Positions 1 to 42,130 of a stretch of 42,130 nt of DNA are shown here, piece by piece. The notes under the pieces are model-generated. The model saw nothing but the letters and a program-made list of their open reading frames with translations. It was not told where the DNA came from and made no database searches. This stretch comes from a virus, in IMG/VR virus record IMGVR_UViG_3300030106_004411, positions 1 to 42,130 of that record; one strand, 5' to 3'. The position numbers and the translations under genes were made by a program. The stretch's first letter is position 1; the number at the start of each line of letters is the position of its first letter.

Positions 1-51
1 CCATAACGTATCAATTACACTAGTATCTATATTATTAATTAGATTACTCAA
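1..51 (-). CDS. 5' end of an unidentified minus-strand gene (partial)
   Basis: A strong Shine-Dalgarno GGAGGTG (minus sense) lies 8 nt before a TTG codon at 51-49. The frame is open to the window edge and gives MSNLINNIDTSVIDTLW. Only 17 codons are visible, so no function can be given. It is divergent from the terminase-side genes and is preceded by a long structured leader (85-218). The good ribosome site is the main evidence, because the peptide is too short to judge. Confidence 0.55.
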   Translation of the reverse strand, partial: MSNLINNIDTSVIDTLW

Positions 52-84
52 TTTGAGCACCTCCAATTGATTTGCATTAAATGG

Positions 85-218
85 TTTAAACACAAGTCCC
101 TTGAGAGTTTGAAGCGGTCACTTCAAAGTCAAGGTATCTTCACCCGGGTGTTACACCCACAAGACCCGGTAGTTCAGGAGCGAAGCGTTTAAATTATCAA
201 AGATCGTCTGATCTTTGA
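85..218 (-). ncRNA. structured leader of the left minus-strand gene
   Basis: Read on the minus strand, the region ahead of the gene at 51 holds three strong stem-loops in a row. The first is 197-205 with 210-218 (9 bp, loop GTCT). The second is an outer stem of 161-166 with 133-140 (two-base bulge) enclosing GGGTG/CACCC at 146-158. The third is 99-104 with 129-134 enclosing a 7-bp stem, 108-114 with 121-127. No U-run follows any of them. This looks like a regulatory leader (attenuator or riboswitch-like). I do not recognise a known class, and its function is inference. Confidence 0.4.
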
Positions 219-244
219 ACAACATGAGATTGTTAAAGGTTCCC
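214..244 (-). promoter_or_regulatory. degenerate copy of the phage-type promoter
   Basis: The minus strand carries GGGAACCTTT (244-235), identical to the upstream block of the promoter at 40611-40641. At the same 14-nt spacing the second block reads GTTCAAA, which matches TATAAAA at only four of seven positions and overlaps the first leader hairpin. It may be weak, controlled, or not a promoter. Its position ahead of the left minus-strand gene favours a regulatory role. Confidence 0.3.
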
Positions 245-342
245 AAAAAAAAGAATTTATTTTTTTTTCCAATGATCACGTGAACCTTATATGCAACCGG
301 TTCGATTTTTTCAACCGAATCCGACAATTTCAACTAGATAAT

Positions 343-432
343 GGGGGGAGGGGGGAATATAAAAAAAGAGGCACACACAAAGTACCAAAATTTTTTTGTG
401 TTCTATTTTTTAAAAATTTGCCTTATATTCCC
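343..432. repeat. G6-A-G6 tract and nested inverted repeat
   Basis: Two runs of six G separated by one A (343-355) stand out in an AT-rich genome. Overlapping them is a perfect 10-bp inverted repeat, GGGAATATAA at 353-362 with its complement at 423-432. It encloses a second perfect pair, ACACAAA at 375-381 with 395-401. The structure ends 18 nt before the gene at 451. It may be an operator, terminator, translation-blocking hairpin or packaging signal. The sequence shows only the structure. Confidence 0.6.
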
Positions 433-450
433 ATCAACCTTAATTATTAT

Positions 451-726
451 ATGATTGTAACGAAAAAGAAATATAAAGCTTTAGAAGAAGAGTTAAAGCT
501 GGCAAAAGCCGAGCTAAACCTTGTAACTCGTATACTGTCAGACTCTTCACTATATATTATTAACGTAATGAAAGAACGTAGCAGTAGAAAAATAGGGGCA
601 ACCAAGGCTTTAGGCTTTTGTGAGACAGCAGCATTAGCTAATCTTACTTTCCTAGAAAAAGAAAAAAAGGAAAGCTACCTCAATGGAACGCTCTATGACT
701 CTGGGCGAAGCTATACAGAAGCTTAA
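451..726 (+). CDS. small hypothetical protein
   Basis: 91 aa, starting MIVTKKKYKALEEE. The N-terminal third is a lysine/glutamate-rich amphipathic helix that could form a coiled coil. The rest has no motif I recognise. The frame is open upstream to 280, but that extension runs through the G-tract and inverted repeat and looks non-coding, so the ATG at 451 is preferred. No clear ribosome site precedes it. The end overlaps the next gene by 44 bp. First gene of the plus-strand cluster leading to the terminase. Confidence 0.55.
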   Translation: MIVTKKKYKALEEELKLAKAELNLVTRILSDSSLYIINVMKERSSRKIGATKALGFCETAALANLTFLEKEKKESYLNGTLYDSGRSYTEA

Positions 727-904
727 AGATTTAAGCATTACTGTAGATGTTGACGTTCTTTTGTCTGTTTTAGATGACGGAACTCAATACTCTGACGAAG
801 TATATCTTTCTATGCATACGCTTGCAGAAATTCTAGACATTATTAATGATGAGCTAGAGGTACCAATGCTTTTAGTATCTCCCGGGGAGATATATGAAGC
901 ATAA
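683..904 (+). CDS. small acidic hypothetical protein
   Basis: 73 aa, starting MERSMTLGEAIQ, rich in Asp, Glu and Leu and predicted mainly helical. An AAAGGAAAG site lies about 10 nt before the ATG at 683; the second Met (695) is an alternative. It overlaps the previous gene by 44 bp and the phosphoesterase by 11 bp, which suggests translational coupling. Function unknown; acidic phage mini-proteins of this size often bind host proteins, but nothing here proves that. Confidence 0.65.
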   Translation: MERSMTLGEAIQKLKDLSITVDVDVLLSVLDDGTQYSDEVYLSMHTLAEILDIINDELEVPMLLVSPGEIYEA

Positions 905-1676
905 GCGAGCTATAGTAATACCAGACCAGCACTTCCCATTACATGACCCTGCTGCTGTAAATGTCGTAGTACAAGCTATCGAAGTAGTAAAACCTGACAT
1001 GATGATTAACTTAGGTGACGTTGGTGAATGGGAAAGTGTAAGTGCGTGGAGATGGAAAGGTAAAAAGCTCCCAGACCTAACATTCCAACTTCCTTTAATT
1101 GATGAAGAAATAGCCAAAGTGAATGCAGGATTGGATATATGGGATAAAGCAAGTGCAAAGGTAGGATGCAAAAACAAATATATGCTTCAGGGGAATCACG
1201 ATGAGTGGTTAGATAAGTTTGTCGAAAATAAGGTAGGCGACCACCCAGCATTAAAATCATATAAATTTGATATGGCGTGCAACCTAAAAAAGAGAGGATA
1301 TAAGTATTATGAGCATAATAGGCCTGTAAAGATTGGAAAGGTAAATTTTATACATGGTGCCTATGCTACAACATATCACGCAAAAAAACATTTAGAGGCA
1401 TATGGTGCCAATATTATATATGCACATGTACACGACTGTCAAAGGCATACGTTAACTAAGTTAGATTCTGGTACTATTGGATCGTGGGCTGTAGGAAACT
1501 TAAAAGACCACTCAGCAGAAAAGAATAAATGGTTGAAAGGTCGGTTGCATAATTGGCAACATGCGTTTGCTATAGTAGATTGGTATACTAATGGAAACTT
1601 TAAAGTAGAAGTTGTAGACATTCAAAATGGTATGACTTATCTTTGGGGGGACTTAATAGATGGAAATAAAAATTAA
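894..1676 (+). CDS. calcineurin-like metallophosphoesterase
   Basis: 260 aa with the ordered metal-binding motifs of the calcineurin-like phosphoesterase superfamily: D11-x-H13 (PDQHFP), G41-D-x-x-E45 (NLGDVGEW), G100-N-H-D-E104, a histidine in FIHGAY near 154, and H178-V-H180 near the C-terminal side. These bind two metal ions and hydrolyse phosphoester bonds; the substrate (nucleotide, nucleic acid or phosphoprotein) cannot be told from sequence. The gene starts inside the end of the preceding gene and sits just upstream of the terminase, a common place for such enzymes in tailed phages. All catalytic motifs appear intact. Confidence 0.9.
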   Translation: MKHKRAIVIPDQHFPLHDPAAVNVVVQAIEVVKPDMMINLGDVGEWESVSAWRWKGKKLPDLTFQLPLIDEEIAKVNAGLDIWDKASAKVGCKNKYMLQGNHDEWLDKFVENKVGDHPALKSYKFDMACNLKKRGYKYYEHNRPVKIGKVNFIHGAYATTYHAKKHLEAYGANIIYAHVHDCQRHTLTKLDSGTIGSWAVGNLKDHSAEKNKWLKGRLHNWQHAFAIVDWYTNGNFKVEVVDIQNGMTYLWGDLIDGNKN

Positions 1677-1687
1677 AAATGGTCGCT

Positions 1688-1809
1688 AACTCAAATAGGA
1701 GTTCCTTATGATAGGAATAGTGATCGCTGGCTTGCCCGGAGGGATGCGTGGTAACCAATCCACAATGGTAGATGGAGATTCAGTAATATAGGTTGGGAGT
1801 GGCGAGCCA
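1688..1809 (+). promoter_or_regulatory. structured leader ahead of small terminase
   Basis: Between the phosphoesterase and the GTG start at 1812 lie two mutually exclusive small hairpins (AACTC/GAGTT at 1688-1703; TTCCT/AGGAA just after). A 9-bp pairing of 1728-1736 with 1801-1809 (one G-U) then encloses a GTGG/CCAC stem at 1748-1763. The closing helix ends two bases before the GTG start, so it could control translation of the terminase. The folding is by eye, not computed. Confidence 0.35.
1708..1791 (+). CDS. possible 27-aa peptide
   Basis: ATG at 1708 has an AGGAG site 6 nt upstream (1697-1701) and opens 27 codons, starting MIGIVIAGLPGG and ending DSVI. It lies wholly inside the structured region ahead of the small terminase. 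The ribosome site is good but the peptide is short, Gly-rich and unrecognised. It may be a leader peptide or chance. Confidence 0.3.
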   Translation: MIGIVIAGLPGGMRGNQSTMVDGDSVI

Positions 1810-1811
1810 AA

Positions 1812-2576
1812 GTGTTTACTCGAACTGTAAGAGGAGTTGATTATTATGTTTACGAAAATAAAAAAGAGTTTCGTAAAGACCACCCAAAAGCTTCGTTGGT
1901 TAATAATTGGAGAGATGGAAAGCCGGGAGATTGGGTAGTAACAGATGATAATCAAGTTACACAGATCGTGGATAGGGTTGAAATGTATAATACTGGCCGA
2001 AAGATCAAGAATGATGTTGTTAAGACACTTCTTGGTATGGCGTGGGTTAGATCAGATGGGAAGCTAGGTGGGAAGCCAGCTAGTAGTATATCAAGCTTTA
2101 CAAAGCGTAGCCCTAATGAATCTAGAGCAAGAAGGAATGCCCCAACACATCAAGAGCGTATTTTTGCTGAACATGTTTCAGCTGGTGTGTCTCCTGTGGA
2201 AGCATACTTTACAGCATTCTCTACAAATGACCCTGCATATGCTGAGCGAGCATCAAGAACATTACTTGCAACTAAAAGGGTGCAAAATCTAGTGAGAAAA
2301 GAAATAGAAGAAAAGGCACATGCTCTTGGTATTAGTCATTCGTGGATATTAGAGCAATTTAAAAATATTATACAGCAAAAAGGTGTTCGAGACGCAGATA
2401 AGCTTAGGGCTTTAGAAACACTTGCAAAAGCTACAGGTGTATTAGATACAACCAAATCTACAGAAACTGTTGCTTTGCTTCATCAGGTACAAGATTTTAC
2501 ACGTGAACAGCTAGAGAGTTGGCAAGAAGTACAACCAGATACAGAAAAACTAGCAGATGGAAAAAAAGAAAAGTAA
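1812..2576 (+). CDS. terS: putative terminase small subunit
   Basis: 254 aa from a GTG start. Residues about 110-220 resemble small-terminase DNA-binding regions: THQERIFAEHVSAGVSP followed by a helix ending in ERASRTLLATKRVQ, then a long helical oligomerisation segment (KLRALETLAKATGVLD). The N-terminal 100 residues are an extra domain, rich in Lys, Trp and Asp, that I do not recognise. Small terminases recognise packaging sites and pass DNA to the large subunit. The end overlaps the large terminase gene by 20 bp, which strongly supports the assignment. The start is uncertain because the GTG has only a distant GGGAG. Confidence 0.75.
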   Translation: MFTRTVRGVDYYVYENKKEFRKDHPKASLVNNWRDGKPGDWVVTDDNQVTQIVDRVEMYNTGRKIKNDVVKTLLGMAWVRSDGKLGGKPASSISSFTKRSPNESRARRNAPTHQERIFAEHVSAGVSPVEAYFTAFSTNDPAYAERASRTLLATKRVQNLVRKEIEEKAHALGISHSWILEQFKNIIQQKGVRDADKLRALETLAKATGVLDTTKSTETVALLHQVQDFTREQLESWQEVQPDTEKLADGKKEK

Positions 2577-4173
2577 AGAAAGCCCTGCTAAAAATGTTAA
2601 TGTTATTAGTAGTCTTACAGAAAAAGACGAAATATATAAAGCAGCGTATAGAGACTTAATTTTCTTTGGTCGTGCTTTTTTACCTAACGACTTCCTAAAT
2701 AAAAGCGGTACTCCTGATTTTCATCGGGACGTAGCAAAAAAGCTAATCTCAACAAAGCCGGGTGGAAGGCTTTGTAATATCCTGCCTCGTGGGTTTGGTA
2801 AAAGTATTTTAGCAAAAGCAGCTATTATGCATAAGCTATGCTTTGGTGCTAAGGATCAGCGTCAATTTATTGCATGGATAGGAGAGGAACAGGGCCAAGC
2901 CATTGACCATCTTAAATATCTTAAAAATCATTTAGAAGTTAATAAAACTATTAAATACTACTTTGGAGACCTTGCTGGAGACTCTGCTGGAAAGCGTTGG
3001 ACAGAAAAGGATATTGTTACGGCTAAAGGTGATAGAATTATAGCTAAGGGTACTAGCCAAAGATTAAGAGGACGTACAGAAGTAGATGTAAGATATACAG
3101 GTATCATTTTAGATGACTTTGAGTCAGAGTTAAATACTAAAACGCCTGAACGTAGAGCAGAAATTAAAAAATGGGTGGTATCGACAGTATACCCTGCATT
3201 AGAAGAATCTCCCGGTAACGAAGGCTGGATATGGCTTTCCGGTACTATTGTTCACTATGATTCTTTTTTGCAGATGATATATGAAGGTGCAACTGATGCA
3301 AAGAAGACAGGACGTAAATATCCTTGGACGGTTACTTTTAGAAGGGCTATGGAAGAAGGCCATCCTTTGTGGGCTGATCAATTTTCACTTACAAAGCTAG
3401 AAAGAAAAAGGCAAGAGTTTATTGAAGCTGGCCTTGTTAATAAGTTTGCTCAAGAGTATATGAATGATGCTAGAGATATTTCTAACGCTTCTTTTAAAAC
3501 AGATAAAATTAAACACCATAGCTTAAAATTTGAATCTCATAATAATTTTGGATATTTAGTAGATAAACGTGAAGCGATACCCATTCATACATATATGGGT
3601 GTAGACTTAGCTCATACAGCAACTAAAACATCTGACTATCAAGTAATTTTAGTATTAGGAGTAGACTCTAATAAGAATAGATATATTTTAGAGTATTTTA
3701 GAGATCGCATTCCTACGTTTGATATGCCAGAAAAAATATTAGCCATGGCTCAAAAGTATAGACCAGTTAGAAGGGTAACCATTGAAACTGTCGCTGCTCA
3801 AGAAATGGTGAGAGATATGGTAACAAGAATGAGTGCAACAGACAGAAGGCTTATTCCGGGTATCTTTAAAGGAGCTAAGCCACCACCGGGTATTAAAAAA
3901 GCTGACAGACTAGAAACAGCACTAGGGCCTGTGGTCAATAGTGGAAAGTTATATATTCGCAGAGAAATGACAGATATAGTAGACGAATTTTTTGAACATC
4001 CTGTCCCTAAACATGATGATGTAATGGATGCTTTATATTATGCTGATTATTACTCACAAGCACCAAGAAGCAATGTAATTGATGTTTCTGAAATAAATAA
4101 GGAAGATTCTGGTAGAGAGTTTAAAATCATAAAAGCCTATAATTGGCTTACTGGATCAAGAATTAATTCTTGA
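2557..4173 (+). CDS. terL: terminase large subunit
   Basis: 538 aa ATPase-nuclease that pumps DNA into the prohead. The Walker A motif is LPRGFGKS at about 76-83. Walker B with the catalytic acid is IILDDFE at about 183-189. The ATPase coupling stretch WLSGT lies near 226-230. The RNase H-like nuclease domain starts with YMGVDLA, whose Asp at about 350 is a metal ligand, and ends with the late acidic motif HDDVMDALYYAD. Length is typical of the family. It starts inside the small subunit gene. It is followed by an 89-bp gap with a promoter, suggesting that downstream structural genes can also be transcribed separately. Confidence 0.95.
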   Translation: MEKKKSKESPAKNVNVISSLTEKDEIYKAAYRDLIFFGRAFLPNDFLNKSGTPDFHRDVAKKLISTKPGGRLCNILPRGFGKSILAKAAIMHKLCFGAKDQRQFIAWIGEEQGQAIDHLKYLKNHLEVNKTIKYYFGDLAGDSAGKRWTEKDIVTAKGDRIIAKGTSQRLRGRTEVDVRYTGIILDDFESELNTKTPERRAEIKKWVVSTVYPALEESPGNEGWIWLSGTIVHYDSFLQMIYEGATDAKKTGRKYPWTVTFRRAMEEGHPLWADQFSLTKLERKRQEFIEAGLVNKFAQEYMNDARDISNASFKTDKIKHHSLKFESHNNFGYLVDKREAIPIHTYMGVDLAHTATKTSDYQVILVLGVDSNKNRYILEYFRDRIPTFDMPEKILAMAQKYRPVRRVTIETVAAQEMVRDMVTRMSATDRRLIPGIFKGAKPPPGIKKADRLETALGPVVNSGKLYIRREMTDIVDEFFEHPVPKHDDVMDALYYADYYSQAPRSNVIDVSEINKEDSGREFKIIKAYNWLTGSRINS

Positions 4174-4198
4174 CATTTTGTCAGTAGTACATTATATT
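4170..4198 (+). promoter_or_regulatory. sigma70-type promoter for the structural genes
   Basis: TTGACA at 4170-4175 and TATATT at 4193-4198 are separated by exactly 17 nt, near the bacterial sigma70 consensus. The -35 box overlaps the last codons of the large terminase. The expected start of transcription is near 4205, about 58 nt before the next gene. Confidence 0.7.
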
Positions 4199-4262
4199 AC
4201 CTCTGCTACTATCTAAAATTGTTTTTTAACTTGTGGTAATTCTGAGGGTCTAAATATAAAAA

Positions 4263-5000
4263 GTGGCTAATGGTAATGTAAACACACTCCTTATTGCAGC
4301 TCAATACGCTGACAATTTGTCGGGTACACGTATTTTAGAAGACAGAGAAATTCGAGAGGCAAATAAAGTATTTAAGGAGATGTTTGGGTATAACGTAGAG
4401 ACAGGTAGCTTTAGAGATGTTTTAAGTGGTCGGGAAGTTTCTTCTCCTGTTGAATACCTTAAGAGAATGAAAGATATGGCTCGTAATATATATAATATGA
4501 GGTCTGAAGATATTCAGCGTGGCTCTTGGGAAGAGCCTTTGTTTAATTGGAAAAATGTAGATGCTGGCGTGTCTTTGATGAAAAAAAGGCGACAGTTCAA
4601 TGAATCAATAGTGGCAGAACCTGATAAGACTAAAGTGAATCTACAAAAGGTTCCTGAAGAAGTTTTATATATTGACCCTGAAACTGACGAGGGGAAAAGA
4701 GCAATAAAAGAAAAACAATGGAATGAAGTTATGGAATCATTGAAAGATGATTTAGGGTTTTCTAGAGTTCCAATTCCGTTAAAAAGAGCTGGTGAAATCT
4801 TACCAGAAGAAAATCCATTTAAAACTCAGCCTAAATATTTTGAAGAGCTACCAAATATGCCTCATGTGATACCAAAATATAAACCTGATATATTGCCTTT
4901 TTATCCCGATCAGGGAAAAGGATTTCGGCAGGGCGTTAGTGAGTCAGGAGTAAACATGCCTATGCGTAACCAAGCCATAAAAGATTGGATAAAGCCCTAA
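4263..5000 (+). CDS. hypothetical protein between terminase and portal
   Basis: 245 aa from a GTG start (MANGNVNTLLIAAQYAD). Mostly charged and helical in the first half. The second half is proline-rich (PIPLKRAGEILPEENPF, PYFEELPN-like stretches), suggesting an extended tail. No enzymatic motif is seen. It lies one base before the portal gene and is almost certainly co-translated with it, so a role in portal assembly or a minor head protein is likely by context only. GTG is chosen because the in-frame sequence directly upstream has no ATG. Confidence 0.7.
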   Translation: MANGNVNTLLIAAQYADNLSGTRILEDREIREANKVFKEMFGYNVETGSFRDVLSGREVSSPVEYLKRMKDMARNIYNMRSEDIQRGSWEEPLFNWKNVDAGVSLMKKRRQFNESIVAEPDKTKVNLQKVPEEVLYIDPETDEGKRAIKEKQWNEVMESLKDDLGFSRVPIPLKRAGEILPEENPFKTQPKYFEELPNMPHVIPKYKPDILPFYPDQGKGFRQGVSESGVNMPMRNQAIKDWIKP

Positions 5001-5001
5001 A

Positions 5002-7011
5002 ATGCCTATACAAGAAGACCCAAGAGCAAAATTAAATAAAGAATTATTCCAAAAATGGAGAGATGCAAGAGAAGACTGGGATGAAGACGCTAGGGGTGAT
5101 TTAGATTTCTTTTTAGGAAATCACTTTACCACAAACGAAGCTTCAGACCTTGCTAGTAGGAATCAAGCAGATGTTCCTATGGATAGAATTTCTCCTGCTG
5201 TAGACAAGCTAAAAAGTATGCTTACAGCTAAACCACCGATATTTACAGCTATTCCACGAGAAGATTCTGATGTAAAAATTGCAAATGTATGGAGAACTAT
5301 TCTTGGATATGTTTGGGATGTTTCTGAAGGAGATACTCATATAAAGCAAGCCATTCAAGATTATGCTGTTACAGGTCTTGGTTATTTATATGCATATATT
5401 GACGGAGAAGCAGATTTTGGTAGAGGTGACGTTAAGTTTACCCATGTTAACCCATTTCGTGTATATGTACCACCTGATTGTCGAGACAGGTGGTTTACTG
5501 ATGCTGAAGGCATTATTCTATCTACTATATTAACTGGGGAGCAAATCGTTAACCTCTACCCTGAATTAGGAGATCAGATAGACCCAGAAACTGGAGAAAT
5601 AATTCCGGGTATTATAAATGAGATTTCTACAGTTATGGAAGAAGATTTTCCGGAATCTAGCCATAAAAACACGATCAAAGCTTATACGCCAGCAGAAATT
5701 AAAGATAATGATTTTTGGCATCGTGAAAAATATCAAGTATTAGAAAGATTTTTTCCTACAACAGTTCCTTTTTATCGTGTCATTGACTCAAGGACTAATC
5801 AGGAAAGTATAATGGATGAAGAGGCATTTACTGTAATGCTTGAAAAAAATCCGGGTGCTGTTGAAAGAGGGTTTCTTGAGTTTGAAGAAATCCCTCAAAC
5901 TAGAATAGGCGTGTCTGCCACAGTCGGAGAAATTGTTTTATATGAAAAGGTATTAAACATTGACAGTTATCCAATTGTTCCTGTTCCAAATATTTGGACA
6001 GAAACCCCTTATCCCAAATCAGATGTCTCTCGTGCAAGGCCCATGCAAAAACTTTTAAATAAACTATGGTCTCTTGCTTTGTCTCATGCACAGGCATCAG
6101 CTGGGTTAAAGTTGATTGTCCCTATGGGGTCTGTACCAAATATGGAAGACTTAGAAAGGGATTGGTCAAATCCTAATGCTGTTATAGAAGTAGATACTAC
6201 TCAAGGAGAGCCCCACTATCCAGCACCTCAACCTTTAGCTGGCGAATTTTATAGATTAATTCAGCAATGTGAGTTTTATATAGACTTTACTTTTGGTTTG
6301 CCTGAGATGATGCATGGAATGTCAGAGAAGGCTCCAGAGACAGTTAGGGGAACTGAAAGAATGATTGCTCTCGGCTCAGAAAGACCAAAATCTAAATTAA
6401 GAGATATAGAATTTAGTATTAACAGATTGGGAAGAATTTTGTATGGGCTATCAAAAGGACATTATACTTATGAAAAAATGTTTTCTTTAGCTCAGCCTAA
6501 TAATGATTTGTCCGATGTTACAATTAATATGTATGATGATGTTACACGTCCAGTAAATGATATTTTTAAAGATAGATTAAATATTGGGCAGCATGATGTT
6601 AGAATACAGCCCGGCTCTACCTTGCCTGAAAGTAAGTGGGCAATTTATAATGTTTATTTAGAAGCTTTTCAGCTGGGCTTAATAGATCGGATGGAAGTAT
6701 TGAAAAAGAATCCAGAAATATTTGATAAAGAAGGTATTTTGGCTCGACTTAGTGATTATCAAAAATATGAGTCAGAAATACAAGGATTAAAATCTCAGGT
6801 TAAAGAACTTTCGGGAGACTTACAAACAGCTAGACGTGAATCTGTTCACGATAGGATGCGTGTGGAAGTTTCTCAGTTTGAGAATAAACTTGCTGACATT
6901 GCTTCAAAAAGCGATGCAGACAGAAAAGTTAGAGCCGCTAAAATGGATAGCTCAGTTAAGCTCGCAGAGCGTGACATTAAAGATGCTGTCGATTCTATAA
7001 AAGGCGGCTAA
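5002..7011 (+). CDS. portal protein (P22-like)
   Basis: 669 aa, close to the long portals of P22-type podoviruses. The start is strongly charged (KLNKELFQKWRDARED, then GDLDFFLGNHFT), followed by the family-typical region PMDRISPAVDKLKSMLTAKPP. The middle has the crown/stem pattern HVNPFRVYVPPDCRD. The last 100 residues (from about 590) form a long coiled coil (ESEIQGLKSQVKELSGDL), like the helical barrel of P22 portal. The portal is the dodecameric DNA gate at one capsid vertex. The order terminase, portal, scaffold, capsid confirms the call. The stop overlaps the next small gene (TAATG). Confidence 0.9.
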   Translation: MPIQEDPRAKLNKELFQKWRDAREDWDEDARGDLDFFLGNHFTTNEASDLASRNQADVPMDRISPAVDKLKSMLTAKPPIFTAIPREDSDVKIANVWRTILGYVWDVSEGDTHIKQAIQDYAVTGLGYLYAYIDGEADFGRGDVKFTHVNPFRVYVPPDCRDRWFTDAEGIILSTILTGEQIVNLYPELGDQIDPETGEIIPGIINEISTVMEEDFPESSHKNTIKAYTPAEIKDNDFWHREKYQVLERFFPTTVPFYRVIDSRTNQESIMDEEAFTVMLEKNPGAVERGFLEFEEIPQTRIGVSATVGEIVLYEKVLNIDSYPIVPVPNIWTETPYPKSDVSRARPMQKLLNKLWSLALSHAQASAGLKLIVPMGSVPNMEDLERDWSNPNAVIEVDTTQGEPHYPAPQPLAGEFYRLIQQCEFYIDFTFGLPEMMHGMSEKAPETVRGTERMIALGSERPKSKLRDIEFSINRLGRILYGLSKGHYTYEKMFSLAQPNNDLSDVTINMYDDVTRPVNDIFKDRLNIGQHDVRIQPGSTLPESKWAIYNVYLEAFQLGLIDRMEVLKKNPEIFDKEGILARLSDYQKYESEIQGLKSQVKELSGDLQTARRESVHDRMRVEVSQFENKLADIASKSDADRKVRAAKMDSSVKLAERDIKDAVDSIKGG

Positions 7012-7136
7012 TGTACAGTAGGCAAAAAAGGGAGTCCTATAAAATAGGACGCTATAGCCACCCTAATGAGGTGAAGTCATGGCATGGGAAATCCAATAGG
7101 GGTTCAGCCCAAAACCCAAGAACATCTAGGAGGTAA
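7011..7136 (+). CDS. small strongly basic peptide (41 aa)
   Basis: The portal stop TAA overlaps the ATG by one base, with GGCGG just upstream. The 41-aa product starts MYSRQKRESYKIGRYSH and ends NPRTSRR. It has 11 Arg/Lys and only two acidic residues, so nucleic-acid or scaffold binding is conceivable. Its last codons form the AGGAGG ribosome site of the scaffold gene. A perfect hairpin (GTCCTA/TAGGAC, 7034-7050) sits inside it, so the stretch could instead be a structured spacer. Confidence 0.45.
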   Translation: MYSRQKRESYKIGRYSHPNEVKSWHGKSNRGSAQNPRTSRR

Positions 7137-7138
7137 TA

Positions 7139-7873
7139 ATGGCAGAAGCAACAGAACAAGAGGTAACTGAATATCCAGAAATTGAAGGTATGGATACGGA
7201 TTATGTTGCCAGTAACGCAGAAGATGAGTTTTCAACAGTAGATTATGAAAGTGAGAGCAAAAAGTTTCAATCTTTATATGATAGAGAACGTGCTCGAAAC
7301 GAAGAGCTGGCTAAATATAAGCCACTTGCAAATATGTTGGAGGCTCGCCCCGATGCAGTAGAAGCACTACAAAGGGTTATATCTGGTGGACAGCCGGTTC
7401 AAGCAAAACATCTTCAAATGACGGAAGAAGAGTTTAGCCCTTGGAAGGCCTTCTTTGACCCTAATTCAGAGTCTTATAAACATGTTCAAGAACAAGTTAA
7501 TAGTGCTGTGAATAAGGGCGTACAACAGCAAATGGCTGTTGTACAAGAGCAAGTGTTTATGAATGACCTTAAAAAGGATTTGAAAGAAGGATACAATTTT
7601 GACGATGCAATGGTCGAAGATTTTGTTAAGTTTTTTTCTACTCCTAAAGAGGATTTACCATTTGAAACGCTTGTTGATGTATATCTAAAGACAAATAATA
7701 AAAGCGAGGATAGGTCGAAGCCTGCTTCGTCTTTAGATGTTGTTAGGGCAAATAAACAAAACCCCCAGACACCCGGCAGTATGCAGGGTGCAGGTGTCAA
7801 ACCTCGATCTGATCAAGATAGGGTGTTTGACAGCATTAAAAAAGCTGGTGGTATTGGAAACAGATTGCCCTAA
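7139..7873 (+). CDS. head scaffolding protein
   Basis: 244 aa. Acidic, low-complexity N-terminus (EATEQEVTEYPEIEG), then a coiled-coil/helical middle (SLYDRERARNEELAKYK), a charged second half and a C-terminal basic-helical end (DRVFDSIKKAGGIGN). This is the usual composition of tailed-phage scaffolds, whose C-terminus binds coat protein. A perfect AGGAGG lies 6 nt before the ATG, giving high expression. Position between portal and major capsid is diagnostic. No protease domain is visible. Confidence 0.85.
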   Translation: MAEATEQEVTEYPEIEGMDTDYVASNAEDEFSTVDYESESKKFQSLYDRERARNEELAKYKPLANMLEARPDAVEALQRVISGGQPVQAKHLQMTEEEFSPWKAFFDPNSESYKHVQEQVNSAVNKGVQQQMAVVQEQVFMNDLKKDLKEGYNFDDAMVEDFVKFFSTPKEDLPFETLVDVYLKTNNKSEDRSKPASSLDVVRANKQNPQTPGSMQGAGVKPRSDQDRVFDSIKKAGGIGNRLP

Positions 7874-7897
7874 GTAGCTTAAAAAGGAGATAAGCAA

Positions 7898-9262
7898 ATG
7901 GCTTATAATACTGGAACGCTAAAAAGTAGTAATATTACTGCGGCTGCAACGTCAGCTGATGTGGGGCAAGCCCCGGATCAAAGACGGCTGTATGACTTTA
8001 GTGATAGAGTTGCTGAATTAGCACCAGATGAATCTCCATTTTTTGTATATCTTAGTAAGGTTGCAAAAGTACCTACAGATGACTCTGTGTTTAGATTCCT
8101 TGAGAATCGCTCACGAGTTGACTGGACAAACCGTAGTCTTTATGCTGATAGTGCGTTAAGTTCTGTAACGGCTGGCGTAAGTGGCACCATTGATTTTGAC
8201 GATGGGGCCGGAGATCAAATAGACTGGCTTGTTAAAGGTATGGTTGTAGCTATTGAAGTTGTTGATGGCAAATCACATGCTATCTTCAGGATTGATAGTG
8301 TTAGTGTAGGTACTACCGAAACTCGCTGTGATGTAACTTGTATGAGCGTTGGTAATGCCAGCGAATCTGGTTATAATGCAGTAGCTGACGGAGATGCCGC
8401 TCAGGTTATTGGTACTGCTTTTGCAGAAGGTACTGGTTCCCCAGATGTATGGTCTAAATCTTTAGACGATGATTTTGGGTATACCCAGATTTTCAAAACA
8501 GCAGCCGAACAGAGTAATACTTCTTTAGCAACTCGCTATCGTGGATATGCAGACGAATGGACTCGAATCTGGAATTTAAAGCTACGTGAACACAAGGTCG
8601 ATATTGAAAGAGCTATGTTGTTTGGTCAGCGTGGCAGGGCAAGTGGGATTCAAACTACTGAAGGTCTTGTAGGTAATATTATTGTAAATCGTCAAGCTCA
8701 AACCCCGGGTTCTATTTCCTATAGTTCCGGTGCTCCGTATTTTGCGGCAGCAGCTTCGACAGCAATTACCTATGATACATTTTTGTCTGATTTTGAAGTC
8801 TTTTTTGATCCTGCTCGTGGTGGAAGTAATAATAAACTAGCATTAGCTGGTTTACCTGTCATATCTTATTTTAATAAGTTAGGGCCGGGCTTCGTAACCA
8901 CAAGTTTGGAAACTGCTGGTGAAACCGAATCTCAATCTAATTTGTACAACTTCCAAGCTGTACAAAGAGAAGGTGCATTTGGTCATAGTATCATGCAATT
9001 AAATACTGTTCATGGTGATATGTCTATCATTAGAGAACCATTATTTAGAGGTATGACTGCTGGATTCTTATTGCTTGCTGACATGAAACATTGTGCTTAC
9101 CGTCCTCTCGTAGGAAACGGTGTCAATAGAGATACTCACGTTATTACGAATGTGCAACAGGGTGACGAAGACTTACGTAAAGATATGATTCTTACTGAAG
9201 CTGGTCTTGAAGTAACGATTCCTGAAACTCATATGCTATATTCAATGACTGATCTTAACTAG
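7898..9262 (+). CDS. major capsid protein
   Basis: 454 aa. The N-terminal region (DFSDRVAELAPDESPFF followed by VFRFLENRSRVDW) has the pattern seen in large HK97-fold coat proteins of phages with portals like this one, where an N-arm is followed by the E-loop. The second half includes an FFDPARGGSNNKLALAG loop and ends with a LTEAGLEVTIPETH strand, typical of capsid P-domain ends. An AAAAGGAGA site precedes the ATG. It follows the scaffold and precedes a decoration-type gene, fitting the head module. The exact fold subfamily cannot be assigned by eye. Confidence 0.88.
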   Translation: MAYNTGTLKSSNITAAATSADVGQAPDQRRLYDFSDRVAELAPDESPFFVYLSKVAKVPTDDSVFRFLENRSRVDWTNRSLYADSALSSVTAGVSGTIDFDDGAGDQIDWLVKGMVVAIEVVDGKSHAIFRIDSVSVGTTETRCDVTCMSVGNASESGYNAVADGDAAQVIGTAFAEGTGSPDVWSKSLDDDFGYTQIFKTAAEQSNTSLATRYRGYADEWTRIWNLKLREHKVDIERAMLFGQRGRASGIQTTEGLVGNIIVNRQAQTPGSISYSSGAPYFAAAASTAITYDTFLSDFEVFFDPARGGSNNKLALAGLPVISYFNKLGPGFVTTSLETAGETESQSNLYNFQAVQREGAFGHSIMQLNTVHGDMSIIREPLFRGMTAGFLLLADMKHCAYRPLVGNGVNRDTHVITNVQQGDEDLRKDMILTEAGLEVTIPETHMLYSMTDLN

Positions 9263-9271
9263 GAGTTAAGT

Positions 9272-9718
9272 ATGCGTAGTGATATTTTAAATGAAAACAG
9301 TAGCTATTCTAAAACGCTCAGAAAAGTAAAGCATGTTACTGAAGCAATTACTCTGACACCAGAGGATTCAGGAACACTTTTTCTTATTGATCAGGGCAGC
9401 GGTGCTTATGCTATTACACTACCTGAATGTGCAACAAAAGACAACGAGATGCTTGGATGGAATGCAGAATTTATTTTGCATACTGTAGCATCAAATGCTG
9501 TCACTATTGTTGCAACTGATGACGATGGAGATAATATTCATGGTCATGGTATTGATGGTGAAAATGCGGCTCAGACGGTAACTGAAGGTACTGGAGTTGA
9601 TGTTATTACTATTATTAGTGGTGCAACAAAAGGTGACCGGGTTAGTCTTGTGTCTGATGGCGACAGCTTCTATGCGTTTACCTTGGCAGCTGACAAAGCT
9701 CATATTACGTTTAGCTAA
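9272..9718 (+). CDS. putative capsid decoration protein
   Basis: 148 aa, nearly all beta by composition (Thr, Val, Ile, Asp, Gly; almost no proline), starting MRSDILNENSS. It lies 9 nt after the major capsid gene with AGGAG before its ATG. The repeated AITLPE, AVTIVATDDDGD and ISGATKGDR strands suggest a beta-sandwich or beta-helix cap like those decorating capsids or forming head fibers. The call rests on position and composition; a cryptic adaptor is the alternative. Confidence 0.6.
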   Translation: MRSDILNENSSYSKTLRKVKHVTEAITLTPEDSGTLFLIDQGSGAYAITLPECATKDNEMLGWNAEFILHTVASNAVTIVATDDDGDNIHGHGIDGENAAQTVTEGTGVDVITIISGATKGDRVSLVSDGDSFYAFTLAADKAHITFS

Positions 9719-9729
9719 AAATCTGAAAT

Positions 9730-9789
9730 TCAGGGTTAGAATCCTGATATAAAGATCAAGTGGTTAGGGGGTCAAACCCCTCTCCACTT
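9730..9789 (+). terminator. two hairpins after the decoration gene
   Basis: Hairpin one is TCAGG/CCTGA (9730-9747). Hairpin two is AAGTGG and AGGGG (9758-9770) paired with CCCCT and CCACTT (9777-9789), 11 bp with a 2x2 internal loop. No U-run follows, so this may be an RNA-processing or mRNA-end-protecting structure rather than an intrinsic terminator. It ends two bases before the next start codon. Confidence 0.5.
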
Positions 9790-9791
9790 CT

Positions 9792-10073
9792 ATGAAAATG
9801 TGTGTACATTGTCACGAACCTAATCCAGAAGGATGGTTTTATTGCAGGTATTGTAATAAAAAGGCTTCTGAGAGTAAATATACGGTTAATACAATTGTAA
9901 GAGATACGCCTTGGGCATCAGCTATTAGGCGTGACTTGCTAGGTGTTAGTAAAATTTCTATGGATGAAGATATTAAAAATAAAGCAGCTGAAAGACATCA
10001 AGAAATGCATAATAAAATCTTTCCAAAAAACGCAAAAAAATCTAGTGTTAAGATTAATACACCTAATGCTTAA
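9792..10073 (+). CDS. zinc-ribbon mini-protein in the head module
   Basis: 93 aa. The N-terminus holds two CxxC knuckles, CVHCHEPNPEGWFYCRYC, typical of a four-cysteine zinc ribbon. The rest is basic and helical with MDEDIKNKAAERHQEMHNKIF near the C-terminus. Similar short zinc-ribbon proteins recur next to capsid genes in marine podovirus-like genomes, function unknown. Two in-frame ATGs (9792 and 9798) exist and neither has an SD. The start abuts a stable hairpin, so translation may depend on coupling or unfolding. Confidence 0.75.
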   Translation: MKMCVHCHEPNPEGWFYCRYCNKKASESKYTVNTIVRDTPWASAIRRDLLGVSKISMDEDIKNKAAERHQEMHNKIFPKNAKKSSVKINTPNA

Positions 10074-10091
10074 TATAAAGGAGATAGCATT

Positions 10092-10187
10092 ATGAGCCCT
10101 TACGGTAAAGGAACATATGGAAGTAAAGTTGGGAGACCACCGAAAAAGAAAAAGAAAGCAAAGAAAAAAAAGCGTGGAGATAAGTAA
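10092..10187 (+). CDS. ultra-basic 31-aa peptide
   Basis: ATG at 10092 has a clear AAAGGAGA site. The peptide starts MSPYGKGTYGSKVGRPP and continues as a run of lysines. It has 16 Lys/Arg among 31 residues and no hydrophobic core, resembling an AT-hook-like or protamine-like DNA binder (GRPPKK is the core of AT-hooks). Its stop overlaps the next ATG (TAATG). Very short basic genes of this type are recurrent between head genes of marine phages. Role inferred: DNA or RNA binding, perhaps packaged with the genome. Confidence 0.65.
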   Translation: MSPYGKGTYGSKVGRPPKKKKKAKKKKRGDK

Positions 10188-10546
10188 TGGCTAATGAATT
10201 AAGAATAGAAGCTCAGTTAGATTATAGTAAAAGTGGAGTGAAGGAAATAAAACATGACTCTGTTTATGTGGATGTCTCTGGAGATTCATATAGTAAAACT
10301 ATACAAGAAATTGGCACTAGCAATGAGCAAATAAGTGTAGTATCTGATATTGCTACATATGGGTATATTTTTTTAAAAAATCTAGATTCAACTAATTATA
10401 TTGAAATCGCAGACGAAAACGATTCTAATTATTTTTGCAAATTAAAAGCAGGGGAGTTTTCTTTGTTTCGTGCTGCTGATAGTACTTATTGGGCAAGAGC
10501 AAATACATCCGCTTGCAATTTAGAAGTAACGGTGATTGAAGACTAA
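10187..10546 (+). CDS. structural protein, head-tail region
   Basis: 119 aa, beta-rich, starting MANELRIEAQLDYSKS. The central YIFLKNLDSTNYIEIADENDSNYF and the C-terminal WARANTSACNLEVTVIED look like a small beta-sandwich, as in receptor-binding or neck decoration proteins. No named family is recognised. It is tightly linked by one-base TAATG overlaps to both neighbours, so it belongs to the head-tail completion operon. Confidence 0.7.
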   Translation: MANELRIEAQLDYSKSGVKEIKHDSVYVDVSGDSYSKTIQEIGTSNEQISVVSDIATYGYIFLKNLDSTNYIEIADENDSNYFCKLKAGEFSLFRAADSTYWARANTSACNLEVTVIED

Positions 10547-11190
10547 TGGCTTATCAAAATTTTGACGTACAAATTCAAAACTTATTATCTATAGATAGCA
10601 CTACATTGTCTAGTATTCAAGATTCTTTGGATACATGGATGACAAACGGAGCAAAAGAAATAACCAATCTTATGCCCCAAGATATGCTTAATACTGTAGC
10701 AACAGAAAGCTCAGCATTTGTTCCCGATACTGGTTTAGCAGTTACTACTTATAAAATTTTAAAAGTTTACAGAAATGATGGCACCATAGATCAGCCTTGT
10801 AGAAGAATCCCTGCACTTTTAAGGGGACGTGCTACTGATCCAGACGATATGAACTATGCTACAGCTACAGACCCAGTTTATTATACTGAGCCTCAAACAG
10901 ATGGAACTATGAAAGTTATTATTTTACCTTCATCAAGTTCAAGTGTAGGTAAAGTAGTGTATGCAACACCACCTACTATTGATGCTAGTAGTGGTGGGAC
11001 TATTGCTGGATTTCCAGACGAAGCTGAATATTTGGTTATGCTATATGGTGCTATTAAAGCTGGTGAGTATCTTTTGGCGAAAAACGAAGATATTGAATTG
11101 CTGTCTCCTATTTTAGTGAATTTAAAGTCTGATTATCAGTCAGGGTTAGGAGCTCTTTATGGAAGACCACAAGAGGTTAGAGCACAATGA
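10546..11190 (+). CDS. head-tail adaptor-type protein
   Basis: 214 aa. The helical N-terminus (STTLSSIQDSLDTWMTNGAKEI) and a C-terminal helix (EAEYLVMLYGAIKAGEYLLA) flank a beta region. This arrangement is common to adaptor proteins that dock under the portal. The family is not certain. Its end overlaps the next ORF by 4 bp (ATGA). Context between capsid and fibers supports a connector role. Confidence 0.65.
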   Translation: MAYQNFDVQIQNLLSIDSTTLSSIQDSLDTWMTNGAKEITNLMPQDMLNTVATESSAFVPDTGLAVTTYKILKVYRNDGTIDQPCRRIPALLRGRATDPDDMNYATATDPVYYTEPQTDGTMKVIILPSSSSSVGKVVYATPPTIDASSGGTIAGFPDEAEYLVMLYGAIKAGEYLLAKNEDIELLSPILVNLKSDYQSGLGALYGRPQEVRAQ

Positions 11191-11483
11191 CATTTAAACA
11201 AATACTTTCAAGAGTAAGAATGGTGCATCCTGACGCAGGAGAAACTTATGTAAAAGCTTTGATTAATGATGCCTTGCTTGACTTGCGTAAGTATAAGGTT
11301 GTTAGAAGGCAGGCAAAAATAGATACAGTTACTGATCAGCGTTGGTATAATATTGGAGATAGAAATTCTAACTTACGTGTAGATAAAATTTATTCAGTTG
11401 CTTATAAGGATTCTGACGGTAATTATCGAAAGATTCCTAGACTAACTGATCATTATAGTATTACAAATGTGGATGAAAAATAA
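11187..11483 (+). CDS. small adaptor-like protein
   Basis: 98 aa, starting MTFKQILSRVRMVHPDAGETY, with a helix-rich front (VKALINDALLDLRKYK) and a beta-strand rear (QRWYNIGDRNSNLRVDKIYSV). This resembles the first part of phage adaptor proteins that start with an alpha-helical segment followed by a wedge. It ends exactly where the next ORF starts (TAATGG), and the two together (223 aa) match one adaptor in size, so the gene may be a natural split of one ancestral protein. Confidence 0.65.
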   Translation: MTFKQILSRVRMVHPDAGETYVKALINDALLDLRKYKVVRRQAKIDTVTDQRWYNIGDRNSNLRVDKIYSVAYKDSDGNYRKIPRLTDHYSITNVDEK

Positions 11484-11860
11484 TGGCTTACGATTATCCA
11501 GAAGATTATCTTGCTTGGTATAACACAGGAGATAGGATTGCTCTCGTTACAAGTAAGAACACTTCAAGTAAAAATAGATTTGAATCAATAGACGAATCAA
11601 CAAGCAATGGGTTGCTGATTGAGTATAGTGCTCAACCAAGGGAAATAGAAAAACTTTCTGATGTTCCAGAAGTGGACGATACTTTGCATCCTGCACTTGT
11701 TAATTATGTTAATTGGAAACTTTTTGAAGATAGAATGGACGAGGCTAGTGCTGCTGCATCCGGCAAATATCGTGCTCTTTGGGAAATTAAAGTACGACAA
11801 GAAGCTGGTAGAGATAAGGTCGGTGGCCAAAGAGCTATCGTTCCATTCGGATTAAAATAG
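11483..11860 (+). CDS. adaptor-like protein, second half
   Basis: 125 aa from an ATG overlapping the previous stop by one base. YPEDYLAWYNTGDRIALVT then LLIEYSAQPREIEKLSDVPEVDDTLHPALVNYVNWKLF-type motifs (here cited in part) occur in the C-terminal halves of phage adaptors, where the last helix packs on the portal. Together with the preceding 98-aa ORF it looks like a split adaptor. Independent function cannot be excluded. Confidence 0.65.
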   Translation: MAYDYPEDYLAWYNTGDRIALVTSKNTSSKNRFESIDESTSNGLLIEYSAQPREIEKLSDVPEVDDTLHPALVNYVNWKLFEDRMDEASAAASGKYRALWEIKVRQEAGRDKVGGQRAIVPFGLK

Positions 11861-11862
11861 AT

Positions 11863-11916
11863 ATGCCCATGTCAAAATTCTCGGGCGGTAAGGCATACAC
11901 AATACAAGGAGATTAA
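11863..11916 (+). CDS. possible 17-aa peptide
   Basis: A short frame from ATG at 11863 (MPMSKFSGGKAYTIQGD) fills the gap between two structural genes and contains the AAGGAG ribosome site of the next gene. No SD precedes it. It may be spacer sequence. Confidence 0.2.
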   Translation: MPMSKFSGGKAYTIQGD

Positions 11917-11919
11917 ATT

Positions 11920-12261
11920 ATGGCAAGGACTGCACTTCCAAGTGTTTCTAGATATACTGTTCTAGAACAAGGAAATATTACACTCGGGCAAGCTGGAGTA
12001 GCATTTTTATCAGATACAAGTACGTATACACCACCAACTGGATTGGTTGTTGTAGCGATTCAATTTACAGAAGATACTTTATTTGACTCTAGCGATGCAA
12101 CTACAGCAGAATCATATTGGCCTACAGACGCTCAAGGTGGCTCTGGAACAAATAGCGATGCTATTAACCAGACAACTATGCCTCAAGGTATGACAATATA
12201 TGGAAGGTGGAAAACAGTAGCTTTTGACTCTGGCTCTGCATTTCTGTACTTAGCTCCTTAA
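11920..12261 (+). CDS. small beta-rich structural protein
   Basis: 113 aa, starting MARTALPSVSRYTVLEQG, with beta composition and glycine/threonine loops (VGVVVIQF-like strand, then TIYGRWKTVAFDSGSAF at the end). AAGGAG lies 6 nt upstream. No enzyme motif. It probably forms a small neck or decoration subunit, as similar single-domain beta proteins do between adaptor and fiber genes. Function inferred from place only. Confidence 0.65.
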   Translation: MARTALPSVSRYTVLEQGNITLGQAGVAFLSDTSTYTPPTGLVVVAIQFTEDTLFDSSDATTAESYWPTDAQGGSGTNSDAINQTTMPQGMTIYGRWKTVAFDSGSAFLYLAP

Positions 12262-12264
12262 AAG

Positions 12265-12396
12265 ATGTCAAAATTAGGAGTAAAACTTAGCATTGTGAAT
12301 ACTGTCCTTCAGACAGCTCGCCTTGCAAGGGATTTGTGGAAAAAAATTATAGATACCTTTACAAACGAACAAAGATTGTGGAAGGATATTGTTTAA
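12265..12396 (+). CDS. 43-aa basic amphipathic peptide
   Basis: ATG at 12265 follows the previous stop by 3 nt. The product starts MSKLGVKLSIVNTVLQTARL and ends NEQRLWKDIV, one amphipathic helix with tryptophans. No SD is clear; coupling to the upstream stop is likely. Unknown role. Confidence 0.5.
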   Translation: MSKLGVKLSIVNTVLQTARLARDLWKKIIDTFTNEQRLWKDIV

Positions 12397-12418
12397 AAGC
12401 ATTTTAGGAGATTAAGCT

Positions 12419-13405
12419 ATGGCAAGTTTAACAAATCAAACAGTTGCTTCAAGTTATGAGCAATTGTTACATACAGATACAGATGGGGGACTTTCTACTT
12501 CTTTAGTTGCAATTAAAGATGGTGATAATGGTATTACGTCTGCTTTAAAATTGGCGAGAGATAAGGTAGAAGTTTTACCTTCTGGAGCAGATAGCACAAC
12601 TGCATTTGAAGTGTCACAAAATGACGGAACTGCTATTTTAACTATTAATTCTACAACTCCCGGGGCAACGGTTACAGGTACATTGGGAGTTACTGGAGCT
12701 GTTGATTTTGATAGTACAGTACAAATTGATGGAACTACGACTTTAGGAGCTAATACTAGTGGTCAAGACCTTTTAATATATGGAGCAGCTTCAGGAAGTT
12801 ATTGGGAGTTTGATGCAAGTCAAAATTCATTTAGCTCTGTAGGAGCAGCAGCAACATCTGCACCTAAATTTGGTGTTGGTGTAGTCAATCCTGACTATGC
12901 TTGTGATATAAGAACCGATACAGGTGGTGGTGGATATGCCGCTTTTTTCTGGAATGGTGGTGATGGCGGAGATAGATATGGAATAACAGTAAGAGGTGGA
13001 GCTGCGAATCCTTCGAGTACAAATACAATTTATTTTAATGCTACTGATAGCGATGACGACCAAGTAGGTTATCTTTGGAATACAGATAATACTTTTGCAT
13101 TGGTTGATCCCTCTGATGAAAGATTAAAAGATAACATTAGAGATACATCTGTTAAAGGTCTTGACTCTATTAAAGCTATGAAAGTAAGAGATTTTGAGTG
13201 GAAAAAAGGTGGTAGTACAATGGTAGGAGGATTTGTTGCTCAAGAAATGGATGATGCTTTTTCACCTGCTGTTGCAAAGCCTGATTGGGAAAAAGGGAAA
13301 ACAAAAGACGAAATTATGTGGGGTGTTTCAAGAGAAAGGCTTGTTCCTGTATTGGTAAAAGCCATTCAAGAGCTAGAGACAAGAGTAGCAACTTTAGAGG
13401 GTTAG
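12419..13405 (+). CDS. tail fiber/appendage with S74 self-cleaving chaperone
   Basis: 328 aa. An N-terminal attachment region (about 1-85) is followed by a beta-helix-like GTLGVTGAVDFDSTVQIDG stretch. From S232 there is a peptidase S74 intramolecular chaperone: the signature SDERLKDN, then GGFVAQEM, and a C-terminal coiled coil (LVKAIQELETRVATLE). In this family the Ser of SDxR cuts the chain after trimer folding, releasing the chaperone. AGGAG precedes the ATG. Its first 85 residues are paralogous to the next gene, suggesting both dock at the same site. Confidence 0.85.
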   Translation: MASLTNQTVASSYEQLLHTDTDGGLSTSLVAIKDGDNGITSALKLARDKVEVLPSGADSTTAFEVSQNDGTAILTINSTTPGATVTGTLGVTGAVDFDSTVQIDGTTTLGANTSGQDLLIYGAASGSYWEFDASQNSFSSVGAAATSAPKFGVGVVNPDYACDIRTDTGGGGYAAFFWNGGDGGDRYGITVRGGAANPSSTNTIYFNATDSDDDQVGYLWNTDNTFALVDPSDERLKDNIRDTSVKGLDSIKAMKVRDFEWKKGGSTMVGGFVAQEMDDAFSPAVAKPDWEKGKTKDEIMWGVSRERLVPVLVKAIQELETRVATLEG

Positions 13406-13408
13406 GAT

Positions 13409-14326
13409 ATGACAGCTTTAACAGGACAAACAATAGCATCTAGTTACGAGCAAGTTCTTCATGTAGATACTGACGGTGGTGGTAATGGTAATAACTTATT
13501 AGCTATCAAAGATGGTGATAACGGAACAACTTTTGGGTTAAAAATAGCTACAAATAAAGTAGAGGTAATTCCCGGCTCTGATGATGCAAATGCATTTGAA
13601 GTGTCTACGGCAAGTGGAACCCCAATACTAACAGTTAATTCAAGCACTTCTGTAGTCACAATTACAGGCGATGGAGTTGTTACAGATGACTTAACTCTAA
13701 ACTCTGATTCGGCTGTTTTTAATATGGGGGCTGGTAACGATTTTACTATTACACATGATGGTACAACAGGTGCAACTATTGCAGGGAATCCATTAACACT
13801 TGACTCTGGAGCAGATATTGTTTTAGATGCTGATGGAGCTGATATTATTTTTAAAGATGGTGGAACATCTATCGGTACATTTACTAATAGCTCTTCTGAC
13901 TTTGTAATTGCTTCTAATGTTAATGATAAAGATATTTTAATTAAAGGTGTTGATAATACTGCTGCAATTACAGCCGCAACTTTTGATATGTCAGATGCTG
14001 GGTCATTGTCATTAAATAATAATTTAACTTTAGCAGCTACTAAAATTTTATACTTAGATGGAGGTGGAAATAGCTATATACATGAAGCAGCGGCTGACCG
14101 TGTTATTATTGTAGCAGGAGGAGAAAATAGAGTCGTAGCAAATGCTACTGGAGTGGGTTTTGGTAAAACTCCTTCTAAAAAAATTGCAATAGGAATGGCA
14201 ACAAGCGATTTAGATATCGAAGATGCAGGTACAGCTAGTGCATCTTCTAGTGGAAGTGTGAATGCTTGGATTGAAGTAAGGGTTGGAACTACAGATGGTT
14301 ATATTAAAGTTTATGACACTAAGTAA
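13409..14326 (+). CDS. fiber paralog without chaperone
   Basis: 305 aa. The N-terminus (TGQTIASSYEQVLHVDTDGG, then LLAIKDGDNG and FEVSTASGTPILTVNSS) is clearly homologous to the preceding fiber. The body is a run of Asp/Gly/Thr beta strands (VLDADGADIIFKDGGTSIGTF). The end, ASASSSGSVNAWIEVRVGTTDGYIKVYD, is a small cap and no S74 motif is present. It lies 3 bp after the S74 fiber, a tandem duplication in which one copy lost or replaced the chaperone. Probably a virion appendage. Confidence 0.75.
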   Translation: MTALTGQTIASSYEQVLHVDTDGGGNGNNLLAIKDGDNGTTFGLKIATNKVEVIPGSDDANAFEVSTASGTPILTVNSSTSVVTITGDGVVTDDLTLNSDSAVFNMGAGNDFTITHDGTTGATIAGNPLTLDSGADIVLDADGADIIFKDGGTSIGTFTNSSSDFVIASNVNDKDILIKGVDNTAAITAATFDMSDAGSLSLNNNLTLAATKILYLDGGGNSYIHEAAADRVIIVAGGENRVVANATGVGFGKTPSKKIAIGMATSDLDIEDAGTASASSSGSVNAWIEVRVGTTDGYIKVYDTK

Positions 14327-14337
14327 GGAGATACTTA

Positions 14338-14499
14338 ATGCTTAAATTAAGTGAAATTGAAAAACGAATTTCTGAAATACCAGTACAGATTGAACAATTA
14401 AAAACAGAGAACAACCAATTACTTGGTTACAAGCAAGCTATTATAGATAGGCTAGATGAAAAAGAAAAAGCTGACGAAGACAAAAAGGATAAGAAATAA
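14338..14499 (+). CDS. 53-aa coiled-coil protein
   Basis: ATG at 14338 with AAGGAGA upstream. MLKLSEIEKRISEIPVQIEQ and the following LKTENNQLLGYKQAI form a heptad coiled coil; the C-terminus is a charged KADEDKKDKK tail. The stop abuts the next ATG. It is the first of eight mini-proteins before the endolysin and lacks a membrane span, so it may be a partner of the membrane proteins that follow. Confidence 0.7.
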   Translation: MLKLSEIEKRISEIPVQIEQLKTENNQLLGYKQAIIDRLDEKEKADEDKKDKK

Positions 14500-14736
14500 A
14501 TGGATGCTCAATCAGTATTAGGATTGATTGAACAATATGGACTTCCTGTAATATTGTTAGGAGCAGCTATATATGCCCTTTATCGCTTTATAGTGTTCAG
14601 TCTCTATGAGGTTAAGAATGAATTTGGTAGACGACACGAAGACAATGCAAAGGCGATGTCCGAAGTGAAAGTTTCTTTAGGTGAAATTAAGTCTGACTTA
14701 CGACTCCTTGTGGGTCTTATGAGTAAACAAAATTAA
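14500..14736 (+). CDS. small membrane protein, holin-like
   Basis: 78 aa. One membrane helix (about residues 12-35, YGLPVILLGAAIYALYRFIV) is followed by a cytoplasmic coiled coil (RRHEDNAKAMSEVKVSLGEI). This N-in or N-out one-span plus coil plan recurs in the next two genes. Such proteins are often annotated as holin or Rz-like, but a pore function is not shown. It starts immediately after the previous stop. Confidence 0.7.
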   Translation: MDAQSVLGLIEQYGLPVILLGAAIYALYRFIVFSLYEVKNEFGRRHEDNAKAMSEVKVSLGEIKSDLRLLVGLMSKQN

Positions 14737-14742
14737 ATTATT

Positions 14743-15063
14743 GTGAGTAAGATAGAAGAGTCATCAGGTGTATCTTTCAGTCTTTCATTCCTTATACAAA
14801 TACTTACAGCAATTGTACTTGGAGTATGGGGTTTTTCTGAACTGTCTAATCGTATTAGCTTTCTTGAAACTGTTACTGGAAAGCACGAAGAATCGATCGC
14901 AGATATTGAGACAACTATTTTAGAGTCGCAGGATAAACCAATTAGTTCTGACTGGGTACAAAATACAAGCTTAAGGTTTATAGAAGAAAGAATTGCAATA
15001 CATCAGTCAGAGATTGAAAGACTAAGTGAAAAAGTTTATGAATTGGCACAGAAAATAAAATGA
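14743..15063 (+). CDS. membrane-anchored coiled-coil protein
   Basis: 106 aa from GTG at 14743. One membrane span (about residues 9-30, SLSFLIQILTAIVLGVWGF) is followed by about 70 residues of coiled coil (RISFLETVTGKHEESIADIE; ERIAIHQSEIERLSEKV). That plan suits an inner-membrane spanin (i-spanin) as well as a holin accessory protein. The end overlaps the next ORF by 4 bp. Confidence 0.65.
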   Translation: MSKIEESSGVSFSLSFLIQILTAIVLGVWGFSELSNRISFLETVTGKHEESIADIETTILESQDKPISSDWVQNTSLRFIEERIAIHQSEIERLSEKVYELAQKIK

Positions 15064-15320
15064 ACCCTTTAAGTGTATTTGCTGAATATGGAGCAATAGG
15101 AGTAGTTATACTTTTGTTTGCAGGACAGATAGTATTCTTACAAAAAACTTTAATGGGTAAATTAAACGAAATTGAAGAAATTTGTATTAAGCTTATAGAC
15201 AGGTGGAATCGTAGTGATGAAGTTAGAGACAGGAGGCACGAAGATATGATGAAAGAAATTGATGATCTTAGTGATTCTGTAGCGTATTTGAAAGGTAGAA
15301 TAAATGGCAGAGCATCGTGA
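15060..15320 (+). CDS. membrane-anchored coiled-coil protein
   Basis: 86 aa. N-terminal membrane span (about residues 8-27, YGAIGVVILLFAGQIVFL), then a basic/acidic coil (KLNEIEEICIKLIDRWN; HEDMMKEIDDLSDSVAYLKG). Same plan as the two genes before it, with enough similarity in the RRHED stretch (DRRHEDMMKEI versus GRRHEDNAKAM) to suggest a duplication family. Overlaps both neighbours by 4 bp. Confidence 0.65.
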   Translation: MNPLSVFAEYGAIGVVILLFAGQIVFLQKTLMGKLNEIEEICIKLIDRWNRSDEVRDRRHEDMMKEIDDLSDSVAYLKGRINGRAS

Positions 15321-15487
15321 AAAAAGACCCTGTACTTGCAGGTGCAATTGCAGTAGTAGCAGCGATGATAATGTCAGCAATAAAACCAATTTATCCGCAG
15401 ATATATTGGGGAGTACTCATAACTCTTTTGATTTATGGGATTCAACTCCTATTAAAACGAAATGGATTTTCGTGGAGAAAGAAATAA
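15317..15487 (+). CDS. two-span membrane mini-protein, holin candidate
   Basis: 56 aa from GTG at 15317 (GTGA overlap with the preceding stop). MKKDPVLAGAIAVVAAMIMS gives the first membrane helix (about 7-22) and YWGVLITLLIYGIQLLL the second (about 30-46), with a basic KRNGFSWRKK tail. Two short spans, small size and a basic C-terminus fit class II holins better than any neighbour. This frame is preferred over the 71-codon frame at 15304 because of the hydrophobic pattern and coupling. Confidence 0.65.
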   Translation: MKKDPVLAGAIAVVAAMIMSAIKPIYPQIYWGVLITLLIYGIQLLLKRNGFSWRKK

Positions 15488-15496
15488 CGGAAGGCA

Positions 15497-15718
15497 ATGA
15501 ACGGACAGGAACTGATTGACTGGCGAGAGCGTATCACAGAGGATTTATCTTCTGTAAAAACAGATGTCAAATGGATTAAGGACAATTTGGGAAGATTGGA
15601 TGTGGGACAAGCTTCACTTGAGAAGCAGGTATCGTGGCTTAAAGGGGTGGGTTCGATTGTTGGTATTGTTCTTGGCTCTGCTCTTGCTTTGGTTACTAGG
15701 ATAGTAATGGGAGGTTAA
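15497..15718 (+). CDS. coiled-coil protein with C-terminal membrane anchor
   Basis: 73 aa. The N-terminus is soluble and coiled (NGQELIDWRERITEDLSSVK; DNLGRLDVGQASLEKQV). The last 24 residues (GVGSIVGIVLGSALALVTRI) are one membrane span. The layout (coil first, anchor last) is the reverse of the earlier genes and matches phage haemolysin XhlA-like proteins, which assist lysis. AAGGCA precedes the start. Confidence 0.65.
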   Translation: MNGQELIDWRERITEDLSSVKTDVKWIKDNLGRLDVGQASLEKQVSWLKGVGSIVGIVLGSALALVTRIVMGG

Positions 15719-15719
15719 T

Positions 15720-15935
15720 GTGGAAGATTGGGGACAAAAATTTGGAAACATTTTTATTGGTATGTTAGGAATGTTTTTCGTTATGGCAATGATAATGTTA
15801 TTTACAGGATGTGAGATTACTTTAAAAACAGAAGAAGCAGATATACAAACAGACTCTACTGAAGTACAAGAAGATTCTGTTGTTACGGCAGATTATTTTA
15901 ATGCAGAAGATTGGATTATGTTTAGTCCTTATTAA
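15720..15935 (+). CDS. putative lipoprotein, possible o-spanin
   Basis: 71 aa from GTG. Residues about 9-30 form a hydrophobic signal segment ending in LFTGC, a lipobox-like site, so Cys at 31 could be lipidated after cleavage. The mature part is 40 residues, very acidic (TEEADIQTDSTEVQEDS). Small outer-membrane lipoproteins beside holin and endolysin genes are usually o-spanins, but those are often proline-rich and this one is not. A periplasmic lipoprotein is well supported; the spanin role is inferred. Confidence 0.6.
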   Translation: MEDWGQKFGNIFIGMLGMFFVMAMIMLFTGCEITLKTEEADIQTDSTEVQEDSVVTADYFNAEDWIMFSPY

Positions 15936-15976
15936 GTTGTGAAATTTAGTTTTAAACAAAACAGGAGATGTATCTA

Positions 15977-16129
15977 ATGGATATTCTATTAAATAACTGG
16001 GAGTATGTTGCTATCGGCATTCTCGTAATTGATAAGATTGTAGCTTTGTCACCATCTAAGATGGATGACTTATTGTGGGCTTCAATAAAAAAAGTTTTAA
16101 TGGGCGTAAAAGCAATAAAGAAAAGATAA
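15977..16129 (+). CDS. 50-aa membrane mini-protein
   Basis: ATG at 15977 with AGGAG 8 nt upstream. The start MDILLNNWEYVAIGILVIDK contains one short membrane span (about 10-24); the tail IKKVLMGVKAIKKR is amphipathic and basic. The stop overlaps the endolysin ATG (TAATG), so the two are coupled, an arrangement typical of holin-endolysin pairs. Confidence 0.65.
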   Translation: MDILLNNWEYVAIGILVIDKIVALSPSKMDDLLWASIKKVLMGVKAIKKR

Positions 16130-16608
16130 TGTCATTTTATCAAGAAATAAAAAAAGTAATTGAGCGAGAAGGTGGTAGTAGATATACTAACGATCCGGTT
16201 GATCCGGGTGGTGAAACTAAATATGGAGTTTCTAAAAAAGCATATCCAGACCTTGATATTAAAAATCTTACCATGGGTGGTGCTGTTGCTATTTATAAGG
16301 ACGATTATTGGATACCTGCTAAAGTGGAAAGCCTTCCTGAGAAGCTACAGGGTCAATACTTTGATATTGTAGTCAATCAAGGACAAACTAAAGCGGTAAG
16401 AATACTTCAACGTGCTTGCAATGGTAAGAATAAAGACAAGATTAAAATAGATGGTAAAATTGGCAAGAATACAATTAAGGCTACTATTAATTTAGAGCCT
16501 GATAGGCTAAGAGCATATAGGCTAATGGAATATGCTAGATTAGTATTGTCACGACCAGAGCTAGAAAAATATTATTATGGATGGGTGAGAAGAGCATTGC
16601 ATGCCTAA
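16129..16608 (+). CDS. endolysin, GH108 N-acetylmuramidase
   Basis: 159 aa. The N-terminal catalytic domain has the GH108 signature IEREGGSRYTNDP (Glu at 14 in the EGG motif is the expected catalytic acid) and DPGGETKYGVSKKAYP. The C-terminal part (about 85-159) is a peptidoglycan-binding-3 type domain (KIDGKIGKNTIKA, DRLRAYRLMEYARL). It cleaves the glycan backbone of the cell wall. No signal peptide, so it needs a holin. The ATG at 16129 is chosen over the longer frame from 16075 because the latter reads through the preceding membrane gene. Confidence 0.9.
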   Translation: MSFYQEIKKVIEREGGSRYTNDPVDPGGETKYGVSKKAYPDLDIKNLTMGGAVAIYKDDYWIPAKVESLPEKLQGQYFDIVVNQGQTKAVRILQRACNGKNKDKIKIDGKIGKNTIKATINLEPDRLRAYRLMEYARLVLSRPELEKYYYGWVRRALHA

Positions 16609-19447
16609 AGCATTTTATAAAATAAATGATTTTTCTGGTGGTCTTAACTCAGCTTTTGACCCACGTGATATTGGTGAGAATGAGCTATCTGATGCAGATA
16701 ATATCATTCTTGACGAAAGACGATCTGTTAGGCCTATGGGTGGAGATACAGCACATTCTGAGGTTCCTAGTGGTACGGCAGGGCATATTTGTCCGGGGTA
16801 TGGTGCTCATATATTTGAGTCGGATCATGAAAAAGGCCCTCTTGCTTTAGACACAGGTGAAAATTGGCTTTCTATAGTAGATGCTAAGACTGGGGAAATA
16901 GACTTATACGATCAAGGTAGTGATTCTTTTCAAAGTAATGTTATGGATATGGGAACAGCTTCTACTTCTGCTTTTAGTGCAAATGAACTTGCATTTGCTG
17001 GTAACGCTAGTGGGTATGATACTATTACAGCTGATGCAGGAGCTGGAACAGACGCTTCTTTTATTAAGGCCGGTTTTAGAAAAGCAGATATTATAGGCAT
17101 TGCTGGTTGTACAGACGTTTTGGCAAATAACTTTAATGGTCTGCGTGTGCGTAGCGTAACTGATACAGTTTTAACACTTGATCATAGTGGGGTACTTACT
17201 GACGAGGCGAATGAAGCTGGTAGTGTAACTATTACTAGACTAACTCAAGGTGTTTTTTATTTTGCAGATGAAGCTTTGCGAGTGTCAGATGCTGCCTTTG
17301 GATCAGGTATTCAAAACAAATGGTATGGATATATAAAAAGGCGACCATTTCAAGATATTTCTGGATCAATGGAGCATTTAAACAATACAGCTAATTTTAG
17401 TTCTAATTGGACAGCTGGTAATGGTTGGGCAGTTGATGCTACAGATGCAACATACTCTCATCATGCAAGTGCTGGTACGTTATCACAAGCAACAGGTGCT
17501 ATGGCAATTGGAAATACTATTCCTAATGCTATATATAAATTTACTTATACAATGTCAGGTTTAAATCTTGGTGGTGATGGAACATTGCAAGCTTCTATTA
17601 CTACAGCTCATGCAGCTACAGCTACTAACCTTACTATGTCTAATGCAACTACAACTTTATATTATAAAACTGCTAGTTCTGCTGGAGCATTTACTATTGG
17701 AATCGCAGGTTCTTCTTCAAGTGCTGCTTTTAACTTAGATGATGTTTCTTTAACATTTTATGGGTTTGATGATTGGCATAGTGATAATAACACGTTAGCT
17801 CCACCTGCAGATTGTAGTACCCATGCTTCAAATTATCCTGAAGCAGGTGCTGGATTTAAATTTAAAATCGAAAGCCCAACATCTCCTACTGGAACATGGG
17901 ACGCACAAACTTATCAATTAGCAGCTAGTTTTATTTATGATGGGCATCAAGAGTCTTTTCTTTACATACCCACATCTAACAATACGTTTAGTGCTGCTTC
18001 TCTAGATTCCTTAGATATTGACGTTAGAGCAGCCTTAACAGATGCAAATTCTGCTGGATCGTTTAATCCTAGAATTACAGGAGCTAGGATTTATAGTAGG
18101 GTTGATACAACAGGTGATCCATGGGCATTGTTATTAGATATTAGTTTAAGAGATGGTGTAAGGGCTGGGCTAAGTGGTGAGTATTCGCCATGGGTTTTAG
18201 ACTCAGGCATTAACATGAAAGTTGATACTGTTATCGTTTCTTCTCCATCGTTAGAAACATATGAAATTTTAAATGGATTCCCATCTAATAAAGATGCTAA
18301 TGAAAAGTTAAGTATATCTGGTACTGGGGAAGGGTACAAAACTGCCGTTGTTGCTAATAGACGTGCTTTTGTTGCAAATATTAAAACTGTTAATGAAGAT
18401 AGTGAGACAGTTCAAATGCGTGATCGTATTATGTATACACCTATTGGAAAGTTTGATACTTTTCCAAGGAGCTTTTTTATTGATGTTGTAAAGGGAGACG
18501 CTGAAGAGTTTACTAGTTTGGTAGAATATTCTGACCGTTTATTGGCGTTTAAAAATAGGAAATTATATATTATTAATATTTCTTCTCCATCTCCTTCTAA
18601 CTGGTTTGTTGAAGAAATAAAAGATTTTGTAGGTGTAGAACATCCATATGCAGTTACTAAAACAGATTTTGGAATATGCTGGGTAAATAAGTTTGGGGTA
18701 TTTATTTATGATGGACAAAATGTTACTAATTTATTACTAAATAAAGTAAAAGAATCTACATGGCAGTCTTATTTTAAAAGAGATACATTAATTGGGTACA
18801 ACCCAAGAAGATTTTATTTAATTGTTTTAAAGAATGCATTTGCTGATTCTGGTGATGTGTATGTATATGACTTTAGAACTCAGTCTTGGGTAAAGGGGCA
18901 GTCAGCGTTTAGTGATAATTACAATAGAGCAAATATGTTAGTAGATTGGAATAGCAACCCAACGTCTGTCTACCAAACACTATTAACTGGGGATTTGTAT
19001 TGGACTTCAGAAACTTCATGGGAAGGTCAGTCTAGTAATACTTGGAGTTCTACTTCTGATGCATACGATATAAAAGAATGGACTGATGACATTCGTAGTG
19101 TTGGAGCAAATAAATTTATTGTAACAACAAGAGATATTGATTTTGGGGAGCCGGGAAGAAAAAAGAAAGTTTATGGGATAACCGTAACGTATAAAAGCGA
19201 TATTCTTCAAACACAGCCTATTTATTATGCTGTTGATGGTAGCTCAAGCTTTTCTAGTCAGCTAACAGGTAACTTTGCTGGAAGTTCTGATTGGGCTCAA
19301 TTACGAGCTACAGCTGATACCCCTATTGATTGTCAAAGCATTCGATTTAAAATTACCAACCCATCAAACTCCACAGGAGAATCAAGTGGGCTTCAAATTA
19401 ACGATATATCTGTAGATTACAGAATTTTATATTCAAGGGTAAGTTAA
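16601..19447 (+). CDS. large tail/stabilisation-type structural protein
   Basis: 948 aa. The start FYKINDFSGGLNSAFDPRDI and NELSDADNIILDERRSVRPM is the classic opening of large phage tail/stabilisation proteins found after the head-tail adaptors (FSGGLN...N...D..G.L). The middle (about 220-400) is a jelly-roll-like insert resembling a carbohydrate-binding module (YATFSHHASAGT-type strands; STTLYYKTASSAG). The second half is a beta-propeller-like repeat series (FLIVLKNAF; VYVYDFRTQSWVKGQ). It probably forms the tail nozzle or its base. The exact family is not certain. Confidence 0.7.
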   Translation: MPKAFYKINDFSGGLNSAFDPRDIGENELSDADNIILDERRSVRPMGGDTAHSEVPSGTAGHICPGYGAHIFESDHEKGPLALDTGENWLSIVDAKTGEIDLYDQGSDSFQSNVMDMGTASTSAFSANELAFAGNASGYDTITADAGAGTDASFIKAGFRKADIIGIAGCTDVLANNFNGLRVRSVTDTVLTLDHSGVLTDEANEAGSVTITRLTQGVFYFADEALRVSDAAFGSGIQNKWYGYIKRRPFQDISGSMEHLNNTANFSSNWTAGNGWAVDATDATYSHHASAGTLSQATGAMAIGNTIPNAIYKFTYTMSGLNLGGDGTLQASITTAHAATATNLTMSNATTTLYYKTASSAGAFTIGIAGSSSSAAFNLDDVSLTFYGFDDWHSDNNTLAPPADCSTHASNYPEAGAGFKFKIESPTSPTGTWDAQTYQLAASFIYDGHQESFLYIPTSNNTFSAASLDSLDIDVRAALTDANSAGSFNPRITGARIYSRVDTTGDPWALLLDISLRDGVRAGLSGEYSPWVLDSGINMKVDTVIVSSPSLETYEILNGFPSNKDANEKLSISGTGEGYKTAVVANRRAFVANIKTVNEDSETVQMRDRIMYTPIGKFDTFPRSFFIDVVKGDAEEFTSLVEYSDRLLAFKNRKLYIINISSPSPSNWFVEEIKDFVGVEHPYAVTKTDFGICWVNKFGVFIYDGQNVTNLLLNKVKESTWQSYFKRDTLIGYNPRRFYLIVLKNAFADSGDVYVYDFRTQSWVKGQSAFSDNYNRANMLVDWNSNPTSVYQTLLTGDLYWTSETSWEGQSSNTWSSTSDAYDIKEWTDDIRSVGANKFIVTTRDIDFGEPGRKKKVYGITVTYKSDILQTQPIYYAVDGSSSFSSQLTGNFAGSSDWAQLRATADTPIDCQSIRFKITNPSNSTGESSGLQINDISVDYRILYSRVS

Positions 19448-20856
19448 TGGCGTTTACAGCAGAAGAAAGACGTATTCGTAACTTAACTCAAAGAAGGGTT
19501 GAGTTTTCTCCTCAAGTGCCGTCTAGGGATCAAATGGAAGATGGTGAACGTCAGTATGCAAGAGAACAAGGAAAAAATCTTAGGCAGTATGTACGAATAG
19601 GTTCTCAACTATATTATTCAGAATTTTTACCAGTTAACAAGCCTTTACCAAAAGATGCAAAAGTTACTACACTTTCTGATGTAAATATTACTGGCAATCT
19701 AGATGTAGACGGAACTTCAAATTTAGACAACACAGATATAGATGGTACTTTGGTAGTTGATGGTTCTAATATTTCTTTGGATTCTACTGCAACATTAAAC
19801 ATTGATAATTCTAACACATCCAATGGAATTACTATTGGCACAGCTACATCTGGTGTTCCAGTTTCAATAGGTCATACTACTTCTGAAACAACTGTGAATG
19901 ATAATTTAGTTGTGACTGGTGATGCTGATTTGAATGGTGCACTTGATGTAAGTGGTACATCCAACCTTGATGTAGTTGATATAGATGGAGCTGTTGATAT
20001 GGCAAGTACATTAGCACTTGGAGATGCTATGTCAGTACAAGATGCGGCTATAAATATTACAGTCAATAGTGCTGATACGGCAGGCTCAATATTGAATTTT
20101 TATAAATCAAGAAACGCTACTGATGGTTCGCATACAGATTTAGCAGATAATGATTATATAGGTGCAATTAATTTTTATGGGTCTCAAGGAAGTGCTTATA
20201 GATCGGCAGCTAAAATAGAATCAAGAGTAACAAATACTGTAAGTAGCGATATGCCAACAAGTCTCATATTCTCAACTTGCTCTAGTGGATCAACCTCTGC
20301 AACAGAAAGACTAAGAATTGATCATAGTGGACAATTAAGTATGACTAATTCTGCTCATTGTGCTATAATCCAAAATACTACTCACGCTTCAGAATGGGCT
20401 GGTATACAGTTTGAAAGAAGTGGCACTAGACAATGGACTACATATTTACAGGCAGCTAATTATAAAATTGCTGACATAGGATATAATGGTGGTATGTACA
20501 TGGGGCAAGACGATACTTCTTGGACAGGCAATTCTGATGAAAGAATGAAAAGAGATATTGTAGAATTAACAAATGCGACGGCAAAATTAAATACATTAAG
20601 ATGTGTGAATTATAATTACAATCTTGATGCTGAAAATAGAGACCCTAGAATAGGTCTTATTGCTCAAGATGTATATAAAGTATATCCTGAGGCAACAACT
20701 GGTTCTCCTGATGATGAATATGAATATGTACCATCCGTAAATGGGAGTCCAGCAGAACATAAAAATGCTATGGGATTATCTCTTGAACAATTAGTACCAG
20801 CTATAATCAAAGCAATTCAAGAGCTAAGTGCAGAGGTTGAAAAATTAAAAGAATGA
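19447..20856 (+). CDS. tail fiber with S74 self-cleaving chaperone
   Basis: 469 aa. N-terminal basic helical region (TAEERRIRNLTQRRVEFSPQ), then beta-helix repeats with the DVNITGNLDVDGTSNLD pattern (about 80-190), a distal beta domain, and from S363 the S74 chaperone (SDERMKRDI, GLIAQDVYKVYPEA, closing coiled coil AIIKAIQELSAEVEKL). The nucleophilic Ser of SDER is intact. Differs from the fiber at 12419 in its N-terminus, so it docks elsewhere on the virion. The ATG overlaps the preceding stop by one base. Confidence 0.85.
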   Translation: MAFTAEERRIRNLTQRRVEFSPQVPSRDQMEDGERQYAREQGKNLRQYVRIGSQLYYSEFLPVNKPLPKDAKVTTLSDVNITGNLDVDGTSNLDNTDIDGTLVVDGSNISLDSTATLNIDNSNTSNGITIGTATSGVPVSIGHTTSETTVNDNLVVTGDADLNGALDVSGTSNLDVVDIDGAVDMASTLALGDAMSVQDAAINITVNSADTAGSILNFYKSRNATDGSHTDLADNDYIGAINFYGSQGSAYRSAAKIESRVTNTVSSDMPTSLIFSTCSSGSTSATERLRIDHSGQLSMTNSAHCAIIQNTTHASEWAGIQFERSGTRQWTTYLQAANYKIADIGYNGGMYMGQDDTSWTGNSDERMKRDIVELTNATAKLNTLRCVNYNYNLDAENRDPRIGLIAQDVYKVYPEATTGSPDDEYEYVPSVNGSPAEHKNAMGLSLEQLVPAIIKAIQELSAEVEKLKE

Positions 20857-20880
20857 AAAAAAATTATATAGGAGATTGTC

Positions 20881-22023
20881 ATGGCAGATATGTTTGATGC
20901 AATGAGAAGGTCTTTTGAAGCGTCACAAGCTTTACAATCAATGGAAGGTGTTGGTGCAGCTCGTAAAAAATATACTGAAGAACAGAGGGAGATTGATGAT
21001 GAATTAGCTAGACTGCATGAGCAAGGTATACAAACAGAATCAGAAATTGCTAGAATTGAACGAGGAGCAAAAAAAACATCTAATAGAAGATTTTGGCAGA
21101 GCTTAGTAGCTTCTGAGGGTTTAGATGCTCTTGTTGGAAAAGCTCTCGAATACGCTCTTATTGCTGGAACAGGTGGAACTGCTGCTCCTATGATCAAAGC
21201 AAAAAAAGTATATGATGCATACAAAAAAGCCAAAAAGCTTAGGAGGGGAGCTAAACTTCTTTATTCTGCAACTAAAGGGACTAAAGCTGGGAAAAAAGAA
21301 CTAGCCAGAGATTTTGAAAAAGTGCCTACAGAATTTCAATTTATAGAAGAAGAGGGTGCTGAGTTTCTAACGCAAGAAAGAAAACGTGGAAGAGAAAAAG
21401 CTGCTGGGTATCAAAGAAGTGCTAGAACCATGAAAGATATAAAAGAAAGTGCTTACGAAGGAATTGGTGACGTTGATGCATTGTCTGCTATGGGCATTAC
21501 ACAAATGATGGCTGGTGCTCAAGCTTTAAGCTATGCTGATTTAGCAGCAGCAGCGGGAAAGGAAGTTGTTGGTTTATTTGGAGAGAAATCTGTAGTAGGA
21601 GAACAAGCTCTTGAAAAAGTATTTAGTGACGTGGGAACAGAAGGAGTAGACTTACCTCCCAAAACACTAGAGCAAAGCTTTAGGGATAGGATACAACCTA
21701 GCTTAAGTCCATTTGCAGATAGTGGAAAAGCTTTACCATGGCAAGAGGTAGTTTCTCAGGGAAGTAAGTTAAAGCTTCCGGAGTTAACATATACACCAAA
21801 CCCTTATACTGTTGGTAGAGATACAGCTACGGCAACTCTTTCTTCATTCTTTGGGGGTGACAAATACTCAAATACAAGTTTAACTGGTATAGACAAACTT
21901 AATGAAGTCTTGAAGTTAAATCAAAAGTTTGCTTTAAAAGAACAGCCTCGCAAGAAATGGAATAATATTTTTTCCGGTGGGTTTAATCCAGCTACTCAAG
22001 ATGCTCTCTCAACGATAGGTTAA
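20881..22023 (+). CDS. internal virion/tail protein with coiled-coil start
   Basis: 380 aa. The first 65 residues are a strong coiled coil (KKYTEEQREIDDELARLHEQ). A small hydrophobic patch follows (about 78-105, SEGLDALVGKALEYALIAGT), then a basic segment (KAKKLRRGAKLLYSATKG) and a long disordered end. AGGAGA precedes the ATG. Position ahead of giant proteins suits an internal core or ejection protein. Function inferred; no catalytic motif. Confidence 0.6.
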   Translation: MADMFDAMRRSFEASQALQSMEGVGAARKKYTEEQREIDDELARLHEQGIQTESEIARIERGAKKTSNRRFWQSLVASEGLDALVGKALEYALIAGTGGTAAPMIKAKKVYDAYKKAKKLRRGAKLLYSATKGTKAGKKELARDFEKVPTEFQFIEEEGAEFLTQERKRGREKAAGYQRSARTMKDIKESAYEGIGDVDALSAMGITQMMAGAQALSYADLAAAAGKEVVGLFGEKSVVGEQALEKVFSDVGTEGVDLPPKTLEQSFRDRIQPSLSPFADSGKALPWQEVVSQGSKLKLPELTYTPNPYTVGRDTATATLSSFFGGDKYSNTSLTGIDKLNEVLKLNQKFALKEQPRKKWNNIFSGGFNPATQDALSTIG

Positions 22024-22027
22024 CATT

Positions 22028-24265
22028 ATGCCACACACACCATTTCATAAAGGTTCATTTTTAGACGACAGGAAAGGTCAGTATCCAGTTCCTCCTCCAG
22101 AAGAGCAAGATGAAGAAGTTGTTGTAGAGCCAGAGGAGGGCTTTCCTACAAGTCCATCAGATATAGATGTAGAATCACAAACTCTTGACGACATCTTAAA
22201 AGGAGAGGGGTTTGGTGATTTTGCTGATTATTCAGGAATTTTTGGCGATAATGCTGCTGGGGCCATTGCTCGTAAATGGGGTGTTAGTGCAGATGTAGCT
22301 GAAAAATATATTTTACCTTTTCAAAAAGACAACTTTAATAAGTTATTAGCTCAAATTCCAAAGTGGAAACAAAATCAACTTTTTAATATTGTTCAAGACT
22401 TTCAAAATAAGAGTGCTCGTATTGAGGAGCAAAGAGCACAGGTAACAGGGCAAGCTGATATTGCTAAAAAGCGTACTGATGAAATGAAAACGCAACGTGA
22501 TTTTATGTTTGGAAGAGAGCTTTCGTCAGATCAATATGCTAGTTTATCTGATGCTGATAAAGCCCAATATTTTCACTTTACTGAAGAATTAGGAACGGAT
22601 GTTGTTGTTGGGGGAATGTCTGGAAGGCAATTACAAGAAGAACAAACACGCTTACAAGCTGAGTTTGGAGACGATCCCGGTGTAATAGGTGGTTTACTAG
22701 GGCAAGAGTTTGACGAGACAAAAAGACAAACAGCTGCTATGTATGGAGATGATCCCCCTAAACCAATTCCAGATGTTGACCCTAAAACTGGAAGACGTTA
22801 TACACCAGCAGAAAAAGATTTTCTTACTCAACGACAAGAAGCTAATCAAAAAGAAGTTTTATTAAAAGGGACAGAGGCAATTGGTGGATTAGCTGGCCAA
22901 CAATTTAAAGAGCTTCGTACTCAACTAGAACAGCAATATGGAGAAGCAGAAGGGGAAGACGTTGCAGGTGTAACTGGAAGAAAATTATCTCTTGAAGAGA
23001 TACGCCAAGCAGAACGTAGAAGAAGATTAGAATCGGCAGTAGGAGAAGATCGTAAACAGCTTCAGGCCCAGTTTGGAGACGAAGGAATTGTTAGTAAGGA
23101 GCTTGAAGAAACACAAAGACAACTTAGAAGTTCTTTAAGTGAAAAAGAAAAACAGCTTGCAGCTGAGTTTGGTACTGGAGATCAGGCTGGGTTTCGTGAA
23201 CAGCAACGCATATTAGCTGAAAAAGGAGCAAGAAGAGAATTTGTAACAGGAGTGCAAGGCCTTCAAGGAAGTTTATTACAACAATCTATGCAAAATAGAA
23301 TGACAGGGGCAGAAACACGAGGATTTCAAAAAGCTGGTGGTCAGACGTTTATGCAACAAATGCAAGGGGAGCAAGCGGCACAACAATACGAAGCTTTAAA
23401 AGGTGCATTAACAGCTAAAAGTGAAGAGACAGATTTGCAACGATCTATAGATGAAGAAGCACAAAGGGCTGGATATGCTAATTTAAAGGAAGCCGAAACA
23501 GCTGGTGGGCAAGCTCGAGTTATTGAGCTGGCAAAAGTAGCTGAGGCTAAAAGACGTGGCTATGCAAGTGTTGAAGAAGCTGAAAAGGCTGGAGAAGCCG
23601 ACCTAGGCGATGCTGCTGAAACATTGGCTATCCAAAAAGCCGAGCAGGAAGAAGCTAAAAGGGCTGGTTTTGCATCGTTGCGACAAGAATTAGCAAGTGC
23701 AGCAGAATCTAGAAGAACAGCAGTAAATGCGGCTGGTATTCGTGAAGCTAGGGCTCTTGAATCTGCTCGTGCAGGTAGAGAAACTTTTGCTCAGCGAGCT
23801 ATAACTGAGTCTGAAAAACAAAGAATTGCTGGAAAAGATATTGAAATATCTGAGGCTGTAGCAGAAGAAGCTAAAAGAATGGGTCTGAGAGGAGCCGAGC
23901 TATCTGATATAGAGTTAGCTGAAGCAAGAAGACAAACCGAGCAAAGAATAGACGAAGAAGAACAGGCAAAATATTCTCAAGCTGAATCGCTTTTAAGTGA
24001 TTATTTAAGAGGAACACAACAACAAGCTTTAAGGCTCTATGAGATGGGAGAGCAAGGTGGTACTGGTACTGGTACTGATTTTAAAGACGGTGACTGCCCT
24101 GAAGGTTATATAAAATGCCCAGAAGGTACTGACTTTGTTAACAGTTGTCAGCCTACTCAAGCTCAATGTAATAAACAAGAAGTTCCTCCTACTCCTCCTC
24201 CTGATAATAACATAGATAAAGATACAGACATAGGAGATACAATAGAATATTGGAATTTACCGTAA
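22028..24265 (+). CDS. repetitive helical internal virion protein
   Basis: 745 aa, nearly all charged helix. Imperfect repeats of about 60-70 residues carry LQAEFGDDPG, QLEQQYGEAEG, QLQAQFGDEG and QLAAEFGTGD (about 210-390). A second series reads AQRAGYANLKEAE, AKRRGYASVEEAE and AKRAGFASLRQE (about 480-560). The C-terminus has a Cys-containing GDCPEGYIKCPEGTDF segment and a PTPPPDN linker. Such periodic helices suit an elongated internal core or tape-like protein ejected with DNA. No enzyme domain. Confidence 0.65.
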   Translation: MPHTPFHKGSFLDDRKGQYPVPPPEEQDEEVVVEPEEGFPTSPSDIDVESQTLDDILKGEGFGDFADYSGIFGDNAAGAIARKWGVSADVAEKYILPFQKDNFNKLLAQIPKWKQNQLFNIVQDFQNKSARIEEQRAQVTGQADIAKKRTDEMKTQRDFMFGRELSSDQYASLSDADKAQYFHFTEELGTDVVVGGMSGRQLQEEQTRLQAEFGDDPGVIGGLLGQEFDETKRQTAAMYGDDPPKPIPDVDPKTGRRYTPAEKDFLTQRQEANQKEVLLKGTEAIGGLAGQQFKELRTQLEQQYGEAEGEDVAGVTGRKLSLEEIRQAERRRRLESAVGEDRKQLQAQFGDEGIVSKELEETQRQLRSSLSEKEKQLAAEFGTGDQAGFREQQRILAEKGARREFVTGVQGLQGSLLQQSMQNRMTGAETRGFQKAGGQTFMQQMQGEQAAQQYEALKGALTAKSEETDLQRSIDEEAQRAGYANLKEAETAGGQARVIELAKVAEAKRRGYASVEEAEKAGEADLGDAAETLAIQKAEQEEAKRAGFASLRQELASAAESRRTAVNAAGIREARALESARAGRETFAQRAITESEKQRIAGKDIEISEAVAEEAKRMGLRGAELSDIELAEARRQTEQRIDEEEQAKYSQAESLLSDYLRGTQQQALRLYEMGEQGGTGTGTDFKDGDCPEGYIKCPEGTDFVNSCQPTQAQCNKQEVPPTPPPDNNIDKDTDIGDTIEYWNLP

Positions 24266-24266
24266 C

Positions 24267-24467
24267 ATGAATAAAATAGGTTTTAAAAAATACGTATTAG
24301 ATGCCTATAAAAAGAAGCACAGATCATGTGGTGGATGTCAAAAGCGTTGGGATACAATGAAAAAAACAATTAAGCCTTTACAAGAGGCACCTAAATTTTT
24401 ACAAAAACAAGCCCAAAATGATGGGGATATTAATGATTTATTAAATATGCTTTGGAGAGAAAGATAA
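24267..24467 (+). CDS. small basic Cys-containing protein
   Basis: 66 aa starting MNKIGFKKYVLDAYKKKH. One CxxC (SCGGCQKRW, about 21-24). It begins one base after the previous stop and its own stop overlaps the next ATG by one base, so it is coupled into the internal-protein operon. Function unknown. Confidence 0.65.
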   Translation: MNKIGFKKYVLDAYKKKHRSCGGCQKRWDTMKKTIKPLQEAPKFLQKQAQNDGDINDLLNMLWRER

Positions 24468-25924
24468 TGGCAAGAAGAAATCCATGGGAACAGACAGGTT
24501 ATATTGCACCAACAGATTCTAGAGTTGTAACAGATGATCCTTTATCTAAGTTGACAGAAGAAGGAGCTTCTGGGTTTTGGCAATGGTTGCAAAATCAAAC
24601 TGCTTATGCAAAAGCTGAAGAGGCAACAGATAAAGCTAATAAGTTTACGCTTAAAACCCAAAAAAATGATCAAGAGTTTGCCTTAAGAAAGCTTCAAGAG
24701 CAAGCTGCTGAAGCTCGAATTGCAGAAGCTGAACGTCGTGACTTTGAGAGAACCCAGACGAAACATGAAGCTATGAATGCTGAGATAAAAGCTCTTTCGG
24801 AGTTAAGCTTAACTAGTCCTTATGAAACTAGAGATAGGTTGATAGCTTTCCGAGCAAGAGAAGATGTACCAGACTATTTAATTCCCTCTATAGAGGCTAC
24901 TATACAGAATACAACTGATAGGATTGAAAGAAAAGAGCAAAGAGAAACTATACTTGAAAAGCTCCGCCATGCATCTACGTCTGTTGGTGTAAGGAAAGCA
25001 TCTATAGAGGAGTGGGATAAATGGCTAAATATGCAAGACGAACATGGAAGATATTACTTAAGCCCTTCTGACAAAATAACCATGGATGAACTTAGGAGCA
25101 AGACAGAAAAAGAAATAGGTATAGCAGGAGGAAAACTCGGACTTGACTTTGGAGAAGAATTAGCAGAGACGTACTTTGATGCACTTAGAGTACATCAAGA
25201 TGTAATGGATATGGGTGGTTATAAGAACTCGGATGGAACTGTAAACACAAAAGCTCAAGCATTAGCAGAAAAAAGAATAGCTGCTCTTGAGGCTCGATAT
25301 GAAACCTATATAAGTCATAGTGATCCTGAGCAAGTAAAACTTCTAACTTCTATTAGGAAATGGGAAGAAGAGAACAAGAAGCAGTATGAGGATTTATCTG
25401 AAGATGATAAAAATAAGCTTATGTTCGAGCTTCAAAAAGAAATTAAAAAAGAGGAGGCTCTTCCATCGACACCTGAAGAAAAAGTTGCAGAAATAATAGC
25501 GAAAGACAAGCCTGTGGATTATGGTAGCTATGATACGGTAGAAGTGGAAGATGTGACAACTGGTAAGAAAAGCAGAATATCTGGTATCGAAGCTAGAACA
25601 AGAGAAAAAAAAGGACAGCTTCGAGTGTTAAGGGTTGTACAGGCAGAAGCTGAGGCTATAAAAGCACAACCACCACAAATAGGTAGGGGTGTACCTGTAC
25701 CTATACATAAAACAACTAGGAATGTACTTCCCAAGCAAATAAAACAAAATTATCGGTTTATAGATAAAAAAACTGGTAACGAATTTGCAGTAATACGTAA
25801 AGTAGTGGGTGATGACGAAATTGAAAGAGTATTACTTTATGATATGGATGCAGGAAAGCAACTTAAGGAATTGTTTGCATATGATGAACTTTTTGCCCGA
25901 TTTGAAGGTGGTTTTCAAAAGTAA
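24467..25924 (+). CDS. internal virion protein, charged helical
   Basis: 485 aa from ATG at 24467 (TAATG overlap). The frame is open to a TTG at 24452, but that start lies in the preceding gene. A disordered start (MARRNPWEQTGYIAPTDSRV) is followed by a 150-residue coiled coil rich in Glu, Lys, Arg and Ala (EEATDKANKFTLKTQKNDQE) and a compact C-terminal end with RVLLYDMDAGKQLKELFAYD. No enzyme motif. By position the equivalent of internal core proteins of T7-like phages. Confidence 0.6.
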   Translation: MARRNPWEQTGYIAPTDSRVVTDDPLSKLTEEGASGFWQWLQNQTAYAKAEEATDKANKFTLKTQKNDQEFALRKLQEQAAEARIAEAERRDFERTQTKHEAMNAEIKALSELSLTSPYETRDRLIAFRAREDVPDYLIPSIEATIQNTTDRIERKEQRETILEKLRHASTSVGVRKASIEEWDKWLNMQDEHGRYYLSPSDKITMDELRSKTEKEIGIAGGKLGLDFGEELAETYFDALRVHQDVMDMGGYKNSDGTVNTKAQALAEKRIAALEARYETYISHSDPEQVKLLTSIRKWEEENKKQYEDLSEDDKNKLMFELQKEIKKEEALPSTPEEKVAEIIAKDKPVDYGSYDTVEVEDVTTGKKSRISGIEARTREKKGQLRVLRVVQAEAEAIKAQPPQIGRGVPVPIHKTTRNVLPKQIKQNYRFIDKKTGNEFAVIRKVVGDDEIERVLLYDMDAGKQLKELFAYDELFARFEGGFQK

Positions 25925-25936
25925 ATTACTATACTT

Positions 25937-28900
25937 ATGGCGTTTGATATAAATAAAGAATACAGCAGGTTTCTAAGAGTTACCGGAAGTGCTCCTATGG
26001 CACCTAGACCCACTTCAACTCCTTTAATTGATATGGACTATTTGAGAGAAAAGATAGAAAGAGAGGAGCTTGCAAAGGTTTACAATCTTCCAGTCCAAGA
26101 AAAGCCAAAAACAACATTTCAAAAAATTGGAGACTTTTTTGCTTTTAAAGAGAATGTGAATCAGTCTGTATATGGAGTGTTGACTACTCAATATCCAGAT
26201 CGGCTTAAAGAGCTAGACAAGTCTATTGCAAAAAAACGATTGTCTAAAAATAAGCTTAGGCGTATAGCTGCAAGGTGGTCATCAGCTGTTCCTATTGTAG
26301 GGCCGACCATTTCAGAAAAGCTGTTAGATCGTTCTGAAGTAGATTTTACAGACTTAGAACTTTCTCGTATGAAAGACCCTTTATCTCCCAATTATGACCC
26401 CTTGTTAAAAGGTATTAATATAGGCTGGGGGCAGTCTATTGGCCTGAGAGATCTAGAAGATATGGGTCTTATGTTAGCTCGTTTTGCTGGGCTTGGTAAA
26501 ATTACTAAGGGAGCTGTTAAATTTGTAGCCTCTAATTTTGGTAAGGGCAAAAAAATGAATGCTGTCCTAGAAAATATAGATGAAGCTACGGCAATGGGAG
26601 TTACAGCAAAAGGTATAAAAATAAGAAGAATTGGAAAAACGGCTTTAGATTTTAATATAGACTCTCTTTCTAATTTGTATCCAGAACTTTCTCAGGAAGG
26701 TATAGCCCTTGAAGATAAGATTAATGCTATAGCTAGTACCTTGCCAAGGGCTACAATAGAGGCAAGCTTATTTGGGTATCTAGGTGGAGTTAAAAATGTT
26801 ATAGGTCAGTATGGTGGTATGTTTGCAGCAGGATATGGCTCAGCTTTACATGGTGGATCAGACCATCATGAAGCTTTTAAGCATGGTATCTTACTAACTG
26901 GAATGCATTTTACCAATGTATTGGGTGTTAGTGGAAAGCAAAAGCTAAAACAATGGGGAGCAGAAAAAAAGATTGATCCTACTCTTATAGAAAAAGAAGC
27001 TAAGAAACTTGTAAACGAAAACTATATAAAAAATCAAGATATATATGTAGTAAAAGACCCAGATAAATATGGGCTTTCGCATATAATAAAGGACGATTTG
27101 AAGCCGGATACAAGCTCACAAGGCAGGTTTCAAATTCTTAAAAAAACAGGAAAAAACATTCGTAAAGAAGGTGTTCTTGTTGTTAGGGACTTACGAACCG
27201 GTAAAAATGTTTCTTTAAAAGGGAATCAAGCGGCCAATCTTTTAAAAAACCTTACCTATGAATCAACTTCTAAACAGTATGAAAGTGTTGAGAAGGCCTT
27301 AAGAGCAGAGAATCAAAAGCTTATACGAGATTTAGGACATCAAGATACTACAACTGTAGAAAAGCGTGAGCTAGGTCAAAACTTTATTCAGAAAATCAGG
27401 CGTAGAGTGTTGGGTTATTCAGAAAAATTCTTAGGGGTTGAAAAACTTAAAGAGGGTGAAATACCATATTGGTATAATTTAAATCAATTTTCAAAAGAAC
27501 AGATTATAAGACATGGAAAACAATACGGCTGGAAGGTAGAGTTGCCTGTAGATGGTACTAAAGCCGATGTGATAAGGACAGTAGAAGCACTAGTACCTCG
27601 CCAAAAAGGAAAAAGGTTATCTTCTACAGATATGACTGTAGAGCAGTTAATTAAAGAAAGAAATATATGGCGATATGAAATTGCTAAGAAAAGTGTGCGA
27701 GAGCAGATAAATAATAAACTATATACATGGAAAATTGATGATACAGGTAAGGTAAAAGCAAGGCATGATAAGGAAAATATACTTGTTAGCACTACTAAAT
27801 TTGTTAAAAGAAAACTCTCTGGAGATATAGAGGCAGATTACAACGCAAAAGATATAGCAAAAAAAGCAGTAGAGCATTTGAAAGGGCTAGGGCTAAAAGA
27901 TACTGATCATCATTGGGTTATTAAAGCAGCAGCCGGAGAAAAAAAGGCTTTAGAAAAAGTAAAAACTTCTAAAGAGTTAACACGTGCTCTTGAATATTAT
28001 CGTGATGAATTTGCTGCTTTCGGAGAGTGGGGGCAAAGCAAAGGAGTCCTTAAAACTTTAATGGATAACTATTGGAATGGTATTTATAAAGAAACTTCTT
28101 CTGAAATTAGAAGCAAATCAATAGCGTGGAATGAGTCTTCCCAAGGAAAAGCATATTATAAAAACCTTGGTGTTAATCCAAAGTCTGATAAAGCCTTAGA
28201 AAAAACTATATCAACTCCAAGCTTAGCTGAAAAAGCTGGGTTGACCCCTGTATACAATATTCCTTTCCATATGGGAAAATGGTGGCAGTCTGTTGGGAAA
28301 GCTGCAAATGCAAAAGCATTTATTAATTCAATAAAAAATATGCCAGCTTTTCCTGATGGCTCTCCTCTGTTAAGTAGTGTGCAGAGAAAAGGCTATATAA
28401 AAATAGATAGTCCAGAGCTTTCCGAAATTTATGCAGGGAATCGAAACAAATCTGTATATGCTCAACCTGACATAGCTACTGAATTATCGTATTTATATAG
28501 TGCATGGAGACCTAAAGACCCTACCTATTCTGCTATGTATAATAGGTATCAAAAGCTACGTGGTGGCTTTAAAAGGTTTATAATGATGAATCCAGTTATT
28601 CATGGTTGGAATATATACTCTGATGCTTTTGATGAGGTTTGGCTTAGTAGTTGGAATAATGCCTTACCTCTAATTAAAACTGCTAGATTAACAGGATTTA
28701 CACCTATTCCATTTGTCAGAGCTCCAGAGTATGGAGCAAAGATACCTATTTTTGATCCTACTGGTGCAAGAGGAAAGGCAAAGTTAGAGAAGCTGTATAA
28801 GCAATGGGGTTTTGACGGTACAGCAGAAGGTGTTAGGGGTTTAATGGCAAAGTATGGTGTCAATACTGAAGGCCATGGTATTGATATGGAAACACATTTT

Positions 28901-30217
28901 AGCAAGCTTATGCCAGACCTAAAACTTAATGAAGGTGTTACAGCCAATAAATTTTCTCTCGCTAATTTAAGAGACAAGTCTGATGAGCTATTATGGGGTA
29001 GAATTGTAGGTGGTGCTCAAGAGGCTGTATTTGCAATGAAATATGCAACAATGTTAAATACCAGAAAAGGCACAGGCCCTCTAAAAAAGGGTAAGGGTGA
29101 GAAATTTACTAAAGACGAGGCTGGAGAGATGGCTGCTCATTATGTAAATGACTTGTTTGGTACAATAGGAAAAGAAACTTTTACTCCATCAGAGGGAGCT
29201 TTACTTAATAGTGTATTTTTTGCACGAAACTGGACAATTAGTAACCTCCGTCTATTGACTGGGGCTGGTGGTGTCAGGAGTGAAAATTATAAATTTTTAT
29301 CTCATCGTGGCTTAACCAAAGAAGAAATGTCAGCGTTGCAAGGAGAGTATCAAAAACATTTAATTAAAGGTGTTACAGGCTTAGTGTTGACAACAAATAT
29401 TTTAAATTACATGGCTACTGGCACAGAAGGCTTTTCAAAAGAATTTGATGAAAGCAAAGCTAAGTTCTCTTTTCAAAACCCTGAAGGTCATAAGCTAGAC
29501 ATGGCTTATGGGCAAAAAGATAATAGGGGTAGGGATATTTATGTTGTGCCACCTCTGTTTCGATACATTCGGGATTATTTTAGTTGGTATGGAGAACCTA
29601 ATAAAACATTTTTTAACAAGTTAGAGCCAATGAGTAAAAACTTTTTAGAGCAACTTATGAATCACTCTCAATGGTCAAACCAGCCTATTGCAAAACAAGA
29701 GGGCATTGACGGTATAAAAGCAAGGTTTATGTATTCATTTGAAGGTTTAACACCTTGGGGTCAGTATGCTCCCGGTACGAGAGAATTTGGTTATCAACTT
29801 ACTGGTGAAGAGCACTTACAATCTAAAAAAATGGTACAACTTTATACACCTTTTCTAGGAACATGGGTTAGGCATGGAGCTTCGGGTGGCAGAGAAGGAG
29901 AACTGGTTAATGAATATTTAAGAGAACTTGGCATTCAGCGTGACGAAGTAGATATATACATTGATGAAATGATTATGTCTGGGGATATTGCTGGGGCTGT
30001 ACAAGAAATGATTGGTAAAAAAAGATATAGAACGATGGACGGTATTAGAGACAGGATTCGTAAATTTCAAAACCCTTTCCATTACAAATATACTACTCTT
30101 CTTAACAGGAAATCGGGAGAAAGGTCTAAAGCCCATTTTGCTAGGTGGATTAGAATGAGACACCCGGAAGCTTATGAGGCGTTTAAAGAAAGGTTAAGGA
30201 GAGGGATTTCGGGATAA
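25937..30217 (+). CDS. giant virion protein (1426 aa)
   Basis: The largest gene of the window. The N-terminal 120 residues are extended and proline-rich; a helical region follows with a glycine-rich hydrophobic loop around 285-330 (YLGGVKNVIGQYGGMFAAGY), a possible membrane-inserting segment. The middle is highly charged. The part from about 880 (YQKLRGGFKRFIMMNPVIHG; RIVGGAQEAVFAMKYATM) resembles the membrane-active helical domains of phage and plasmid polyvalent proteins. No lysozyme or transglycosylase motif was found by eye. Likely ejected into the cell with the genome. Codon use matches its neighbours. Confidence 0.65.
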   Translation: MAFDINKEYSRFLRVTGSAPMAPRPTSTPLIDMDYLREKIEREELAKVYNLPVQEKPKTTFQKIGDFFAFKENVNQSVYGVLTTQYPDRLKELDKSIAKKRLSKNKLRRIAARWSSAVPIVGPTISEKLLDRSEVDFTDLELSRMKDPLSPNYDPLLKGINIGWGQSIGLRDLEDMGLMLARFAGLGKITKGAVKFVASNFGKGKKMNAVLENIDEATAMGVTAKGIKIRRIGKTALDFNIDSLSNLYPELSQEGIALEDKINAIASTLPRATIEASLFGYLGGVKNVIGQYGGMFAAGYGSALHGGSDHHEAFKHGILLTGMHFTNVLGVSGKQKLKQWGAEKKIDPTLIEKEAKKLVNENYIKNQDIYVVKDPDKYGLSHIIKDDLKPDTSSQGRFQILKKTGKNIRKEGVLVVRDLRTGKNVSLKGNQAANLLKNLTYESTSKQYESVEKALRAENQKLIRDLGHQDTTTVEKRELGQNFIQKIRRRVLGYSEKFLGVEKLKEGEIPYWYNLNQFSKEQIIRHGKQYGWKVELPVDGTKADVIRTVEALVPRQKGKRLSSTDMTVEQLIKERNIWRYEIAKKSVREQINNKLYTWKIDDTGKVKARHDKENILVSTTKFVKRKLSGDIEADYNAKDIAKKAVEHLKGLGLKDTDHHWVIKAAAGEKKALEKVKTSKELTRALEYYRDEFAAFGEWGQSKGVLKTLMDNYWNGIYKETSSEIRSKSIAWNESSQGKAYYKNLGVNPKSDKALEKTISTPSLAEKAGLTPVYNIPFHMGKWWQSVGKAANAKAFINSIKNMPAFPDGSPLLSSVQRKGYIKIDSPELSEIYAGNRNKSVYAQPDIATELSYLYSAWRPKDPTYSAMYNRYQKLRGGFKRFIMMNPVIHGWNIYSDAFDEVWLSSWNNALPLIKTARLTGFTPIPFVRAPEYGAKIPIFDPTGARGKAKLEKLYKQWGFDGTAEGVRGLMAKYGVNTEGHGIDMETHFSKLMPDLKLNEGVTANKFSLANLRDKSDELLWGRIVGGAQEAVFAMKYATMLNTRKGTGPLKKGKGEKFTKDEAGEMAAHYVNDLFGTIGKETFTPSEGALLNSVFFARNWTISNLRLLTGAGGVRSENYKFLSHRGLTKEEMSALQGEYQKHLIKGVTGLVLTTNILNYMATGTEGFSKEFDESKAKFSFQNPEGHKLDMAYGQKDNRGRDIYVVPPLFRYIRDYFSWYGEPNKTFFNKLEPMSKNFLEQLMNHSQWSNQPIAKQEGIDGIKARFMYSFEGLTPWGQYAPGTREFGYQLTGEEHLQSKKMVQLYTPFLGTWVRHGASGGREGELVNEYLRELGIQRDEVDIYIDEMIMSGDIAGAVQEMIGKKRYRTMDGIRDRIRKFQNPFHYKYTTLLNRKSGERSKAHFARWIRMRHPEAYEAFKERLRRGISG

Positions 30218-30270
30218 TGAAAGGAAAAGATGGGCGTTATTACTCAATCCCTACTGCACCCAATAAATGA
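30217..30270 (+). CDS. 17-aa coupled micro-ORF
   Basis: The giant gene's stop (TAA, 30215-30217) overlaps an ATG; 17 codons later the TGA overlaps the ATG of the next ORF (ATGA, 30267). The peptide is MKGKDGRYYSIPTAPNK. Both junctions are of the type used for ribosome re-initiation, so it may be a real micro-protein or just a relay to the next gene. Confidence 0.4.
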   Translation: MKGKDGRYYSIPTAPNK

Positions 30271-30539
30271 AAACCTATATGTGGAAAGAGATAGAAGGCT
30301 ACCCATCATGGAGAGTTCAGACCAATGACCCTACAATCGCAAGAAAGCTAAGACGCAACTCTAAATGGAGCATATGTGGCTTTGGAGCAAACACTTCTTT
30401 GTGGGTATACAGAAGGTCTTTTAATACGGCTCAGGACGCTAGGAAAAGCTTTAGGCGACTAGCAGGACGAATCTTTCAAAAAAACGTCTCTACAGGCGAA
30501 TTAAGCGTTCAAACCCATGCAAATATGACCCCTACTTAA
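30267..30539 (+). CDS. last late gene, small basic protein
   Basis: 90 aa, basic and aromatic (MKTYMWKEIEGYPSWRVQ; SKWSICGFGANTSLWVY; ARKSFRRLAGRIFQK). No family recognised. It ends 11 bp before the convergent minus-strand gene, closing the late operon. No hairpin terminator is visible between them. Confidence 0.6.
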   Translation: MKTYMWKEIEGYPSWRVQTNDPTIARKLRRNSKWSICGFGANTSLWVYRRSFNTAQDARKSFRRLAGRIFQKNVSTGELSVQTHANMTPT

Positions 30540-30550
30540 AGACCTGTACC

Positions 30551-30733
30551 CTAAGCTTCGGCTATTTCCTCTTCTACCCTTACTTTTGGCTTTCTAAGCA
30601 CCTTTTTCTTGGCCGGTTTCTTGGGTTCTTTTTTTACTTCTATCGTACCAAGGCTTTCTAAAAAATCTTCAATTTCTCTTACTCGTAAATTCAGTTCATC
30701 GATTTGTTGTTCTAACTCTATTTTCCAACCCAT
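30551..30733 (-). CDS. coiled coil with basic tail (60 aa)
   Basis: The first 30 residues (WKIELEQQIDELNLRVREIE) are a heptad coiled coil. The second half is a KKEPKKPAKKKVLRKPKV tail. It starts inside the end of the preceding minus-strand gene (16-bp overlap). Basic tails of this sort often bind nucleic acid; function unknown. Last gene of the minus-strand operon. Confidence 0.6.
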   Translation of the reverse strand: MGWKIELEQQIDELNLRVREIEDFLESLGTIEVKKEPKKPAKKKVLRKPKVRVEEEIAEA

Positions 30734-30972
30734 TTGCTTATAACTCCTTTTATTGATTTTAAAAAACTTTTTCTATCTTTGCCTGTACCACCTCTATGTC
30801 CATCTAAAGATACAATCTCTCCACACCCACATTGAATTAAATGAGTGTCACACTCTATACAAAATATTTTATTTTCTACTGGTGATACTTTTAAACCTGA
30901 TGGATGCCCACTTTGCTTTGTAAAAAACCTTACCGAATCTTTACCACATATTGGGCAGAGTATTTGTCTCAT
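30718..30972 (-). CDS. zinc-ribbon protein
   Basis: 84 aa from the ATG at 30972, which overlaps the upstream stop (ATGA). The first knuckle is CPICGKDS at 6-9, the second CIECDTH near 38-41, followed by QCGCGEIVSLDGH, which may provide further ligands. The fold is likely a rubredoxin-type zinc ribbon. The basic C-terminus (GKDRKSFLKSIKGVISKW) could bind nucleic acid. A longer frame to 31104 exists but lies over the neighbour. Confidence 0.65.
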   Translation of the reverse strand: MRQILCPICGKDSVRFFTKQSGHPSGLKVSPVENKIFCIECDTHLIQCGCGEIVSLDGHRGGTGKDRKSFLKSIKGVISKWVGK

Positions 30973-31427
30973 GCACGACCTATATGGGGAACTTTTCTCA
31001 TGCCAAAAGGTAGGGTTTTCATTAGCCTTTTTGATTGGCTTTGTTGCAGGTCTTTTTGCCCTATGCGTTTGTTTTCCACTTGCCATGCCCCCGAAATAAG
31101 ACAATAAGAGTTAGGTGCACGTTTTATTAGTTCATACATTTCTGGACGTAAATACTTTGTGTCGCTTGAGCAAAAGCCCCCTAAACTGTGGCTACGCTTC
31201 CATTTATATTTAGCTATCCGAAGAGTTGGAATGCACATTTGCTTGTCTTGTTCGTCTAACCACTCTTCATTTAACCACTTTTCATTTGATCTCTCATATG
31301 TGTAAATATATACATACCTATCACATATATGGAGGCTTGATATGTGGGCATAGCAAAGAACATCTTTTGTCATATTTTTGCAACGACGCCCTTTTGCTGT
31401 TTTTCCTGTACATTGATGTTTTTTCAT
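30969..31427 (-). CDS. DUF5763-like zinc-binding protein
   Basis: 152 aa. The N-terminus QCTGKTAKGRRCKNMTKDVLC-YAH has the spacing C-x3-TxxGxRC-x8-CxxH of small zinc modules (DUF5763 type) found in phage and bacterial proteins. The rest contains aromatic-rich strands (RYVYIYTYERSNEKW) and a basic C-terminus. No SD precedes the ATG (TAATAAAATG). Function unknown; the module is thought to bind nucleic acid or protein. Confidence 0.6.
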   Translation of the reverse strand: MKKHQCTGKTAKGRRCKNMTKDVLCYAHISSLHICDRYVYIYTYERSNEKWLNEEWLDEQDKQMCIPTLRIAKYKWKRSHSLGGFCSSDTKYLRPEMYELIKRAPNSYCLISGAWQVENKRIGQKDLQQSQSKRLMKTLPFGMRKVPHIGRA

Positions 31428-31486
31428 TTTATTAAAGATTTTTTAGAGGTTTCCTGTTTACACCTCACAGGAGCAGTCATGGTTGT

Positions 31487-31705
31487 TTAACTAGATAGTA
31501 ACTCATTGCCATTATATATATTTGCCCTTTTAAGCACTCTCGCATATCGTTTTTTAGCGATACCTCTTTCTATTTGTTGCATCCTCATAAACGCTGATCC
31601 ACCCTGTTGTATTCTTCCTTCTTCCAACAACCGTCTATAATGATCTAGTAATTCAGAATCTGATATTTTAGATGCACTATTTGTATAGTTTGCTTTTTTG
31701 CTCAT
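31487..31705 (-). CDS. small basic protein behind the structured RNA
   Basis: 72 aa. Helical and Arg/Lys/Gln-rich (SELLDHYRRLLEEGRIQQGG, MRMQQIERGIAKKRYARVLK). AGAAGGAA lies upstream of the ATG at 31705. Its leader contains a candidate three-way-junction RNA ending in a U-run about 65 nt upstream, so its expression could be controlled by that element. Confidence 0.65.
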   Translation of the reverse strand: MSKKANYTNSASKISDSELLDHYRRLLEEGRIQQGGSAFMRMQQIERGIAKKRYARVLKRANIYNGNELLSS

Positions 31706-31769
31706 TGTTTTTCCTTCTTTTTAAGTGAACTAATAAAATCGCTTGAATATTTACCCTCAAACGTACGTC

Positions 31770-31880
31770 AAAAAAATGCAGGGGCTAAACCCAACGCTTT
31801 AACTTGCCTAAGAACGAGCCGTTAAAGCAACCTTGGTACAACCAATCCAAGGCGAAAGGAGCTGGGGGATACCCCTGCGA
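31770..31880 (-). ncRNA. candidate three-way-junction RNA with U-run
   Basis: Minus-sense helices: P1 31878-31872 with 31784-31778 (7 bp, GCAGGGG/CCCCTGC). P2 31866-31861 with 31795-31790 (6 bp). P3 31852-31847 with 31836-31831 (CCTTGG/CCAAGG). P4 31828-31821 with 31803-31796 (GCTTTAAC/GTTAAAGC). P2, P3 and P4 meet in a tight junction (joints of 8, 2 and 0 nt). In P2 the position that is A-C on the plus strand is a G-U wobble on the minus, so the minus strand is the transcribed one. Seven U follow P1, as in an intrinsic terminator. No known class recognised. Confidence 0.6.
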
Positions 31881-31890
31881 ATGCTTTTGG

Positions 31891-32187
31891 TTATTCACAC
31901 GTATTTGTCGGGCATGTAGTTTGACCCAACCTTTCTAATTCTTCATTTATTACAGGTGGATAGCACACGCCACAATCAGTACGTTTATCGTTATGTTCTT
32001 CACATCTTACCATAGGAGTGGGTTCTGTTGGCGTACTCTCCTTTATAGATGCTTCGTTATGTCTATCTCTTAATGCTCTTATTTGCTGACCTAACAACTG
32101 TTCATGGGGTAGTTTTTTATCTACATATCGTAAAGCAAGTTGAAAAATCTTGCCTAGTAATTCTACCTCATGTTCTGATAACTTCAT
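31891..32187 (-). CDS. small Cys-rich protein
   Basis: 98 aa. The first half is a helix (SEHEVELLGKIFQLALRYVD, KLPHEQLLGQQIRALRD). The second half has Cys in MVRCEEH, DCGVCYPP and the terminal TCPTNTCE, giving two CxxC-like pairs that may hold zinc. Function unknown. Transcribed just ahead of the structured RNA. Confidence 0.65.
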   Translation of the reverse strand: MKLSEHEVELLGKIFQLALRYVDKKLPHEQLLGQQIRALRDRHNEASIKESTPTEPTPMVRCEEHNDKRTDCGVCYPPVINEELERLGQTTCPTNTCE

Positions 32188-32201
32188 TTGTCTTACCTCT
32201 A

Positions 32202-32447
32202 TTAATAATATCTACTCGGAAATAACTTTTTTTCCATTGCTTTCATTTTTTTTGAGTGTGCTTTTTTTTGTGATTGTGTCATGTCTAATGGACATATTGG
32301 CAAACTCTCTACTGTAGTGTCAAATGATGCTGGTGCAGAACCACAAAATAGGCGAGACTCTTCTGTGTACTCCCCTGTTAATGGGTTCCATCTAGTTTCT
32401 GCACACATAGCACACACACGTTTAATTTTTGGGCAATACAAAAACAT
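32202..32447 (-). CDS. small Cys-rich protein
   Basis: 81 aa. Cysteines at YCPKIKRVCAMCAETRW, FCGSAP and PICPLDM suggest a compact zinc fold, with a basic end (KKAHSKKMKAMEKKLF). It follows the preceding ORF's stop by 4 bp. No family recognised. Confidence 0.65.
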   Translation of the reverse strand: MFLYCPKIKRVCAMCAETRWNPLTGEYTEESRLFCGSAPASFDTTVESLPICPLDMTQSQKKAHSKKMKAMEKKLFPSRYY

Positions 32448-32451
32448 AGGC

Positions 32452-32904
32452 TTAGGCGTAATACTTTTCTCTTAAAAGCACAAACTCTGACAAAGGTATA
32501 TACACTACTGGTTCTTTGTCTTGCCAATCTCTTATCTCTCCCATCCCACCCCAATGTGGTGAGTATGTTTTATCTGGGTGCATAGAATACTGATAGATTC
32601 CATCCTCAAACTCTACAATTAACACAGTATTTACTCCAGTTTTTTCTTTTAATTCTAACATTTTCATAAATTTATACAAACTAAGCATATAAGTGCTATA
32701 AGTATTTGACATGTGATTGCGACACCGGATTTCTACAAATAAGCGAATAGATTGGGTATGGCTAGGATCAACAAACGCATAATCTGCAACATACTTAATT
32801 GGTAGTTTGTGTGCTTTTAATGGTAACCACACCTCTTCAAGAGCCTTGGCAACACTTTGCTCCTTACTTAGGTGCTCCTCTGTTTCGTATTTAGGTCGTG
32901 CCAC
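32452..32904 (-). CDS. putative restriction-endonuclease-fold protein
   Basis: 150 aa. Residues about 36-62 read IKYVADYAFVDPSHTQSIRL then FVEIRCRNHMSN. The pattern D (in DYAF), then an acidic pair in VEI followed by a basic residue (Arg rather than Lys), is that of PD-(D/E)XK enzymes with R replacing K. A strand-rich second half (NTVLIVEFEDGIYQYSM) follows. Nuclease activity is uncertain because of the Lys to Arg change. It overlaps the Holliday-type gene by 14 bp. Confidence 0.5.
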   Translation of the reverse strand: MARPKYETEEHLSKEQSVAKALEEVWLPLKAHKLPIKYVADYAFVDPSHTQSIRLFVEIRCRNHMSNTYSTYMLSLYKFMKMLELKEKTGVNTVLIVEFEDGIYQYSMHPDKTYSPHWGGMGEIRDWQDKEPVVYIPLSEFVLLREKYYA

Positions 32905-33220
32905 GTAAAGACTCCAACATTTCTATAAACATTTCTGCACTTATCACTACAAAAGCCTTCCCAAAGTCTTCCCTAATAAAGACTCCAAGTTCTTCTTTTT
33001 CCGGCTTTAACCATTGTGCAATCTTTTTTCTTCTTTTACACCCATAATACTTACCATCAATTTCAACATCTCCTTTTTCATGTTGAGCTCCACCACGATC
33101 TCTATTATGTGCTGAAAGGTTGTGATCCTTAGCCATACGAACTACTTGCCGTTGTAGTTCGGCTCCACGCTGACGATTTCTTTTGCCACGCTTTTGATTT
33201 ATAGGGTTTTTCTTTGGCAT
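32891..33220 (-). CDS. Holliday-junction-resolvase-like protein, altered site
   Basis: 109 aa. The order E21 (GAELQR), D51-V-E-I, then G60-C61-K62-RRKK matches small archaeal-type resolvases and phage PD-(D/E)XK enzymes, where the third motif is normally E-x-K (ECK or EVK). Here Gly replaces the Glu. The basic KRGKRNRQRG start and CKRRKKIAQW would bind branched DNA. A compensating acid such as E53 may serve instead. Likely role: recombination intermediate processing, or an inactive binder. Confidence 0.6.
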   Translation of the reverse strand: MPKKNPINQKRGKRNRQRGAELQRQVVRMAKDHNLSAHNRDRGGAQHEKGDVEIDGKYYGCKRRKKIAQWLKPEKEELGVFIREDFGKAFVVISAEMFIEMLESLRGTT

Positions 33221-33712
33221 TTATTCCTTTACAAGTAACCTATGTCTCCTCGCCATCTCAGGATCATTCATTTCTGTCTCCCAAAAATCAGCTAAGTACA
33301 AATTGACATCCTTGTTTGGGGTTTCGCTTTTATAGCTTAGTTCCAAAGCCTTGTTTACGGCATCTGAAATTTTCTTTCTATCTCCGGTAGCCCTCTTTTG
33401 AAACTTCTCTGCCTCTAAAGCTTTTTTCTTCCTATCTCTAGTCTCTTTTGAAAACGACACACGAAGACTTGCTCTACGAAAAATACGATTGGCATCTTCT
33501 ATTGGGGGAATAAAGCCCGGTCTAAACGCATTTAAAAACTCTTCCCAACCTTCTTCTAGTACTTGATCGTTAAAACGAGCAAGGGCAAGGCACCACCCCT
33601 CTACTTGACGGCTAGTAATTTTCTCTGTCAGTCCAAAAAACTCTATAAAATCACTTACCCATTTCTTCCCAACAAAGGCAATCCTGTCTGCTGAAGGTCT
33701 TTTATCTCCCAT
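33221..33712 (-). CDS. helical protein of the replication/recombination set
   Basis: 163 aa from the ATG at 33712 (GAAGGAAGG site upstream); the frame is open 11 codons further but without support. N-terminal part (IAFVGKKWVSDFIEFFGLTE; GWCLALARFNDQVLEEGWEE) is globular and helical; the C-terminal part is a charged coil (RDRKKKALEAEKFQKRATGD). Position between an annealing-type protein and a resolvase-like one suggests DNA metabolism. The first region is reminiscent of replication-initiator or loader helices, but not enough to name. Confidence 0.6.
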   Translation of the reverse strand: MGDKRPSADRIAFVGKKWVSDFIEFFGLTEKITSRQVEGWCLALARFNDQVLEEGWEEFLNAFRPGFIPPIEDANRIFRRASLRVSFSKETRDRKKKALEAEKFQKRATGDRKKISDAVNKALELSYKSETPNKDVNLYLADFWETEMNDPEMARRHRLLVKE

Positions 33713-33992
33713 TATGCACCTTCCTTCCCACAGAATCCCAATCAATCTCGTTCTTTTTCCTGTTGGCTGGTTTACCCGGACTCATCTCTGTTGACCTTTT
33801 GCACCAGTTGTGAAACGCCATAATGTAGTTTTTGTATCGTCTACCATTGGCTCCGAGGTAGTAAATAAACCTTTCAAGCTGATCTCTCACATCCACCTCA
33901 GAATATTTATCTTCAAAAACCTCAATCTCCTCATTAATATCGCTTATATCCTTACCACGCTTTGTTAAGGTTGCTCCACATTGCATACACAT
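33702..33992 (-). CDS. small CxxC helical protein
   Basis: 96 aa from ATG at 33992 (AGGAG 5 nt upstream; the GTG further upstream is inside the SD context). Starts MCMQCGATLTKRG, one CxxC knuckle. Acidic then basic helices follow (NEEIEVFEDKYSEVDVRDQL; RRYKNYIMAFHNWCKRS). Overlaps the next gene by 11 bp. Function unknown. Confidence 0.65.
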   Translation of the reverse strand: MCMQCGATLTKRGKDISDINEEIEVFEDKYSEVDVRDQLERFIYYLGANGRRYKNYIMAFHNWCKRSTEMSPGKPANRKKNEIDWDSVGRKVHNGR

Positions 33993-34003
33993 ATGATCTC
34001 CTT

Positions 34004-34609
34004 TCACGATATAACAGGAAGTGTATTTAACTTATCTATCACAGCCCCAGCTTTGTCTTTAGTCATTTTGTTTTTTATCAACTCATTAATAGCCAACTCT
34101 TGCTCATCATTGACTACTCTCTTCTTCATCAATCCTTCAATATGGCTAATTTGTTGTGGACTAGCCAAACCATTGCGAATAGGAGAGACATCACCACTCA
34201 TCTGTTGCCTAAACTCATCAGCCTCTACATCACTCATAATATTATGCCAGTACCCACCAAGTAGTTGTAGGGTAACTCGATCTTTTCCACGTTTCTCTGC
34301 CATACACCATAGATAGGGATTTTTACAGTTTTGCACGTCAGCCTCGCCAAAAGCCCACGCTGACTCTTCAATTTCTCCTTCAGCACTATACCTATCACCT
34401 TCTATCATTAATGCAACACCATCACTACTGTCACTAAAGTTCCTTTCGATAGGTCTAAACCTGATATTCTCTTGTTCAGCAATACGCATTACTGCATTGT
34501 GCTTAATAATAAGATTGCCATGATGCTCCCAAAAATCCTCGGGAGACAAGTTGTGTTTATTCGCAAACGATAATTGATCTTCACTATACTGTTCTCCAGT
34601 TTCATTCAT
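34004..34609 (-). CDS. putative single-strand annealing (Rad52/SSAP-like) protein
   Basis: 201 aa. The core KHNAVMRIAEQENIRF, a beta stretch (GEIEESAWAFGEADVQ) and NPYLWCMAEKRGKDR-VTLQLLG are typical of phage annealing-type proteins, where an AEKRA/K-D-R helix follows a beta sheet. The C-terminal tail (SPQQISHIEGLMKKRVV; NKMTKDKAGAVIDKL) resembles tails of recombinases that bind partner proteins. It lies directly after a Cas4-like nuclease and near an SSB-like protein, as in lambda Exo/Beta-type modules. Family assignment is by pattern, so moderate confidence. Confidence 0.6.
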   Translation of the reverse strand: MNETGEQYSEDQLSFANKHNLSPEDFWEHHGNLIIKHNAVMRIAEQENIRFRPIERNFSDSSDGVALMIEGDRYSAEGEIEESAWAFGEADVQNCKNPYLWCMAEKRGKDRVTLQLLGGYWHNIMSDVEADEFRQQMSGDVSPIRNGLASPQQISHIEGLMKKRVVNDEQELAINELIKNKMTKDKAGAVIDKLNTLPVIS

Positions 34610-34611
34610 AG

Positions 34612-35358
34612 TTATTTTCCTTTCTTTTTTAGTAATTCCGGTTTAAGTCCACCACCACAATGTCTGAAGAACTGGCAATACTCTGGGTTACACTCCCATC
34701 CATATGCTGGAGACACGCCCAACTTAACAGGGGGGATATCATTAGCCACCAAGTCATTAACCATCTTCCAGTACTCCATTGCAAGTTTTATACAATTCCT
34801 ATTAACAAAAAGTTCCCGAATATTTGAATTATCTTTATTGTAGTATACAAGAGCCATTCTTAATCTTTTATTATACTCTTTTTCATACCAATAAGCATAC
34901 GTTCCGAGTTGCAATTCGTAGTTATTAGCCGGATTGGGCTCGGGGTTTCTTCCAAATAGCGTTTTAAACTTATAGCTATTGGCAGTTTTAATGTCATATA
35001 GTACACCAGTTGAGCCAATTACCACATCAAAGAACCCTCTGACGTTCCATTCCGGTATTTTAATTTCTTGTTCTGTGAGTATGTCTGCATCATCAATATT
35101 GTATTTCTTAGCAAAATGGTGTACAGACTTTTCAAAATCATCGTGAACCAACTCCCCAAGCCGAAGAAGCCTCATAGACTTGTCCGACTTGGGAGCAGAT
35201 TCTATCATATCAATGTGAGCAAACCTGTGTTTACGCACACAAAGTCCAGCCCCCGAAGCATGAAACCACTCTTCCCGACCTTTATATCTATCATCAATTT
35301 TTTGCTGATTGACATCATGCAAATAATCAGTATAGATATTTACTAGGTCTAGTTTCAT
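34612..35358 (-). CDS. Cas4/RecB-like PD-(D/E)XK exonuclease
   Basis: 248 aa. Motif I at GELVHDDFEK (about 69-77); motif II D111 in RGFFDVV; motif III D122-I-K124; QLGTYAYW (Q150 and Y154) forms the QxxxY motif that marks RecB/Cas4 nucleases. Cysteines at 40, 223, 228 and 234 match the 4Fe-4S cluster ligands of Cas4/AddB-type enzymes. It should resect double-strand ends to give single strands for the annealing protein encoded next. No CRISPR context, so a phage recombination function is likely. A promoter-like element lies inside the gene (34786-34817). Confidence 0.85.
   Translation of the reverse strand: MKLDLVNIYTDYLHDVNQQKIDDRYKGREEWFHASGAGLCVRKHRFAHIDMIESAPKSDKSMRLLRLGELVHDDFEKSVHHFAKKYNIDDADILTEQEIKIPEWNVRGFFDVVIGSTGVLYDIKTANSYKFKTLFGRNPEPNPANNYELQLGTYAYWYEKEYNKRLRMALVYYNKDNSNIRELFVNRNCIKLAMEYWKMVNDLVANDIPPVKLGVSPAYGWECNPEYCQFFRHCGGGLKPELLKKKGK
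34786..34817 (-). promoter_or_regulatory. internal copy of the phage-type promoter
   Basis: Inside the nuclease gene, minus sense, GGGAACTTTT (34817-34808) and TATAAAA (34792-34786) are separated by 15 nt instead of 14. It would start RNA about 175 nt before the annealing-protein gene. The codons (REL, KL) could produce it by chance, so confidence is moderate. Confidence 0.4.
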
Positions 35359-35603
35359 CTCTTAAGGATAGACTTTACTGACCCCTCTAAGGCATTCCAA
35401 AAGCTTTTCATCTGACATAATATTTCCATAGTGTCAGCTACTTCCATCATTTGGTCGTCAGTTATTTTCTTGGCTTTTTTCTTTGCTAAGATATCTTTAT
35501 TTACCAAGTCTTCCCTACTGATGTAAATCACAATGGGAAAGTATCCACCTTCCTGAGCCTTTGCCTTTAGGCGATATTCTGCACTTCGTGTTGAATAATC
35601 CAT
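35355..35603 (-). CDS. small protein of the recombination module
   Basis: 82 aa (starts MDYSTRSAEYRLKAKAQEGG). The front has a beta-like YFPIVIYISREDLV and the rear is helical with KITDDQMMEVADTMEIL and a basic end. Overlaps the nuclease ORF by 4 bp (ATGA) and abuts the SSB-like ORF by 1 bp. No family recognised, but tight coupling suggests an accessory of the recombination pair. Confidence 0.65.
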   Translation of the reverse strand: MDYSTRSAEYRLKAKAQEGGYFPIVIYISREDLVNKDILAKKKAKKITDDQMMEVADTMEILCQMKSFWNALEGSVKSILKR

Positions 35604-35809
35604 TAAAAAGGCATTTCCTCTTTTACCTGTACTGGACTTACCTTTATAGACACGTATTGTTTACCAGCTTTTGTTGTGTTTTTCCAACCACCAAGTTGCA
35701 TGACAGTTCCACCAATATTGATTTTCCCGGTATAGTCGGGCTGACTATCTTTTTCTTTGTTCTCATTTCTCCATAAAGAGCCATGATCATCTTTTAATTC
35801 GAATGCCAT
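35603..35809 (-). CDS. SSB-like protein with EEMPF tail
   Basis: 68 aa. Short OB-like beta sequence (QPDYTGKINIGGTVMQLGG; GKQYVSIKVSPVQV) ending in KEEMPF. The acidic-hydrophobic C-terminus ending Pro-Phe is the hallmark of SSB proteins, used to recruit repair partners. Only half the usual length of an SSB OB-fold and similar to the DUF736-like minimal proteins of phage DNA modules. Likely binds single-stranded DNA or acts as a partner-recruiting mimic. Confidence 0.65.
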   Translation of the reverse strand: MAFELKDDHGSLWRNENKEKDSQPDYTGKINIGGTVMQLGGWKNTTKAGKQYVSIKVSPVQVKEEMPF

Positions 35810-36071
35810 TGCGATTCTCCTTTATATTATTAACATTAACAACACTATCTCCCAAAAAACTGCGACACCTAGGGCATTGCACCTCTGAAATTATAACATT
35901 TCCTCTTGTCGTTTCCTCTAATTTAAGATTGGTAAAGTCAATTTTCTCCTCACAACATTTAGAGAACCCATTTGGGTCAACTCCACGAAGATATCCAAAA
36001 GATGCTTGTCTTGACATCTTACCTGTCGCCTCTTCATAGAAACGAGTTCTTTCTGTTTTGGTTAAAATCAC
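35787..36071 (-). CDS. zinc-binding protein with CPRC knuckle
   Basis: 94 aa from GTG at 36071 with AAGGAG 7 nt upstream. Mid-part KCCEEKIDF and later VQCPRCRSFLGD provide four Cys of a zinc ribbon. The C-terminus is Asn-rich then basic. Overlaps the SSB-like gene by 23 bp. Function unknown. Confidence 0.65.
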   Translation of the reverse strand: MILTKTERTRFYEEATGKMSRQASFGYLRGVDPNGFSKCCEEKIDFTNLKLEETTRGNVIISEVQCPRCRSFLGDSVVNVNNIKENRNGIRIKR

Positions 36072-36277
36072 TAGCTACTCCTTATAAATTTTGCGACATA
36101 CCCACTATGACCGATGTGTAACGAGTGGAACTCATTGTATATCAATCGTGTGTGGCTATGCCGACTTATCTGCTTTTTCCTTTGCGAGGCAGGGGTTTTC
36201 TTAGTCCTGTGCCTTCTGTCGAGAGCCCAAAACCATTTTATCTTTTCTTTTTTTGAGTATTTTTTTCGCTTCTTCAT
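36071..36277 (-). CDS. possible basic protein (68 aa)
   Basis: Open frame from ATG at 36277 to the GTG of the next gene. Very basic (MKKRKKYSKKEKIKWFWALD; RRHRTKKTPASQRKKQISRH). No SD is visible. The composition could reflect a DNA-binding peptide or a non-coding leader; direct overlap of the stop with the next start favours coding only weakly. Confidence 0.4.
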   Translation of the reverse strand: MKKRKKYSKKEKIKWFWALDRRHRTKKTPASQRKKQISRHSHTRLIYNEFHSLHIGHSGYVAKFIRSS

Positions 36278-36293
36278 ATTTTATATAATAGGT

Positions 36294-36348
36294 GAGAGGG
36301 TACAGGCAGGTGTATGCGAGATGTGGGTGGTATAGCCCATACCCTCTC
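36294..36348 (-). terminator. 9-bp hairpin between minus-strand genes
   Basis: GAGAGGGTA at 36294-36302 is a perfect complement of 36340-36348, with an inner TGGG/CCCA stem in the 37-nt loop. It lies just downstream (minus sense) of the stop at 36354. No long U-run follows, though the AT-rich TATTATATAAAATATG comes next. Likely a terminator or RNA-stability element separating two operons. Confidence 0.45.
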
Positions 36349-36353
36349 GATGT

Positions 36354-36521
36354 TTAAACTCCCAATGAATCATCATAGTCATCATAACGACTTTTTTCTT
36401 TCCAGCTTCTTCCTGTATCTTTACTTTTGCTTCCCTCAAAATCTTTCCACCTTAGTCTGTTCCCAGCAAAGTAAACTGCCACGCCAAAGCCAATAATAAT
36501 TCCTAGTATAAATCCACACAT
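36354..36521 (-). CDS. 55-aa single-span membrane protein
   Basis: ATG at 36521 lies inside the end of the previous gene. The start MCGFILGIIIGFGVAVYFAG is a single membrane helix; the rest is a charged cytoplasmic tail with RYDDYDDSLGV. Resembles the small membrane anchors that early phage genes use to act on host envelope or block superinfection, but no proof. Confidence 0.6.
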   Translation of the reverse strand: MCGFILGIIIGFGVAVYFAGNRLRWKDFEGSKSKDTGRSWKEKSRYDDYDDSLGV

Positions 36522-36847
36522 TTCTCTGAATGTAATGATTTTTTTATTGTTTCACAAATTTTGTCAAAATCTTCCTCAGTAAGGACAGTCTCTTTTCCAT
36601 CAAGACTTTGAAAATTATAATGTTCCATAATTTTATCTATTGCAAGTTTGTTAAACAAAGTGGCTTTATGGATATCTAGGATAACACTCGTTACGTAAAT
36701 GCACAAATCCACCCCCTCTTCCATGGCATCTTGTAAGTCATATGTACCATCAAGTGGGATGGACTTTCCAAACCGAACATTACCAATGTCCAGTCTATTG
36801 GCTATCCAATTTAGTAGTTGTTTGTTGGTGTTTTTAGCCTTGCTCAT
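36503..36847 (-). CDS. hypothetical early protein (114 aa)
   Basis: Helical, mildly acidic (MSKAKNTNKQLLNWIANRLD; TEEDFDKICETIKKSLHSEK). No recognised motif. Overlaps the preceding ORF by 14 bp and the membrane protein by 19 bp, so the three are translated together. Confidence 0.65.
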   Translation of the reverse strand: MSKAKNTNKQLLNWIANRLDIGNVRFGKSIPLDGTYDLQDAMEEGVDLCIYVTSVILDIHKATLFNKLAIDKIMEHYNFQSLDGKETVLTEEDFDKICETIKKSLHSEKCVDLY

Positions 36848-37136
36848 CTGTCTCGCTAATCTCCTCTACGTTGTACTCAAACTGAGAATCATCACCATAT
36901 TCTTTATAGTTGAAAGTAACGTGTACGTTTGCACCACTTTTAAGTTTTCCCTTCCAAGACTCACCCTCAACCTCATCAACCATAGTAGTAGCCAAGTATA
37001 CTTCCCCAGCCTCGCCATCTTGATCATGTAATGGCTTATCGGATTCAACTGTCCATGTTCGTGAGTCTTGGGTATACTCTACTACCTCATACATATATTT
37101 TTTAGTCGGTTTACTCTTTTGCTTTTTCTTCGTCAT
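36834..37136 (-). CDS. acidic beta-rich hypothetical protein (100 aa)
   Basis: ATG at 37136 chosen for its GAGGAG upstream and typical MTKKKQKSKPTKKYMYEVVE start; the longer frame adds seven residues from the preceding gene. The body is acidic (SDKPLHDQDGEAGEVYLATT; SETDEQG end) and may be a small beta barrel. Function unknown. Confidence 0.6.
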   Translation of the reverse strand: MTKKKQKSKPTKKYMYEVVEYTQDSRTWTVESDKPLHDQDGEAGEVYLATTMVDEVEGESWKGKLKSGANVHVTFNYKEYGDDSQFEYNVEEISETDEQG

Positions 37137-37380
37137 AAAGCATTTGCTCCTCATCATTTAGTTGACTACACATATCACAAATACCCGAGTAACAGGTTGG
37201 GCAGAAGGCAACTGGCAATATTCCGATTGCTCCATCAACACCACCTTCACCATCTATATCAAAGTCACAACTACAAACATTACACTTTCTTTGGCTTTCT
37301 TTATTCTTGAGGTACTCGTTATACTCTTCTGTAACATCACCCCTATGATAGTCGTATATTTTGCCATTAATTTCTTTCAT
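37111..37380 (-). CDS. RING-like Cys-rich acidic protein (89 aa)
   Basis: Six or more cysteines: CNVCSCDFD at about 33-38, FCPTCYSGICDMC at about 59-71. The CxxC pairs spaced by about 22 residues and a third CxxC recall treble-clef or RING-type zinc folds. Acidic ends. The end overlaps the next ORF by 26 bp. No ubiquitin-type role should be assumed in bacteria; probably a protein-binding zinc domain. Confidence 0.65.
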   Translation of the reverse strand: MKEINGKIYDYHRGDVTEEYNEYLKNKESQRKCNVCSCDFDIDGEGGVDGAIGILPVAFCPTCYSGICDMCSQLNDEEQMLYDEEKAKE

Positions 37381-37388
37381 CGTAAGTG

Positions 37389-37565
37389 TTATTCCTTGGG
37401 CTTTAATTGCTCTGCAATACTTAATGCAAGAATACCAGCATCTATTGCGACCTTATAATCTTTTAAAGCCACCTTGTCAGTAATAACTGTAGATAAAAAG
37501 CTTTTAAGGTTTTGCAATTTGTCTTTCGATGGTTTGAATGTAGAGTCTTGTATATCTTTATTCAT
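37389..37565 (-). CDS. 58-aa helical protein
   Basis: ATG at 37565 has AAAGGAGA just upstream, inside the end of the previous gene (overlap 8 bp). The start MNKDIQDSTFKPSKDKLQNL and the end AIDAGILALSIAEQLKPKE form two helices. It fills an otherwise empty 170-bp gap, so it is likely real. Function unknown. Confidence 0.65.
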   Translation of the reverse strand: MNKDIQDSTFKPSKDKLQNLKSFLSTVITDKVALKDYKVAIDAGILALSIAEQLKPKE

Positions 37566-37743
37566 TTTTGTCTCCTTTACTTTTTACACCACAAATTGTA
37601 ACTGTGACTTCACTTGCCTCGCTAACCCCCAATGCCTGTATAACTTCTTCCCAAATATGGAACTTTTTAAAATCGTCAGCATATAGGGTTAAGTGTCCTT
37701 CGTATAAATATTCTTTTTTTAATCTTGGTTTTGCCGTATCCAT
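37558..37743 (-). CDS. small hypothetical protein behind a phage promoter
   Basis: 61 aa, basic front and beta rear (PRLKKEYLYEGHLTLYADDF; VTVTICGVKSKG). AAAGGAGC precedes the ATG. The GGGAAC-type promoter at 37759-37789 lies directly upstream, so this may be the first gene of a transcription unit running left. Confidence 0.65.
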   Translation of the reverse strand: MDTAKPRLKKEYLYEGHLTLYADDFKKFHIWEEVIQALGVSEASEVTVTICGVKSKGDKNE

Positions 37744-37758
37744 TTTTGCTCCTTTTAT

Positions 37759-37789
37759 TAGTAAACGATCAAGTTTCTAAAAAGTTCCC
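37759..37789 (-). promoter_or_regulatory. phage-type promoter, variant -10
   Basis: Minus-sense TTGGGAACTTTT with the ten-base block at 37789-37780, then 14 nt to TTTACTA (37765-37759), a weaker match to TATAAAA; TACTAAT two bases further is an alternative. It sits in a true gap between genes, 16 nt before the SD/start region of the gene at 37743. Confidence 0.5.
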
Positions 37790-37791
37790 AA

Positions 37792-38067
37792 CTAATTGAA
37801 AAAAACCCATTTTTCTTGTGAACTGCTAACAGGAACATACCCTAACATATATATTACCCACTCTTTGTGGTATATTTTACGAGCCTTAAGGTGTGCCACC
37901 CATAAACGATCAGCCTCATCAGGGGTCATCTCCCCATCTTGATGAAAGCTTTCGGGAGACCAATCAGGCTGGAACAAAAGGTTTATATCTTCTTCGTCTA
38001 AAACATCAAGATCATAAAACCTAGATAGCCTTTTGATTTCTTTGGTACTAAGTGTTGTGTATTCCAT
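37792..38067 (-). CDS. hypothetical early protein (91 aa)
   Basis: Acidic, tryptophan-rich (YDLDVLDEEDINLLFQPDWS; DEADRLWVAHLKARKIYHKE) and mostly helical. Begins exactly at the stop of the previous gene. No family recognised. Confidence 0.65.
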   Translation of the reverse strand: MEYTTLSTKEIKRLSRFYDLDVLDEEDINLLFQPDWSPESFHQDGEMTPDEADRLWVAHLKARKIYHKEWVIYMLGYVPVSSSQEKWVFFN

Positions 38068-38450
38068 TAAAATATTTCAAACCCCCCACTATTCCGACAG
38101 AAACGAGAGAAGTCTAAGACGTTATCTACACTAAAAGGATATTTAATTGGTAGGGTTTCTCCATTTTCGTCAACGACTGAGCCTTCTTCTGCTTTCTCAT
38201 AGTCTCGTGCATATTGTGCAACCTCTCCACTATTGACCAACTCATCTAATTTGTTTGCAATCTTAATAGCCTTGCTTTTGCTTATTTTGTAGCCATCGTT
38301 ATAACTACCCATTTTAACATCTCGATACGTAAGAATATTATCACAGTTTTCTGCAACAAAGTTCCATAAGGGTCGCCAAGACCAAACACTATTTCTAAAA
38401 TAATCATTGTTTGGGTCTTTGGGTTTTATACTATTTAAATCAAATCCCAT
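38067..38450 (-). CDS. conserved hypothetical, MGFDL...VWSWRPLW family
   Basis: 127 aa. Starts MGFDLNSIKPK, then YFRNSVWSWRPLWNFV and GSYNDGYKISKSKAIKIANK, a layout shared by a widespread group of uncharacterised proteins in phages and bacteria. The conserved aromatic NxxWxWRPLW core suggests a globular fold with a pocket. Biochemical function unknown. Ends overlapping the next start. Confidence 0.7.
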   Translation of the reverse strand: MGFDLNSIKPKDPNNDYFRNSVWSWRPLWNFVAENCDNILTYRDVKMGSYNDGYKISKSKAIKIANKLDELVNSGEVAQYARDYEKAEEGSVVDENGETLPIKYPFSVDNVLDFSRFCRNSGGFEIF

Positions 38451-38476
38451 ATTTATTTACTCCTTTTCTAGCTAAC

Positions 38477-38677
38477 TCATCCTTCCATATTAATTGTGTC
38501 TATATCTAACTCTACCGCAAGATTCTCCGTTAAAGATATTAAAGAATCTTGGTCATAGTCAGTTAGGGTATGTGTATCTAAGGCATGCCCATTGTTAAAA
38601 CGGAAGTAACAATTACCATATCCTAGCTTTCTAAGTACCTTGTAAACTAGCAAAGATTGCCTTTTACTAAGATCCAT
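38477..38677 (-). CDS. small hypothetical protein (66 aa)
   Basis: AAGGAGA site before ATG at 38677. Starts MDLSKRQSLLVYKVLRKLGY and ends acidic (ENLAVELDIDTINMEG). Helical; no motif seen. Confidence 0.65.
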   Translation of the reverse strand: MDLSKRQSLLVYKVLRKLGYGNCYFRFNNGHALDTHTLTDYDQDSLISLTENLAVELDIDTINMEG

Positions 38678-38679
38678 AA

Positions 38680-38874
38680 CTACTTCTCCTTTGCCTTAAA
38701 TGGATTATTCCATATACCTTCTTCTTCAAGTTGTTCTTTAGCCTCAAGTAACTCTTCAGCCATTTTAATAGCACCTCTTTCTCCATTAAATGAACAACCC
38801 TTTAAAAGGTAATCTACCAGCATTTCTTTATCACCTTCCTCTACCAATTGTGCTACTACTTTCATTTTACCCAT
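38680..38874 (-). CDS. small acidic helical protein (64 aa)
   Basis: AAAGGAG upstream of ATG at 38874. MGKMKVVAQLVEEGDKEMLV and KMAEELLEAKEQLEEEGIWN form amphipathic acidic helices. Overlaps the next gene by 8 bp. Function unknown. Confidence 0.65.
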   Translation of the reverse strand: MGKMKVVAQLVEEGDKEMLVDYLLKGCSFNGERGAIKMAEELLEAKEQLEEEGIWNNPFKAKEK

Positions 38875-39076
38875 CGTTACTCCTTTGTATTATTGGTGTG
38901 TACCGGTACTCACCTTCTACACAGATATCATCTATGAATGAGCAAGTATTGGTGTCTACACACACGATTACATCATCGCTTTCTTCAGAGCCGTATCGTA
39001 TTCCTTCTCCATACATTAGTTCCGACCCACAAAAAGGACAACTTTCTTCAAATGTTGTTGAGTAATCTATTTTCAT
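38867..39076 (-). CDS. acidic zinc-knuckle protein (69 aa)
   Basis: CPFCGSEL at about 13-16 followed by VCVDTNTCSF near 39-45, four cysteines for a zinc ribbon, in an acidic protein (SEESDDV, DDICVEGEY). Starts 4 bp after the repetitive ORF ends. Confidence 0.65.
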   Translation of the reverse strand: MKIDYSTTFEESCPFCGSELMYGEGIRYGSEESDDVIVCVDTNTCSFIDDICVEGEYRYTPIIQRSNDG

Positions 39077-39080
39077 ACTT

Positions 39081-39266
39081 TTAGCCTAAACCCCGAAAAC
39101 CACCCCGAAAACTACCCCGAAAACCACCCCGAAAACTACTAGATGAATAATTATATGGAGTGTGTACAGGGTTTCTGCCAGTCCTGTACCAAAGAGTAGA
39201 CTCTGTCAATAGCATAGACATATCACCACTCCACAATGAATAATTATATGAAGGTGTCGAGAACAT
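39081..39266 (-). CDS. 61-aa peptide with YNYS and FRG repeats
   Basis: ATG at 39266. Contains two in-frame copies of a PSYNYS/TPYNYS unit 31 codons apart (DNA repeat of 15 bp at 39143-39157 and 39236-39250). It ends SSFRGGFRGSFRGGFRGLG, encoded by four 12-bp tandem units (39091-39138). Both repeats keep frame, which supports coding. RGG-like tails bind RNA in other proteins. The SD is weak. A longer frame to 39416 reads through the tRNA-like sequence and is not used. Confidence 0.45.
   Translation of the reverse strand: MFSTPSYNYSLWSGDMSMLLTESTLWYRTGRNPVHTPYNYSSSSFRGGFRGSFRGGFRGLG
39091..39138. repeat. 4 x 12-bp tandem repeat
   Basis: Units CCCCGAAAACCA and CCCCGAAAACTA alternate (plus sense) from 39091 to 39138, in frame with the minus-strand ORF where they encode FRGG/FRGS. 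Confidence 0.9.
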
Positions 39267-39293
39267 TTGACCACTCTGATACGCCCAAAAGTG

Positions 39294-39351
39294 TGTTGGG
39301 GAAGGGATTCGAACCCTTGTAGGCTTTCGTTGCCGAGAAGCCACTCGATTT
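39294..39351 (-). other. 3' half of a class II tRNA (possible attP core)
   Basis: Minus sense: the acceptor 3' strand CCCCAAC plus A (39301-39294), a perfect T arm AAGGG-TTCGAAT-CCCTT (39318-39302), a 25-nt variable arm with stem GGCTT/AAGCC (39343-39319), and the anticodon-stem 3' strand TCGAG preceded by AAA (39351-39344). The matching 5' strands (GTTGGGG, CTCGA) are absent upstream, so no intact tRNA forms. Two 9-bp direct repeats (39367-39384) lie next to it. Such 3' tRNA halves are normally attP cores; no integrase is in the window, so a tRNA-like RNA remains possible. Confidence 0.6.
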
Positions 39352-39467
39352 GGAAGTAGGTCTAATAGACATCTTAGACATCTTAGAAGACCCAAGCTTT
39401 TCAAGGCTATGGGCACTAACCATCTCCCACCTTCATAATTTTGGTTATTAATTTTTCTTTCATTACG

Positions 39468-39498
39468 CTATATACGCCAGCACTTTTAAAAAGTTCCC
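39468..39498 (-). promoter_or_regulatory. phage-type promoter ahead of the tRNA-like element
   Basis: Minus-sense GGGAACTTTT (39498-39489), 14 nt, TATATAG (39474-39468). RNA would begin near 39463, at or next to an ATG that opens a 15-codon frame (39463-39416), and run through the tRNA half into the repeat-containing ORF. No other gene lies between, so this promoter seems dedicated to that RNA. Confidence 0.6.
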
Positions 39499-39525
39499 AA
39501 CTATTTTCATATTGTTTGTTATTGG

Positions 39526-39918
39526 TTAAAGTTCTGAGGATATATAACACGATTCTTCCATTGTGTCCTCAAAATACTTCGCTACTTCTAACCCAAATTG
39601 GTAATCTGCATAATCTTTCAAGAGATATTCAATGTCAACTTGCAACTTTTCTTTGTGCTGGTTTATACCTTTGTCTTGAAAAAATTCAACCAACTGTTCA
39701 TTGTTATAGCTATCCTTCTTGTCAAAGAACTCGTCAAATATCTTTAAGTTTTCGCCAAGACTTTTTTCTAGCTTTTTCATTTCGTCTTGAAACTCCTCAT
39801 CATTACATATTATGTAGTCTATGCTTGTTTCCTCTGCCCCAAATCTTTCTGGGGTATTAGAGGGCTGTACTGCAAACCACCATTTTCCATTTATATCGCC
39901 ATTATAAAATCTTCCCAT
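39526..39918 (-). CDS. acidic hypothetical early protein (130 aa)
   Basis: ATG at 39918 preceded by AAAGGAGA and separated by one base from the upstream stop; the frame's earlier ATG at 39936 lies before the SD. Starts MGRFYNGDINGKWWFAVQPS, then long acidic helices (CNDEEFQDEMKKLEKSLGEN; EKLQVDIEYLLKDYADYQFG). No recognised family; strong negative charge suggests a host-protein-binding or DNA-mimic role, which is inference. Confidence 0.65.
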   Translation of the reverse strand: MGRFYNGDINGKWWFAVQPSNTPERFGAEETSIDYIICNDEEFQDEMKKLEKSLGENLKIFDEFFDKKDSYNNEQLVEFFQDKGINQHKEKLQVDIEYLLKDYADYQFGLEVAKYFEDTMEESCYISSEL

Positions 39919-39919
39919 T

Positions 39920-40081
39920 TCATATCTCCTTTTCATCTTCCATTATCATTACCACCCACCACTTTGGGATACAGTCATCGCAATAGGCTTTCTCGTCAAA
40001 GTCCTGTGCGTATAGTGTGGGTTTGTCACCCGATCCAAAACTGCCTTCTTTGTTACATGTGTCGCAAGTCGGTGTTTCCAT
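39920..40081 (-). CDS. 53-aa zinc-finger mini-protein
   Basis: ATG at 40081. METPTCDTCNKEGSFGSG holds the first CxxC (C6, C9) and KAYCDDCIPKWW the second (C34, C37), a classic four-Cys zinc knuckle. The tail is acidic (MEDEKEI). It fills the gap between two genes with 2-nt and 1-nt spacings. Confidence 0.75.
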   Translation of the reverse strand: METPTCDTCNKEGSFGSGDKPTLYAQDFDEKAYCDDCIPKWWVVMIMEDEKEI

Positions 40082-40083
40082 CT

Positions 40084-40362
40084 TTAATTATCCACCTTAA
40101 CCTTTCTTAGTGTTGTTTTAAAATCAGAAGTAAATAGACAGATATAGTCCTTACCTGTTGGTTCTGAGTACCCCTCAATCTCTATTCCAAGTTTAGAGAA
40201 AATTGAGAGGGCTTGATTTTTCAAGTAGCCAACGCCATAATCCCAACCATGAATCACAGACTTTTGTTGCCTAGTGTCTGTAATCTTACACCTAGTTCCC
40301 TTGAAATCAGTTGGGGCTAAACGCTTTACTATAAACATTCGTTTGTTTTTTGGTTCCTTCAT
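40084..40362 (-). CDS. small basic hypothetical protein (92 aa)
   Basis: AAAGGAGAAATGA precedes ATG at 40362. Basic beta-rich start (KEPKNKRMFIVKRLAPTDFK), aromatic middle (SVIHGWDYGVGYLKNQALSI), compact 90-residue domain. Family unknown. Confidence 0.65.
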   Translation of the reverse strand: MKEPKNKRMFIVKRLAPTDFKGTRCKITDTRQQKSVIHGWDYGVGYLKNQALSIFSKLGIEIEGYSEPTGKDYICLFTSDFKTTLRKVKVDN

Positions 40363-40383
40363 TTCATTTCTCCTTTCTGTTAG

Positions 40384-40587
40384 TTAGTTCCTTGCAATAT
40401 TCAGCTTTAGTTCTCTGAGCAACGACTTAGCGACTCCTTCGGGTAACTTAAGAATTGTTTGAGACTCAAAACATTCATACTCCTTGCCCTCAAGAGTTAC
40501 TTTTTTGGCAACCTTCTCATCGGTAAAGATAATTGAACCAGCCTCTTCACTTGTTAGGTTGACTTTAATAATTTTCTCTTTTTTCAT
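40384..40587 (-). CDS. small hypothetical protein behind a phage promoter (67 aa)
   Basis: ATG at 40587 is used because AAAGGAA lies upstream and the longer frame (TTG at 40620) would start inside the -10 box of the promoter. Mixed beta/alpha (KEKIIKVNLTSEEAGSIIFT; VTLEGKEYECFESQT). Function unknown. Confidence 0.65.
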   Translation of the reverse strand: MKKEKIIKVNLTSEEAGSIIFTDEKVAKKVTLEGKEYECFESQTILKLPEGVAKSLLRELKLNIARN

Positions 40588-40610
40588 TGTTGGCTTTCCT
40601 TTCATATGTG

Positions 40611-40641
40611 TTTTATACAACAGAGGAAAAGAAAGGTTCCC
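40611..40641 (-). promoter_or_regulatory. phage-type promoter
   Basis: Minus-sense GGGAACCTTT (40641-40632), 14 nt, TATAAAA (40617-40611). Transcription would begin near 40604, 17 nt before the gene at 40587. Confidence 0.7.
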
Positions 40642-40651
40642 ATTTATTTGA

Positions 40652-40673
40652 GAACCCTTCTTTTCTTGGGTTC
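40652..40673 (-). terminator. hairpin after the first minus-strand gene
   Basis: GAACCC at 40652-40657 pairs with GGGTTC at 40668-40673 (6 bp, 10-nt loop), just after the stop at 40680 and before the next promoter. No U-run, so termination is uncertain. Confidence 0.4.
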
Positions 40674-40679
40674 CTTTAA

Positions 40680-40898
40680 TTATGCGACCTCATCGGAACG
40701 TAGCCATTCTAACATGCCATCATATCTATCTATGATAACGCCTTCCACAAAAACCTCTACCTTCTTTTTATAGTCTGAAGTCCATAATTTTCGGACATGG
40801 CAACCTTGACCTTCCTTTATATATTCTAGCCAATCAATGACATCTTGTTTGCTTTTTATAACAAACTGTTCTTTTTTATTTTTCTTTAGCGTTTTCAT
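40680..40898 (-). CDS. first well-supported minus-strand gene, basic protein (72 aa)
   Basis: Starts MKTLKKNKKEQFVIKSKQDV, then a helix-strand domain (IDWLEYIKEGQGCHVRKLWT; VEVFVEGVIIDRYDGMLEWL). AAAGGAAAA lies upstream of ATG at 40898 and a perfect phage-type promoter precedes it. As the promoter-proximal gene it is likely expressed early and strongly. No family recognised. Confidence 0.65.
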   Translation of the reverse strand: MKTLKKNKKEQFVIKSKQDVIDWLEYIKEGQGCHVRKLWTSDYKKKVEVFVEGVIIDRYDGMLEWLRSDEVA

Positions 40899-40924
40899 TG
40901 TGTATTTTTCCTTTCATATACATA

Positions 40925-40955
40925 TTTTATACGATTTGGAATTAGAAAAGTTCCC
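40925..40955 (-). promoter_or_regulatory. phage-type promoter, best match
   Basis: Minus-sense GGGAACTTTT (40955-40946), 14 nt, TATAAAA (40931-40925). Expected start near 40918, about 20 nt before the gene at 40898. Confidence 0.75.
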
Positions 40956-40995
40956 CACCGAGGAGAAAGGCTATTATGAGTAGACATAATAATTA

Positions 40996-41088
40996 TTATA
41001 AATATGGATTTGTTATGCCTTTGTGATAGGAAATTGCCGGGTAAAAACATATTAATATTTTATGCTTTTGATGGGATAGGTCTCGCAT
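40996..41088 (-). CDS. possible 30-aa peptide
   Basis: ATG at 41088 with AGGAG 5 nt upstream. Starts MRDLSHQKHKILICFYPAIS. Good ribosome site but low complexity AT-rich surroundings and no upstream promoter seen, so uncertain. Confidence 0.3.
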   Translation of the reverse strand: MRDLSHQKHKILICFYPAISYHKGITNPYL

Positions 41089-41114
41089 AGTTACTCCTAT
41101 TCCTTTTTTACTTC

Positions 41115-41170
41115 TAATATATATAACTATACCATATATATATATATAATATATATAACTATACCATATA
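41115..41170. repeat. 24-bp AT-rich direct repeat, two copies
   Basis: TAATATATATAACTATACCATATA-type 24-mers (41115-41138 and 41147-41170) are identical, with a period of 32 bp. Highly melting-prone; suits a DNA-unwinding element. Confidence 0.85.
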
Positions 41171-41276
41171 AACTAGTTCTTTCTTTTAATAAAGGTTAAT
41201 TAAAGGTCTTTATAGGTTATTTCTTTTTGGTTCTTTTTCTTTGTGAACTTATGACAGGATTATATGACAAAAATAC

Positions 41277-41315
41277 CGATCTATTTTTATTGTCGTTTTT
41301 TATCGATCTATTTTT
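41277..41315. repeat. direct repeat CGATCTATTTTT, two copies
   Basis: CGATCTATTTTT at 41277-41288 and 41304-41315, 27 bp apart, between the AT-rich repeats and the iterons. Confidence 0.8.
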
Positions 41316-41366
41316 TGCCGAGATATTGGGGAAAAAACAGATTTATATTCGGTGGCGTGGCGATTT

Positions 41367-41489
41367 TTGTACATAATGGCGAAAGGACTTAATTTTTTGT
41401 ACATAATAACCTCACGTTTTAAAGTTTGTACATGATTTTGCCTTAAAATTTTAAGCCTGTACATAATTTCTACATGATTTGTACATAAT
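41367..41489. repeat. six 11-bp iterons, consensus TTGTACATAAT
   Basis: Copies at 41367-41377, 41397-41407, 41426-41436 (TTGTACATGAT), 41457-41467 (CTGTACATAAT), 41468-41478 (TTCTACATGAT) and 41479-41489. The first four are 30, 29 and 31 bp apart (about three helical turns); the last three are directly head to tail at 11 bp (one turn). Face-aligned spacing implies cooperative protein binding. The core TGTACA is palindromic. Confidence 0.85.
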
Positions 41490-41543
41490 AGCCATAGGAT
41501 TAGTAACTATTCCTAATCCTTAGAAAAAAAACCTTAAAAATAT

Positions 41544-41573
41544 GGGAACTTTTACGAACTTCTTTATTATAAG
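41544..41573 (+). promoter_or_regulatory. phage-type promoter, plus strand
   Basis: GGGAACTTTT (41544-41553), 14 nt, TATAAG (41568-41573). The expected start of RNA is near 41580, 13 nt before the gp88-like gene. The only well-formed plus-strand member of the family. Confidence 0.7.
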
Positions 41574-41592
41574 TATAAAAGATGAGGATAAA

Positions 41593-42130
41593 ATGACAAA
41601 AAAAGAACAAAGGGACTTCCATAAATCAATTATTGGTTCTGATTTGTCCAACACGTCAAAAATGCCTTGCGTATCCTTCAACCTATCAGCCAAACATTGT
41701 ATCACGGGCTCTAAGCTAGTAAATGTTAAGGGTTCAGTTTGTGAGGGTTGCTATGCCTTAGACGGCTTTTATAAAGTCTATGGACATATTGAAAAGATGA
41801 AGCCCAAAACAGAAAAAATTAAAAATGAATTATGGGTTTCATCTATGGTCTGGTTAATTGAAAACCAACTAAGCTATATATATAATGGTCGAAAAAATGA
41901 TAAAAGCTATTTTCGTTGGCATGACTCGGGAGATATTCAAAGTGTTGAACATTTAGAGAACATTGCCCAAATAGCTAGAAAACTATCTCATATTATGTTT
42001 TGGCTCCCAACTAGAGAATATAAAATTCTTGCTAGTTGGCGTAAAAAATATAAAGAACCTAAAAATCTAATCATTAGGGCTTCGGCTCACATGGTCGACA
42101 AAGAACCACCTAAAAACCTTGGATTAACGT
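41593..42130 (+). CDS. gp88-like protein (partial, runs off the window)
   Basis: 179 codons visible from ATG at 41593, with GAGGA upstream. Matches the gene-product-88 domain of many phages: MPCVSFNL near 24-31, Cys at 26, 36, 50 and 53 (GSVCEGCYA), then FRWHDSGDI at about 107-115, and IIRASAHMVDKEPP near the visible end. The Cys quartet and RWHDSGD resemble metal-binding sites, but the biochemical function of the family is not established. First plus-strand gene right of the iterons, so probably early. Confidence 0.85.
   Translation, partial: MTKKEQRDFHKSIIGSDLSNTSKMPCVSFNLSAKHCITGSKLVNVKGSVCEGCYALDGFYKVYGHIEKMKPKTEKIKNELWVSSMVWLIENQLSYIYNGRKNDKSYFRWHDSGDIQSVEHLENIAQIARKLSHIMFWLPTREYKILASWRKKYKEPKNLIIRASAHMVDKEPPKNLGLT

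Follow-up and report, generated by a model that had tools for sequence, protein, structure and literature searches.

Which RNA polymerase transcribes the small genes carried opposite the structural genes of this tailed phage is the question raised by a set of repeated two-block sites. The window analyzed is the whole IMG/VR record, 42,130 bases in length and classed as linear. Terminase, portal, and head genes occupy the plus strand from 280 to 30539, and a block of small genes extends along the minus strand from ~40898 down to 30551. This block is called early here by analogy with phages of like layout.

Candidate promoters in the window

A sequence-only reading had described the sites as one promoter family, GGGAACYTTT-N14-TATAAAA, with five members. 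All five were confirmed in the sequence, and are numbered here as candidate promoters:

40925..40955, minus strand, promoter 1: GGGAACTTTT ... CGTATAAAA, exact match, 16-nt spacer, predicted start ~40921
40611..40641, minus strand, promoter 2: GGGAACCTTT ... TGTATAAAA, exact match, 16-nt spacer, predicted start ~40607
39468..39498, minus strand, promoter 3: GGGAACTTTT ... CGTATATAG, 16-nt spacer, TA start signature at ~39464
37759..37789, minus strand, promoter 4: GGGAACTTTT ... CGTTTACTA, 16-nt spacer, predicted start ~37755
41544..41574, plus strand, promoter 5, weaker: GGGAACTTTT ... ATTATAAG, 16-nt spacer, -10 without G

The exact pattern, with a gap of 13 to 15 nt, has three matches in the window (at 40925, at 40611, and additionally at 34786), compared to none in 100 dinucleotide shuffles. 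With up to three mismatches allowed, there are seven matches against 0.82 expected. The five sites are beyond chance. Their constant spacing stood as described, since 14 nt from GGGAACYTTT to TATA equals 16 nt from AAC to CGT; the TATA box named as the second block is better written as [C/T/A]G-TATAA. Promoter 4 had been set apart for a weaker second block, but it is no outlier: many relatives have CGTTTA as their -10. The weaker site is promoter 5, because its -10 lacks the G (ATTATAA).

Each site had also been placed in a gap at a sensible distance from a gene. This holds for promoters 1, 2, 4, and 5, which precede the start codons of the following genes:

40680..40898, minus strand, small early-type gene of 72 aa, the ORF behind promoter 1, with relatives and no Pfam match
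40384..40587, minus strand, small early-type gene behind promoter 2 (40384-40620 in the ORF list), no Pfam match
37558..37743, minus strand, small early-type gene of 61 aa, the ORF behind promoter 4, no family
41593..42130, plus strand, GP88-family gene (Pfam PF17338, E 4.5e-20), truncated by the end of the record

Predicted starts are 23 nt upstream of the start codon at 40898 for promoter 1, ~20 nt upstream of the ATG at 40587 for promoter 2, 12 nt upstream of the start codon at 37743 for promoter 4, and, for promoter 5 (predicted start ~41578), ~15 nt upstream of the ATG at 41593. For the gene behind promoter 2, the start was set at the ATG following AAAGGA, in preference to the TTG given in the ORF list.

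Promoter 3 departs from this arrangement and faces a ~390-nt gap in which no clear coding gene is seen. Within 39081-39530, the sole stretch conserved in relatives is 39471-39507, which is promoter 3 itself (82%-89% identity, 16 loci). A tRNA-like reading of 39288-39440 was discarded: ARAGORN and Rfam gave no match, and folding gave no significant result (z -1.5). Other copies of GGGAACYTTT occur at 34817(-), within an exonuclease ORF and with a 17-nt spacer, at 30987(+), without a -10, and at 244(-), with a poor -10.

Distribution of the motif across relatives

At least 593 relatives of the large terminase subunit (TerL) are encoded in IMG/VR records. Contigs with the same set of terminase, portal, and capsid genes also have early-region genes in common, and those shared across the clade code for an exonuclease, a PDDEXK nuclease, a DUF736-like protein, and two short proteins. 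Early regions of relatives were collected by means of the conserved Cas4-like exonuclease, yielding ~90 loci, and their genes were called with a crude script that takes the longest ORFs with a preference for ribosome sites. Starting from GGAAC seeds on the early strand in intergenic sequence, a label that is approximate in relatives because gene calling was crude and some true sites were marked as coding, the 306 non-redundant cases include 88 with NGTWNA at offset 16 and 12 with it at offset 17. Most other offsets have ~3, and offset 16 on the opposite strand has 4 of 118.

Word counts made without a seed gave the same two blocks. Upstream of 590 early-strand genes, no 7-mer is more enriched than GGAACTT (96 vs 5.1 expected), and GCGTATA (29 vs 1.5), CGTATAA (35 vs 3.5), and ribosome-binding words are enriched there as well. 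Upstream regions on the structural strand have other top words, with TGGGAAC weak (12 vs 2.2 expected). Enrichment upstream of early genes in relatives had been set beforehand as the test that could refute the family, and the motif came through it strongly: both blocks are present in 91 of the 590 early upstream regions (0.6 when shuffled). Only 3 of 316 structural-strand regions have them (0.1 when shuffled). The assignment of the family to the small-gene, early-type region on the opposite strand was supported.

Among 44 whole records, there are 120 matches to the motif and two to a reversed pattern, and in every genome but one the matches are confined to one strand. A collection-wide scan with a stricter motif identified at least 120 stretches, compared to nine for the reversed pattern, and clade genes are present in 83 of 114 newly fetched loci. 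A first scan of the collection had returned 59 matches. About half of them sit in a single conserved coding context, which reads RNLEGTFREIRRIKPD, and another repeated context accounts for about nine; its raw counts are not used because of these shared contexts. A chance origin of the motif is ruled out by the shuffles, the reversed-pattern controls, and the strand bias.

In 90 non-redundant promoters that precede ORFs, the spacer is 16 nt in 76, 17 nt in seven, and 15 nt in four. A start signature, T32/A33, is present in 67% and 76%, respectively, and the distance from the predicted +1 to the start codon is mostly 14-32 nt. Single sites can be followed between genomes. The promoter 1 motif is kept at orthologous genes in L109 and L244-L247, where the blocks are preserved and the spacer has diverged. 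GP88 genes of L301, L224, L188, and L079 have GGAAC-N16-NGTATA sites upstream, and the L092 counterpart of promoter 5, also before GP88, lacks the G as well (CTTTTAA). Judged by its sequence pattern, this is a clade-wide family of predicted promoters, better described as an A-tract, [G/T]GGAAC-TTTT, exactly 16 nt from AAC, and CGTATAA.

Promoter architecture

Promoters read by extracytoplasmic function (ECF) sigma factors have AAC at -35 and CGT at -10 as hallmarks (PMC8103513). The Mycobacterium tuberculosis sigmaH factor reads GGAAYA at -34 to -29 followed by G-11 T-10 T-9, with a rigid spacer required (PMC6411747), and for RpoE1 of T. tengcongensis, CGTC is required while a TATA downstream of it is dispensable (PMC3397946). 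The clade motif has these features. The AAC core lies within the most enriched upstream word, the spacer is rigid at 16-17 nt, and the -10 profile of 91 non-redundant sites at offset 16 is C53 G75 T88 W98 T59 A70 A70 (%), so that CGT is common clade-wide, with the G absent in promoter 5. The base after TATAA is uninformative. Setting the G at -11 puts +1 at the conserved A33, directly after T32.

Sigma70-type pairs are not enriched upstream of early-strand genes (75 vs 79.9 shuffled), and TTGACA is rarer there than in shuffled sequence (9 vs 19.8). The view that the upstream block is unlike a sigma70 -35 and corresponds to the GGAAC box of ECF promoters was upheld.

Likenesses to individual ECF promoters extend to the A/T tract next to AAC and to a start ~10-11 nt past the -10 G. 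The -35 of Escherichia coli sigmaE is GGAACTT, and that of Bacillus subtilis sigmaW is ATTGAAACCTTT, the full sigmaW promoter being TGAAAC-N16-CGTATA. EcfG promoters have AAC and CGTT, and those of M. tuberculosis sigmaH have GGAAYA and GTT. Unlike these systems, the clade motif occurs in early-type genes of phages, with many promoters per phage and no known cognate sigma or anti-sigma factor. None of the open-access papers searched describes the exact combination GGAACTTTT-N16-CGTWTAA.

From this known architecture, we infer ECF-type recognition. The sites are probably early-type promoters with ECF (group IV) architecture in an uncultured clade of marine phages, read by a polymerase carrying an ECF sigma factor that is most likely supplied by the host. 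In such a promoter, an A-rich upstream stretch would precede a -35 of GGAAC and its T-tract; past a rigid spacer of 16 nt would come a -10 of CGT[A/T]TAA, and transcription would begin ~11 nt beyond the G. RNA polymerase with the ECF-family factor, most likely the host's, would then switch on the small genes opposite the structural strand when, or because, that factor is free. ECF factors are normally kept inactive by anti-sigma factors, which suits immediate early expression poorly unless they are set free by infection. We speculate that envelope stress from infection, for example, could free the host factor.

Alternative readers and the source of the sigma factor

A very divergent sigma factor or RNA polymerase specificity factor encoded by the clade itself, as with phiEco32 gp36 and 7-11 gp47, is an unlikely alternative, and would make these promoters middle rather than earliest. 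Phage sigma factors can diverge extremely (15% identity between those of 7-11 and phiEco32), and the promoters of 7-11 consist of two parts separated by 16 nt, GTAAtg-16-aCTA (PMC8948821). Both phages resemble the clade in having a dedicated promoter class that is not of the sigma70 type. They differ in that their sigma genes are phage-borne, while domain searches found none in the clade, and in that their promoters are middle or late, with early genes on sigma70, while the clade motif covers the early-type region. HMM searches can miss proteins this divergent. Sigma70_r2 was not found in 44 clade records, whereas 10 of 14 control genomes match it, and Sigma70_r4 was not found in 32. Sigma70_r4_2 was found in only three records, one of them (G010) above the cut-off and two below, and in G010 the match corresponds to the HTH portion of an HTH-HNH-like protein. 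None of the clade-wide early genes looks like a sigma factor, and no second promoter class was seen among early genes that could express such a factor first.

Three causes had been proposed earlier: an alternative sigma factor of the host, an altered RNA polymerase, and a factor of the phage's own. Domain searches give no support to the last of these. As they detected no sigma-factor domain in the phages, an ECF factor of the host is kept, by elimination, as the simplest source. The factor is probably of host origin. A virion RNA polymerase was rejected as the reader; proteins of 1426, 948, and 1200 aa have no Pfam match, and to our knowledge, single-subunit polymerases do not use a two-block promoter with a 16-nt spacer.

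A polymerase with the housekeeping sigma70 could instead read TATAA, with a phage or host activator at GGGAACTTTT substituting for the -35 contact. Middle promoters of T4 work in this manner, combining a MotA box with a sigma70 -10, where MotA replaces the -35 contact. The clade sites share with them an upstream box that is not of the sigma70 type and a TATAAT-like downstream block. In favor of this reading, the TATAA core is similar to a sigma70 -10, and the -35 does not look like that of sigma70. The box sequence is different, and the clade -10 is CGTWTAA where that of T4 is TATAAT. A sigma70 -10 is recognizable by its -11A and -7T. In the 91 sites, A occupies -11 in no more than 56% (T in 42%) and -7T does not rise above background, while conservation extends to the C and G that precede TATAA. 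Neither a TTGACA-like -35 nor a TATAAT with these two bases describes the motif. Rigid spacing matches ECF geometry, and the start signature fits a G at -11. We consider an activated sigma70 promoter improbable.

That the sites are protein-binding or coding sequence carrying both blocks by coincidence is very improbable: such coding coincidences exist, as in the one coding context that supplied about half of the first-scan matches and the copy at 34817(-), but the strand bias, fixed spacing, start signature, and excess over controls (120 matches vs 2) argue against it, and the sites mostly stand before start codons with ribosome-binding sites.

Host and significance

Known phages generally begin transcription with the housekeeping sigma factor of the host or with a virion RNA polymerase. 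On the ECF reading, this widespread ocean clade may let an ECF sigma factor of the host direct its earliest transcription, a tentative proposal in which a stress signal of the host, which could be the damage that infection itself does to the envelope, turns on phage genes and the housekeeping sigma factor is not used in this region. Phage 7-11, by comparison, begins infection with the host housekeeping sigma factor (PMC8948821). If the proposal is true, the start of infection would be tied to a stress-response regulator of the host, through an early-type region of ECF-type promoters without sigma70 enrichment.

The host was sought by several routes. No prophage relative was found by TerL among the genome contigs of the collection. 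Among cultured phages, every TerL match falls below 60% (~25% among the best matches listed), and none was found for the portal, exonuclease, or PDDEXK protein. In 398 Pseudomonadota genomes, the full motif with correct spacing has one match, compared to 10 for controls, and the near-absence suggests that the host lies elsewhere, is unsampled, or has promoters of its own that differ. A collection-wide scan of host genomes used TTGGGAACTTTT-N13-CGTATAA, which corresponds to a spacer of 17 and not 16; its two matches are uninformative, and the scan is void either way. The motif could aid in finding the host by matching an ECF regulon, and it provides a searchable signature of early genes, with possible host-takeover functions, in hundreds of unannotated contigs.

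Leaders and the region behind promoter 3

Leaders in six of the loci fetched from IMG/VR (L304, L263, L227, L252, L260 and L277) open directly 3′ of the -10 with a small inverted repeat, either AAGCCAA...TTGGCTT or GGCAC...GTGCC. This repeat is possibly a 5′-terminal hairpin that protects the transcript. In the window, the two-block site at 39468-39498 (minus strand; promoter 3) is followed by a candidate small RNA or long leader:

39288-39440, minus strand: non-coding stretch behind promoter 3

Its fold z-score is -1.5. ARAGORN and Rfam gave no match in this stretch, and no relatives were found for its 59-aa ORF. A tRNA-like T-arm, AAGGG-TTCGAAT-CCCTT, occurs within it on the same strand.

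Other motif copies and conserved contexts

Two further copies lie in the window:

34786-34817, minus strand: both blocks match perfectly, with a 17-nt spacer between them, within the exonuclease ORF (34612-35358)
213-244, minus strand: GGGAAC[CT]TTT followed by a poor -10, close to the record's left end

The first, shared with L084 and L085, could be an internal promoter or a protein-coding coincidence. The second and the structural genes lie on opposite strands, and L092 has a GGGAAC[CT]TTT-type site at the corresponding position (8199, minus strand). A different conserved context, GACTAAGTAAGC-GGAACTTTTTGCGG[AG]CGCCTGCGTATAA, is common to contigs L255, L269 and L342, which have a GC content of 43-46% and are without clade genes.

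Repeats and other upstream words

Two repeats were identified in the window:

41366-41502: iteron-like repeat with several copies of TGTACATAAT, in non-coding DNA before the plus-strand gene GP88
39090-39137: tandem repeat with a 12-nt unit, ACCCCGAAAACC/T

The former is possibly an origin or operator array, and the non-coding region that holds it has about 69% identity to L092 5332-5690. Upstream of early-strand genes in relatives, GTTGGC is enriched (30 of 590 regions, versus 5.3 in shuffles); several times it is part of GGTTGGCnnn...(T)AACCC-like stretches.
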